Below are positions 1 through 38,596 of a DNA stretch of 38,596 nt, piece after piece. Position numbers and translations under genes: made by a program. The DNA is from an uncultured Opitutia bacterium. GTDB taxonomy: Bacteria; Verrucomicrobiota; Verrucomicrobiia; Opitutales; Opitutaceae. A model generated the notes under the pieces. It had not been told where the DNA came from and did no database searches. It worked only from the letters and a program-made list of their open reading frames with translations. Numbering within the stretch: the stretch's first letter is position 1; every line of letters begins with the position of its first letter. The DNA lies in contig CAIPZZ010000053.1 in NCBI GenBank assembly GCA_903869665.1, positions 1-38,596 on the forward strand, written 5' to 3'.

Positions 1-18
1 CGTGTGCTCTTCCGATCT
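1..18. other. Illumina adapter remnant at contig edge
   Basis: The first 18 bases, CGTGTGCTCTTCCGATCT, are identical to the 3' end of the standard Illumina TruSeq/index adapter. This is not genomic DNA. It was probably assembled onto the contig where reads ran into a tandem repeat that starts at base 19. Any reading frame starting before base 19 is artificial. Confidence 0.95.
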
Positions 19-130
<112 letters not shown>

Positions 131-308
131 AAGACTGGGAACAGGAGACGGAAAGGAGAAGCCGGCGCAACAGCGGAGCAAAGGCGCGGGCGCGGGCGCG
201 AGCCGGAAATTACGCACCGGAAAACGCACCGCATGACATAGCCGAGAGGAAATCCTTGTGTGGCAACACAGGCTTGCCCAAAACCGGGCAGCCGGGCACT
301 CTGCTCGT

Positions 309-1736
309 ATGGACACCGCGCACCAAGAAATCTGGCGGCGGATCGAGGCGTTCGAGCTGGACGAGCCGGGCGCGGCCCGGCCGTTTTCAGCCCGGCTGGC
401 GGAGGAGCAGGGCTGGACGCCGGCCCGCGCGCGGCAGGTGGTCGTGGAATACAAACGCTTCGCCTTCCTCGCCGTCGTCGCGGGACACCCGGTCACGCCT
501 TCGCTCGCGGTGGACGAGGCGTGGCATCTGCACCTCATCCATACGCGCAGCTATTGGGAGAAATTCTGCCCACTTGCCCTGGGCCGGCCGCTGCACCATG
601 AGCCCACGCGGGGCGGTGCGGACGAGGAAGAGAAGCACGCCGGCCAATACCGGGCCACGCGCGCAAGTTACCGTAAATTTTTCGGTGAGGAGCCGCCGGC
701 CGACATCTGGCCCGATCCCGATGCCAAGGCCGCGAAAGCTGCGCGGTCCGCGATTTCAGGCGACTGGCTGGCTGGCGTCCTGCGCCCGCGTTGCGCTGTC
801 ACCGGCTGGTTGGCCGCGACGGCGGCACTCCTCGGCCTTGCCGGCTGCGCGGGCGCGGCGGGCTGGCCGTTCGACCTGCGTGGGCCGGAATTTCTTGGGT
901 TTTACCTGTGGTTCGCGCCTGCAATGCTCCTGCTCGCGTTCGGGCTGCGCTGGCGGCTGCGTGGACCGGCACCCCGTGCGACGGCCCGGCCGCCCAAGCT
1001 CGACGCGCTCATGGCCGCGCTGCTCGCCGGCGGGCCGGGTCGCGCGGTGGGAACCGTCGTGGCGGATCTGAGCGCGCGCGGGCTGGCGCGGGTGGACGTG
1101 ACGAAGGGCATCGTTCATTCGCTCGGCGTCCTGCCTGCCGGCGAGGGCAAGCTGGAAACTCTCATCCACGGCAACGCATCGGGGCCGGGTGGCATCAAAT
1201 GGAAGGACCTTCGCGAAACCGCCAAGTCCGCGCTCGCGCCCGAGATGGAAAAGTTGCGCCGGCTCGGCCTCGTGCTGTCCGAAGGTGCGGCCACCCGCGC
1301 GTGGCTCGTCTCGGGTGTGGTCATGCTGGCTCTGCTGGCTGTGGCCGGGGCCAAGATTTTCATCGGCATTGAGCGCAACCGGCCGGTGGGTTTCCTTCTC
1401 GTTCTTGGCGGGATCACGCTCGTCCTCTCGCTGATCTTTTTTGCCCGGCGGCCGTGGCGGAGCCGTGCGGGGGATTTTGAGCTGTCGGATCTAAAAATCC
1501 GGCACGCCAGGCTGAAGCGAAAGCACACATCAACCGGCGACCCGGAATTTCCGCTGGCGGTCGCACTCTTCGGTGCGGCGGTGCTGCCGGGCGACTACAA
1601 GCGGTGGTTTGACCGTCAAAACCCGGCCAGCCTCAGCGGCGGCGGGAGCGGCTGCGGCGGCAGTGGGTGCGGTGGGGGTGGCTGCGGCGGGGGCTGTGGA
1701 GGTGGGTGCGGCGGGTGTGGCGGAGGCGGCGACTGA
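309..1736 (+). CDS. TIGR04222-type membrane protein with Gly/Cys-rich tail
   Basis: A 475-residue protein. The N-terminal part (about residues 1-135) carries a DEAWHLHLIHT motif (69-79), typical of glycine-rich-domain proteins with a conserved D-x-x-WH-x-H pattern. Hydrophobic segments near 163-182, 195-213, 340-362 and 370-390 suggest membrane anchoring around a soluble middle region. The last 30 or so residues are almost only Gly and Cys, with six cysteines spaced by two to four glycines. This layout matches the TIGR04222 family, whose function is unknown. The ATG at 309 is preferred to the GTG at 258, because the upstream codons are not conserved-looking and come from repeat-adjacent sequence. 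The gene converges on the next one. Confidence 0.85.
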   Translation: MDTAHQEIWRRIEAFELDEPGAARPFSARLAEEQGWTPARARQVVVEYKRFAFLAVVAGHPVTPSLAVDEAWHLHLIHTRSYWEKFCPLALGRPLHHEPTRGGADEEEKHAGQYRATRASYRKFFGEEPPADIWPDPDAKAAKAARSAISGDWLAGVLRPRCAVTGWLAATAALLGLAGCAGAAGWPFDLRGPEFLGFYLWFAPAMLLLAFGLRWRLRGPAPRATARPPKLDALMAALLAGGPGRAVGTVVADLSARGLARVDVTKGIVHSLGVLPAGEGKLETLIHGNASGPGGIKWKDLRETAKSALAPEMEKLRRLGLVLSEGAATRAWLVSGVVMLALLAVAGAKIFIGIERNRPVGFLLVLGGITLVLSLIFFARRPWRSRAGDFELSDLKIRHARLKRKHTSTGDPEFPLAVALFGAAVLPGDYKRWFDRQNPASLSGGGSGCGGSGCGGGGCGGGCGGGCGGCGGGGD

Positions 1737-1783
1737 GCAGAATGGCGGGTGAAAAGCTGCCCGAAGAATCGGTGGATCCGCTC

Positions 1784-2440
1784 TCAGAGATTGTGCCGGT
1801 AGAGCGGCGCCAGCTGCTCCGCTTCCGATAGGGCGCGGGGCGTGATCATCTCGCGGTCGAGCGGCAGTTTGCCGCCTTCCAGGTCGCGGATGAACGGCTC
1901 GAACGGCCGCCAGTTGAGCGTGCCGAGTTGTTCCACCTTGCCCGCCGGCCGGCCGGTCGCGTCGCGATAGCCTTTGAAGACCAACTCGGAGCAGTAGATC
2001 GCCTCGTCGTCCATGCGGTAGCGCATGTCGTAGGGGCGGCCCACGTAGCGCCGCAGCGCCGCCACAAACGCTGCCGTGTCCGTCATCGCACCGGGCCGCC
2101 AGCGGAACACTGCCACGCCCAGGCCGCGCCCGCGCAGCAACCAGAGGTTGAGCGGGGTCTCATGCACGTCGCCGATGGCTTCAATCACGCGCCACGTGCC
2201 GTCCGGCCCGCGCACGACCACGCCACAATGCGAGAATGGCGACGCCGACACGCCCTCAATGGCGTCCACCAGATCGCCATGCGGCAGCGACTGGAAAACC
2301 ACGTCGCCCTCCTGCGGTGACCAGCGCGATCGGATGACGGCCAGATCGAGCAAATGAAATGACCACAGCGCCCCGGCCGACACGGCCAGAATCAGCGCGA
2401 AGCGCAGCCAGGCGGCTTTCGTGGCGGGATAGAGCCTCAT
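1784..2440 (-). CDS. YiiX/YebB-like NlpC/P60-superfamily cysteine hydrolase
   Basis: A 218-residue protein with an uncleaved-looking N-terminal membrane segment (about 10-33) and a permuted papain-like fold. The visible signatures are GDVVFQSLPHG, FSHCGVV (candidate catalytic His) and YCSELVFKGY (candidate nucleophile Cys). In this family the Cys follows the His in sequence, the reverse of classical NlpC/P60. Members are thought to cleave amide or thioester bonds of lipids or peptidoglycan, but the substrate here is unknown. It stands alone, convergent with the upstream gene and 69 nt downstream of aroE on the same strand. Confidence 0.85.
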   Translation of the reverse strand: MRLYPATKAAWLRFALILAVSAGALWSFHLLDLAVIRSRWSPQEGDVVFQSLPHGDLVDAIEGVSASPFSHCGVVVRGPDGTWRVIEAIGDVHETPLNLWLLRGRGLGVAVFRWRPGAMTDTAAFVAALRRYVGRPYDMRYRMDDEAIYCSELVFKGYRDATGRPAGKVEQLGTLNWRPFEPFIRDLEGGKLPLDREMITPRALSEAEQLAPLYRHNL

Positions 2441-2509
2441 GGCCCGAAGCTGCGGGTTTGCCGTTGGGAATGCAAGCCGCGCGCGGCCTCGCCGGCTTCG
2501 TATCCCGGC

Positions 2510-3436
2510 TCACTTTTTTTGCAGCGCGGCCTCGGCGGCGGCGCGCATCGAGCCGACGGGGATTTGTGCGCCGGCGGTCCAGATTTCCAGCGCCTTCGCG
2601 CCTTGGTGGACGAGCATCGAGAGTCCGTTGGCGTGTGGGAGGCCGAGTTCGCCGGCCTCACGCAGAAGCGCGGTGTGCGGCGGGTTGTAGATCATGTCGA
2701 GCACGGCGGCGGGGCGGGGCAGCCGCGCGAGTGCGACGGGCGCGGCGTCGTTAACGCGCAGACCGGCGCTCGTGGCGTTGATGACGAGGGCGTGCGCGGG
2801 CAGGCCACCGTGCCCGCGCGCGGCGAGCTCCTCCAGCGTCAGCCCGTGCAGCGGCACGCCGGCGGCCTCGGCCAGGGGGGCAAGCTCCTTGAGGAGTGCG
2901 TTGAGGTGCGAGCGGGTGCGGTTGGCGATCCAGAGGGCGGCGGCCTTGCGGTTGACGCACTCGACCGCCGCACCACGCGCGGCACCGCCCGCGCCGAGCA
3001 GGAGCACGGTCGCGCCGGCGAGCTCGCGACGCAGTTCCTCATGGACGGCAGCGGCGAGGCCGTGGCCGTCGGTGTTGAAGCCGTGCCAGCCGGCGTCGGC
3101 GCGGAGGAGGGTGTTGACCGCCCCGGAGGGCTGGGCGGCGGCGTCCACGGTGGCGACGCGGCCGAAGGCGAGAACCTTGTGCGGGACGGTGAGGTTGAGG
3201 CCGTGGAAATGTTTCGCGTGAAAAAGTTTCAGCGCGCGAGGGAGGTCGTCGGGCGGCACGTCGAAGCGGAAGTAGCGCCAGTGGGCGAAGAGGGGGTTGC
3301 GCGCGGCGAGGCGGGCGAGCGCGGCGTTGTGCATCGGCGGGCTGACGGAGTGCGCCACTGGGTGGCCGACGACGGCGAGGGCGGTGCCAGTGTAAGACCA
3401 GTTGGCGAGGTCGGCGAGGGTATGAACGGTGTCCAT
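2510..3436 (-). CDS. aroE: Shikimate dehydrogenase
   Basis: 308 residues. It reduces 3-dehydroshikimate to shikimate with NADPH in the chorismate pathway. The shikimate-binding motif GHPVAHSVSPPMHNAAL lies at residues 24-40, the catalytic Lys is in NLTVPHK (K86), and the substrate Asp is in NTDG near 120. The glycine-rich NADP loop GAGGAARGAA is near residue 150. It is about 30 residues longer than the usual AroE, mainly at the N terminus and in loops. It is cotranscribed in orientation with the YggS gene upstream, separated by a purine/pyrimidine hairpin (3505-3578) and a leader rich in tccgc-type units. Confidence 0.95.
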   Translation of the reverse strand: MDTVHTLADLANWSYTGTALAVVGHPVAHSVSPPMHNAALARLAARNPLFAHWRYFRFDVPPDDLPRALKLFHAKHFHGLNLTVPHKVLAFGRVATVDAAAQPSGAVNTLLRADAGWHGFNTDGHGLAAAVHEELRRELAGATVLLLGAGGAARGAAVECVNRKAAALWIANRTRSHLNALLKELAPLAEAAGVPLHGLTLEELAARGHGGLPAHALVINATSAGLRVNDAAPVALARLPRPAAVLDMIYNPPHTALLREAGELGLPHANGLSMLVHQGAKALEIWTAGAQIPVGSMRAAAEAALQKK

Positions 3437-3504
3437 GTTGGTTAATGCGGATTGCGGAGTGGGGAGCGTGGAATGTCAACCGGCGGGGCGTGGGGCGGTT
3501 GGGC

Positions 3505-3578
3505 ATCTTTCCTCTTCCTCCTAATCTTTCTCCTCAGAAAAAACGGTGGGGAGAAAGATTAGGAGAAAGAGGAAAGAT
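3505..3578 (-). repeat. Purine/pyrimidine hairpin element, copy 1
   Basis: The arms at 3505-3533 and 3550-3578 are each 29 nt and are reverse complements with one mismatch, around a 16-nt loop. One arm is almost pure pyrimidine (core ctcctaatctttctcc), the other pure purine. The element begins three bases after the yggS stop and ends 68 bases before the aroE start. Read in the direction of transcription (minus), the pyrimidine arm comes first. No T-run follows the stem, so a standard terminator is unlikely. Compare copies at 23415-23520 and 29823-29901. Confidence 0.9.
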
Positions 3579-3581
3579 TTT

Positions 3582-4325
3582 TCAGACGCTGCGCTCGCCG
3601 AACAACGCCGTGCCGACGCGCACGAGCGTGCTGCCGGCGGCGATGGCGGCCTCGAGGTCGCCGCTCATGCCCATCGAGAGTTCGCGGAGCGGCGCGCCGA
3701 AACGGGCGGCGAGGTCGTCGCGCAGGGCGCGGAGGTTGGCAAAGGTGCGCGCGGCGTGCGCGGCGGTCTCGGCAGGCGTCGCGCCGAGCGGGGCGATGGC
3801 CATCAGGCCGTCCACGTGGAGGCTGTTACAGGCGAGCGTGGCCTCTAGGAGGCGGGGCGCGTCGGCGGGATCGGTGCCGAACTTGACGGGATCGTGGCCG
3901 GCGTTGATCTGGAGCAGGACGGGGAGCGTTTTGCCCAGCCCGGCGGCGGCGCGGTCGAGGTGGCGCAGGAGCTTTTCGCTGTCCACGCTCTGGATGCGGT
4001 CGAAGTGCGCGGCAGCAAGCGCGGCCTTGTTGGACTGGAGGTGGCCGATGAGCTCCCATGCGAGGGGTTCGACCCTGCTCACCCCAGGCGCGGGCGCGAC
4101 GGCGGCGCACGCGGCGCGCTTGGCTACGCCCTCTTGCACCCGGTTTTCGCCCACGGCCCGCAGGCCCGCGCGGGCGACGGCTTCGGCGGCGGTGGCAGGG
4201 TGGTTTTTGGTGACAGGCAAAATCTCCACGCTGGCGGGGTCACGGCCGGCGCCGGCGCACGCGGCGGCGACACGTGCGCGCACGGCCGCAAGGCGGGTGG
4301 GAAAATCGGCGAAGTCGGCGGTCAT
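3582..4325 (-). CDS. YggS/PLPBP-family pyridoxal phosphate homeostasis protein
   Basis: 247 residues, normal for the family. This is a single-domain, fold-type III PLP-binding barrel without known enzymatic activity; homologues buffer PLP and affect amino-acid and vitamin B6 balance. The PLP lysine is K40 in LPVTKNHP. Other signatures are GENRVQEG, ELIGHLQSNK (here LIGHLQSNKAAL), and the C-terminal LSMGMSGDLEAAI with a GSTLVRVGTALFG phosphate-binding loop. The gene lies just upstream of aroE in the same direction. The internal stretch RAACAAVAPAPGVSRVEP looks like a small family-atypical insertion. Confidence 0.92.
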   Translation of the reverse strand: MTADFADFPTRLAAVRARVAAACAGAGRDPASVEILPVTKNHPATAAEAVARAGLRAVGENRVQEGVAKRAACAAVAPAPGVSRVEPLAWELIGHLQSNKAALAAAHFDRIQSVDSEKLLRHLDRAAAGLGKTLPVLLQINAGHDPVKFGTDPADAPRLLEATLACNSLHVDGLMAIAPLGATPAETAAHAARTFANLRALRDDLAARFGAPLRELSMGMSGDLEAAIAAGSTLVRVGTALFGERSV

Positions 4326-4350
4326 GGAGCGGAGGAGATGGTGTCTAGAA

Positions 4351-4431
4351 ACTTAACCACGGATGGGCATGGATGGGCACGGATAAAATCCTAGGCCTCC
4401 CTCCGGCATGACCGTGCACTTGATCCGTGCC
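4351..4431. repeat. Decamer-unit inverted repeat (cacggatggg type)
   Basis: The left arm is a degenerate tandem of 10-nt units (cacggatggg, catggatggg, cacggataaa) at about 4357-4386. The right arm at 4423-4431 is the exact reverse complement of 4376-4384 (9 bp, ggcacggat/atccgtgcc). The element fills the space between the divergent yggS and orphan membrane-protein genes. It overlaps the upstream alternative ATG at 4408 of the latter, one reason to reject that start. Confidence 0.7.
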
Positions 4432-4455
4432 GGGTTCTTTGGTTTCCTGTGGGTC

Positions 4456-4800
4456 ATGCACCCCTCGCAAAAGCCAAACTTTTTTTCCAAATTTAAAACC
4501 TATTTTTACATCCAATTGGCTCCGATTATTTTTGTATCAGTGGCGTCCTATTGGCGGGTGCATTTTGCCGCAACCAGATTGGATGACGGGAAAATTTACT
4601 GGATGATAGGGGAAACCGTCCTTTGGCCCGGAGAGGTGCTGACATTCTTTTTGACTGGAGGGATGCTGAGCCTCGACGACGTGTTCGATAATCTGTCAGT
4701 TTATGTCCTCTCTTACATAATTTGGGTGATAGGCTTTTTTGTCATGTATCGGATTGTTTCCAGCCTCTGGCGGCGTGGAAAGATCACGTCTCGCAGTTAG
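4456..4800 (+). CDS. Hypothetical small membrane protein, A/T-rich
   Basis: 114 residues from the ATG at 4456; an in-frame ATG at 4408 would add 16 residues but lies within an inverted repeat. There are three or four hydrophobic stretches: YIQLAPIIFVSVASYW near 17-32, WPGEVLTFFLTGGMLS near 58-73, and VLSYIIWVIGFFVMYRIV near 85-102. The C terminus is basic. The base composition is visibly richer in A/T than that of its neighbours, which suggests acquisition from elsewhere. I recognise no family. It lies ahead of the LysR gene in the same direction with a 142-nt gap. Confidence 0.6.
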   Translation: MHPSQKPNFFSKFKTYFYIQLAPIIFVSVASYWRVHFAATRLDDGKIYWMIGETVLWPGEVLTFFLTGGMLSLDDVFDNLSVYVLSYIIWVIGFFVMYRIVSSLWRRGKITSRS

Positions 4801-4942
4801 TGATATTACATCGGCCGATACTGAAAAGGGAGCTCGGCTGTCGATGCTGATGACGTTGGTTACGTCACGCGACTGGATCGCCGCCGCTTTGGGCTGGCGG
4901 GGCGGGCGGCGGCGTGTAGCGTGGCGGCCAACCATACCTGCC

Positions 4943-5833
4943 ATGCAAATCGAAAATCTCAAAATCTTCGCCGACCTCGTCGAGACCAAGAGCTTCTCCA
5001 AGGCGGCGAAGCTCAACGGCATCACCCAGTCGGCCGTGAGCCAGCAGGCGCGCATGATGGAGCGGCATTTCAAAGCGCTGCTCATTGATCGCAGCCAGAA
5101 ACAGTTTCACCTCACCCGGGAGGGCACGCGCGTGTATGAGTCGGCCAAGGAGATTCTCCACAACTACGACACGCTCCTCGCCGGCCTGCAGGAGATGCGG
5201 AAGATCGTGAGTGGCTCCATCCGCATCGCCACCATCTACTCCATCGGCCTCCACGAGCTGCCGCCCTACATCAAGCGCTTCCTGCAGGACTTTCCGTCGG
5301 TCAATGTCCGCGTCGAATACCGCCGCTCGAACCTCGTCTATGAGGACATTCTGCACAACGCGGCCGACTTCGGCCTCGTCGCCTTCCCGCAGAAGGTGCG
5401 GCAGCTTGAGGCGATCTCGTTTCGCGAGGACCGGTTGGTGCTCATCACGCATCCGAAGCACCCGCTCGCGGCGCGGGCCGACCTGGCGGTCGCCGATCTC
5501 GCCGGGCACCGGCTCATCGGCTTCGAACCAGACATCCCCACGCGCAAGGCCGTGGACCAGATCCTGCGCGACCACAAGGTGGAGCTGGAGCCGGTGATGG
5601 AATTCGACAACATCGAGACGGTGAAACGCGCGGTGGAGATTGACCACGGCGTGGCCATCGTGCCGGAGGCGACCGTGCGGCAGGAGGCGAAACAGGGCAC
5701 GCTGGCGATGCGGCCGTTCCGCGACGCCGGGCTTATGCGCCCGCTCGCCATTCTCCACCGCAAGGGCCGGGTGCTCACCCCCGCGATGAAGAAATTTGTC
5801 GAGATTCTCGGCAAAGAGCCGCCCTCCGCCTGA
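4943..5833 (+). CDS. LysR-family transcriptional regulator
   Basis: 296 residues. The N-terminal winged helix-turn-helix (1-60) contains FSKAAKLNGITQSAVSQQ and the usual linker LTREGTRVYESAKEIL. The rest forms the two-lobed effector-binding domain (about 90-290), with VRVEYRRSNLVYEDIL and HGVAIVPEATV. Its target and effector are unknown. It is not divergent from a neighbour, so the usual guess from context is unavailable; downstream are a dUTPase and a pseudouridine synthase gene. The 142-nt upstream region contains a short dyad, tgacgttggttacgtca (4850-4866), a possible autoregulatory site but unproven. Start chosen at the ATG beginning the HTH. Confidence 0.9.
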   Translation: MQIENLKIFADLVETKSFSKAAKLNGITQSAVSQQARMMERHFKALLIDRSQKQFHLTREGTRVYESAKEILHNYDTLLAGLQEMRKIVSGSIRIATIYSIGLHELPPYIKRFLQDFPSVNVRVEYRRSNLVYEDILHNAADFGLVAFPQKVRQLEAISFREDRLVLITHPKHPLAARADLAVADLAGHRLIGFEPDIPTRKAVDQILRDHKVELEPVMEFDNIETVKRAVEIDHGVAIVPEATVRQEAKQGTLAMRPFRDAGLMRPLAILHRKGRVLTPAMKKFVEILGKEPPSA

Positions 5834-5934
5834 GCCGTCACGAACGCGGGGGCAGGCGGACGATCCCGGCGGTTCGCGCCCCGTGAAAACTTCCCCGCTT
5901 GCCACACGCCGGACGCGCCGCCACCGTTACGCGT

Positions 5935-6306
5935 ATGGACAAACTTGAGGAAATTTTCCGCATGCAGGACGCGCTCAACCGGCGCATCGGCGTCGCCCTG
6001 CCGCCGCCCACAGACGAGGAGAAGACCAAGTGGGTGCTCAACTACACCCGCGCCATGCAGCAGGAGACAGCCGAGCTCATTGACTCCGTGCCGTGGAAGT
6101 GGTGGGCGAAATACCAGAAGTTCGACGAGCAGAACGCCCGCGTCGAGGTCGTGGACCTGTTCCATTTTCTCGTCTCGCTCGCGCAGACGCTCGGCATGAG
6201 CGCCGACGACGTCTACCAGGCCTACCTCAAGAAAAACGCCGTCAACCACCAGCGGCAGGAGAGCGGCTACGCGAAGAAGGACGAGGCGGACTCGAAGCAC
6301 ATCTGA
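5935..6306 (+). CDS. All-alpha dimeric dUTPase-like NTP pyrophosphatase
   Basis: 123 residues. It matches the dimeric dUTPase/MazG-related helical family (dUTPase_2) that hydrolyses dUTP to dUMP. The metal-binding acidic pattern is visible as QQETAELIDSVPWKWWAK followed by DEQNARVEVVDLFHFLVS. The C terminus has the family's YQAYLKKNAVNHQRQESGY. A role in limiting uracil in DNA and supplying dUMP is inferred from the family. The ATG at 5935 sits immediately before the conserved region; an upstream in-frame start at 5899 adds only unlikely residues. Confidence 0.85.
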   Translation: MDKLEEIFRMQDALNRRIGVALPPPTDEEKTKWVLNYTRAMQQETAELIDSVPWKWWAKYQKFDEQNARVEVVDLFHFLVSLAQTLGMSADDVYQAYLKKNAVNHQRQESGYAKKDEADSKHI

Positions 6307-6375
6307 GGGCGGCGCGGGGCCCGTGACGGCGTGCGTTGCGCGTTGCGAGCCGGGCGCCGGCGCTCCAATTCGTCC

Positions 6376-7167
6376 ATGCGACTGCCGCCAATCTTGCACG
6401 AGGACGACACCCTCGTCGCCTTCGACAAGCCCGTTGGTCTGGCGGTCGCCGCCCAGCGCGGCCGGGGCCTCGCGGGCAAGGCGGACGATAACCTTATGCG
6501 GCTGGTCCGCGAAAGTTACGGCGACGGGGTCGCCAATGTCCATCGGCTCGATGCCGAGGCCGGTGGCGTGGTGCTTTGCGCGAAGACCAAGCCCGCGCTG
6601 GATTATTTAAGCGGGCAATTTCAGGGGAAGACCGCGCGGAAAAAATATCACGCGCTCGTCGCCGTGTTGCCGCCGGAGCGGCTGGCGGCGGCACTTGCAC
6701 CCGTGCGAACGCCAACGGGCGCGCTGCCGGAAACCTTCACGGTGGAGCTGTCCATGGAGGAGGACGAGCACCAGAAAGACCGGATGCACGTCTTCGGCAA
6801 CCGCGGGGGCAAGCCCGCCACGACGGAGTTCCGCGTGTTGGAAAATTTCGGCCGCTTCGCGTGGATCGAGTGCCGCGCGCTCACCGGTCGGACGCATCAG
6901 GAACGCGCGCACCTCGCCGTGTCGGGCGTTCCAGTGCTCAACGACGCCCTTTACGGGGAGCCGGAGATCGAGCTACGGCTTTCGGACTTGAAACGCGGCT
7001 ACAAGGGCCGCGACGAGGAAAGACCGCTCATCACCCACCTCGCGCTGCACGCGAGCGAGCTGACGGTGCGGCACCCGGTGACCGGCGAGCCGCTGACGAT
7101 CACCGCGCCGCTGCCGCACGAGCTTCAGGTGGCGCTGAAGTTTCTGCGGAAGTTTGCCCCGCGTTAG
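6376..7167 (+). CDS. RluA-family pseudouridine synthase
   Basis: 263 residues, consisting of the catalytic domain only, with no N-terminal S4 domain. It isomerises uridine to pseudouridine in rRNA or tRNA. The catalytic Asp is in VHRLDAEAGGVVL; the family usually has HRLDxxTSG, so the Thr-Ser is replaced here by Ala-Gly while the Asp is kept. GRTHQERAHLAVSGVPVLND corresponds to the conserved GRTHQIRVH motif. The target position cannot be told. It overlaps the 3' end of the convergent GH20 gene by four bases. An upstream GTG at 6331 is rejected because the extension has no domain character. Confidence 0.9.
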   Translation: MRLPPILHEDDTLVAFDKPVGLAVAAQRGRGLAGKADDNLMRLVRESYGDGVANVHRLDAEAGGVVLCAKTKPALDYLSGQFQGKTARKKYHALVAVLPPERLAAALAPVRTPTGALPETFTVELSMEEDEHQKDRMHVFGNRGGKPATTEFRVLENFGRFAWIECRALTGRTHQERAHLAVSGVPVLNDALYGEPEIELRLSDLKRGYKGRDEERPLITHLALHASELTVRHPVTGEPLTITAPLPHELQVALKFLRKFAPR

Positions 7168-9221
7168 CTCGTCGGAAACACCAATACCCGCTCGTCCGCG
7201 TTTTTCTCCAAAGAAAATTCCGGCCAGCCCGCGCGCGGCGGCGGGCGACCGAGAATGAAGCGGCGCGAGCCGCGCGGGCGCAGTGACGCGACGCCGTCGG
7301 TGAGCGTGACGTTTTCGATGCCGATGCGACCGAGGCCACGCACGGCGACACGTAGCGGCGCGGCGGGGTCGTCCACTGGCACGGAGAACTCGCGGCGGAT
7401 GTTTGCACGCGGGCGGGCGGCAGCGGCGCGGAACTCAATGGCGAAACGCCCGCCGAGCCCGCGCCACGCGCCGTCGGAAAACGGCTGCTCGACGACAATT
7501 TTTTGCAGCGCGGGGGCGAAATTGCGGACGGTGAAGCTGAGTTGCCAGCGTCCGCAGAAGGGCGACGCTTCGAATGCGGCGACCGGGCACCGGCGGACCC
7601 GGGCGAGCCATTTCCGCCAGTTCCGTAGCCGGGCGGCGTCCTGCGCGAGAACGGTCTCGTTGGGTGAGGCGGCTTGCGGGTCGCGCGTGCGCCGCCACAT
7701 CGCGCGGGCGGCGGCGCGGGCGCGACGGATTTCGGCGGCGAAGGCGACGGTGTCTGACCGCAGGTGTGCGACGGCGGCGGTGAACGCGAGGCTGGGCGGC
7801 GGGGCGTTTTTCCCGGAGATGGACAGGATGCTCATGCCACCCGAAGCCCCGGTTTGAAGTCGCACGGGCATCTTGCTCGTGGTCTGGGCCGGGGCAGCCA
7901 GATCAGCGACCTGGCCTACAGTCGGAGTCGCGCTCTTAGCGAGCAGGCGGCGGAGCCGAAAGACGGCACGGGCGTTGGCGCGGACGAAGGCGTCGCGCAG
8001 CGCGACGTAGCGGAGAAACGCGGCGCTGGCGGCGAAGGGCGCCGGGTGTTTCTGGCCGGCGAGGCGCGCGAAGAATCGTGCAGACCGCGCGGGCCGGGCG
8101 ATGTTTTCGTTGGGCGAGGCGCAGCCATCCCAGCGCTCGTTGATCTCCCAGCGCGCGTAGCCGGCGAATGCGTGCTCGTCGCAGCGCAGCGCGGCGCGGG
8201 CAGCGGTCTGTGCGCCGGCGCTGCCGAGGCCAAACACCCGCGCGAAACCGTGTGCGAGCATCGTGGTGGTGTCGTCGGCCTCCGGGTTGAGCCAGAGGCT
8301 GGCGGCGGCGGCGTCCACGACGGTGGTCATTTCCTGCGCGAGGCGTGACGGCTCCCAGGAGGAGATGAGCATGCCAGCAGCCTTGGTCGTTTTACAGCGT
8401 TGCCACCATGAGACAATGTTGGCGAGGCGTTCCCCGAAGACGGGCAGCGGCTCGTGGCGGAACGAGCCGTTCATCGGGCAGCCCCAATACTCGATGCCTT
8501 GCGCGCGCAGCGCCGGAACGAGGTTACATTCCTTGAAATTGAACAGCTCGACGCGCGGGTGGCGGGTGAACGGGTAATAATACCAATCGCAGGCGACGAG
8601 GCCGCGCGGCAGCAGCGGGACCGCTTCGGGAATGAACGCGAGCATGTCGGCCCATATCGCCATCCGCAGTCCGAGGCGCGTAGTGAGCGTGTGGAGGCGT
8701 TGGACGTGGCCGGCGAAATGCGCGGCGAGACCTCGGCGCGCGACTTCGGCGCGGCAGCGCGGGCAGCGGGCGAGGTGGAACGACTCGTCGAGGCCGACAT
8801 GGACCTTTCCAGCGGTGCAGAACGGGGCCATGTCGCGCAGCAATTTCTCGGCGACCTCCAGCGTTCGCGGGTGGAGCGGGCAGATCTGGCCGCGTGCGAG
8901 CGGCGATCCGTCGGGGGCGCGCAGCTCGTTGAGGTCGCGGAGCGCGGGCGTTTTGATCAGGTATTGCGTGTGCCCGAGGAGATTGACGATAGGCACGACC
9001 TTGATGCCGGCGCGTGTAGCGGCGGCGACGAGTTTCTCGAAGTCGCGATACGAGTAGGCGTCAGCGCGTGCGATGCCGGGGAGGCTGGGAAACTCGACCG
9101 CGTCCTCGAGGTGGAGATAGAGCTCGTCGTAGCCCCACGCGGCGTAACGCGGGAGCTGCGCGAGCAGCCAGCCGAGGCGTTCGGTCTGGCGGGCAAGATC
9201 CCATTGGAAGGCGCGAAGCAT
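7164..9221 (-). CDS. GH20-like glycoside hydrolase (hexosaminidase D-like)
   Basis: 685 residues, no signal peptide, so probably cytoplasmic. The N-terminal 350 residues form a TIM barrel like that of family 20 beta-hexosaminidases. Visible motifs are YLHLEDAVEFPSLPG, IVNLLGHTQYL, VHVGLDES with the adjacent Asp145-Glu146 pair expected for substrate-assisted catalysis, and ISSWEPSRL. The C-terminal 330 residues are Ala/Arg-rich and less clear. Residues about 434-469 are encoded by REP-like palindromes inserted in frame (7815-7919), and this stretch reads as a low-complexity linker. The physiological substrate is unknown; beta-linked amino sugars are likely from the family. Confidence 0.85.
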   Translation of the reverse strand: MLRAFQWDLARQTERLGWLLAQLPRYAAWGYDELYLHLEDAVEFPSLPGIARADAYSYRDFEKLVAAATRAGIKVVPIVNLLGHTQYLIKTPALRDLNELRAPDGSPLARGQICPLHPRTLEVAEKLLRDMAPFCTAGKVHVGLDESFHLARCPRCRAEVARRGLAAHFAGHVQRLHTLTTRLGLRMAIWADMLAFIPEAVPLLPRGLVACDWYYYPFTRHPRVELFNFKECNLVPALRAQGIEYWGCPMNGSFRHEPLPVFGERLANIVSWWQRCKTTKAAGMLISSWEPSRLAQEMTTVVDAAAASLWLNPEADDTTTMLAHGFARVFGLGSAGAQTAARAALRCDEHAFAGYARWEINERWDGCASPNENIARPARSARFFARLAGQKHPAPFAASAAFLRYVALRDAFVRANARAVFRLRRLLAKSATPTVGQVADLAAPAQTTSKMPVRLQTGASGGMSILSISGKNAPPPSLAFTAAVAHLRSDTVAFAAEIRRARAAARAMWRRTRDPQAASPNETVLAQDAARLRNWRKWLARVRRCPVAAFEASPFCGRWQLSFTVRNFAPALQKIVVEQPFSDGAWRGLGGRFAIEFRAAAARPRANIRREFSVPVDDPAAPLRVAVRGLGRIGIENVTLTDGVASLRPRGSRRFILGRPPPRAGWPEFSLEKNADERVLVFPTS
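7815..7919. repeat. REP-like palindrome cluster inside a coding region
   Basis: On the minus strand 7919-7897 reads GTAG followed by stem GCCAGGTC, loop, GATCTGGC (one mismatch). Next to it, plus-strand CACGGGCA-tct-TGCTCGTG (7864-7882) is a second hairpin with a GTCG foot. A degenerate third unit begins with GTGG on the minus strand at about 7840. The two outer units are inverted to each other with 13 of 17 matching positions. The whole cluster has no stop in the GH20 reading frame. Confidence 0.75.
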
Positions 9222-9342
9222 GGCGCAGGGTGCGGGCCGGCCGCATGGCGCTCAATCCTGTTTCGCGGCGGCGTGAGCTGGCAAAATTCTCTACGCCGCG
9301 CCGGCTTGCCTGCCCCCCGGACGGGATTACGGCCCTGACTTT

Positions 9343-9375
9343 TTCCGCGGATGACGCGGATACGCGCGGATTTTT
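9343..9375. repeat. Single decamer-type repeat tract (cgcggat units)
   Basis: Three degenerate units of the form cgcggatNa follow each other between the divergent GH20 and aldo/keto reductase genes. They resemble the cacggatggg units at 4357-4386, but I see no inverted second arm close by. The rest of the 192-nt divergent region (9222-9413) contains a 7-bp dyad gcggcgt/acgccgc and no clear promoter. Confidence 0.5.
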
Positions 9376-9413
9376 CAATGGCCCGATAAGCGACAACTAA
9401 TAAACTCTAACCC

Positions 9414-10370
9414 ATGTCCCCGCTCCCTCTCCGTTCCTTCGGCCGCACCGGCGAGCGCCTCCCGGCGCTTGGCATGGGCGGCGGCTTTCCTGTGGGCTTC
9501 GCGGGCTTCGACCGCGCCGTCGAGACCGTGCGTCATGCGCTGGCGCTGGGCGTCGGTTATTTCGACACCTCGCCGCTCTACCGCTCCGGCGCGTCGCAGG
9601 CGATCCTTGGCGAGGCGCTCGCCGGGCGGGCGGAGCCGCATTTTCTCGCGACCAAGGTCGGCCATTTCCTTGAGGCGCGGCATTTTCGCTCGGTCGAGGC
9701 GATGCATGTGCAGCTCCGCGAAAATCTCCGCCTACTGCGGCGCGACTCCGTGGACCTGCTGCAAGTCCACGAAGCCGACTGGGCCGCATGGTGGACGGAT
9801 GGCGCCGGCGTCGGCCCCGGCCATTTGTTCGCGCTGAATGACGGCTACGATTTCGCCAACGCCCCCGTGCTTCAGTTCCTCCGCGAGGCGAAGGCGCTCG
9901 GGCTCTGCCGCCGCGTCGGCCTCACGGGCAACCACGCGCGCCACCTCGGACGGCTCGTCCAGGAGATTGACGGTCTCGACGCGGTGCTTGTCGCCTACAA
10001 CTGCACGCCGCTCAACGTCAGCGCGCGCGAGCACGTCCTCCCCGCTGCGGCGGCGAAGGGGATGGCGGTCGTCGTCGCCGGGCTGTTCACATTTGTGAAC
10101 ACACTGCCCGCCGGCTGGTCCACCGAGGGCAGCTACCTCGGCCCGCGCTCCGACGCGCAGCTCGCGCAGTTGAAAATGCTCCAGCGCGACTGCGGCCTGC
10201 CGATGCCGGAGCTCGCGCTGCGCTTCGTCGCCGCCGACGAGCGCATCAGCACGATCCTCGTCGGCTCGTGCCAGCCCGCCGAGATCGAGCAAAACGTGGC
10301 GTCGTTCCAACGCGGCCCGCTGCCCGCCGACCTGCACGCGGCGGTGGAGGCCATCGCCGCGCAGTTTTGA
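9414..10370 (+). CDS. Aldo/keto reductase
   Basis: 318 residues, a typical single-domain (beta/alpha)8 NADPH-dependent oxidoreductase. The catalytic tetrad is present: Asp in YFDTSPLYRSG, the Tyr of the same motif, Lys in LATKVG and His in LLQVHEAD. The cofactor-binding C-terminal part ends with ISTILVGSCQPAEIEQN. The arrangement YFDTSPLY...SGASQAILGEAL resembles the D-threo-aldose 1-dehydrogenase/pyridoxal dehydrogenase branch, but the substrate cannot be assigned. It is divergent from the GH20 gene, so a joint role in sugar metabolism is possible but only inferred. No good Shine-Dalgarno site is visible before the ATG. Confidence 0.9.
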   Translation: MSPLPLRSFGRTGERLPALGMGGGFPVGFAGFDRAVETVRHALALGVGYFDTSPLYRSGASQAILGEALAGRAEPHFLATKVGHFLEARHFRSVEAMHVQLRENLRLLRRDSVDLLQVHEADWAAWWTDGAGVGPGHLFALNDGYDFANAPVLQFLREAKALGLCRRVGLTGNHARHLGRLVQEIDGLDAVLVAYNCTPLNVSAREHVLPAAAAKGMAVVVAGLFTFVNTLPAGWSTEGSYLGPRSDAQLAQLKMLQRDCGLPMPELALRFVAADERISTILVGSCQPAEIEQNVASFQRGPLPADLHAAVEAIAAQF

Positions 10371-10438
10371 TGGCGCATGGGCTTGCCGCCGTCCACGCCG
10401 AGCTGACGGATGAAATACGGGGCGGCGCGGGTGGAGTC

Positions 10439-10501
10439 GGTCAACGGCGCGACGCGCTTTTCATCACAGCCTCTTTTCTTGGCTCTGGCGCCTTGTTCGG
10501 C
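10439..10501 (-). repeat. attC-like imperfect hairpin
   Basis: The plus strand begins GGTCAAC (6 of 7 to RYYYAAC) and ends GTTCGGC (6 of 7 to GTTRRRY), 63 nt apart. Next to these, AACGGCGC at the left pairs with GCGCCttGTT at the right, leaving two unpaired bases. An inner AGCC/GGCT pair follows. Size and plan match integron attC sites, but the outer boxes pair only partly. The site lies exactly at the 3' end of the orphan gene on the minus strand, as expected for a gene cassette, and encodes its C-terminal NKAPEP motif. No integrase is present. Confidence 0.35.
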
Positions 10502-10935
10502 TCTTCTCGCGCGATGACTCTACCGCCTAGAATAGTCCAAAGCTTGATCGCGCCGCTGTGGGCCAGCTTGCGAGCATTGGGTCCGAGCCACATCGAACGG
10601 TATGATGTCGCGCTGCCAGGAATGGTGATATTCTCTGCTACAAGCCGATTCCAATAACGTTTCCTTACCCAACTACGCATCTTCGTATACAGACGCTCCG
10701 CGTCCTGCGTCTCCGGAATCACCTTCTCTCCAAAATGGGTCGCTATAGCGATACGGCCGAGTGCGACACGATCTTCGGACCTAGGACTTGGTGAGAATTC
10801 CACGCCGACCGCCCCGACGCGGAACAGCCAGCGATCCGCCGATTCTTGGTCCACGACGTCAGCCTGATCCGCGAATTCCGAAACGAACTCCCGTTGATCC
10901 GCCTCTGACATGAAGAACTGAAGCTGGCCACGCAT
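10441..10935 (-). CDS. Hypothetical protein, possible gene-cassette ORF
   Basis: 164 residues of unknown family, soluble, with no signal peptide and no catalytic motif that I recognise. The middle part has the regularity of a real protein (GRIAIATHFGEKVIP, TKMRSWVRKRYWNRL). Base composition is clearly less GC-rich than in the flanking genes, consistent with foreign origin. The last 20 or so residues, starting with NKAPEP, are translated from the attC-like hairpin that ends the gene. A nearly perfect 8-bp-arm palindrome lies about 30 bases upstream of the start. The start could be the ATG at 10935 or an internal ATG (MSEADQ, 10911). Confidence 0.6.
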   Translation of the reverse strand: MRGQLQFFMSEADQREFVSEFADQADVVDQESADRWLFRVGAVGVEFSPSPRSEDRVALGRIAIATHFGEKVIPETQDAERLYTKMRSWVRKRYWNRLVAENITIPGSATSYRSMWLGPNARKLAHSGAIKLWTILGGRVIAREEPNKAPEPRKEAVMKSASRR

Positions 10936-10963
10936 GAGTTTCTTTGCCGAACAGTATTATTCG

Positions 10964-10980
10964 GCTGCACTCAGTGCAGC
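10964..10980. repeat. Perfect short palindrome gctgcact-c-agtgcagc
   Basis: Eight-base arms flank a single base, extended outward by ttcg/cgaa with one bulged base. It lies just upstream of the orphan gene on the minus strand and could be an operator or part of a mobile-cassette boundary. The rest of the 288-nt space down to the hsp20 terminator holds nothing else I can identify. Confidence 0.5.
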
Positions 10981-11141
10981 ACGAACGGGGTTGAGGTTGA
11001 CGGGGTGAGCTCGCATAGGAGGCGAAGGCTAGTCGGTCACGAAACAGGAGTTTGCGATGAGCGCAATGGGGAAGAGGCGGTGGGTGCAGTTTCCGGCAAA
11101 AGCTGCACTCGCACGCCAGATGGGCCGCAAGCCAGTCCTGC

Positions 11142-11180
11142 AAAAATTACGGGCGGACGTCGGCCAGCGACGTCCGCCCG
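11142..11180 (-). terminator. Rho-independent terminator of hsp20
   Basis: A perfect 12-bp stem (arms 11150-11161 and 11169-11180, CGGGCGGACGTC/GACGTCCGCCCG) encloses a 7-nt loop. On the minus strand the stem is followed by taattttt. It lies 44 bases beyond the hsp20 stop. Confidence 0.75.
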
Positions 11181-11223
11181 GGACTTTGGTTTTGTGGTTG
11201 GTTTTCTCGGCAAGCCGCGCGGC

Positions 11224-11658
11224 TCAGGCGATGGCAATCTTGCGTGGCCTGGCCGCTTCGGCTTTCGGGAGTGTGACGGTGAGGACACCGTTCTCGTAGG
11301 CGGCGGAGACTTTGTCGGCCGACACGGTCTCGGGCACGGCGACGGCGCGGCTCAACGTGAAGGTCTCCTCGCCTTCGCCGGCCGGTTGCTTGCGCACGGC
11401 GGTGATCGTCAGGGTGCCGTCGGCCAGCTCGACGTTGATGTCCTCGCGGCGGACGCCGGGCAGCTCGGCGCGGACGTAGGTGTTGGCGGCGTCCTCGCGG
11501 AGCGCGACGGGGAAGCGGCCTGTGTCGGCGACGTCGCATGCGGCGGAGGCGAGCAGGCGGCCGAGCTCAGGGTCGAGACCGCCCCACGGGGAGCGGACGA
11601 AGCCGGCGGCGGGCGCGAGGGAGCGGTAGTTGGGATAGGTGCAGTGGACGAGTCTCAT
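11224..11658 (-). CDS. Hsp20/alpha-crystallin family small heat shock protein
   Basis: 144 residues, an ATP-independent holdase that keeps unfolding proteins soluble. The alpha-crystallin domain covers about residues 45-140, with AELPGVRREDINVELADGTL and the conserved ENGVLTVTLPKAE (A-x-x-x-G-V-L). It ends in PRKIAIA, matching the family's C-terminal I-x-I motif used for oligomer assembly. The ATG at 11658 is preceded by GGAGA at a good distance, one of the few clear Shine-Dalgarno sites in this window. A strong terminator follows. A heat-shock promoter is expected but I cannot identify one with confidence. Confidence 0.93.
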   Translation of the reverse strand: MRLVHCTYPNYRSLAPAAGFVRSPWGGLDPELGRLLASAACDVADTGRFPVALREDAANTYVRAELPGVRREDINVELADGTLTITAVRKQPAGEGEETFTLSRAVAVPETVSADKVSAAYENGVLTVTLPKAEAARPRKIAIA

Positions 11659-11893
11659 GGTGATGTTCTCCGATTGGATGGTTGATGGTTGGTTGGTGTT
11701 GACTGAAGGGATGAGCGAACGAGGCGGAACTTTGCACGCGGGATGCCCGGCGGGGTGGATCGTGCAAGTGACGTGGGCGGAGGGACTTGGTGTTTCCAAA
11801 CGGTGCGACAGGTGGGAAAGATTAGCGCGGTGGGCGTGGCGCGGTGGGAAAAGTTTGCGCGGATTGGGCGGGACGAATCGGAGGTTCGCAATT

Positions 11894-11965
11894 GTAGGGG
11901 CGCAGTCTTGCTGCGCCCGCTTGGGCGGACGTTGCGTGAAGGGCGCAGCAAGACTGCGCCCCTAC
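11894..11965. repeat. Inverted pair of GTAG-footed REP-like elements
   Basis: Two 25-nt arms (11894-11918 and 11941-11965) are perfect reverse complements separated by 22 nt. Each arm is itself a hairpin: GTAG foot, then GGGCGCAG-tcttg-CTGCGCCC. This is the architecture of a bacterial interspersed mosaic element built from two REP units facing each other. It lies in the 395-nt divergent region between hsp20 and the aminotransferase gene, which otherwise holds the hsp20 leader and no recognised gene. Confidence 0.9.
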
Positions 11966-12053
11966 AGGGGCAGGCGACAGGCTCACGGACCGCGTGACCG
12001 AAAAAATCCGTGCTCCGGGCGGCAAAGCGTGGTTGGATCGGCGGCCACTGAAC

Positions 12054-13211
12054 ATGGACTTTGACTTCGACACGCCGCCCGAACGCCGGGACACCGACTC
12101 GCAGAAATGGCAGAAATATGCCGGTCGCGACGTGCTGCCGCTGTGGGTGGCCGACATGGACTTCCGCTCGCCGCCCGCGCTCATCGCGGCGTTGCACGCG
12201 CGCGTGGAGCACGGCGTCTTCGGCTACGCGCGTCCGGTGAAGAGCACGGTGGACGCGTTTGTCGGCGCGTGCGCGCAACGCTACGGCTGGGCGGTGGACC
12301 CGGCGTGGCTCGTGTGGCTGCCGGGCCTCGTGGTCGGGCTCAACGTCGTCACGCAAGCGTGCGCGGCGGCGGGCGAGGAGGTGCTCACGCTCGCACCGGT
12401 CTATCCGCCGTTTCTCACCACGCCGAAAAATAGCGGGCGCGGGTCCGCGCAGGTCGCGTGGACGCTGAAGGACGGGCGATGGGTAATTGACTGGGCCGCG
12501 CTGGAGCGGGCCGTGACGCCGCGCACGAAAATTTTCCTGCTCTGCAACCCGCACAATCCGCTTGGCCGCGTGTGGCGGCGCGAGGAGCTGGTGCGACTCG
12601 CGGAGTTCTGCCTCCGGCACAACCTCGTGCTTTGCTCCGACGAGATCCACTGCGACCTCATCCTCGACGCCGCGCTGAAGCACATCCCGACGGCGACGCT
12701 GTCGCCCGAAATTGCCGCGCGCACCATCACGCTGATGGCGCCGAGCAAGACCTACAACGTCCCCGGCCTCGGCACGTCGCTCGCGATTATCCCCGACGCC
12801 GCGTTGCGGGCGAAGTTTGTGCGTGCGACCGCCGGTATCGTGGCGGAGGTGACATGCCTCGGCTACACGTCGTGCGAGGCGGCCTACCGTGACTGCGAGC
12901 CGTGGCGGCAGGAGCTGCTCGCCACGCTGCGCGGCAACCGCGACTATCTCGCGGACTTCGTCGCGCGCGAGTTGCCCGGCGTGAAACTGGAGGCGCCCAT
13001 TGAAGCGACCTATCTCGCGTGGCTTAACGTCGAGGCGCTCGGCCTCGCCGACCCGGTGGCGCATTTTGAAAAACACGGAGTCGGGTTGAGCGACGGCGCG
13101 TTTTTTGGTGAGCCGCGCGGCCAGCATGTGCGCCTGAATTTCGGTTGCCCGCGCGCCACGCTCGCCGAAGCGCTGCGGCGGATGAAGGCCGCGCTGGCGG
13201 CGCGTAGCTGA
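12054..13211 (+). CDS. MalY/PatB-family PLP-dependent C-S lyase
   Basis: 385 residues, fold type I. Family members cleave cystathionine or cysteine conjugates to a thiol, pyruvate and ammonia. Diagnostic motifs are PLWVADMDFRSPP and HGVFGYARP near the start, CNPHNPLGRVW (substrate carboxylate and PLP contacts), SDEIHCDLIL (PLP-pyridine Asp) and APSKTYNVPGL with the Schiff-base Lys near residue 232. The ATG at 12054 begins the conserved NMDFD..PERR..D..KW region; an ATG at 11994 would add 20 poorly supported residues. It leads a short cluster with DUF1648 and dus genes, without an obvious functional link. Confidence 0.9.
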   Translation: MDFDFDTPPERRDTDSQKWQKYAGRDVLPLWVADMDFRSPPALIAALHARVEHGVFGYARPVKSTVDAFVGACAQRYGWAVDPAWLVWLPGLVVGLNVVTQACAAAGEEVLTLAPVYPPFLTTPKNSGRGSAQVAWTLKDGRWVIDWAALERAVTPRTKIFLLCNPHNPLGRVWRREELVRLAEFCLRHNLVLCSDEIHCDLILDAALKHIPTATLSPEIAARTITLMAPSKTYNVPGLGTSLAIIPDAALRAKFVRATAGIVAEVTCLGYTSCEAAYRDCEPWRQELLATLRGNRDYLADFVARELPGVKLEAPIEATYLAWLNVEALGLADPVAHFEKHGVGLSDGAFFGEPRGQHVRLNFGCPRATLAEALRRMKAALAARS

Positions 13212-13236
13212 CGCTCGCCGCGAACCGACGCTCGCC

Positions 13237-13752
13237 ATGAAACGCACCGCCCAATGGCTGTTGCTCGCCCTCGTCGCCGCCTCGCTCGCGCAAGCGGCGT
13301 GGCAGCACGCGCGGCTGCCCGAGCGCGTGGCGACACACTTTGACCTCGCGGGCCAGGCCAACGGTTGGATGGCACGCGACACGCACACGGCGTTTCATGT
13401 GGGCACCGTGCTGTTTATCACGGGGCTGATGTTCGGGCTGGCGCGCTTTCTCCCCAAGCTGCCCGACCAGCTCATCAACCTCCCTCACCGCGAGCACTGG
13501 CTCGCGCCCGAGCGTCGCGCGGCGACCTTTGAGTGGATGGCGGGGCTGTTGCTCGGTCTCGGCTGCATCGCCCAAATCGTTTTCCTCTTCATCTTTCAGC
13601 AGGTGTATGAGGCCAACCTCATGCCGGAACCGAAACTGCCGTTGAAAGCGGGGCCGTTTTTCATCGGGCTGTTTGGGTTCATCGCGGGCCTCGTCGCGCT
13701 GCTGATGTTTCGCTTCCGCCTGCCGTGGAGAGAGCCGGGCAACCGCCGCTGA
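13237..13752 (+). CDS. DUF1648-domain membrane protein
   Basis: 171 residues. The N-terminal hydrophobic segment (6-21) is followed by LPERVATHFDLAGQANGW, the hallmark of the DUF1648 domain found in SdpI-like proteins and other small integral membrane proteins. Three further membrane spans lie near 52-68, 97-117 and 133-152. Function is not known for stand-alone members. The stop codon is two bases before the dus start, so the two genes are probably translated from one message. Confidence 0.85.
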   Translation: MKRTAQWLLLALVAASLAQAAWQHARLPERVATHFDLAGQANGWMARDTHTAFHVGTVLFITGLMFGLARFLPKLPDQLINLPHREHWLAPERRAATFEWMAGLLLGLGCIAQIVFLFIFQQVYEANLMPEPKLPLKAGPFFIGLFGFIAGLVALLMFRFRLPWREPGNRR

Positions 13753-13754
13753 CC

Positions 13755-14867
13755 ATGCACCTCGGGCCGCACGAGCTGTCGTCGAATTTGTTTCTCTCGC
13801 CCCTGGCGGGCTACACCAACCTGCCCATGCGGCTCACGGTGCGCGAGCTCGGCGGGCTGGGGTGGGCGACGACGGACCTCGTCAACGCGCGTTCGCTGCT
13901 CGAGCGCAGCGCGGGCGCGATGCGGCTGGTGGCGACGTGTGCGGAGGACCGGCCGATGGCGATCCAGCTGTTCGGCAGCGTGCCGGAGGAGATGCGCGAC
14001 GCCGCCGTGATGTGCGAGGCGCTCGGGGTGCAGGCGGTGGACATCAACATGGGCTGCCCGGTGAAGAAGGTCGTTAGCATCGGCGGTGGCTCAGCGATGA
14101 TGATCGAGTTGGAGAAAACCGCCGCGCTCGTGCGCGGCATGGTCGCGGCGGTGAAAATCCCCGTGACCGCGAAAATGCGCCTCGGCTGGGACGACGCCAA
14201 CCTCACCGCGCCCGACCTTGCGCGCGTGCTGGAGGACGCGGGCGTCGCGGCGGTGTTCGTCCACGGGCGCACACGGGCGCAGGGCTTTTCGGGGCGGGTG
14301 AATCTTGCGGGCATCCGCGCCGTCGTGCAGGCGGTGAAAACTATTCCGGTGATCGGCAACGGCGACATCACCACGCCGGAGGCCGCGAAGCACATGATTG
14401 AGGAGACGGGCTGCGCGGGGGTGAGCGTCGGGCGGGGGGCGTTTTACGACCCATGGATTTTCCGGCGCACCGAGATTTTTTTGCGGACGGGCGAGCTGAC
14501 GCCAGAGCCGGACTTCGCAGAGCGGGTGCGGGTGCTGCGGCGGCACTTTGAGCGGTATGTGGAGTTTTATGGTGAGGAGCACGGAGCGCGGCAGTTCCGC
14601 AAGGTCGCGCCGTGGTATGCGAAGCGCTTCGGGCCGGCGCGGCCGTTTAAGCGGAGCATCGTCGCGATTAACTCGCGCGCGGATTTTGAGGCGGCGTTGA
14701 CGGAGTATCTCGCGTGGCGCGCGCAGTTTTGCGATGAGCGCGGCGAGCTGTTGGAGAAATTTTCCCCGGGCAAGATGGAGGCGTCCTTCATGCGCGAGGA
14801 TGGCGGCAGCGAGGCCACGGAGCGCAACGCCATCCCGGTGCCGAAGGGTCCGGTTGAAGTCTGGTAA
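13755..14867 (+). CDS. tRNA-dihydrouridine synthase (DusB-like)
   Basis: 370 residues. A flavin-dependent reductase that converts uridine to dihydrouridine in the tRNA D-loop. Visible signatures are LSPLAGYTNLPMRL at the N terminus, AIQLFGSVPEEM, VDINMGCPVKKV containing the conserved catalytic Cys region, VTAKMRLGWDD, VHGRTRAQGFSG and IPVIGNGDITTPEAA in the FMN-binding barrel. The helical tRNA-binding domain follows from about residue 250. The start at ATG 13755 fits the compact family N terminus; a GTG at 13725 would overlap the previous gene. Confidence 0.92.
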   Translation: MHLGPHELSSNLFLSPLAGYTNLPMRLTVRELGGLGWATTDLVNARSLLERSAGAMRLVATCAEDRPMAIQLFGSVPEEMRDAAVMCEALGVQAVDINMGCPVKKVVSIGGGSAMMIELEKTAALVRGMVAAVKIPVTAKMRLGWDDANLTAPDLARVLEDAGVAAVFVHGRTRAQGFSGRVNLAGIRAVVQAVKTIPVIGNGDITTPEAAKHMIEETGCAGVSVGRGAFYDPWIFRRTEIFLRTGELTPEPDFAERVRVLRRHFERYVEFYGEEHGARQFRKVAPWYAKRFGPARPFKRSIVAINSRADFEAALTEYLAWRAQFCDERGELLEKFSPGKMEASFMREDGGSEATERNAIPVPKGPVEVW

Positions 14868-14885
14868 GGCGCGGTGGGGAGCCGC

Positions 14886-14904
14886 CGGCTCGCGGAGCCA
14901 CCAC
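14886..14904 (-). repeat. GTGG-footed REP-like hairpin
   Basis: On the minus strand, GTGG (14904-14901) precedes stem TGGCTC-cgc-GAGCCG. On the plus strand an overlapping GTGG with GAGCC-gcc-GGCTC starts at about 14874, so two partly superposed units may exist. It lies in the 92-nt space between convergent dus and the PIN-TRAM gene and could also act as a weak bidirectional terminator. Confidence 0.55.
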
Positions 14905-14959
14905 CTAGGCAGTGTTCGCCGTTCGGTATGAGAGAACGCGGCGGTCGCCCGTCCCATGC

Positions 14960-15970
14960 TCACCCTGCGCCGTTGCCGCCAGTGAGGCGGGCGAAGACCA
15001 TTTTGCCGCCGGCGGTCGGCAGCACGCTGATGATTTCGGCGGATACGCGCTGGCCGAGCGCGGCGCGGCCGCCGTTGACGACGACCATCGCGCCATCCTC
15101 AAGGTAGCCGATGGCCTGGCCATCCTCCTTGCCGGGTTTCACGAGCTCGACCTCAAGCGTCTCGCCGACAACCAGTTCAGGGCGCAGCGCCTGGGCGAGG
15201 GTGTGGAGGTTGAGCCAAGGCACGCCGTGGAACTCGGCGAGCTTCGCGAGGTTGTAGTCGGTCGTGAGCAGCTTGGCCTTCATGGCCTGCGCGAGGAAGA
15301 CGAGCTTCGCGTCCACCTCGCCGGGTTTGGCCTCGCTCTCGTGGATGCGGAGGTCGAGGTGTTTCAGTTTCCGTAGCTCGTTGAGCACGTCGAGACCGCG
15401 CCGGCCGCGGGCCTGTTTCACCGGATCGGCGGAGTCGGCCACGCCTTGCAGCTCGCGCAGCACGAAGCGCGGGATGACGAGCGCCGCGCCGAGAAAGCCG
15501 GTCTGGCACACGCGGGCGATACGCCCGTCAATCAGCGCGTTGGTGTCCACGACCACCAGCGGCGTCTCGACCTCGTGCGGCACGAAACGCACATAGGGGA
15601 TGACGAGGTTGAACTCATCCTTGCCGCGCAGGGCGATGACGGCGCAGAGATAGGGCAGGATGATGAAAAGCGATAGCCGCACGAGGTAGATGACCTCTAG
15701 GTCTCCCTTCTCCAGCAGCGGCGAGCTGCCGACCAGCCACGCGACTAAGGCGCCCACTGCGATGCCGAACGTCACCGCCGACAGCCCCCGCAGCGAGAAG
15801 CCTTTCAGCAAGATGTCCACCAGCACGACGAGCACGCCGACCGACAGGCCGATAAACACCGCGCGCCCGCGGTAGGCGTCCCAATCGCGGATCGCGTAGC
15901 AGACGAGCCAGCCCGCCCCCGCGCACAGCGCGACGAACACGATCCGAATGGGCAGCAAGGTCTTGTTCAT
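14960..15970 (-). CDS. YacL-like PIN-TRAM membrane protein
   Basis: 336 residues. The N-terminal third contains four predicted membrane helices (about 5-23, 32-50, 57-75, 88-106). It is followed by a PIN nuclease-fold domain from about residue 126 (VVVDTNALIDGRIARV, with further acidic residues in KPGEVDAKLV and LLTTDYNLAKLA). The C-terminal TRAM domain (about 265-325) is a probable RNA-binding module. Homologues are widespread and may be membrane-tethered ribonucleases or nucleic-acid binders, but their activity is poorly defined. It starts inside the stop of a 45-codon membrane ORF (ATGA overlap), which implies coupled translation. Confidence 0.88.
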   Translation of the reverse strand: MNKTLLPIRIVFVALCAGAGWLVCYAIRDWDAYRGRAVFIGLSVGVLVVLVDILLKGFSLRGLSAVTFGIAVGALVAWLVGSSPLLEKGDLEVIYLVRLSLFIILPYLCAVIALRGKDEFNLVIPYVRFVPHEVETPLVVVDTNALIDGRIARVCQTGFLGAALVIPRFVLRELQGVADSADPVKQARGRRGLDVLNELRKLKHLDLRIHESEAKPGEVDAKLVFLAQAMKAKLLTTDYNLAKLAEFHGVPWLNLHTLAQALRPELVVGETLEVELVKPGKEDGQAIGYLEDGAMVVVNGGRAALGQRVSAEIISVLPTAGGKMVFARLTGGNGAG

Positions 15971-16104
15971 GGCACGCGACCGAGACCGTGGAGGATGAGC
16001 AGGATGGCGGGCAGGCCGATGCCGATGGCCATGCAAAGCCACAGGAGGCGTCGCGCATGGCGGGCGGCGTCCTTTTCGGCTTGGCTGGGCTCGGGGGTCT
16101 CCAT
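15967..16104 (-). CDS. Small single-span membrane protein, 45 residues
   Basis: A short ORF of unknown family. The first 19 residues are charged and soluble (METPEPSQAEKDAARHARR), then one membrane span of about 20 residues (LLWLCMAIGIGLPAILLI), and a short tail. Its TGA overlaps the ATG of the PIN-TRAM gene (ATGA), which supports real translation. It is divergent from the EVE-domain gene 31 bases away. No clear Shine-Dalgarno site is visible. It could be a small accessory subunit or a leader peptide for the downstream membrane protein; both are inferences. Confidence 0.55.
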   Translation of the reverse strand: METPEPSQAEKDAARHARRLLWLCMAIGIGLPAILLILHGLGRVP

Positions 16105-16134
16105 CTGCTGGCACGAAACCCGCGCCGCTCCGCC

Positions 16135-16551
16135 ATGACAACCCAATACTGGCTAGTGAAATCCGAACCCTCCACCTACGCGTGGGCCGACTTCGCGCGC
16201 GACGGGTGCACGGACTGGACAGGCGTGCGAAACTTCGCCGCGCGCAACCACCTCCGCGCAATGCGGCCCGGCGACCGGGTGCTGTTTTACGAGAGCGGCG
16301 GGCCCAAGGCGGTCGTGGGCGTGGCCAAGGTCGCGCGCGCCGCGTTTTCCGATCAGACCGCGCCCGCTGGCGAAGACTGGTCGGCGGTGGAGCTGAAGGC
16401 CGGCGCGCCGCTCGCACACCCGGTGACGCTGGCCGAAATCAAGACCCGGCCCGCGCTCGCCAACATGGCGCTGCTGAAACAGAGCCGTCTGTCGGTGCAG
16501 CCCGTCGGAGCCGCTGAGTTCGCGCTCATCGTCAGGCTCGGCGGCGCTTGA
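16135..16551 (+). CDS. EVE-domain protein
   Basis: 138 residues, consisting almost entirely of one EVE (PUA-like) domain. Signatures are YWLVKSEPSTYAW, the TDWTGVRNFAARNHLRAM segment and GDRVLFYESGGPKAVVGVAKV. EVE domains bind modified bases in DNA or RNA, and short stand-alone members (human THYN1 type) are common in bacteria. The physiological ligand is unknown. The ATG at 16135 directly precedes the domain. It is divergent from the small membrane ORF and convergent with the kup gene. Confidence 0.92.
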   Translation: MTTQYWLVKSEPSTYAWADFARDGCTDWTGVRNFAARNHLRAMRPGDRVLFYESGGPKAVVGVAKVARAAFSDQTAPAGEDWSAVELKAGAPLAHPVTLAEIKTRPALANMALLKQSRLSVQPVGAAEFALIVRLGGA

Positions 16552-16582
16552 GGCGAATGCGGGGCCGCGACCGTCCTCGGTC

Positions 16583-18526
16583 TCACAGCTGCAGCGGCAG
16601 GCCGATCTCGATGATCTGCGACGGGGTGATGCGGAAGTAGTCCTTCGCGGGGCGGGCGTTGCGGCTGAGGACCCCGTAGAGAGATTTCTGCCACTCCCAC
16701 ATCCGCGCGTTGCCGCCGGTGATGATCATCTCGCGGTTGAAAAAATAGGTCGCGGTTCCGGGGTTGACCGGCACGCCGCCGGCGCGGATCTCCTCCATCA
16801 GCGCGCCCGCGTCGGGCGACTCCATGTAGCCGTAGCGGCCCACCGCGCGCCAGATGCCCTCGCCGATCTTCGTTAGCGTGAGCCGCCCGGCCTCGGGCAC
16901 GGCGGGGGTGTCGGCGGTCAGGATACTCAATAGCACCACGGTCTCGTGTAGGCAGCGGTTGGACTTGACGTGGTGCAGCAGTGCGATGGGCGTGCCGGCC
17001 GGCGAGCCGGCCATGAAGACGGCGCAGCCCGTCACACGCGTGACCCGGGCGCTGCGCGCGATGGCGGTCAGCTCCGACTCGGTGATGTTGTTGCTGAAGA
17101 CCCGCCGGAAAATCTCGTCGCGGCCTGTGCGCCAGGTGTGCATCACGGCGAGCAGGACCGCGCCGATGACGAGCGGAAACCAGCCGCCGTCCACGATCTT
17201 CTCCGTGTTGGCCCCGAGAAACGCGAGGTCCACTAGTAGGAAAAACCCGCAAACTGGTGCGGCCTGCCAGAGCGGCCGGCCCCAGTTGCGCCGCACCACG
17301 AGGTAGAACGCCACGGTCGTGATCGCCATCGTGCCGGTGACAGCGATGCCGTAGGCGGCGGCGAGGCGGTCGGTCGAGCCGAAGAGCGCGACCGTGAGGA
17401 TCGCGCCGACGGCCAGCAGGGTGTTGACGAAGGGGACGTAGATCTGGCCCGACAGCTCGGAGTTGGTGTGGTTGATCTTGAGGCGGGGAAAATAGCCGAG
17501 CTGGATCGCCTGCCGCGTGAGCGAGTAGGCGCCGGAAATGAGCGCCTGGCTCGCGATGATGGCGGCGACGATGGAGAGCCCCGTGAGCACGGCGCGTGGC
17601 AGGCCGGGCGGCACCAGCAGGAAAAACGGGTTGTCGCCCGCCGGCCAGGCGGTGGCCCCGGCGGGCGCGGTGGCGAGGCTTCGGAGGACGAGCGCGCCCT
17701 GGCCGAAGTAATTCAGCACAAGGCCGGGAAAAACCACCCAGTGCCACGCCCGTGCGATGTTGCGGCGGCCAAAGTGGCCCATGTCGGCGTAGAGCGCCTC
17801 CGCGCCGGTGATGGCGAGCACGACGGCGCCGAGCAGCGCGGGCACCTCCAGCGGCGCACGCCCCAGTAGCGCCAGCCCGCGCAGCGGGTTGAGCGCGCGG
17901 AACACGCGCAGGTCGTCTGCGATGTGCCACGCCCCGAGCGCCCCCAGCGCCACAAACCACACCAGCATCACCGGTCCGAACACGCGTCCGATGCTGCGGG
18001 TGCCCTTGTGCTGGAACCAGAACAGCGCCGCCAATACCGCCACCGCCAACCACATGACCTTAGTTTGCGAAAACCCGGGGCTGACCGTGCGCAGGCCCTC
18101 CGCCGCGCCGAGCACCGAGATCGCCGGCGTGATGATGCCGTCGCCATAGAGCAAAGCCGCGCCGGCGAGGATGAGCACGACCGCCGCGCCGAGGCCACGT
18201 TTACGCCCCGACCCGCCGGCCGGAGCGGTCGCCGGCTGGAGCAGCGCGAGCAGCGCGAAGATGCCGCCCTCGCCGTGGTTGTCCGCCCGGGTGACGAAGA
18301 GGATGTATTTCACGCTCACCACCAGCACGAGCGACCAAAAGATGAGCGAGAGGATGCCCAGCACGCCGTCCTCGGGCGCCACCCCCAGCCCCGCGAGGTG
18401 CGCGAGGCACTCCTTCATCGTGTAGAGCGGGCTGGTGCCGATGTCGCCGAAGACCACGCCGAGCGCGCCGAGCGCCAGCGCGGCCTGCGCGCGCGGGCCG
18501 GAGGAAGTGGATGTGCCGGTGCTCAT
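16583..18526 (-). CDS. kup: Kup-family potassium uptake protein
   Basis: 647 residues, the normal length for KUP/HAK/KT proteins: about 12 membrane helices followed by a cytoplasmic C-terminal domain. The N terminus shows the family signature LGVVFGDIGTSPLYTMKE, then DNHGEGGIFALLAL and GDGIITPAISVLGA. The C terminus has the family phenotype NRCLHETVVLLSI with a terminal MWEWQKSLYGVLSRNA. It mediates K+/H+ symport. The ATG at 18526 is the natural start; an ATG at 18565 adds 13 residues without family support. It is followed on the same strand, upstream in transcription, by an unrelated antiporter gene. Confidence 0.93.
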   Translation of the reverse strand: MSTGTSTSSGPRAQAALALGALGVVFGDIGTSPLYTMKECLAHLAGLGVAPEDGVLGILSLIFWSLVLVVSVKYILFVTRADNHGEGGIFALLALLQPATAPAGGSGRKRGLGAAVVLILAGAALLYGDGIITPAISVLGAAEGLRTVSPGFSQTKVMWLAVAVLAALFWFQHKGTRSIGRVFGPVMLVWFVALGALGAWHIADDLRVFRALNPLRGLALLGRAPLEVPALLGAVVLAITGAEALYADMGHFGRRNIARAWHWVVFPGLVLNYFGQGALVLRSLATAPAGATAWPAGDNPFFLLVPPGLPRAVLTGLSIVAAIIASQALISGAYSLTRQAIQLGYFPRLKINHTNSELSGQIYVPFVNTLLAVGAILTVALFGSTDRLAAAYGIAVTGTMAITTVAFYLVVRRNWGRPLWQAAPVCGFFLLVDLAFLGANTEKIVDGGWFPLVIGAVLLAVMHTWRTGRDEIFRRVFSNNITESELTAIARSARVTRVTGCAVFMAGSPAGTPIALLHHVKSNRCLHETVVLLSILTADTPAVPEAGRLTLTKIGEGIWRAVGRYGYMESPDAGALMEEIRAGGVPVNPGTATYFFNREMIITGGNARMWEWQKSLYGVLSRNARPAKDYFRITPSQIIEIGLPLQL

Positions 18527-18644
18527 GGCAGCGGCTAATGTCCCGCAATCTCGCCCGCCCTCCAAGCTGTTTTGCGTCGGGTGCGAAATCTTGCTTGCTT
18601 TGTCCGTCCCGCCCCCGGTGGCGGCCCGAGCCCTAACCGGGTGC

Positions 18645-20468
<1,824 letters not shown>

Positions 20469-20488
20469 GCGCGCCCCCCCTCGTTTCT

Positions 20489-20520
20489 GCCGGCCGCCTG
20501 CGAGGGCTGCCGGCTTTTTT
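20489..20520 (+). terminator. Rho-independent terminator after first PII gene
   Basis: Hairpin GCCGGC-cgcc...ggct-GCCGGC (20489-20514) is followed by six T residues. It separates the first PII transcript from the sigma-54 promoter of the transporter gene. Confidence 0.8.
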
Positions 20521-20580
20521 GTGTCCGGCCCCGATGATGAGCCGTATTTTTTATTCAATGAATGAAATTGATGCGAGTCA

Positions 20581-20596
20581 TGGCACGGGGTCTGCT
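20581..20596 (+). promoter_or_regulatory. Sigma-54 (-24/-12) promoter of the ammonium transporter
   Basis: TGGCACGGGGTCTGCT matches the RpoN consensus TGGCACGNNNNTTGCW at all but one defined position, with correct GG-to-GC spacing. The predicted transcript start is near 20607, only about six bases before the ATG at 20613, so the message would be almost leaderless. It excludes the upstream in-frame start at 20562. An NtrC-like activator is expected; no clear upstream binding site was seen. Confidence 0.8.
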
Positions 20597-20612
20597 AAAT
20601 CTGCTGTCGAAA

Positions 20613-22148
20613 ATGAAATCATCCCTCCAAAAACTCGGCCGCCTCCTTGGCTGCCTTTTCGCTCTCGGCCTCGCCAGCTCGCTGGCCCGTGCCGCTGACG
20701 CCGCGGCCGCCCCGGCGGCTCCCGCTCCCGCCGCAGCTGCGGCGGCCACCCCCGCAAAACCGGAGCCGACTCTGGAGCAGCGTTTGGCCACCGTGGAGGC
20801 CTATGTCACCAACAGTGACCCGTCCGGGCCGCTGAAGGATGCCAAGGGCAAAGTGCCCGACGGCCTCGCCACCCCCACCTCCGCCACCTCCGGCCCCGGC
20901 CACAACGGCTTCATGATGATCTGCGCCGCGTTGGTGCTTTTCATGACGCTGCCCGGCCTCGCGCTGTTTTACGGCGGCTTGGTTCGGAAGAAAAACGTCC
21001 TCTCCGTCCTCGCCCAATGTTTGGGCATCACGGGCCTCGTCACCATCCTCTGGTGGGCCTTCGGCTACAGTTTCGTTTTCGCCGGTGGCGACGGCGCGGG
21101 CGCGATCATGGGTGATTTCACCAAATACGCTTTCCTTAAGGGCGTGGACTCCGTGCCCAACGGTGACTACAGCTACTGGGTTTCCCAGAACGTGTTCTCC
21201 ATGTATCAGATGATGTTCGCCATCATCACCCCCGCGCTGATCGTCGGCGCCATCGCCGAGCGCATGAAGTTCTCCGCCATCATCCTCTTCGTCACGCTCT
21301 GGATGCTCGTGGTTTACTTCCCGCTCGCCCACATGGTCTGGGGTATCAAGGGCCTCATGAACGGCGTCTGGAATGCCGACGCTGCCATCAAGGCGATTGA
21401 CTTCGCCGGCGGCACGGTCGTCCACATGAGCTCCGGTTGGTCCGCGCTCATCCTCTGCATCATCCTCGGGCCCCGGCTCGGCTTCGGCAAAGAGAAGATG
21501 GCCCCGCATAGTATGGTGCTCTGCATGGTCGGCACCGGCATGCTCTGGGTCGGCTGGTATGGCTTTAACGCCGGTTCGGCGGTCGCGGCTGACGGGGTTG
21601 CCTCTAACGCCTTCCTGACCACCACGCTCGCCGCTGCTGTCGCCTGCTTCGTCTGGGGCGTCATCGAGAAAATCCACCGCGGCCACGCCTCGATCCTCGG
21701 GTTCTGCTCGGGCGCGGTCGCCGGCCTCGTCGTCATCACGCCGGCCTGCGGTTTCGTCAACGCCACCGGCGCGGTCATCATCGGCGTGCTCGCCGCTGTC
21801 GTGCCTTACATCTTCGTCACCTTCGTGAAGGCGAAGTTCGGCTACGACGACGCGCTCGACACCTTCGGCGTCCACGCCGTGGGTGGCACGATGGGCGCGC
21901 TCGCCACGGGCTTCCTCGCCACGGCCGACGTGAACGCCAACCTCAACACCAACCTCAAGGATATCATCGGCAAGACGCTCTGGCTTGAGCAGGTCAAGGC
22001 CATCGGGGTCACGCTGGTGCTCGCGATCGTCGGCACCATCATCATCGCCTACATCGTCAAGGCCACCATCGGCCTCCGTCCCACCGAGGAGGTCGAGCGC
22101 CAGGGCCTCGACATCAACGAGCACAACGAAGAGGGCTACGTCCTCTGA
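20613..22148 (+). CDS. amt: Ammonium transporter (Amt/Mep/Rh family)
   Basis: 511 residues. A signal-peptide-like N terminus (1-30) is followed by an Ala/Pro-rich linker (about 31-55), a short helical extracytoplasmic stretch, and then the eleven-helix Amt core from about residue 95. Key motifs are FYGGLVRKKNVLS, DFAGGTVVHMSSG and FGVHAVGGTMGAL, the last two holding the paired pore histidines. The C-terminal tail, which contacts PII in homologues, is RQGLDINEHNEEGYVL. It imports ammonium under nitrogen limitation, as the sigma-54 promoter suggests. It is cotranscribed with the second PII gene 26 bases downstream. Confidence 0.95.
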   Translation: MKSSLQKLGRLLGCLFALGLASSLARAADAAAAPAAPAPAAAAAATPAKPEPTLEQRLATVEAYVTNSDPSGPLKDAKGKVPDGLATPTSATSGPGHNGFMMICAALVLFMTLPGLALFYGGLVRKKNVLSVLAQCLGITGLVTILWWAFGYSFVFAGGDGAGAIMGDFTKYAFLKGVDSVPNGDYSYWVSQNVFSMYQMMFAIITPALIVGAIAERMKFSAIILFVTLWMLVVYFPLAHMVWGIKGLMNGVWNADAAIKAIDFAGGTVVHMSSGWSALILCIILGPRLGFGKEKMAPHSMVLCMVGTGMLWVGWYGFNAGSAVAADGVASNAFLTTTLAAAVACFVWGVIEKIHRGHASILGFCSGAVAGLVVITPACGFVNATGAVIIGVLAAVVPYIFVTFVKAKFGYDDALDTFGVHAVGGTMGALATGFLATADVNANLNTNLKDIIGKTLWLEQVKAIGVTLVLAIVGTIIIAYIVKATIGLRPTEEVERQGLDINEHNEEGYVL

Positions 22149-22162
22149 GTCTCAACCCATAA

Positions 22163-22513
<351 letters not shown>

Positions 22514-22559
22514 GCGCGCGCCAAGCACCTTGCCTCGCCTCTCCGCGAGAACAAACTCA

Positions 22560-22592
22560 GGCCGGTCCCCGCAACGGGGCCGGCCTTTTTTT
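22560..22592 (+). terminator. Rho-independent terminator after amt-glnK
   Basis: Stem GGCCGG-t-CCCCG pairs with CGGGG-CCGGCC around a three-base loop, with one bulged T, and is followed by seven T residues. Confidence 0.88.
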
Positions 22593-22610
22593 GCGGACGC
22601 GCGCCAACCT

Positions 22611-22666
22611 CCCGCTTCTCCCGAAGCGGGCTACGCCGAAAAGTAGCCCGGCTCGGGAGAGCCGGG
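22611..22666. repeat. Inverted pair of GTAG-footed REP-like elements
   Basis: On the plus strand GTAG (22643-22646) precedes CCCGGCTC-ggga-GAGCCGGG. On the minus strand GTAG (22634-22631) precedes CCCGCTTC-ggga-GAAGCGGG. The two units face each other with an 8-nt spacer and share the same loop, with three central stem positions covarying. The pair lies between the amt-glnK terminator and the next gene. Confidence 0.88.
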
Positions 22667-22732
22667 ATCGGCCGCCCAAAAAAGCCGCTGTCCCTCCGCC
22701 GCCTTTTTTGTTTGTCTCCCTGCTGTCGTTCC

Positions 22733-23413
22733 ATGGTCGCCTCCGATTTCTTCACCCTGCCGTCCTCGCTCGCCGTCTTTGCGCCGCATTTTCGCGCCGA
22801 CGCCGCGCCGTGGGACTGGCTGCGTGAGCTGGCCCCCGCCCTCGCTGCGCAAGCGTTTGCCGAGCCGCTCCCCGCCCGCCCTCCGGGCGTGCAAATCACC
22901 GGCCCGGTTTATCTGCACCCCACCGTCCGCCTACCGCACACCGCTACCATTATCGGGCCGGCGTGGATTGGGCCGGAAACGGAGATCCGACCCGGCGCGT
23001 TTATCCGGGGCAACGTCATCGTTGGCGCGCGCGGCGTGCTCGGCAATTCCTGCGAGTTCAAGAACTGCCTGCTGCTCGACGACGTGCAGGTGCCGCATTT
23101 CAGTTATGTGGGCGACTCCGTGCTCGGCAATGGTGCCCACCTCGGCGCGGGTGCGATCATCTCCAATCTCCGGCTTGACCAGAAAAACATTTCCCTCCGT
23201 CTGCCCGGCGGCGTGGTGGACACGGGGTTGCGAAAATTTGGCGCCATCCTTGGCGACCGGGCCGAGGTCGGCTGCAACGCCGTGCTCAACCCCGGCACGC
23301 TGCTGGGCTCGCGCGCTCTCGTCATGCCCACCGTGGCGTTTGGCGGCTACCTTCCGGCGGCGACCATCGCTCGCGTCCGCCAGACCGTGACGTTCCTCCC
23401 CCGCCGCGATTAA
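22733..23413 (+). CDS. Left-handed beta-helix acyltransferase-like protein
   Basis: 226 residues. An N-terminal region of about 60 residues leads into hexapeptide repeats (about 62-200) such as ITGPVYLHPTVRLPHTATI and PGAFIRGNVIVGARGVLG. The segment KNCLLLDDVQVPHFSYVGDSVLGNGAHLGAGAI closely follows the acetyltransferase domain of GlmU (KNS...PH.SYIGD...GAGTI). Homologues are often annotated as UDP-N-acetylglucosamine diphosphorylase, but no nucleotidyltransferase domain is present. The likely role is acetyl transfer to a sugar phosphate or a related scaffold. The ATG at 22733 is chosen over 22712, whose extra residues are poorly hydrophobic and cysteine-rich. Confidence 0.78.
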   Translation: MVASDFFTLPSSLAVFAPHFRADAAPWDWLRELAPALAAQAFAEPLPARPPGVQITGPVYLHPTVRLPHTATIIGPAWIGPETEIRPGAFIRGNVIVGARGVLGNSCEFKNCLLLDDVQVPHFSYVGDSVLGNGAHLGAGAIISNLRLDQKNISLRLPGGVVDTGLRKFGAILGDRAEVGCNAVLNPGTLLGSRALVMPTVAFGGYLPAATIARVRQTVTFLPRRD

Positions 23414-23414
23414 C

Positions 23415-23520
23415 AATCGTTCTCGTTCTCTTACTCCTTCTCCTTCTCTCCATTCGTTTCACCATCCATCTCAATTTGTGACCGAGAGCACGAGTAAGAG
23501 AACGAAGAACGAGAACGATT
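23415..23520 (+). repeat. Purine/pyrimidine hairpin element, copy 2
   Basis: The pyrimidine arm 23415-23436 pairs with the purine arm 23492-23520. The second arm carries one extra 7-nt unit (tcgttct when reverse-complemented) and otherwise matches perfectly. The loop is about 55 nt. It lies directly after the stop of the beta-helix gene and 34 nt before trpS, whose immediate leader (23521-23540) is a tccgc-unit tract, as before aroE. The pyrimidine arm comes first in the direction of transcription. Confidence 0.9.
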
Positions 23521-23554
23521 CCCATTCCGCACTCCGAATTCCGCACCTCACTTC

Positions 23555-24520
23555 ATGCGCATCCTCACCGGCATCACCCCCTCGGGCACGCTCCATCTCG
23601 GCAACTACTTCGGCGCCATGCGCCCGGCGATCGAACTTCAGGCCGGCGGCGACGCGTTCTACTTCATCGCCGACTACCACTCGATGATCTCGATCACCGA
23701 CCCGGAGGCGCGCCGCCGCTACACGCTGGGCATCGCCCTCGACTGGCTCGCCTGCGGGCTCGACCCCGCCAAGGCCGTCTTCTGGCGCCAGAGCGACATC
23801 CCGGAGGTCTGCGAGCTCATGTGGCTGCTCGGCACGCTCACGCCGATGGGCCTGCTGGAGCGCGCCCACAGCTACAAGGACAAGCTCGCCAAGGGGATCG
23901 CGCCCAACTTCGGCCTCTTCGCCTACCCGGCACTCATGGCCGCCGACATCCTGCTCTTCGACACCAACATCGTGCCCGTTGGCAAGGACCAGAAGCAGCA
24001 CCTCGAGATGACGCGCGATATCGCCATCAAGTTCAACCACACCTACGGCGAGACCTTCGTTGTGCCCGAGGAGCGCATCGCCGAGGAGGTCGCCGTCATC
24101 CCCGGCCTCGACGGCCAGAAGATGAGCAAGAGCTACGGCAACACCATCGAGCTCTTCGGCGACGAAAAGGCGCTCCGCAAAAAAATCATGGGCATCGTCA
24201 TGGACAGCCGCACGCCCGCCGAACCCAAGCCCGACGCCGACAAAAATCTCGCGATCCAACTTTTGAAGCATGTCGCGCCCAAAGATGTCGCCGCTGATTA
24301 CGAAAACCGGCTCCGCGCCGGCGGCCTCGGCTACGGCGACCTCAAGAAGGCGCTCTTCGAGCACTATTGGAATTATTTCTCCGCCGCCCGCACCCGCCGC
24401 GCCGAGCTGGCGGCCGATCTCGGTTACGTCGAAAAAGTGCTGAGCGACGGTGCGCATCGCGCCCGCGCCACCGCCGATCAAGTCCTCGTCCGCGCCCGCA
24501 AAGCCTGCGGGCTGAGGTAA
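23555..24520 (+). CDS. trpS: Tryptophanyl-tRNA synthetase
   Basis: 321 residues, a compact class Ic synthetase that charges tRNA-Trp. The HIGH-like signature is TPSGTLHLGNYFG at the N terminus. Trp and ATP contacts are recognisable in FIADYHSMI, YPALMAADILLFD, and VPVGKDQKQHLEMTRDIA. The KMSKS loop is GQKMSKSYGN. The C-terminal anticodon-binding helices are complete. The gene stands alone, downstream of hairpin copy 2; no T-box or Trp-leader peptide is visible in its short upstream region. Confidence 0.95.
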   Translation: MRILTGITPSGTLHLGNYFGAMRPAIELQAGGDAFYFIADYHSMISITDPEARRRYTLGIALDWLACGLDPAKAVFWRQSDIPEVCELMWLLGTLTPMGLLERAHSYKDKLAKGIAPNFGLFAYPALMAADILLFDTNIVPVGKDQKQHLEMTRDIAIKFNHTYGETFVVPEERIAEEVAVIPGLDGQKMSKSYGNTIELFGDEKALRKKIMGIVMDSRTPAEPKPDADKNLAIQLLKHVAPKDVAADYENRLRAGGLGYGDLKKALFEHYWNYFSAARTRRAELAADLGYVEKVLSDGAHRARATADQVLVRARKACGLR

Positions 24521-24597
24521 TAGGATTAGCGTGGCATGTTACCCACCTAAAGCACCTAAGCCCATCCGTCGTAAGCATCTGACCGGGTGTGCCTCGC

Positions 24598-25059
24598 TCA
24601 CGGCTGCGGCAAGGCGTCGCGGGTCTGCTCCAGGCGGGACTTGAGGGTGCGGGCGACCTCGACGGAGGTGGGGTCCTCGGTCTCGCGGCTGGCGATGTTA
24701 TCGGCACGGTTGATGGCGGCGGTGAGCGCGGTGGAGTATTGCCCGAGCAGCGTGGCGGTCTCGTCGGCGGTCAGGCCGGGGTTTTGCGTGATGCGGTTGG
24801 CGAGCGTCTCGATGGTCTGCAGCTCGCGACCGAGCGCCGAGTGCTTGCTGCCAACGATGAAGCCGTAGTCGGGGTTGCGGACGGTTGAGATGAGATCGAG
24901 CACGGCGGGCGCGGCGGCGGCCACTTGGCGCTGCACGGTGGCCGAGGCCTGGGGGACAAAAACATCGGGCGGCTCGGTGGACACGGGTTCGTCAGTGGCA
25001 GTGGCGGTGCGGCTGCGAGTCGCCGTGCGGTTGGGCGGAGGTGCGGGCGAGCGCGGCAA
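24598..25059 (-). CDS. Hypothetical protein linked to BlaI-type gene, probably frameshifted at its start
   Basis: This frame encodes about 150 residues: a Pro/Thr/Arg-rich start and then a helical region (VAAAAPAVLDLISTV, LGRELQTIETLANRI, ATLLGQYSTALTAA). I recognise no family. The natural start should be the ATG at 25075, which overlaps the stop of the blaI-like gene as ATGA, but that frame ends after 27 codons. Removing one base from the run around 25045 would join the two frames into a 158-residue protein starting MSAAVLAALA. It could be a remnant of a BlaR1-like partner or an independent effector. A TTG start at 25059 is the alternative without any frameshift. Confidence 0.5.
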   Translation of the reverse strand: MPRSPAPPPNRTATRSRTATATDEPVSTEPPDVFVPQASATVQRQVAAAAPAVLDLISTVRNPDYGFIVGSKHSALGRELQTIETLANRITQNPGLTADETATLLGQYSTALTAAINRADNIASRETEDPTSVEVARTLKSRLEQTRDALPQP

Positions 25060-25071
25060 GGACGGCGGCGC

Positions 25072-25482
25072 TCATGGCCGGGGTTTTTTCCCGGCGGACG
25101 CGGCCGGGGGCGGTTTCCCGTCGAGCAGCGCGCGCAGCTCGGCGAGCTCCTGCGGCGCGGGCCGTCGGGCCTCGACAAAGTGCGCGAGCATGGGCCGCAG
25201 CGAGCCGCCGAAAACGCGCTCGACGAAGCTCGCGCTGACGGCGGCCACGCAGTCGGCCTGGCTGGCGCGGGGCGCGTAGGCGTAGGCCCGGCCGATCGCG
25301 CGGTAGCGGAGTGCCTTTTTCCGCACGAGGCGGGCGAGGAGTGTGCGGATGGTCTTGGGATGCCAGGTCGGGTCTTGGGCCGTGAGAGCGGCGATGATTT
25401 CAGCGGCGGTGATTGGGTTTTGGGCCCAGACCACCCGCATGATTTCCCATTCGGTTTCGGAGATGCGCGGGGCGTAGTTCAT
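25072..25482 (-). CDS. BlaI/MecI-family transcriptional repressor
   Basis: 136 residues. The winged-helix domain covers about residues 5-75, with the family start ISETEWEIMRVVWAQNPITAAEII, HPKTIRTLLARLVRKKALRY and YAYAPRASQADC. The C-terminal half provides dimerisation and contains FGGSLRPMLAHFVE. In known systems the repressor is cleaved when a membrane sensor of the BlaR1 type detects beta-lactam, but no intact BlaR1 is present here. The gene overlaps the next one by ATGA and is divergent from the repeat-solenoid gene, so the 121-nt region between them is the likely operator. That region is G-rich, with no clear dyad. Confidence 0.88.
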   Translation of the reverse strand: MNYAPRISETEWEIMRVVWAQNPITAAEIIAALTAQDPTWHPKTIRTLLARLVRKKALRYRAIGRAYAYAPRASQADCVAAVSASFVERVFGGSLRPMLAHFVEARRPAPQELAELRALLDGKPPPAASAGKKPRP

Positions 25483-25603
25483 AACGGCGCGACAAATGCG
25501 CGGCCCGCCGGGCGCGTCAAGACTACATTTGTAAAGCTAATGCGGGCCGGGGTGCGCACTTTTCCCCTTGCGCGGGGGCGGGGGGGCGCGGAGCTTTCCG
25601 GCC

Positions 25604-27319
25604 GTGAGCAGCTTCCCCGAATTTCTGCGCCCCGCGTGGGACCATGCCGACGAGGCCGTTGCGCTCGGCGCCGTCGCCAAGGCTTCCGGCGCGCGCTCGC
25701 TCTCCAAGATCGCGCTCACCGCCCGGCACGCCGCTGTGCGCGAGGCGGCGGTCGTCCGGCTGGACGATCAGGCGCAGCTTGCCCGGATCGCCCGGCAGCC
25801 GGTGCGCAACGCCAGCGACTGGGAGGTTCGCAAGGCTGCCGTGCAGCGCCTCACGGACCAGGGGCTGCTCGCCGAGGTCGCCCGCCACGGCGAAGACAAA
25901 TACGTGCGGAAGGCCGCGATCCGCCAGCTCGCCGACGAGACGCTGCTCGCCGAGATCGCTAAGCTGCCCGACGCAGCCGAGGTTCGCGCGGCGGCAGTCG
26001 AGAAGCTGCGGAGCCCCGCGCTGCTGGCCGACGTGGCGCGGCGCGCGCAGACCGAAAGCACCCGCCTAGCGGTCACGCAAAAAATCTCCGACCAAGAGGT
26101 GATCAAGGAGATCGTCCGTCACGACCCGAGCTGGGAGGTGAGGAAGGCCGCGCTGGAGCGCGTGACCGTCCCCGCCGTGCTGGCCGAGGTGGCGCGCAAG
26201 GATCCCGACAAGGATGTGCGTGCGTCGGCGGTCAAAAAAATGACCGACCAGACGGCCCTCGCCGAGGTCGCCCGGCAGGATTATGACCGCGAGGTGCGCG
26301 CGACGGCGCTGCGCAAGCTCACCGACCAGGCCGCGTTGGCGGCGGTCGCCAAGGGTGCCGACGACCCCGAGACAGGGGCGGCGGCAGCGGGACGGCTGAC
26401 CGACCCGGCGGTGCTCGCCGATGTCGCGCGGCACGCGAGCGACCGTCGCGTGCGCCTGCTCGCCGTCGAGAGCGTGGAGGATCAGGCCGTGCTCGCCGAG
26501 GCGGCGCGCGCTGATGACGATGGCGAGATCCGCAAGGCGGCGGTGGAGCGGCTGGCGGACCGGGTGGCGCTCCTTGCGGTGGCGCGCGACGACAGCAACC
26601 GTCACATCCGGGAGACGGCGGCGCGGCGGCTCGCCGAGCTGGCGGTGCTGGCGGCGGCCGGGGTGCGCGCGGACCCCGCCCAGGCGGGCCCGCTGACGGG
26701 CCGAGCGGTGCTGGAGCATTTTTCCGCCGGGGGGGTGGACCGGGTGGCGGCCGAGCTGCTGGCCCCGCGCTTGACGGACCAGTTTGTCACGGCCGTGCTG
26801 GTGCGGCATTCGGGCGACGAGGTGGCGCGCACGGCGGCGCTGCGCCGGCTCACCGAGCAGGGCGCGTTGGCCGAGCTCGCGCGGGGCGCGGGCGACGAGC
26901 GGATGCGCGCGGGCGCCATCGAGCGGCTCATCCGCTGGGAAAACGGCCACCGCTACACCTACGACACGCGCGACGCCGCGCTGCGCGACTTCGAATACCT
27001 GTGCGCGCTGGTCAAAGACGCACGCGAGCTGGGCCGGCCTGCCGGCGGGCGGCACGGCTACGAGGTCACGCTTTGGAGCGCGGCCCGCGGCGCTCCGCCG
27101 CGCTTCGACGTGCTGCTGACGTGCAGCCAGGCCGCGCGCGCGCCCGGCGGGGGCGACGGCACGGGCTACGACGTGCCCGGCCACGAGATTCACGGCTACG
27201 CGGGCGGCAAGCTCCGGCCCCGGACAGCGGAGCCGGTGACATCGGAGGACTACCGGCGGCATCTGCACTGGAACAAGCCGCGCCTCGACGAGTATTTCCG
27301 CCTAGATCCGGCTGAGTGA
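25604..27319 (+). CDS. HEAT-like solenoid protein with 26-residue repeats
   Basis: 571 residues from a GTG at 25604; no ATG is available nearby. Residues 76-335 consist of ten consecutive units of exactly 26 residues with consensus RkAAveRLtDqalLAeVAR-x-dxd-x-V; an imperfect 30-residue unit precedes them and a partial unit follows. This is shorter than the usual HEAT repeat but similar to bacterial HEAT-like/PBS-lyase-type helical pairs. A separate C-terminal region (about 440-571) begins near WENGHRYTYDTRDAALRDFEYL and has no recognised family. The protein is presumably a binding scaffold. It is divergent from the BlaI-type repressor, which may control it. Confidence 0.8.
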   Translation: MSSFPEFLRPAWDHADEAVALGAVAKASGARSLSKIALTARHAAVREAAVVRLDDQAQLARIARQPVRNASDWEVRKAAVQRLTDQGLLAEVARHGEDKYVRKAAIRQLADETLLAEIAKLPDAAEVRAAAVEKLRSPALLADVARRAQTESTRLAVTQKISDQEVIKEIVRHDPSWEVRKAALERVTVPAVLAEVARKDPDKDVRASAVKKMTDQTALAEVARQDYDREVRATALRKLTDQAALAAVAKGADDPETGAAAAGRLTDPAVLADVARHASDRRVRLLAVESVEDQAVLAEAARADDDGEIRKAAVERLADRVALLAVARDDSNRHIRETAARRLAELAVLAAAGVRADPAQAGPLTGRAVLEHFSAGGVDRVAAELLAPRLTDQFVTAVLVRHSGDEVARTAALRRLTEQGALAELARGAGDERMRAGAIERLIRWENGHRYTYDTRDAALRDFEYLCALVKDARELGRPAGGRHGYEVTLWSAARGAPPRFDVLLTCSQAARAPGGGDGTGYDVPGHEIHGYAGGKLRPRTAEPVTSEDYRRHLHWNKPRLDEYFRLDPAE

Positions 27320-27331
27320 GAGGGCGGCGAA

Positions 27332-27399
27332 CGCAGGCTGGAAGCCTGCGCTACCGCGGTGGCTACGAAATATAACGGCTGGGTTGTCAGCCCAGCCAC
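27332..27399 (-). repeat. Two REP-like hairpins, the second overlapping the kdsB stop
   Basis: Minus-strand unit 1 (27354-27332) is GTAG followed by CGCAGGCT-tcc-AGCCTGCG, a perfect stem. Unit 2 (27399-27379) is GTGG followed by CTGGG-ctgacaa-CCCAG. Both are in the same orientation. Unit 2 contributes the last codons and the TGA of kdsB. The pair lies between convergent genes and may also end transcription. Confidence 0.85.
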
Positions 27400-28145
27400 G
27401 CCTCGAACTTCGCGGCGTCTTCGGGAGTGTCCACGCCGATGGAGGGATCGTCGGTCACGCCGACGAGGATGTCGTGGCCGTTTTCCAGCACGCGGAGCTG
27501 CTCGAGTTTCTCGATCTGCTCGTAGCGGCCGGGGGGCAGCGCGGAGAATTTTTCGAGCAGCGTGGCGTGGTAGGCATAGAGGCCGAGGTGCTTGAAACAC
27601 GGGTTAGCACGCACCCACGCGTCGTCCACCATGCCGGCGCGGTCACGGGCGAAGGGGATGGGTGCGCGGGAAAACGTGAGCGCACGGCCGGTGGAGTCTC
27701 CCGCGCTGCGGGCGAATGTGACTTTCACCTGGTTGGGATTTTGGAAATCGGCGGCGGTCTTGAAGGACGTGGCGAGCGTCGCCATGGGCGCGTCGCCGGT
27801 GATGAGGGTGGCGAGGGCGCGGATTTGCGTGCCGGTCACGAGCGGCTCGTCGGCCTGCACGTTGATGACGCGGTCGGCGCGCACCGTGCGATTGGCCTCG
27901 GCGAGGCGGTCGGTGCCGCTGGCGTGGCGCGGATCGGTCATCAGCACCTGAAAGCCGGCGGCGCGCAGCGGCGCGGCGAGGAGCGCGTCGTCCACGGCGA
28001 ACCACAGCGGCAGCTCGGGTGCCTGCGCGCGGATGCGCTCGGCGACATGGAGCAGGAGTGGCTGGCCGCGCACGAGGTGGAGCAGCTTGCGCGGGAAGCG
28101 CGTGGATTCGAGCCGGCAGGGGACGATGATGGCGGTCGTCGGCAT
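27387..28145 (-). CDS. kdsB: 3-deoxy-manno-octulosonate cytidylyltransferase
   Basis: 252 residues, normal length. It activates KDO to CMP-KDO for the lipopolysaccharide core, in the cytoplasm. Signatures are [18 protein letters not shown] at the N terminus (nucleotide-binding loop), [25 protein letters not shown] and the C-terminal [15 protein letters not shown] and [13 protein letters not shown]. The ATG at 28145 immediately precedes the conserved loop; an upstream start would add 25 unlikely residues. The last residues (AWLG) and the stop are derived from a REP-like hairpin. Its presence supports a Gram-negative envelope with LPS. Confidence 0.94.
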
Positions 28146-28209
28146 GGCGGCAGGGTGGAGAAGGCTTTTGAGGTTGCAAGCCGCCGTCCGCCGCAAACGC
28201 TGGGGCCCG

Positions 28210-28509
28210 ATGACGCCCAAGGATCAGCCCTCATCCGCCGCGCCCAATGCGCGTGAGTTCACCGTGACGAACGAGCTGGGCATCCACGCCCGCCCGGCGG
28301 CGATGATCGTGCGCGTGACGAACAAGTTTAAGGCGGAGGTCTTTGTGGAAAAGGACGGCGAGCAGGTGAACGGCAAGAGCATCATGGGCCTGATGATGCT
28401 GGCGGCCGGCCGCAATTCGAAGGTGAAGTTCATCGCCAACGGGGCCGACGCCGTCGCGATGCTCGCCGAGCTGGAAGCGCTCTTTGCGCGAAAGTTCGAC
28501 GAGGTGTGA
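28210..28509 (+). CDS. HPr-family phosphocarrier protein
   Basis: 99 residues with an extra N-terminal stretch of about 11 residues compared with typical HPr. The PTS phosphorylation site is His26 in [11 protein letters not shown]. The regulatory Ser57 in [14 protein letters not shown] is also kept, so both EI-dependent and HPr-kinase-dependent phosphorylation are possible. No PTS enzymes are encoded in this window, and in many related bacteria HPr has a regulatory rather than transport role (inference). It is divergent from kdsB; the two starts are about 65 bases apart. Confidence 0.92.
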
Positions 28510-28513
28510 GCGG

Positions 28514-28552
28514 GATTTTTTTTAACGCGAAGGCGCGGAGGGGCTAAGGCGC
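28514..28552. repeat. Degenerate short-unit repeat tract after HPr gene
   Basis: After a T-rich stretch, units of the form aaggcgcg recur (cgcgaaggcgcggaggggct, then aaggcgcg). The tract borders the truncated lgt-like remnant and may mark the deletion point. Similar purine-rich units reappear at 28824-28850. Confidence 0.5.
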
Positions 28553-28711
28553 GAGGTGGCGGATAGCGGTCGCCCCAGTGTTCTTTCAGATATGCTGACC
28601 GGAGCCGCAGATGAAGTAAAGCCGTGCCCCGAGAAAATAGCCCAGCCCCTCCAGCACCAAGTGCGGGTGCAGCCGCTGCCCGAAAAGTTCGAGGTAGAAG
28701 GGGAAGGTCAT
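28553..28711 (-). pseudogene. Truncated and frameshifted lgt-like fragment
   Basis: The ATG at 28711 opens a 41-codon frame starting MTFPFYLELFGQRLHPH and continuing LVLEGLGYFLGARLY, which resembles the N terminus of prolipoprotein diacylglyceryl transferase-like proteins. The frame stops at 28586. Just beyond, another frame reads AYLKEHWGDRYPPP, which would fit the following part of the same family, so a frameshift is likely. The rest of the gene is missing and replaced by repeat sequence. The other parts of the 414-nt gap between HPr and tatD (28712-28923) hold only the inverted repeat described separately. Confidence 0.5.
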
Positions 28712-28823
28712 GGCGCGTCCGGACGCGACGGAGTTTTCGGAGCCGGCGCAGGCCGACGCAAGCGCGGTTATCGCGCAGTGTCGTTGGTTGCGATGGCAAC
28801 AGTCAGGCTAGACGGTCGGATCA

Positions 28824-28925
28824 AACGCAAAGGCACAAGGGGGCGAAGGGGCGGAGAGTCGGAAAGTAGATGGATTCCCTGTTTTCGTCTTTGCGCCGCG
28901 TTGCAGGGCTTTGCGACTTTGCGTT
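28824..28925. repeat. Short-unit inverted repeat ending at the tatD stop
   Basis: Arms 28824-28832 and 28917-28925 are perfectly complementary (aacgcaaag/ctttgcgtt). The inner parts of both arms continue as degenerate purine-rich or pyrimidine-rich units of about ten bases with imperfect pairing. The right arm overlaps the stop codon of tatD. Confidence 0.65.
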
Positions 28926-29814
28926 AAATCCCGAAAAACGTCTTTGCGTTCGCCGTCGTCACGGCGGCGAGTTCGTCGAGCGGCACGTTGAAAATTTCCT
29001 TCGCGGCGAACTCGGCGGTGTGGCGGACGTAGGCGGGTTCGTTGGTCTCGCCACGATGGGGCACGGGGGCGAGCCAGGGCGCGTCGGTCTCGATCATGAG
29101 GCGCGCGAGTCCCTGGGCCTTGGCGGCGTCGCGCACGGGGGCGGCGCTTTTGTAGGTGAGGATGCCGGTGAACGAGCCGCGCCCGCCGCGGCGGTTCAGC
29201 TCGGCGATTTCGGCGGGGCCTTCGGAGAAGCAGTGAAACACGACGCGAGCCCAGTCCACGCCGCTGGCATCAATCATCTCGACCGTCTCGCGGAACGCGC
29301 CGCGCGAGTGGACGATGAGCGGGCAGCCGAGCGTTTTCGCGAGCGCGAGCTGCGCGGCGAAGGCGGCGCGCTGCCAGGCGAAGATTTTCTCCGCCTCGGC
29401 GGGGTCCTTGGGCAGGTGAAAGCGGTCGAGACCGCACTCGCCGAGGGCGACGGGGAGCAGGGTGGCGCGGGAATCTGGCTCCGTGGTTTTGGGGTGGAAC
29501 GCGACCTCCGGGCGCGTTTGGTTTGACTCGGCAAGCGCGCCGGGACGTCGAGCTCCATCTTTCCAGAAATCGGCGATTTGCGCGACCTCGCTCGCCCAGT
29601 TTTCGCCGACATGGCAGGGATGCAGGCCGACAGAAAAATGCACGACGCCCGGATGCGCAGCGGCGAGGTCGCGATAATGCGCCCAATCCTCGGTCGAGGT
29701 GCCAACCGTGATCATCGCGCCGACCCCGGCGTCGCGCGCACGGGCGAGCACGTCGGGCAGCGTGCCTTTGCGCGCCCAGGTTTCGAGGTGAAGGTGGGTG
29801 TCAATGAGGGTCAT
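28924..29814 (-). CDS. TatD-family metal-dependent hydrolase
   Basis: 296 residues; family members are metal-dependent DNases or 3'-5' exonucleases. The metal ligands are visible as IDTHLHLE at the N terminus, VALGECGLDRFH, CPLIVHSRG, VFHCFSEG and the late IETDAPWLAP. It is about 30 residues longer than TatD of Escherichia coli, mainly through an insertion near residues 80-105 with KDGARRPGALAESNQ. The gene follows the M32 carboxypeptidase on the same strand, separated by purine/pyrimidine hairpin copy 3, whose purine arm contains the only Shine-Dalgarno-like sequence upstream of its ATG. Confidence 0.92.
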   Translation of the reverse strand: MTLIDTHLHLETWARKGTLPDVLARARDAGVGAMITVGTSTEDWAHYRDLAAAHPGVVHFSVGLHPCHVGENWASEVAQIADFWKDGARRPGALAESNQTRPEVAFHPKTTEPDSRATLLPVALGECGLDRFHLPKDPAEAEKIFAWQRAAFAAQLALAKTLGCPLIVHSRGAFRETVEMIDASGVDWARVVFHCFSEGPAEIAELNRRGGRGSFTGILTYKSAAPVRDAAKAQGLARLMIETDAPWLAPVPHRGETNEPAYVRHTAEFAAKEIFNVPLDELAAVTTANAKTFFGI

Positions 29815-29822
29815 GGATAATC

Positions 29823-29901
29823 TTTCTCTTTCCTCTTTCTTTTAATCTTTTTTCGGGTCGGATTTCTCTGAAGAAGGAGAAAGATTAAGAGGAGAGAGAA
29901 A
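29823..29901 (-). repeat. Purine/pyrimidine hairpin element, copy 3
   Basis: Arm 29823-29850 (pyrimidine on plus) pairs with arm 29880-29901. The first arm has one extra 6-nt unit (tttctt) and there is one further mismatch. The core ttaatcttt is shared with copy 1. In the direction of transcription (minus) the pyrimidine arm comes first, six bases after the carboxypeptidase stop, and the purine arm ends eight bases before the tatD ATG. Confidence 0.9.
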
Positions 29902-29906
29902 AACAA

Positions 29907-31400
29907 TTAGGTTAGATAAAGCCCGCCGTAGCGCTCGCGTAGATAGGCGAGCAGGTGGTTTGGTGAGAGCTCGGCGCCGGTCACGCGGCGGACCAGCTCC
30001 ATCGTTTCGTAACGGCGGCCGTGGGTGTGGATTTGATCGCGCAGCCAGCCGAGCAAGCGCGAGAAATCCCCGCGGGCGAAATCGTCCTCCAGGCCCGACA
30101 GGGTGCGGCGCGTGGTGTCCCAGAGTTGTGCGGCGATCATGTTACCGAGGCAGTAGCTCGGGAAGTAGCCGAAGCCGCCGCTGCTCCAATGCACGTCCTG
30201 CAACACGCCCTCGCGGTCGTTGGCGGGCGTCTGGCCGAGCAGCTCGGTGCAGAGCGCGTTCCACGCGGCGGGCAGGTCGCGCACGGCGAGCACGCCGGAG
30301 AAAAGTTTTTGCTCCAACTCGAAGCGGAGGAGGATGTGCAGGTTGTAGTGGACCTCGTCGGCGTCCACGCGGATGAGCGTCGGTTCGACGGCGTTGACGG
30401 CGAGGTAGAGCGCGTCGGAGGAAACGGCGGCGAGCTGCGCGGGGAATAGCGCGCGGAATTTGGGCTCGAAAAATTTCCAGAAGACCCGGCTGCGTGCGAC
30501 TTGGTTTTCCCAGAGGCGGCTCTGCGACTCGTGCACCGCCATGCCGACGGACTGGCCGAGCGCGGTGCCGAGGTGCGCGAGTGGCAGGCCTTGCTCATAC
30601 ATGCCGTGGCCGGTCTCGTGGATGGAGCTGAAGAGTGAATCGAGCGGGTTGTCGGCGTCGAAGCGTGTGGTCATGCGGATGTCCGCGCCCGTGCCGGAGC
30701 AGAACGGGTGCAACGACACGTCAATGCGCCCACGCCGGTAATTGAAGCCGAGGCGTTCCGTGACCTCGCGGAGAAACACGCGCTGCGACTCGACAGGAAA
30801 GCCTTGAAACAGGTTGGTGGCGGCTTGGACCTTAGAGGCGCGGATGTCGCGCACCAGCGGGACGAGGCCGCGTTTTAGCTCGGTGAAGAGCGCGGTGATT
30901 TGCGCGGCACTCAGGCCGGGATCGTGGCGGTCAATCGCGTAGTCATAGGGCCGGTCGCCCCAGCCGAGCAGCTCAGCCTCGCGGCGGGCGAGCGCGAGGT
31001 GCTTTTCGAGGAAGGGCGCGTAGGCGGCGAAGTCGGAGTGCTTTTTCGCGTCGGCCCACGCGTGGTAAGCGTGGCTGGAGTGGGCGGCTTTCTCCGCGAC
31101 GAATTCGGTCGGGAGCTTGGTGGCGCGATCGTAGTCCCGGCGGGCATGGCGGACGGTGACGAGCTGGTCGGCCGTGAGCGTGGCGGAGTCGCGCTCTAGT
31201 TCGCTAAGCAGCCGACCAATTTCGGGGGCGGTTGCGGCGGCGTGCTGCGTCTCGGCCATCACCGCATGCTGCGCGGCGCGTGCGTCGGCGCTGTCGGGCG
31301 GCAGGTTGACCTGCTCGTCCCAGCCGAGTAGGTCGGCAACCGTGCCCAGCGCGTGGGCGTGTTTCAATCGTGTGACGAGCCGGTCGTAAGGCGTGGGCAT
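29907..31400 (-). CDS. M32-family carboxypeptidase (Taq carboxypeptidase type)
   Basis: 497 residues, normal for this family of cytoplasmic zinc metallocarboxypeptidases that remove C-terminal residues from peptides. The zinc site is IHETGHGMYEQG (HExxH), with the third ligand region in VAVHESQSRLWENQ. The family motifs HPFCSGTGADIRMTTRF and the C-terminal region SYCLGNMIAAQLWD are present. The ATG at 31400 (MPTPYDRL) fits family starts; an in-frame ATG at 31436 is upstream. It is divergent from the homospermidine synthase gene. Confidence 0.94.
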   Translation of the reverse strand: MPTPYDRLVTRLKHAHALGTVADLLGWDEQVNLPPDSADARAAQHAVMAETQHAAATAPEIGRLLSELERDSATLTADQLVTVRHARRDYDRATKLPTEFVAEKAAHSSHAYHAWADAKKHSDFAAYAPFLEKHLALARREAELLGWGDRPYDYAIDRHDPGLSAAQITALFTELKRGLVPLVRDIRASKVQAATNLFQGFPVESQRVFLREVTERLGFNYRRGRIDVSLHPFCSGTGADIRMTTRFDADNPLDSLFSSIHETGHGMYEQGLPLAHLGTALGQSVGMAVHESQSRLWENQVARSRVFWKFFEPKFRALFPAQLAAVSSDALYLAVNAVEPTLIRVDADEVHYNLHILLRFELEQKLFSGVLAVRDLPAAWNALCTELLGQTPANDREGVLQDVHWSSGGFGYFPSYCLGNMIAAQLWDTTRRTLSGLEDDFARGDFSRLLGWLRDQIHTHGRRYETMELVRRVTGAELSPNHLLAYLRERYGGLYLT

Positions 31401-31537
31401 GGGGTGAGATTGGACGGGCGCACGGCGTTTGTCCAATCACACGCGCGCCAGAAAAACTCTTGTCAGAGCGCGCGGGCGTCGCGCAGAGTGCGCGCCCTTT
31501 CCCGTCCCAGTCCAACCACCCGTCCATCCTTCAAGAT

Positions 31538-32995
31538 ATGATCCAGTTCAACAATCGCATCCTTTTCGTCGGCTACGGCGCGGTCGCCGAGTGCACGCTT
31601 CCGATTCTTTTCAAGCACCTCAAGGTGCCCGCGAAAAATGTCACCGTGATGGACTTTGAGAACCGCGCGGCGAAGTTGAAGGCGTGGACGTCGAAGGGCG
31701 TGCGTTTCGTGCGCGACCGTGTGACCGAGGAAAACATGGGCAGCCTGCTCGCGAAGCATGTCGGCGCCGGCGACATCCTGATTGATCTCGCGTGGAACAT
31801 TGACGCCATCGAGATCCTCCAGTGGTGCCACGACCACGGCGTGCGCTACATCAACACGTCCACCGAGCTTTGGGATCCCTACGCGGCCGGCCCGAACCAG
31901 CACCCGACCGAAAAGACGCTCTACTGGCGCCACATGAATCTCCGCAAGCGCCTCGCGACGTGGAAGACCAAGGGTCCGACCGCCGTCATCGAGCACGGCG
32001 CGAACCCCGGCCTCATCTCGCACTTCGTGAAGCAGGGCCTCATTGACATCGGCAAGAGCCTAATCGCGGACAAGAAGCTCAAGGCCAAGGTCGCCGAGCA
32101 GGTCGCCTCCTTTAGCAAGGAGCAGAAATTCAACTATCTGGCGCAGGCCATTGGCGTGAAGGTCATCCACTGTTCCGAACGCGACACGCAGATCACGGAC
32201 AAGCCGAAGCAGGTGGACGAGTTCGTGAACACCTGGAGCATCGAGGGCTTCCGCGAGGAAGGCACCACGACCGCCGAGATGGGCTGGGGCACGCACGAGA
32301 AAACGCTCCCGAAAAACGCGTTCCGTCACAAGAACGGCCCCGGCAACCAAATCTGCCTCGCGCAGATGGGCATCAACACCTGGGTGCGCTCCTGGGTGCC
32401 GAACTACAACATCCTCGGCATGGTCGTCCGCCATGGCGAGGCGTTCACGATTTCCGACAAGCTCACGGTGTGGGATGGCAAAAAGGCGGTGTATCGCCCG
32501 ACGATGCACTACGCCTACTGCCCGTGCGACGAGGCCATCGCCTCGCTCAACGAAATGCGCGGCTACAACTACAAGTTGAACGCCAACCAGCGCATCATGA
32601 ACGACGAGATCACCGCCGGCGCGGACATCCTCGGCGCGCTCATCATGGGCCACGGCTACAACTCGTGGTGGGTTGGCTCCGACCTCTCGATTGAGGAGTC
32701 CCGCCGCCTCGTGCCGCACCAGAACGCCACCACCATGCAGGTCGCCATTTCGGTCGTCGCCGCACTCATGTGGATGGTCGAGAACCCCGAGCGCGGGGTG
32801 GTCGTCCCTGACGAGCTGCCGCACGAATACATTCTGAAAGTATCCAAGCCCTATCTCGGCAAATGGATCTCCAAGAAGTCCGATTGGACGCCGCTGAAGG
32901 GCCGCGACACGACCTTCGCGCGCCACACCCCGCCCGACCTCGACCACAAGGATCCTTGGCAGTTCAAGAACTTCCTCGTTACCGACGCTGGGTGA
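31538..32995 (+). CDS. Homospermidine synthase
   Basis: 485 residues. An NAD-dependent enzyme of the saccharopine-dehydrogenase-like superfamily that joins two putrescines (or putrescine and spermidine) to homospermidine. The Rossmann start is ILFVGYGAVAECTLPIL; further signatures are LIDLAWNIDAIEILQWC, YINTSTELWDPY, VIEHGANPGLISHFVKQG and WGTHEKTLP. The start is the ATG at 31538, just before the Rossmann fold. The next gene encodes an ornithine-decarboxylase-like enzyme, which supplies putrescine, so together they form a complete route from ornithine to homospermidine. Confidence 0.93.
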   Translation: MIQFNNRILFVGYGAVAECTLPILFKHLKVPAKNVTVMDFENRAAKLKAWTSKGVRFVRDRVTEENMGSLLAKHVGAGDILIDLAWNIDAIEILQWCHDHGVRYINTSTELWDPYAAGPNQHPTEKTLYWRHMNLRKRLATWKTKGPTAVIEHGANPGLISHFVKQGLIDIGKSLIADKKLKAKVAEQVASFSKEQKFNYLAQAIGVKVIHCSERDTQITDKPKQVDEFVNTWSIEGFREEGTTTAEMGWGTHEKTLPKNAFRHKNGPGNQICLAQMGINTWVRSWVPNYNILGMVVRHGEAFTISDKLTVWDGKKAVYRPTMHYAYCPCDEAIASLNEMRGYNYKLNANQRIMNDEITAGADILGALIMGHGYNSWWVGSDLSIEESRRLVPHQNATTMQVAISVVAALMWMVENPERGVVVPDELPHEYILKVSKPYLGKWISKKSDWTPLKGRDTTFARHTPPDLDHKDPWQFKNFLVTDAG

Positions 32996-33043
32996 TTTAA
33001 CCCGGTCCCATTTTCCGCCAACCATCGCTGCGCCCGCGTTTCC

Positions 33044-34183
33044 ATGATCACGCAAGCCCGTCTCCAGAAACTCGCGAAGCAGCATGGCACGCCGCTATTC
33101 GTCATTGACCACGAGGCCTTGCGAAAGGCCTACCGGCTCTTCCGCAAGCATCTCCCGCGCGTCCAGGCCTACTACGCGGTCAAGGCCAATCCCGACCCTG
33201 AGATCGTCCGCACGCTCTTCAAGGAGGGCGCGAGCTTCGACGTGGCCTCCATGCCGGAGTTCAAAATTGTCTGGGAGAACATCAAATCCATGCCGGCGAA
33301 AAAGCGGCAGGACTGGATCTGGGACAAGATCATCTACGCGAACCCCACCAAGCCGACCGACACGCTGGAGGAGCTCAACCAATACAAGCCGCTCGTCACT
33401 TTCGACAACGTCGAGGAGATCCACAAAATTAAAAAGCACGCGCCCAACGCCGGACTCGTGCTGCGTCTGAAAGTCCCCAACACCGGCGCGATGGTGGAGC
33501 TCTCGTCGAAGTTCGGCGCGAATCCCGGCGAGGCCGTGGACCTCATCCTCGAGGCCGACCGGGTCGGCCTCACCGTCGAGGGTCTATCGTTCCACGTCGG
33601 CAGCCAGACGACGAATTTCGAGAACTACGTCCAGGCGCTCCACCTTTCGGCCAACATCTACCAAGAGGCGCGCGACCGCGGCTACACGAAGATGAACCTG
33701 CTCGACATCGGCGGCGGCTTCCCTGCGCCGTATGACGACTCGGTCAAGCCGTTCCCCGTGCTCGCCAAGGTCATCAACACCGAGCTCGACCGTCTCTTTC
33801 CCAAGGACGTGCAGATCCTCGCCGAACCCGGCCGTTTCCTCGCCGCCGTGTGCGGCACGTCGGTCGCCAGCGTGATCGGCAAGGCCGTCCGCGACGGCAA
33901 GACCAGCTATTACATCAACGACGGCGTCTATCACACCTACTCCGGCGTCATCTTCGACCACTGCAAATATCCGGTGAAGGCGTTCAAAAAAGGCCCCACG
34001 AGTCTGTGCTGCGTCTTCGGTCCGACCTGCGACGCGCTCGACGTCGTCTCCATGGCGGAAAACCTCCCCGACCTAGAGCGCGGCGATCTCGTTTACTCGG
34101 TGAACATCGGCGCCTACAGCCACGCCAGCGCGACCTACTTCAACGGCTTCCCGCCCGCGACCGTCGTGCACGAGAACCGGTAG
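33044..34183 (+). CDS. Type III PLP-dependent decarboxylase (ornithine decarboxylase-like)
   Basis: 379 residues, alanine-racemase-fold. The PLP lysine is in AYYAVKANPDPEIV; further motifs are LSFHVGSQT, LDIGGGFPAPY, LAEPGRFLAAVCGT, GPTCDALD with the active-site Cys, and the C-terminal NIGAYSHASATYFNGF. The GPTCDxxD form is typical of ornithine or ornithine/lysine decarboxylases rather than diaminopimelate decarboxylases. It lies 48 bases behind homospermidine synthase and most likely provides putrescine. Lysine or arginine as substrate cannot be excluded by sequence alone. Confidence 0.9.
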   Translation: MITQARLQKLAKQHGTPLFVIDHEALRKAYRLFRKHLPRVQAYYAVKANPDPEIVRTLFKEGASFDVASMPEFKIVWENIKSMPAKKRQDWIWDKIIYANPTKPTDTLEELNQYKPLVTFDNVEEIHKIKKHAPNAGLVLRLKVPNTGAMVELSSKFGANPGEAVDLILEADRVGLTVEGLSFHVGSQTTNFENYVQALHLSANIYQEARDRGYTKMNLLDIGGGFPAPYDDSVKPFPVLAKVINTELDRLFPKDVQILAEPGRFLAAVCGTSVASVIGKAVRDGKTSYYINDGVYHTYSGVIFDHCKYPVKAFKKGPTSLCCVFGPTCDALDVVSMAENLPDLERGDLVYSVNIGAYSHASATYFNGFPPATVVHENR

Positions 34184-34194
34184 CCGCAAACCAA

Positions 34195-34726
34195 ATGAAA
34201 ACTAGCAGAATATTTTGGGTCATTCTGGCGGTGGCTTGTGCTGGTGCCGGCCTTTCTTGCTCACAAAAGGCGTCCGCCAATTCCTTGGAGGAAAACGGAA
34301 CTTTTGCCGAAAGGGTTCGCATCACCAATGCGATCAATCTGGGTGATGTTCAGGCCGGTCAAACAATGCTTGGCTGACGGCATCAGCCCTCATGTGAGGG
34401 GAAAGGGAGACCTTGCGACGCCGGTGCATCAGGCGGCCCAAATGCAGAAATTGGAAATCTTGAAACTGTTGGTGCAAGCTGGCGGTGATCCGAACGTAAA
34501 GGATAGCACTGGAAACACCCCGCTGCATTTTGCGGCTGCCGATGGTAGAGCTTTCGACAGAAATTCCCCCAAGGCGGCGACATTGGCCTATCTGATATCG
34601 AAGGGGGGTGATGCCAGCGTGAAAAACAATTCCGGAAAGACACCGCTTGATTTGGCAACGGAGGCGAACGATCGAATAGCTGAGGAAATTTTGAAGGGTT
34701 CCGGCACGCCGCCCACCACGCGTTAA
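34195..34726 (+). pseudogene. Ankyrin-repeat lipoprotein gene with one-base frameshift
   Basis: The ATG at 34195 begins a lipoprotein signal peptide with lipobox LSCS (Cys at residue 22). The frame reads to INLGDVQA and then stops at 34377. The +1 frame continues the same protein: VKQCLADGISPH, then two ankyrin-like units (ATPVHQAAQMQKLEILKLL and GNTPLHFAAADG, and KTPLDLATE). Deleting one G in the ccggtc stretch at 34355-34360 restores a single 176-codon protein. The gene is more A/T-rich than its neighbours. It may be a recent pseudogene, a phase-variable gene or a sequencing error. Product: probably a periplasmic, membrane-anchored ankyrin protein of unknown partner. Confidence 0.75.
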
Positions 34727-34730
34727 GTAG

Positions 34731-35756
34731 TCACACCAGCCCCGCGGTCTCGTCGAAGCCGAGCCAGAGGTTCATGATCTGCACGGCCTGGCCGCTCGCG
34801 CCTTTCACGAGGTTGTCCTCGGCGGAGGTCAGGATGAAGTTGCCGGTGCGCGGGTCGTGGACGGCTGAGACATCAATGCGGTTGGTGCCGACGGTGTGCG
34901 CGGTGTCAGGGGTCTCGCCTGAGGGGAGAATTTGCACGAACGGCCGTCCGGCGTAGGCGGCGCGCCACGCGGCATAGACCTGCTCGACGGTGCCGCCGGG
35001 CACGGCGGGCACGGTGATGGTCGTGGCGATGCCGCGCCGCATGGGCGCGAGGTGCGGGTTGAACTGGATAATAGTTTTCGTGCCGCTATGCAGCGCGAGT
35101 TGCTCCTCAATCTCGGCGAGGTGGCGGTGCTTCACGAGGCCGTAGGCCTTGGCGCTCTCGGCGCGCTCGCAGAACAGGTAGGCCTCCTCGGCCTTTTTGC
35201 CCGCGCCGCTGACGCCGCTGAACGAGTTGGCGACGATGTGCTCGCGCGTGACGATGCCGGCCTTGAGCAGCGGCACCAGCGGGACGAGGATGCTAGTCGG
35301 ATAGCAGCCGGGCGCGGCGACAAGCTTGGCCTCGGTTTTCCACGCGGGCGGCGTGAGCTCGGGGAGGACGAAGCGCGCGGCGGGCAGCAGCTCGGGCGCG
35401 TGGTGCTCGCCGTAATATTTGGTGTAGGTGGCGAGGTCGGCGATGCGGAAGTCGGCGCTCAGATCAATGACCCGCCTGCCGGCGGCGACGAGGGCCTTGG
35501 CGTAGGTCGCGGCCGCGCCATGCGGGAGGGCGAGGAACCACAGGGCGACATCGCTGGCGGCGAGCGCGGCGGGATCGGAGTCGGAGAACGTGAGGCCGTG
35601 GTCCGCGCCGCGCACAGCAGGAATGACGGAGGCGAGCGGCTTACCCGCGTGCGTGCGCGAGGTGACCGCCGCGAGCGTGACGCGCGGATGGCCGAGCAGG
35701 AGTTTGACGAGGACCTCGCCTGAGTAACCGGATGCGCCGACGATGCCGACTTTCAT
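34731..35756 (-). CDS. argC: N-acetyl-gamma-glutamyl-phosphate reductase
   Basis: 341 residues. It reduces N-acetylglutamyl-5-phosphate with NADPH in the third step of arginine (and ornithine) synthesis. The Rossmann start is VGIVGASGYSGEVLVKLL, the catalytic Cys is in AAPGCYPTSILVPL, and FSGVSGAGKKAEEAYLF and RHLAEIEEQL are family motifs. Unlike in many bacteria it is not in an arg operon. It lies next to the ornithine decarboxylase/homospermidine genes but on the opposite strand, so any link through ornithine supply is only suggestive. Confidence 0.95.
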   Translation of the reverse strand: MKVGIVGASGYSGEVLVKLLLGHPRVTLAAVTSRTHAGKPLASVIPAVRGADHGLTFSDSDPAALAASDVALWFLALPHGAAATYAKALVAAGRRVIDLSADFRIADLATYTKYYGEHHAPELLPAARFVLPELTPPAWKTEAKLVAAPGCYPTSILVPLVPLLKAGIVTREHIVANSFSGVSGAGKKAEEAYLFCERAESAKAYGLVKHRHLAEIEEQLALHSGTKTIIQFNPHLAPMRRGIATTITVPAVPGGTVEQVYAAWRAAYAGRPFVQILPSGETPDTAHTVGTNRIDVSAVHDPRTGNFILTSAEDNLVKGASGQAVQIMNLWLGFDETAGLV

Positions 35757-35821
35757 GAGATGGAGGAAAAGGAAACGGAGCTTTAGAGGGAAGCCAAGAA
35801 GCCAAGAAAAGAGGCTGCGGA

Positions 35822-35844
35822 GCCAGCTCGGCGAGCCGGCCTAC
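35822..35844 (-). repeat. GTAG-footed REP-like hairpin
   Basis: On the minus strand GTAG (35844-35841) precedes stem GCCGGCTCG-c-CGAGCTGGC with one mismatch. It lies upstream of argC within the 295-nt space before rpsI. Bases 35785-35815 next to it hold a short tandem of gaagccaa units. Confidence 0.75.
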
Positions 35845-35861
35845 AAACCGGAAACGGAATT

Positions 35862-35977
35862 TTGGCCACGAAAAGCACTGCAAAATCCATGGTGGCGGCG
35901 GTGCCGTGCGTCGCGCCCATAGGCGCGCTGGAGACTTTGTCGGAGCGCCAGATACTTTTTGTGCTTTTCGTGGCCAA
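35862..35977. repeat. 17-bp inverted repeat around an 82-nt spacer
   Basis: Arm 35862-35878 (ttggccacgaaaagcac) is perfectly complementary to 35961-35977. Arm sequences resemble ten-base units of the ccacgaaaag type. The spacer shows no open frame. The element lies between the argC start and the rpsI terminator. Confidence 0.85.
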
Positions 35978-35990
35978 TCGGTTTGTGGCT

Positions 35991-36030
35991 TGGAAACAAA
36001 AAGCCGCCTCTCGCAGGGAGAAGGCGGCTT
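35991..36030 (-). terminator. Rho-independent terminator of the rplM-rpsI operon
   Basis: Stem AAGCCGCCT/AGGCGGCTT (36001-36009 with 36022-36030) is followed on the minus strand by tttttgttt. It lies 22 bases after the rpsI stop. Confidence 0.88.
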
Positions 36031-36051
36031 GAAAAAACGGATGGCGTTCGC

Positions 36052-36453
36052 TCAGCGCTTCGAGAACTGGAAGCGTTTGCGCGCACCGGGCTGGCCGGCC
36101 TTCTTGCGCTCTTTCTCGCGCGGGTCGCGCTTGAGATGGCCGGCCTTCTTGAGGGCGGCGCGGAGCTCAGGGTTGAGCTTCTGGAGCGCACGAGCGATAC
36201 CATGGGCGACCGCGCCGGCCTGGCCAGCGACGCCGCCGCCAGTGATGTTGGCGGTCACATCCACCTTGTCACGCAGCTCGACAGTGAGCAGCGGGGCGTA
36301 GGCCTGCTTCGAGAAATTGTCGTGTGAGAAATAGCGGTCGAACTCGCGGCCGTTGGCGACGAGCTTGCCGGTGCCGGTGACGAGACGGATGCGGGCGGTG
36401 GCGGTCTTGCGGCGGCCGGTGGTGACGATGGTGGCGGTGGTTTCGGCGCTCAT
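36052..36453 (-). CDS. rpsI: 30S ribosomal protein S9 (uS9)
   Basis: 133 residues. It carries the family start TVTTGRRKTATARIRLV-like region (IVTTGRRKTATARIRLVTG), VNGREFDRYF-like NGREFDRYFSHDNF, DVTANITGGGVAGQAGAVAHGIARAL, and the basic C-terminal tail KRFQFSKR that contacts P-site tRNA. It is cotranscribed with rplM 23 bases upstream, the universal bacterial arrangement. Confidence 0.97.
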   Translation of the reverse strand: MSAETTATIVTTGRRKTATARIRLVTGTGKLVANGREFDRYFSHDNFSKQAYAPLLTVELRDKVDVTANITGGGVAGQAGAVAHGIARALQKLNPELRAALKKAGHLKRDPREKERKKAGQPGARKRFQFSKR

Positions 36454-36476
36454 GGGCGGGACGGCGGGAGGAGGGT

Positions 36477-36908
36477 TCAGCGGACGGAGATTTTCACGGG
36501 GTTCTGCGCCTCGTGGGTGTGCTTCGGGCCGCGGAAAACGCGCAGCTTGGTGAGCATCTTGGCGGCGATGCGGTTCTTGGGGAGCATCCCTTTCACGGCG
36601 TGCGTGACGATGTGCTCAGGGCGGTGTGCGCGCATCTGGGGCACGGAACGGTAGCTCTCGCCGCCGACGAAGCCGGAGAACGCCATGTATTCGTTGGCCG
36701 TCTCCTTTTTGCCGGTGAGGACAGCCTTCTCGGCGTTGATGACGACGACAAAGTCGCCCGTGTCCACAGTGGGCGTGTAGGACGCCTTGTGGCGGCCGCG
36801 GATGAGGTTGGCGGCCTTCACGGCGAGCCGGCCGAGCACGACGCCGTCGGCATCGATCAGATGCCATTTGGGCTGCACAGCCTCCTGTTTGGCGATGAAG
36901 GTTTTCAT
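36477..36908 (-). CDS. rplM: 50S ribosomal protein L13 (uL13)
   Basis: 143 residues. Signatures are WHLIDADGVVLGRLAVKAANLIRG-type start (WHLIDADGVVLGRLA), DFVVVINAEKAVLTGKK and HAVKGMLPKNRIAAKML. First gene of the rplM-rpsI operon. A TTGACA box lies about 40 bases upstream on the minus strand. There is no clear Shine-Dalgarno site before the ATG. Confidence 0.97.
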   Translation of the reverse strand: MKTFIAKQEAVQPKWHLIDADGVVLGRLAVKAANLIRGRHKASYTPTVDTGDFVVVINAEKAVLTGKKETANEYMAFSGFVGGESYRSVPQMRAHRPEHIVTHAVKGMLPKNRIAAKMLTKLRVFRGPKHTHEAQNPVKISVR

Positions 36909-36927
36909 GGGAAAAGGGGTTGACGAG

Positions 36928-36951
36928 ACAGGTTCCGGCGCGGGCTGTCAA
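36928..36951 (-). promoter_or_regulatory. Possible -35 region of the rplM-rpsI promoter
   Basis: On the minus strand a perfect TTGACA (36951-36946) lies upstream of rplM. The sequence at the expected -10 distance (around tctcgt) is a poor match, so this call rests on the -35 box and its position. Confidence 0.35.
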
Positions 36952-37008
36952 TGCCTGTTTTTGGGGAGAAAAAGTTATCCCGCCCGGGTATCCGGCCGGA
37001 ATTCGTGT

Positions 37009-37734
37009 TCAGAACCCCACCGTCAAGCCGGCCGTCCACGTCACGAGGTTGCGGCGCGCGCCTTTGAGGTCGTTGGAGTCGTATTGCGCGCCGAGATTAA
37101 GGGTGGCGTTGCCGGCGATCCGGTAGGGCACGCCGACGCCCGCACCCCAGTAGGTGTAGTCGCTGCCGCGGTGGATGCCGGTGTAGCCGGCATGGAGGTC
37201 GAACCGCAGCGCGAAGCCGAGCTTCTCGGCGGGCACGAACGCCCCGAGCGAGGCGATGACATTATAGTTCTGCCGCGTGAAATCGTAGGCCGTGTAGATC
37301 GTGGGGGTTAGGCCGGGGCCGACCGTGCCGCCGGCGAAGCCCAGGTAACCCTCGGTGCTGGAGTTGTTCTGGCCGGCGGTATAATAGCCCTGCGGGAAAT
37401 AATACTGGCGCGCGCCAAGATCGAGTTTCCACCCCCGGCCAAGCGTCTCGGCGGGCAGGTTGTAGCCGGCGTAGAAATTGAGCTCGTTTTTCTGTCCGCC
37501 GGCACCGGTCGGCAGGTTACCCCACAGGCCGAGGTAGCCGTCGCCGCCGGAGAGATCGATCGAGGGCTGGAGCGAGGCGCGTGCGAGCTGCTGGCCGCGA
37601 TAGACGTAGCGGCTGGCAAAAGTGAGGTCGGTCTTCACGGCGACCTCGGGCAGCTCAGTGGCGGACGCGGCCGGCGGAGTGGCGAAAGGCGCGAATGCGA
37701 GGAGGAGCGCGGAAAGGCGGGCGGCGGTATTCAT
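37009..37734 (-). CDS. TorF-family putative porin
   Basis: 241 residues with a Sec signal peptide (about 1-26, ending ASA-TELPE). The mature part is rich in alternating, aromatic beta-strands and ends in Phe (TWTAGLTVGF), as outer-membrane beta-barrels do. It shows the motifs TFASRYVYRGQQLA, QPSIDLSGGDGYLGLWGN and ELNFYAGY that define the TIGR02001/TorF group, for which a small-molecule porin role is presumed. It is divergent from the DUF423 gene. The ATG at 37734 is the one that places the signal peptide correctly. Confidence 0.85.
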   Translation of the reverse strand: MNTAARLSALLLAFAPFATPPAASATELPEVAVKTDLTFASRYVYRGQQLARASLQPSIDLSGGDGYLGLWGNLPTGAGGQKNELNFYAGYNLPAETLGRGWKLDLGARQYYFPQGYYTAGQNNSSTEGYLGFAGGTVGPGLTPTIYTAYDFTRQNYNVIASLGAFVPAEKLGFALRFDLHAGYTGIHRGSDYTYWGAGVGVPYRIAGNATLNLGAQYDSNDLKGARRNLVTWTAGLTVGF

Positions 37735-37905
37735 GGATGGGCGGAAGGTTAGGGTTTGCGGAGCGGACGCGCCCCGGCTTGGGTGAGGGGAGCGCGGCGG
37801 CACGCGCAGTTCAAGCCTTTTGCTCGCGCCGCGCGCGCACGGAACCGACCCGACCAGCGGGACGGAGTTCCTGCCGCGCCGGCGCTGGCCGCACAATTTC
37901 CCACC

Positions 37906-38322
37906 ATGACCAACAAGACCCTCCTGCTCGCCGCCGGCCTCGCCGGCCTCGCGGGTGTCGCGCTCGGGGCATTCGGCGCGCACGCGCTGCGCGACACGCT
38001 TGCGGCCGCGCCCAGCGGCAACGGCGTCGAGACCTGGCGCACCGCGACGATTTACCATCTTGTCCACGCCGTTGCCGCGCTCGGCGTGTCGCTCGCGCTG
38101 GCGGCGGGCGGGGGGACTATCTCGCCTGCGGCGCAACGCCTCCTGCGCGCGGCGGCGGCGTGTTGGCTCACAGGCGTGATGCTGTTCTCCGGCTCGCTCT
38201 ATTGGCTCGCGCTCGGCGGGCCGAAGTGGCTCTGGCCGGTCACGCCGCTCGGCGGGCTGGCGCTGCTCGCGGGCTGGTCGCTGGTCGCTGTCGCCGGCTG
38301 GAAAGGCGGGGCAGGAAAATGA
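37906..38322 (+). CDS. DUF423 family membrane protein
   Basis: 138 residues with four membrane spans. The N terminus has the family motif GLAGVALGAFGAHALR. The next signatures are TATIYHLVHAVAALG (family YQMYHALAL-like) and LFSGSLYWLALGG, then TPLGGLALLAGW. The function of this widespread family is unknown. It stands alone between the porin and the cca gene. Confidence 0.9.
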   Translation: MTNKTLLLAAGLAGLAGVALGAFGAHALRDTLAAAPSGNGVETWRTATIYHLVHAVAALGVSLALAAGGGTISPAAQRLLRAAAACWLTGVMLFSGSLYWLALGGPKWLWPVTPLGGLALLAGWSLVAVAGWKGGAGK

Positions 38323-38341
38323 AAATTTGCCAAAGTCCCGG

Positions 38342-38403
38342 GGTGGAGCGCGACCTCCGGTCGCATTTTTCCGAAAAGCGCGCCAGGGACGTCGCGCTCC
38401 ACC
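38342..38403. repeat. Inverted pair of GTGG-footed REP-like elements
   Basis: The ends 38342-38354 and 38391-38403 are perfectly complementary (13 bp, ggtggagcgcgac). On the plus strand GTGG precedes a GCGACC-tcc-GGTCGC hairpin. On the minus strand GTGG precedes AGCGCG...CGCGCT. The pair lies between the DUF423 gene and cca. Confidence 0.82.
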
Positions 38404-38417
38404 TTTACAATTGAGCC

Positions 38418-38596
38418 ATGATCATGCCCGCCGCGATCTCCCTCCCAGCAGACCTCCGCGCCGTGCTCGATGCGGTCCGCCGCGTCGGCCGGCCGCGGCT
38501 GGTGGGCGGGTGTGTGCGCGATTGGCTGCTCGGGCTGGAGGCGAAAGATTTTGATGTCGAGGTGCCGGGGGTGACGTTTGAGGAACTGCACCGCGC
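38418..38596 (+). CDS. CCA tRNA nucleotidyltransferase / poly(A) polymerase family, 5' part
   Basis: Only the first 59 codons are present; the gene runs off the window. The nucleotidyltransferase head signature is visible: PRLVGGCVRDWLLG followed by KDFDVEVPG, with the DxD metal-binding pair (DFD). The full enzyme adds CCA to tRNA 3' ends or poly(A) to RNA. ATGs at 38418 and 38424 are both possible starts. The product type cannot be narrowed without the rest. Confidence 0.85.
   Translation, partial: MIMPAAISLPADLRAVLDAVRRVGRPRLVGGCVRDWLLGLEAKDFDVEVPGVTFEELHR

Follow-up and report, generated by a model that had tools for sequence, protein, structure and literature searches.

The 164-aa gene on the minus strand of the window appears to be an integron cassette that the integrase IntI placed in a dispersed attI platform lacking an adjoining integrase gene, and that was later fixed there by a deletion that removed half of its attC, a reading to which we assign a probability of about 0.86. 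The window is the whole stretch of DNA that was analyzed, 38,596 nt of contig CAIPZZ010000053.1 from an uncultured Opitutia bacterium of the Opitutaceae (assembly GCA_903869665.1).

According to this reading, the locus would be a minimal integrase-less integron unit, the platform of which consists of a left half with the attI core and a right half, block X, and this short platform lies at many chromosomal places. IntI, encoded elsewhere or since lost, would have acted in trans to recombine the attC of the circular cassette with attI between G and TT, which would have left the cassette's own TTCGGC at the left junction and the TTAGGC of the platform, followed by X, on the far side of the attC (right). 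Expression of the gene would presumably start from the platform leader. A later deletion, probably between the GAGCCAA in the L'' arm of the attC and the GAGCCAA in X, would have taken out the L'/R' half, with the consequence that the cassette is probably no longer excisable and its frame continues as NKAPEP...SASRR. The sequence itself establishes the identity of the attI, the limits of the cassette, the truncation of its attC, and the presence of dispersed copies with other cassettes, whereas the action of IntI in trans, the deletion, expression, and the manner in which attI spreads are inferences.

On the minus strand, the order is block Y including the attI core (11110-10946), the gene (10935-10441), the attC 5' arm (10501-10479), and block X (10485-10413). 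The features are as follows, with a caret marking the inferred crossover here and below:

11150 to 11180, minus strand: terminator-like hairpin with a 13-bp stem and a T tail, between the upstream same-strand gene and the platform (consensus match only)
11077 to 11110, minus strand: left end of block Y, an GAGTGCAGCTTTTGCCGG-type inverted-repeat arm common to units C212 and C266 (blastn between units and alignment)
10966 to 11037, minus strand: C-rich leader left of attI (alignment of 66 attI)
10980 to 10964, minus strand: palindrome at the end of the leader (base pairs co-vary across the family)
10946 to 10965, minus strand: attI core GCCGAATAATACTG^TTCGGC, with the inferred crossover between 10952 and 10951 (sequence pattern and position relative to intI in the family)
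10441 to 10935, minus strand: captured cassette gene, 164 aa, the homologue of which is a cassette in genome G065 (ORF and homologue search)
10479 to 10501, minus strand: attC 5' arm (R'' GCCGAAC and L'') without a 3' arm, translated as PNKAPEP (attC models)
10413 to 10485, minus strand: block X, the right half of the platform, overlapping the attC arm by GAGCCAA (alignment)

The cassette gene, its attC remnant, and block X

A previous inspection of the letters alone, referred to here as the sequence-only reading, had described a foreign-looking gene unrelated to known families, and both descriptions agree with the present results. The GC content of the gene is 56.8% against 66.3% for the window and is lower in just 19 of 763 sliding 495-bp windows, while its product, with the C-terminal end ...EEPNKAPEPRKEAVMKSASRR, had no matches in Pfam, PADLOC, or plasmids (tblastn), nor in viral contigs searched with patterns for close relatives. 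The structure model of the protein was poor (mean pLDDT 54.7) and was left out of the reasoning. The sole homologue among 288 genomes of the phylum, 42% identical over residues 1-146, is located in G065 (C2) in a stretch with eight attC matches (60.9-80.2 bits); it starts after G^TTCGGC and its end runs into its own attC. Together with the attC 5' arm and the complementarity of the junctions described below, this homologue supports the core idea of the sequence-only reading that the gene is an integron cassette away from any detected intI.

The gene starts 10 bp past the attI core. A scan limited to the sigma-70 type found no promoter consensus between 10380 and 11220, terminator-like sites numbered 2 against 0.7 expected in shuffles, and no Rfam family matched within the window. 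Elsewhere in the window, two copies of GTAGGGGCGCAGTCTTGCTGCGCCC, a short palindrome resembling a mobile repeat, lie in inverted orientation near the unit at 11894-11965, and an ORF resembling an ammonium transporter is placed between two near-identical PII-like ORFs on the plus strand (approximately 20130-22513; named by eye). The contig starts with CGTGTGCTCTTCCGATCT (positions 1-18), which we take to be an Illumina adapter that was probably left untrimmed.

When a profile derived from 25 family attCs was applied, the 5' arm of the attC at 10501-10479 (GCCGAACAAGGCGCCAGAGCCAA) reached 35.4 bits and the profile members 27.1-37.2 bits, whereas the next best place in the window reached 8.5 bits and the best of 20 shuffled windows 17.9 bits. 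In contrast, the best score for a 3' arm within 200 nt was -2.6, compared with 16.9-36.0 for the members. A covariance model built from 25 attCs near family attI sites (from 36 listed, the window attC not included) gave 16.8 bits for the window against 65.5, 63.3, and 62.2 bits for the intact attCs of C212, C90, and C266 in the same genome, which are themselves among the 25 model sequences; when the genome was searched with this model, the window had an E value of 0.40, near noise, with 150 of 2796 candidates scored. Folding was not discriminating because the three intact attCs (z -0.29 to -1.27) were no better than the 64-nt window site, which folds in an ordinary manner (z -0.96 and 0.15 on the two strands, with 35/200 and 103/200 shuffles at least as stable).

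These scores bear on the proposal of a complete single attC at 10438-10501, a 63-nt hairpin bounded by two core sites, in which the attC arm and block X had been taken for a single site. Its 5' arm is genuine, and its 3' arm is missing; the second core site, GGTCAAC at 10439, is a coincidence inside block X, given that GTTGACC is absent at that position from all six other aligned copies of X. With a model score close to noise in addition, we rejected the complete site as extremely improbable. Of the two observations that were to tell against the hairpin, namely, no hit to an attC model and no second copy in the genome, the former was nearly made; however, block X causes the region to recur at five further genomic places. 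The suggestion that NKAPEP is translated attC sequence was correct for this gene, since the arm GCCGAACAAGGCGCCAGAGCC is translated as PNKAPEP. Judging from its sequence, the gene is a former cassette that is no longer mobile, with the 5' arm present and a complete attC absent at the 3' end. In G002, a genome of the same genus, the cassettes at two of the three attI sites (L130, L132) likewise terminate in attC 5' arms that, as assessed by eye, have no 3' arm to match.

Block X, which spans approximately 70-90 bp, was aligned in seven units of the genome, and a similar sequence was matched by eye after an attC in C22. The attC preceding it is intact in C212, C266, and C90, where X comes immediately after GTTAGGC, such that TTAGGC plus X represents the platform half on the right-hand side. 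The attC arm of the window and that of C171 pass straight into block X at the 7-mer GAGCCAA, which occurs both in family attC arms (e.g., L063 and L144) and in the X of C212, and a deletion between two GAGCCAA copies would be the simplest account of this join. The window and C171 have the same join with different cassettes, which would require that deletion occurred twice at the same microhomology or that some exchange took place, and this counts against our main reading. Block X was rejected as a family-wide element because, among the 57 genomes searched (56 relatives and the genome of the window itself, G000), it had only three short weak matches outside G000, one of which (L046) is inside an ORF, the others being L044 and L045; this restricted occurrence also counts against our main reading.

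attI sites and their cassettes in the genome and the family

At least eight attI sites (seven by pattern, plus that in C171) are present in the genome of the window, none with a detected intI. The seven units with an assembled right end have block X in common, and the eight cassettes are unrelated to each other (best cross-match E 0.82). The search for an IntI integrase recommended by the sequence-only reading found none above the family cut-off among the candidates scored; the weak tyrosine-recombinase matches are three ORFs that resemble XerC, XerD, and a phage integrase by eye. No intI similarity was found on the 27.6 kb of the window upstream of attI, and the assembly, at 89% completeness and in 276 contigs, could lack an intI, which counts against our main reading. 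The C90 unit is 157 bp from a contig end, with its upstream side beyond the contig. Further matches to the attC model of at least 22 bits occur in C160, C84, C22, and C247 without an attI-like site in the adjoining stretch, except that C160 has one attI-like place with five mismatches; C84 and C247 have a near-identical attC arm and right flank in common.

The second block shared by the units, Y, was found upstream of the genes by blast between units and alignment, and ends in GCC(G/T)AATAACACTG^TT(C/G)GGC. Allowing up to two mismatches, we located this pattern at 60 places; they come from 25 of the 95 genomes searched, all of them members of the family of the window. The reversed pattern gave 3 places, and viral contigs had no match. 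In a collection of named sequences, 15 of the 16 stretches with exact matches are from Verrucomicrobiota, with titles that mostly indicate Opitutaceae or Opitutae; the remaining one, from Marinicella (L085), is probably due to chance and was excluded from the attI alignment. The 16-bp core AATAACACTGWTNGGC has 107 exact sites in 54 of 150 family genomes, compared with 0 for the reversed control. The window copy carries one substitution within the 20-bp core, which counts against our main reading. Together with the position relative to intI given below, these comparisons identify the end of block Y as a copy of the attI that belongs to the integrons of this family, a feature (10965-10946) that the sequence-only reading had overlooked; the cassette was inserted at an attI copy and not at a random place.

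Removal of copies with more than 93% identity left 71 attI sequences, of which 66 were used in the alignment after L131, L143, L153, L155, and L157 had been left out. Base pairs of the palindrome at attI were kept in 61.7% of the cells versus 51.4% when shuffled (0/500 as good) and 29.5-37.0% when slid; RNAalifold predicted no pairs on the alignment of the region, even though this small palindrome co-varies. A second inverted repeat is found in block Y of L012, L013, and L129 at approximately -180 to -120 of attI, and its stem changes together with the attI palindrome between subtypes (the GAGTGCAGC type versus the CTTTGGC type).

Of the 107 attI cores, 22 adjoin an intI match, taking in fragments and matches below the cut-off (E up to 1e-30); 21 of these are at 524-688 bp and one at 1216 bp, and intI is always divergent, with none in the wrong orientation. 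The other 85 in the 150 family genomes have no adjoining match, a count that takes in three plus-strand sites too near the contig start to tell, the check for contig limits covering sites on this strand, and the site in G031 C258, where tblastn shows an intI fragment. These unlinked sites divide into 48 in 27 genomes with intI matches elsewhere and 37 in 23 genomes with none, where none means none among the at most 13 candidates scored per genome and is, for this reason, not proof of absence. By tblastn, intI similarity was detected at 27 of 101 loci, a few of them redundant, and in every case it lies upstream of the attI site and reads away from it. The single-contig genomes G008 and G148 each have one linked attI plus unlinked ones, and G007, also a single contig, has two attI sites and no intI match; contig breaks are thus not the explanation in these genomes.

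At 57 loci, all 64 strong attC matches are downstream of attI on its strand and none upstream; these are 64 of 71 matches, the seven excluded for an E value above 1e-5 including two opposite-strand echoes of strong attCs and the window itself. The first attC is within 1600 nt of attI at 12 of 15 loci beside intI, with L082 (an intI fragment), L083, and L086 counted as such, and at 23 of 42 others, some loci being short downstream of attI (312 nt in L129, 777 nt in L136). A crossover at G^TT predicts that the left boundary of a cassette is complementary to its own R'', and this was found: among 24 first cassettes with a readable R'', 21 have a junction 7-mer exactly complementary to it (0/1000 partner shuffles as good), and the three mismatching cassettes count against our main reading. 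The window has GTTCGGC at its left boundary and GCCGAAC as its R'', with 0 mismatches, and is one of the 6 of 7 checkable units of its genome in which the two are complementary, the seventh having one mismatch. These junctions suggest that recombination at G^TT was catalyzed by IntI.

A second class of cassettes (L016, L128, L164, L186, L191, and L193) has the core triplet GAT...ATC in place of GTT...AAC. All 6 first cassettes that have a GAT junction show exact pairing of the boundary GATCGGC or GATCGCC with the R'' GCCGATC or GGCGATC, and GAT junctions make up 15 of 101 attI junctions, redundant loci counted. The integrase seems to accept this changed crossover triplet. A repeated motif, AAGGGGTCA..TTT, adjoins array ends in G008 and lies near arrays in G067 (L149 +800, L156 +712, L143 +341, L141 +1854, L144 +1093, and L157 +852 from attI); in G008, it comes after truncated attCs, and in L143, it is followed by an ORF start resembling a Y1 (REP-associated) transposase by eye. 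An insertion into attC is possible.

Origin of the attI copies

Two main origins of the attI copies may be considered, the copying of short platforms and the loss of intI from whole integrons, and both may hold. We tentatively propose, at somewhat below even odds, a distributed integron in which short promoter-plus-attI platforms multiply over the chromosome separately from intI and receive their cassettes in trans through an IntI encoded at one place or brought in from outside; single cassettes would each stand first behind their own platform instead of being queued in one array, and the loss of half an attC would make some of them permanent. Such copying and filling is suggested by block X, which the seven units with a Y-type left side and an assembled right side share while holding unrelated cassettes. 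The alternative that whole integrons were duplicated or acquired, with intI and most cassettes decaying thereafter, is in our opinion possible but less likely than not; the sites without intI would then be leftovers that capture nothing today, and the window cassette would have entered while intI was still adjacent. The intI fragments that persist beside L082, L155, and L197 in tblastn indicate decay, attC truncation in G002 and at the array ends of G008 resembles it, several intI-bearing copies in G070 and G073 share 1.3-1.5 kb, and the 37 unlinked sites in genomes without any intI match are as expected. This alternative is at odds with the 48 sites in genomes with intI matches elsewhere and with the left flank that, in 8 of the 11 genomes compared, at least one unlinked site has in common with the linked one; this flank extends for 121-387 bp and ends before intI. 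In G073, G105, and G008, as well as at other sites in those eight genomes, the shared left flank is short, mostly 0-19 bp and 73 bp in one case.

The same homology over 121-387 bp, together with a core count far above chance, makes it very improbable that the cassette entered an attG-like secondary genomic site with a convergent resemblance to attI, an off-target route of the kind mentioned in the available text of PMC12901181 and PMC11023631. If Y and X were the termini of an unrelated transposon or REP-like element, with the gene as cargo, this would fit the recurrence of both flanks in the genome and the lack of an intI-linked counterpart of X among the relatives searched. We nevertheless regard such an element as improbable because intact attCs lie between the gene and X in C212, C266, and C90, the end of Y is the attI found beside intI elsewhere, and the eight units have no terminal repeats by eye and no transposase of their own between Y and X.

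Relation to known integrons

In the usual description of integrons, every intI has a single adjoining attI, and cassettes distant from attI are said to be poorly expressed. Dispersed attI sites without an integrase gene would give a genome many first positions, and would explain lone cassettes that are missed by tools built on attC clusters and intI. The 16-bp core provides a sequence handle for counting such sites, the half-lost attC may represent a route from a mobile cassette to a fixed chromosomal gene, and the recurring C-terminal NKAPEP is explained, at least in this gene, as a translated recombination site. Among the titles and opening abstracts searched, with most subscription papers and all preprints outside this scope, there was no report of dispersed or integrase-less attI, and no earlier description of the family-wide attI sequence was found, which is weak evidence of novelty.

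The layout AATAA...TG^TTRRRY, with a cassette and its attC downstream, is the same as that of the attI of class 1, class 2, and chromosomal integrons, for which the available text of PMC12901181 prints the core consensus 5'-AAACAAAGTTRRRY-3' and 5'-AATAAAATGTTRRRY-3'. Where intI is present in this family, it is divergent and approximately 0.5-0.7 kb away, and most copies differ from those integrons in having no adjoining intI match, in being several per genome, and in having few cassettes each in the loci read. In archaeal integrons, attI immediately adjoins intI, as far as the available text of PMC9668308 describes them.

CALINs, clusters of attC for which the default of IntegronFinder 2 is a minimum of two sites according to the available text of PMC9024848, share with the window the presence of cassettes without intI. 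The window holds no complete attC and so does not form a cluster of at least two; in contrast to a CALIN, it has an attI, and its sole attC is a half site. Insertion at attG, reportedly described by Loot and colleagues in 2024, is said to place cassettes at divergent genomic sites outside the integron. The shared trait is a single cassette outside an integron, whereas the target in the present case is a copy of attI homologous to intI-linked attI and not a divergent genomic site. In delta-attI cassettes, as presented in the available text of PMC12901181, a deleted attI replaces the attC of the cassette. Within the limits of that text, the two cases are alike in that an altered attC stabilizes the cassette and attI sequence is found outside its usual place, and they differ in that the attI of the window is upstream of the gene and its attC is truncated into the platform sequence X.
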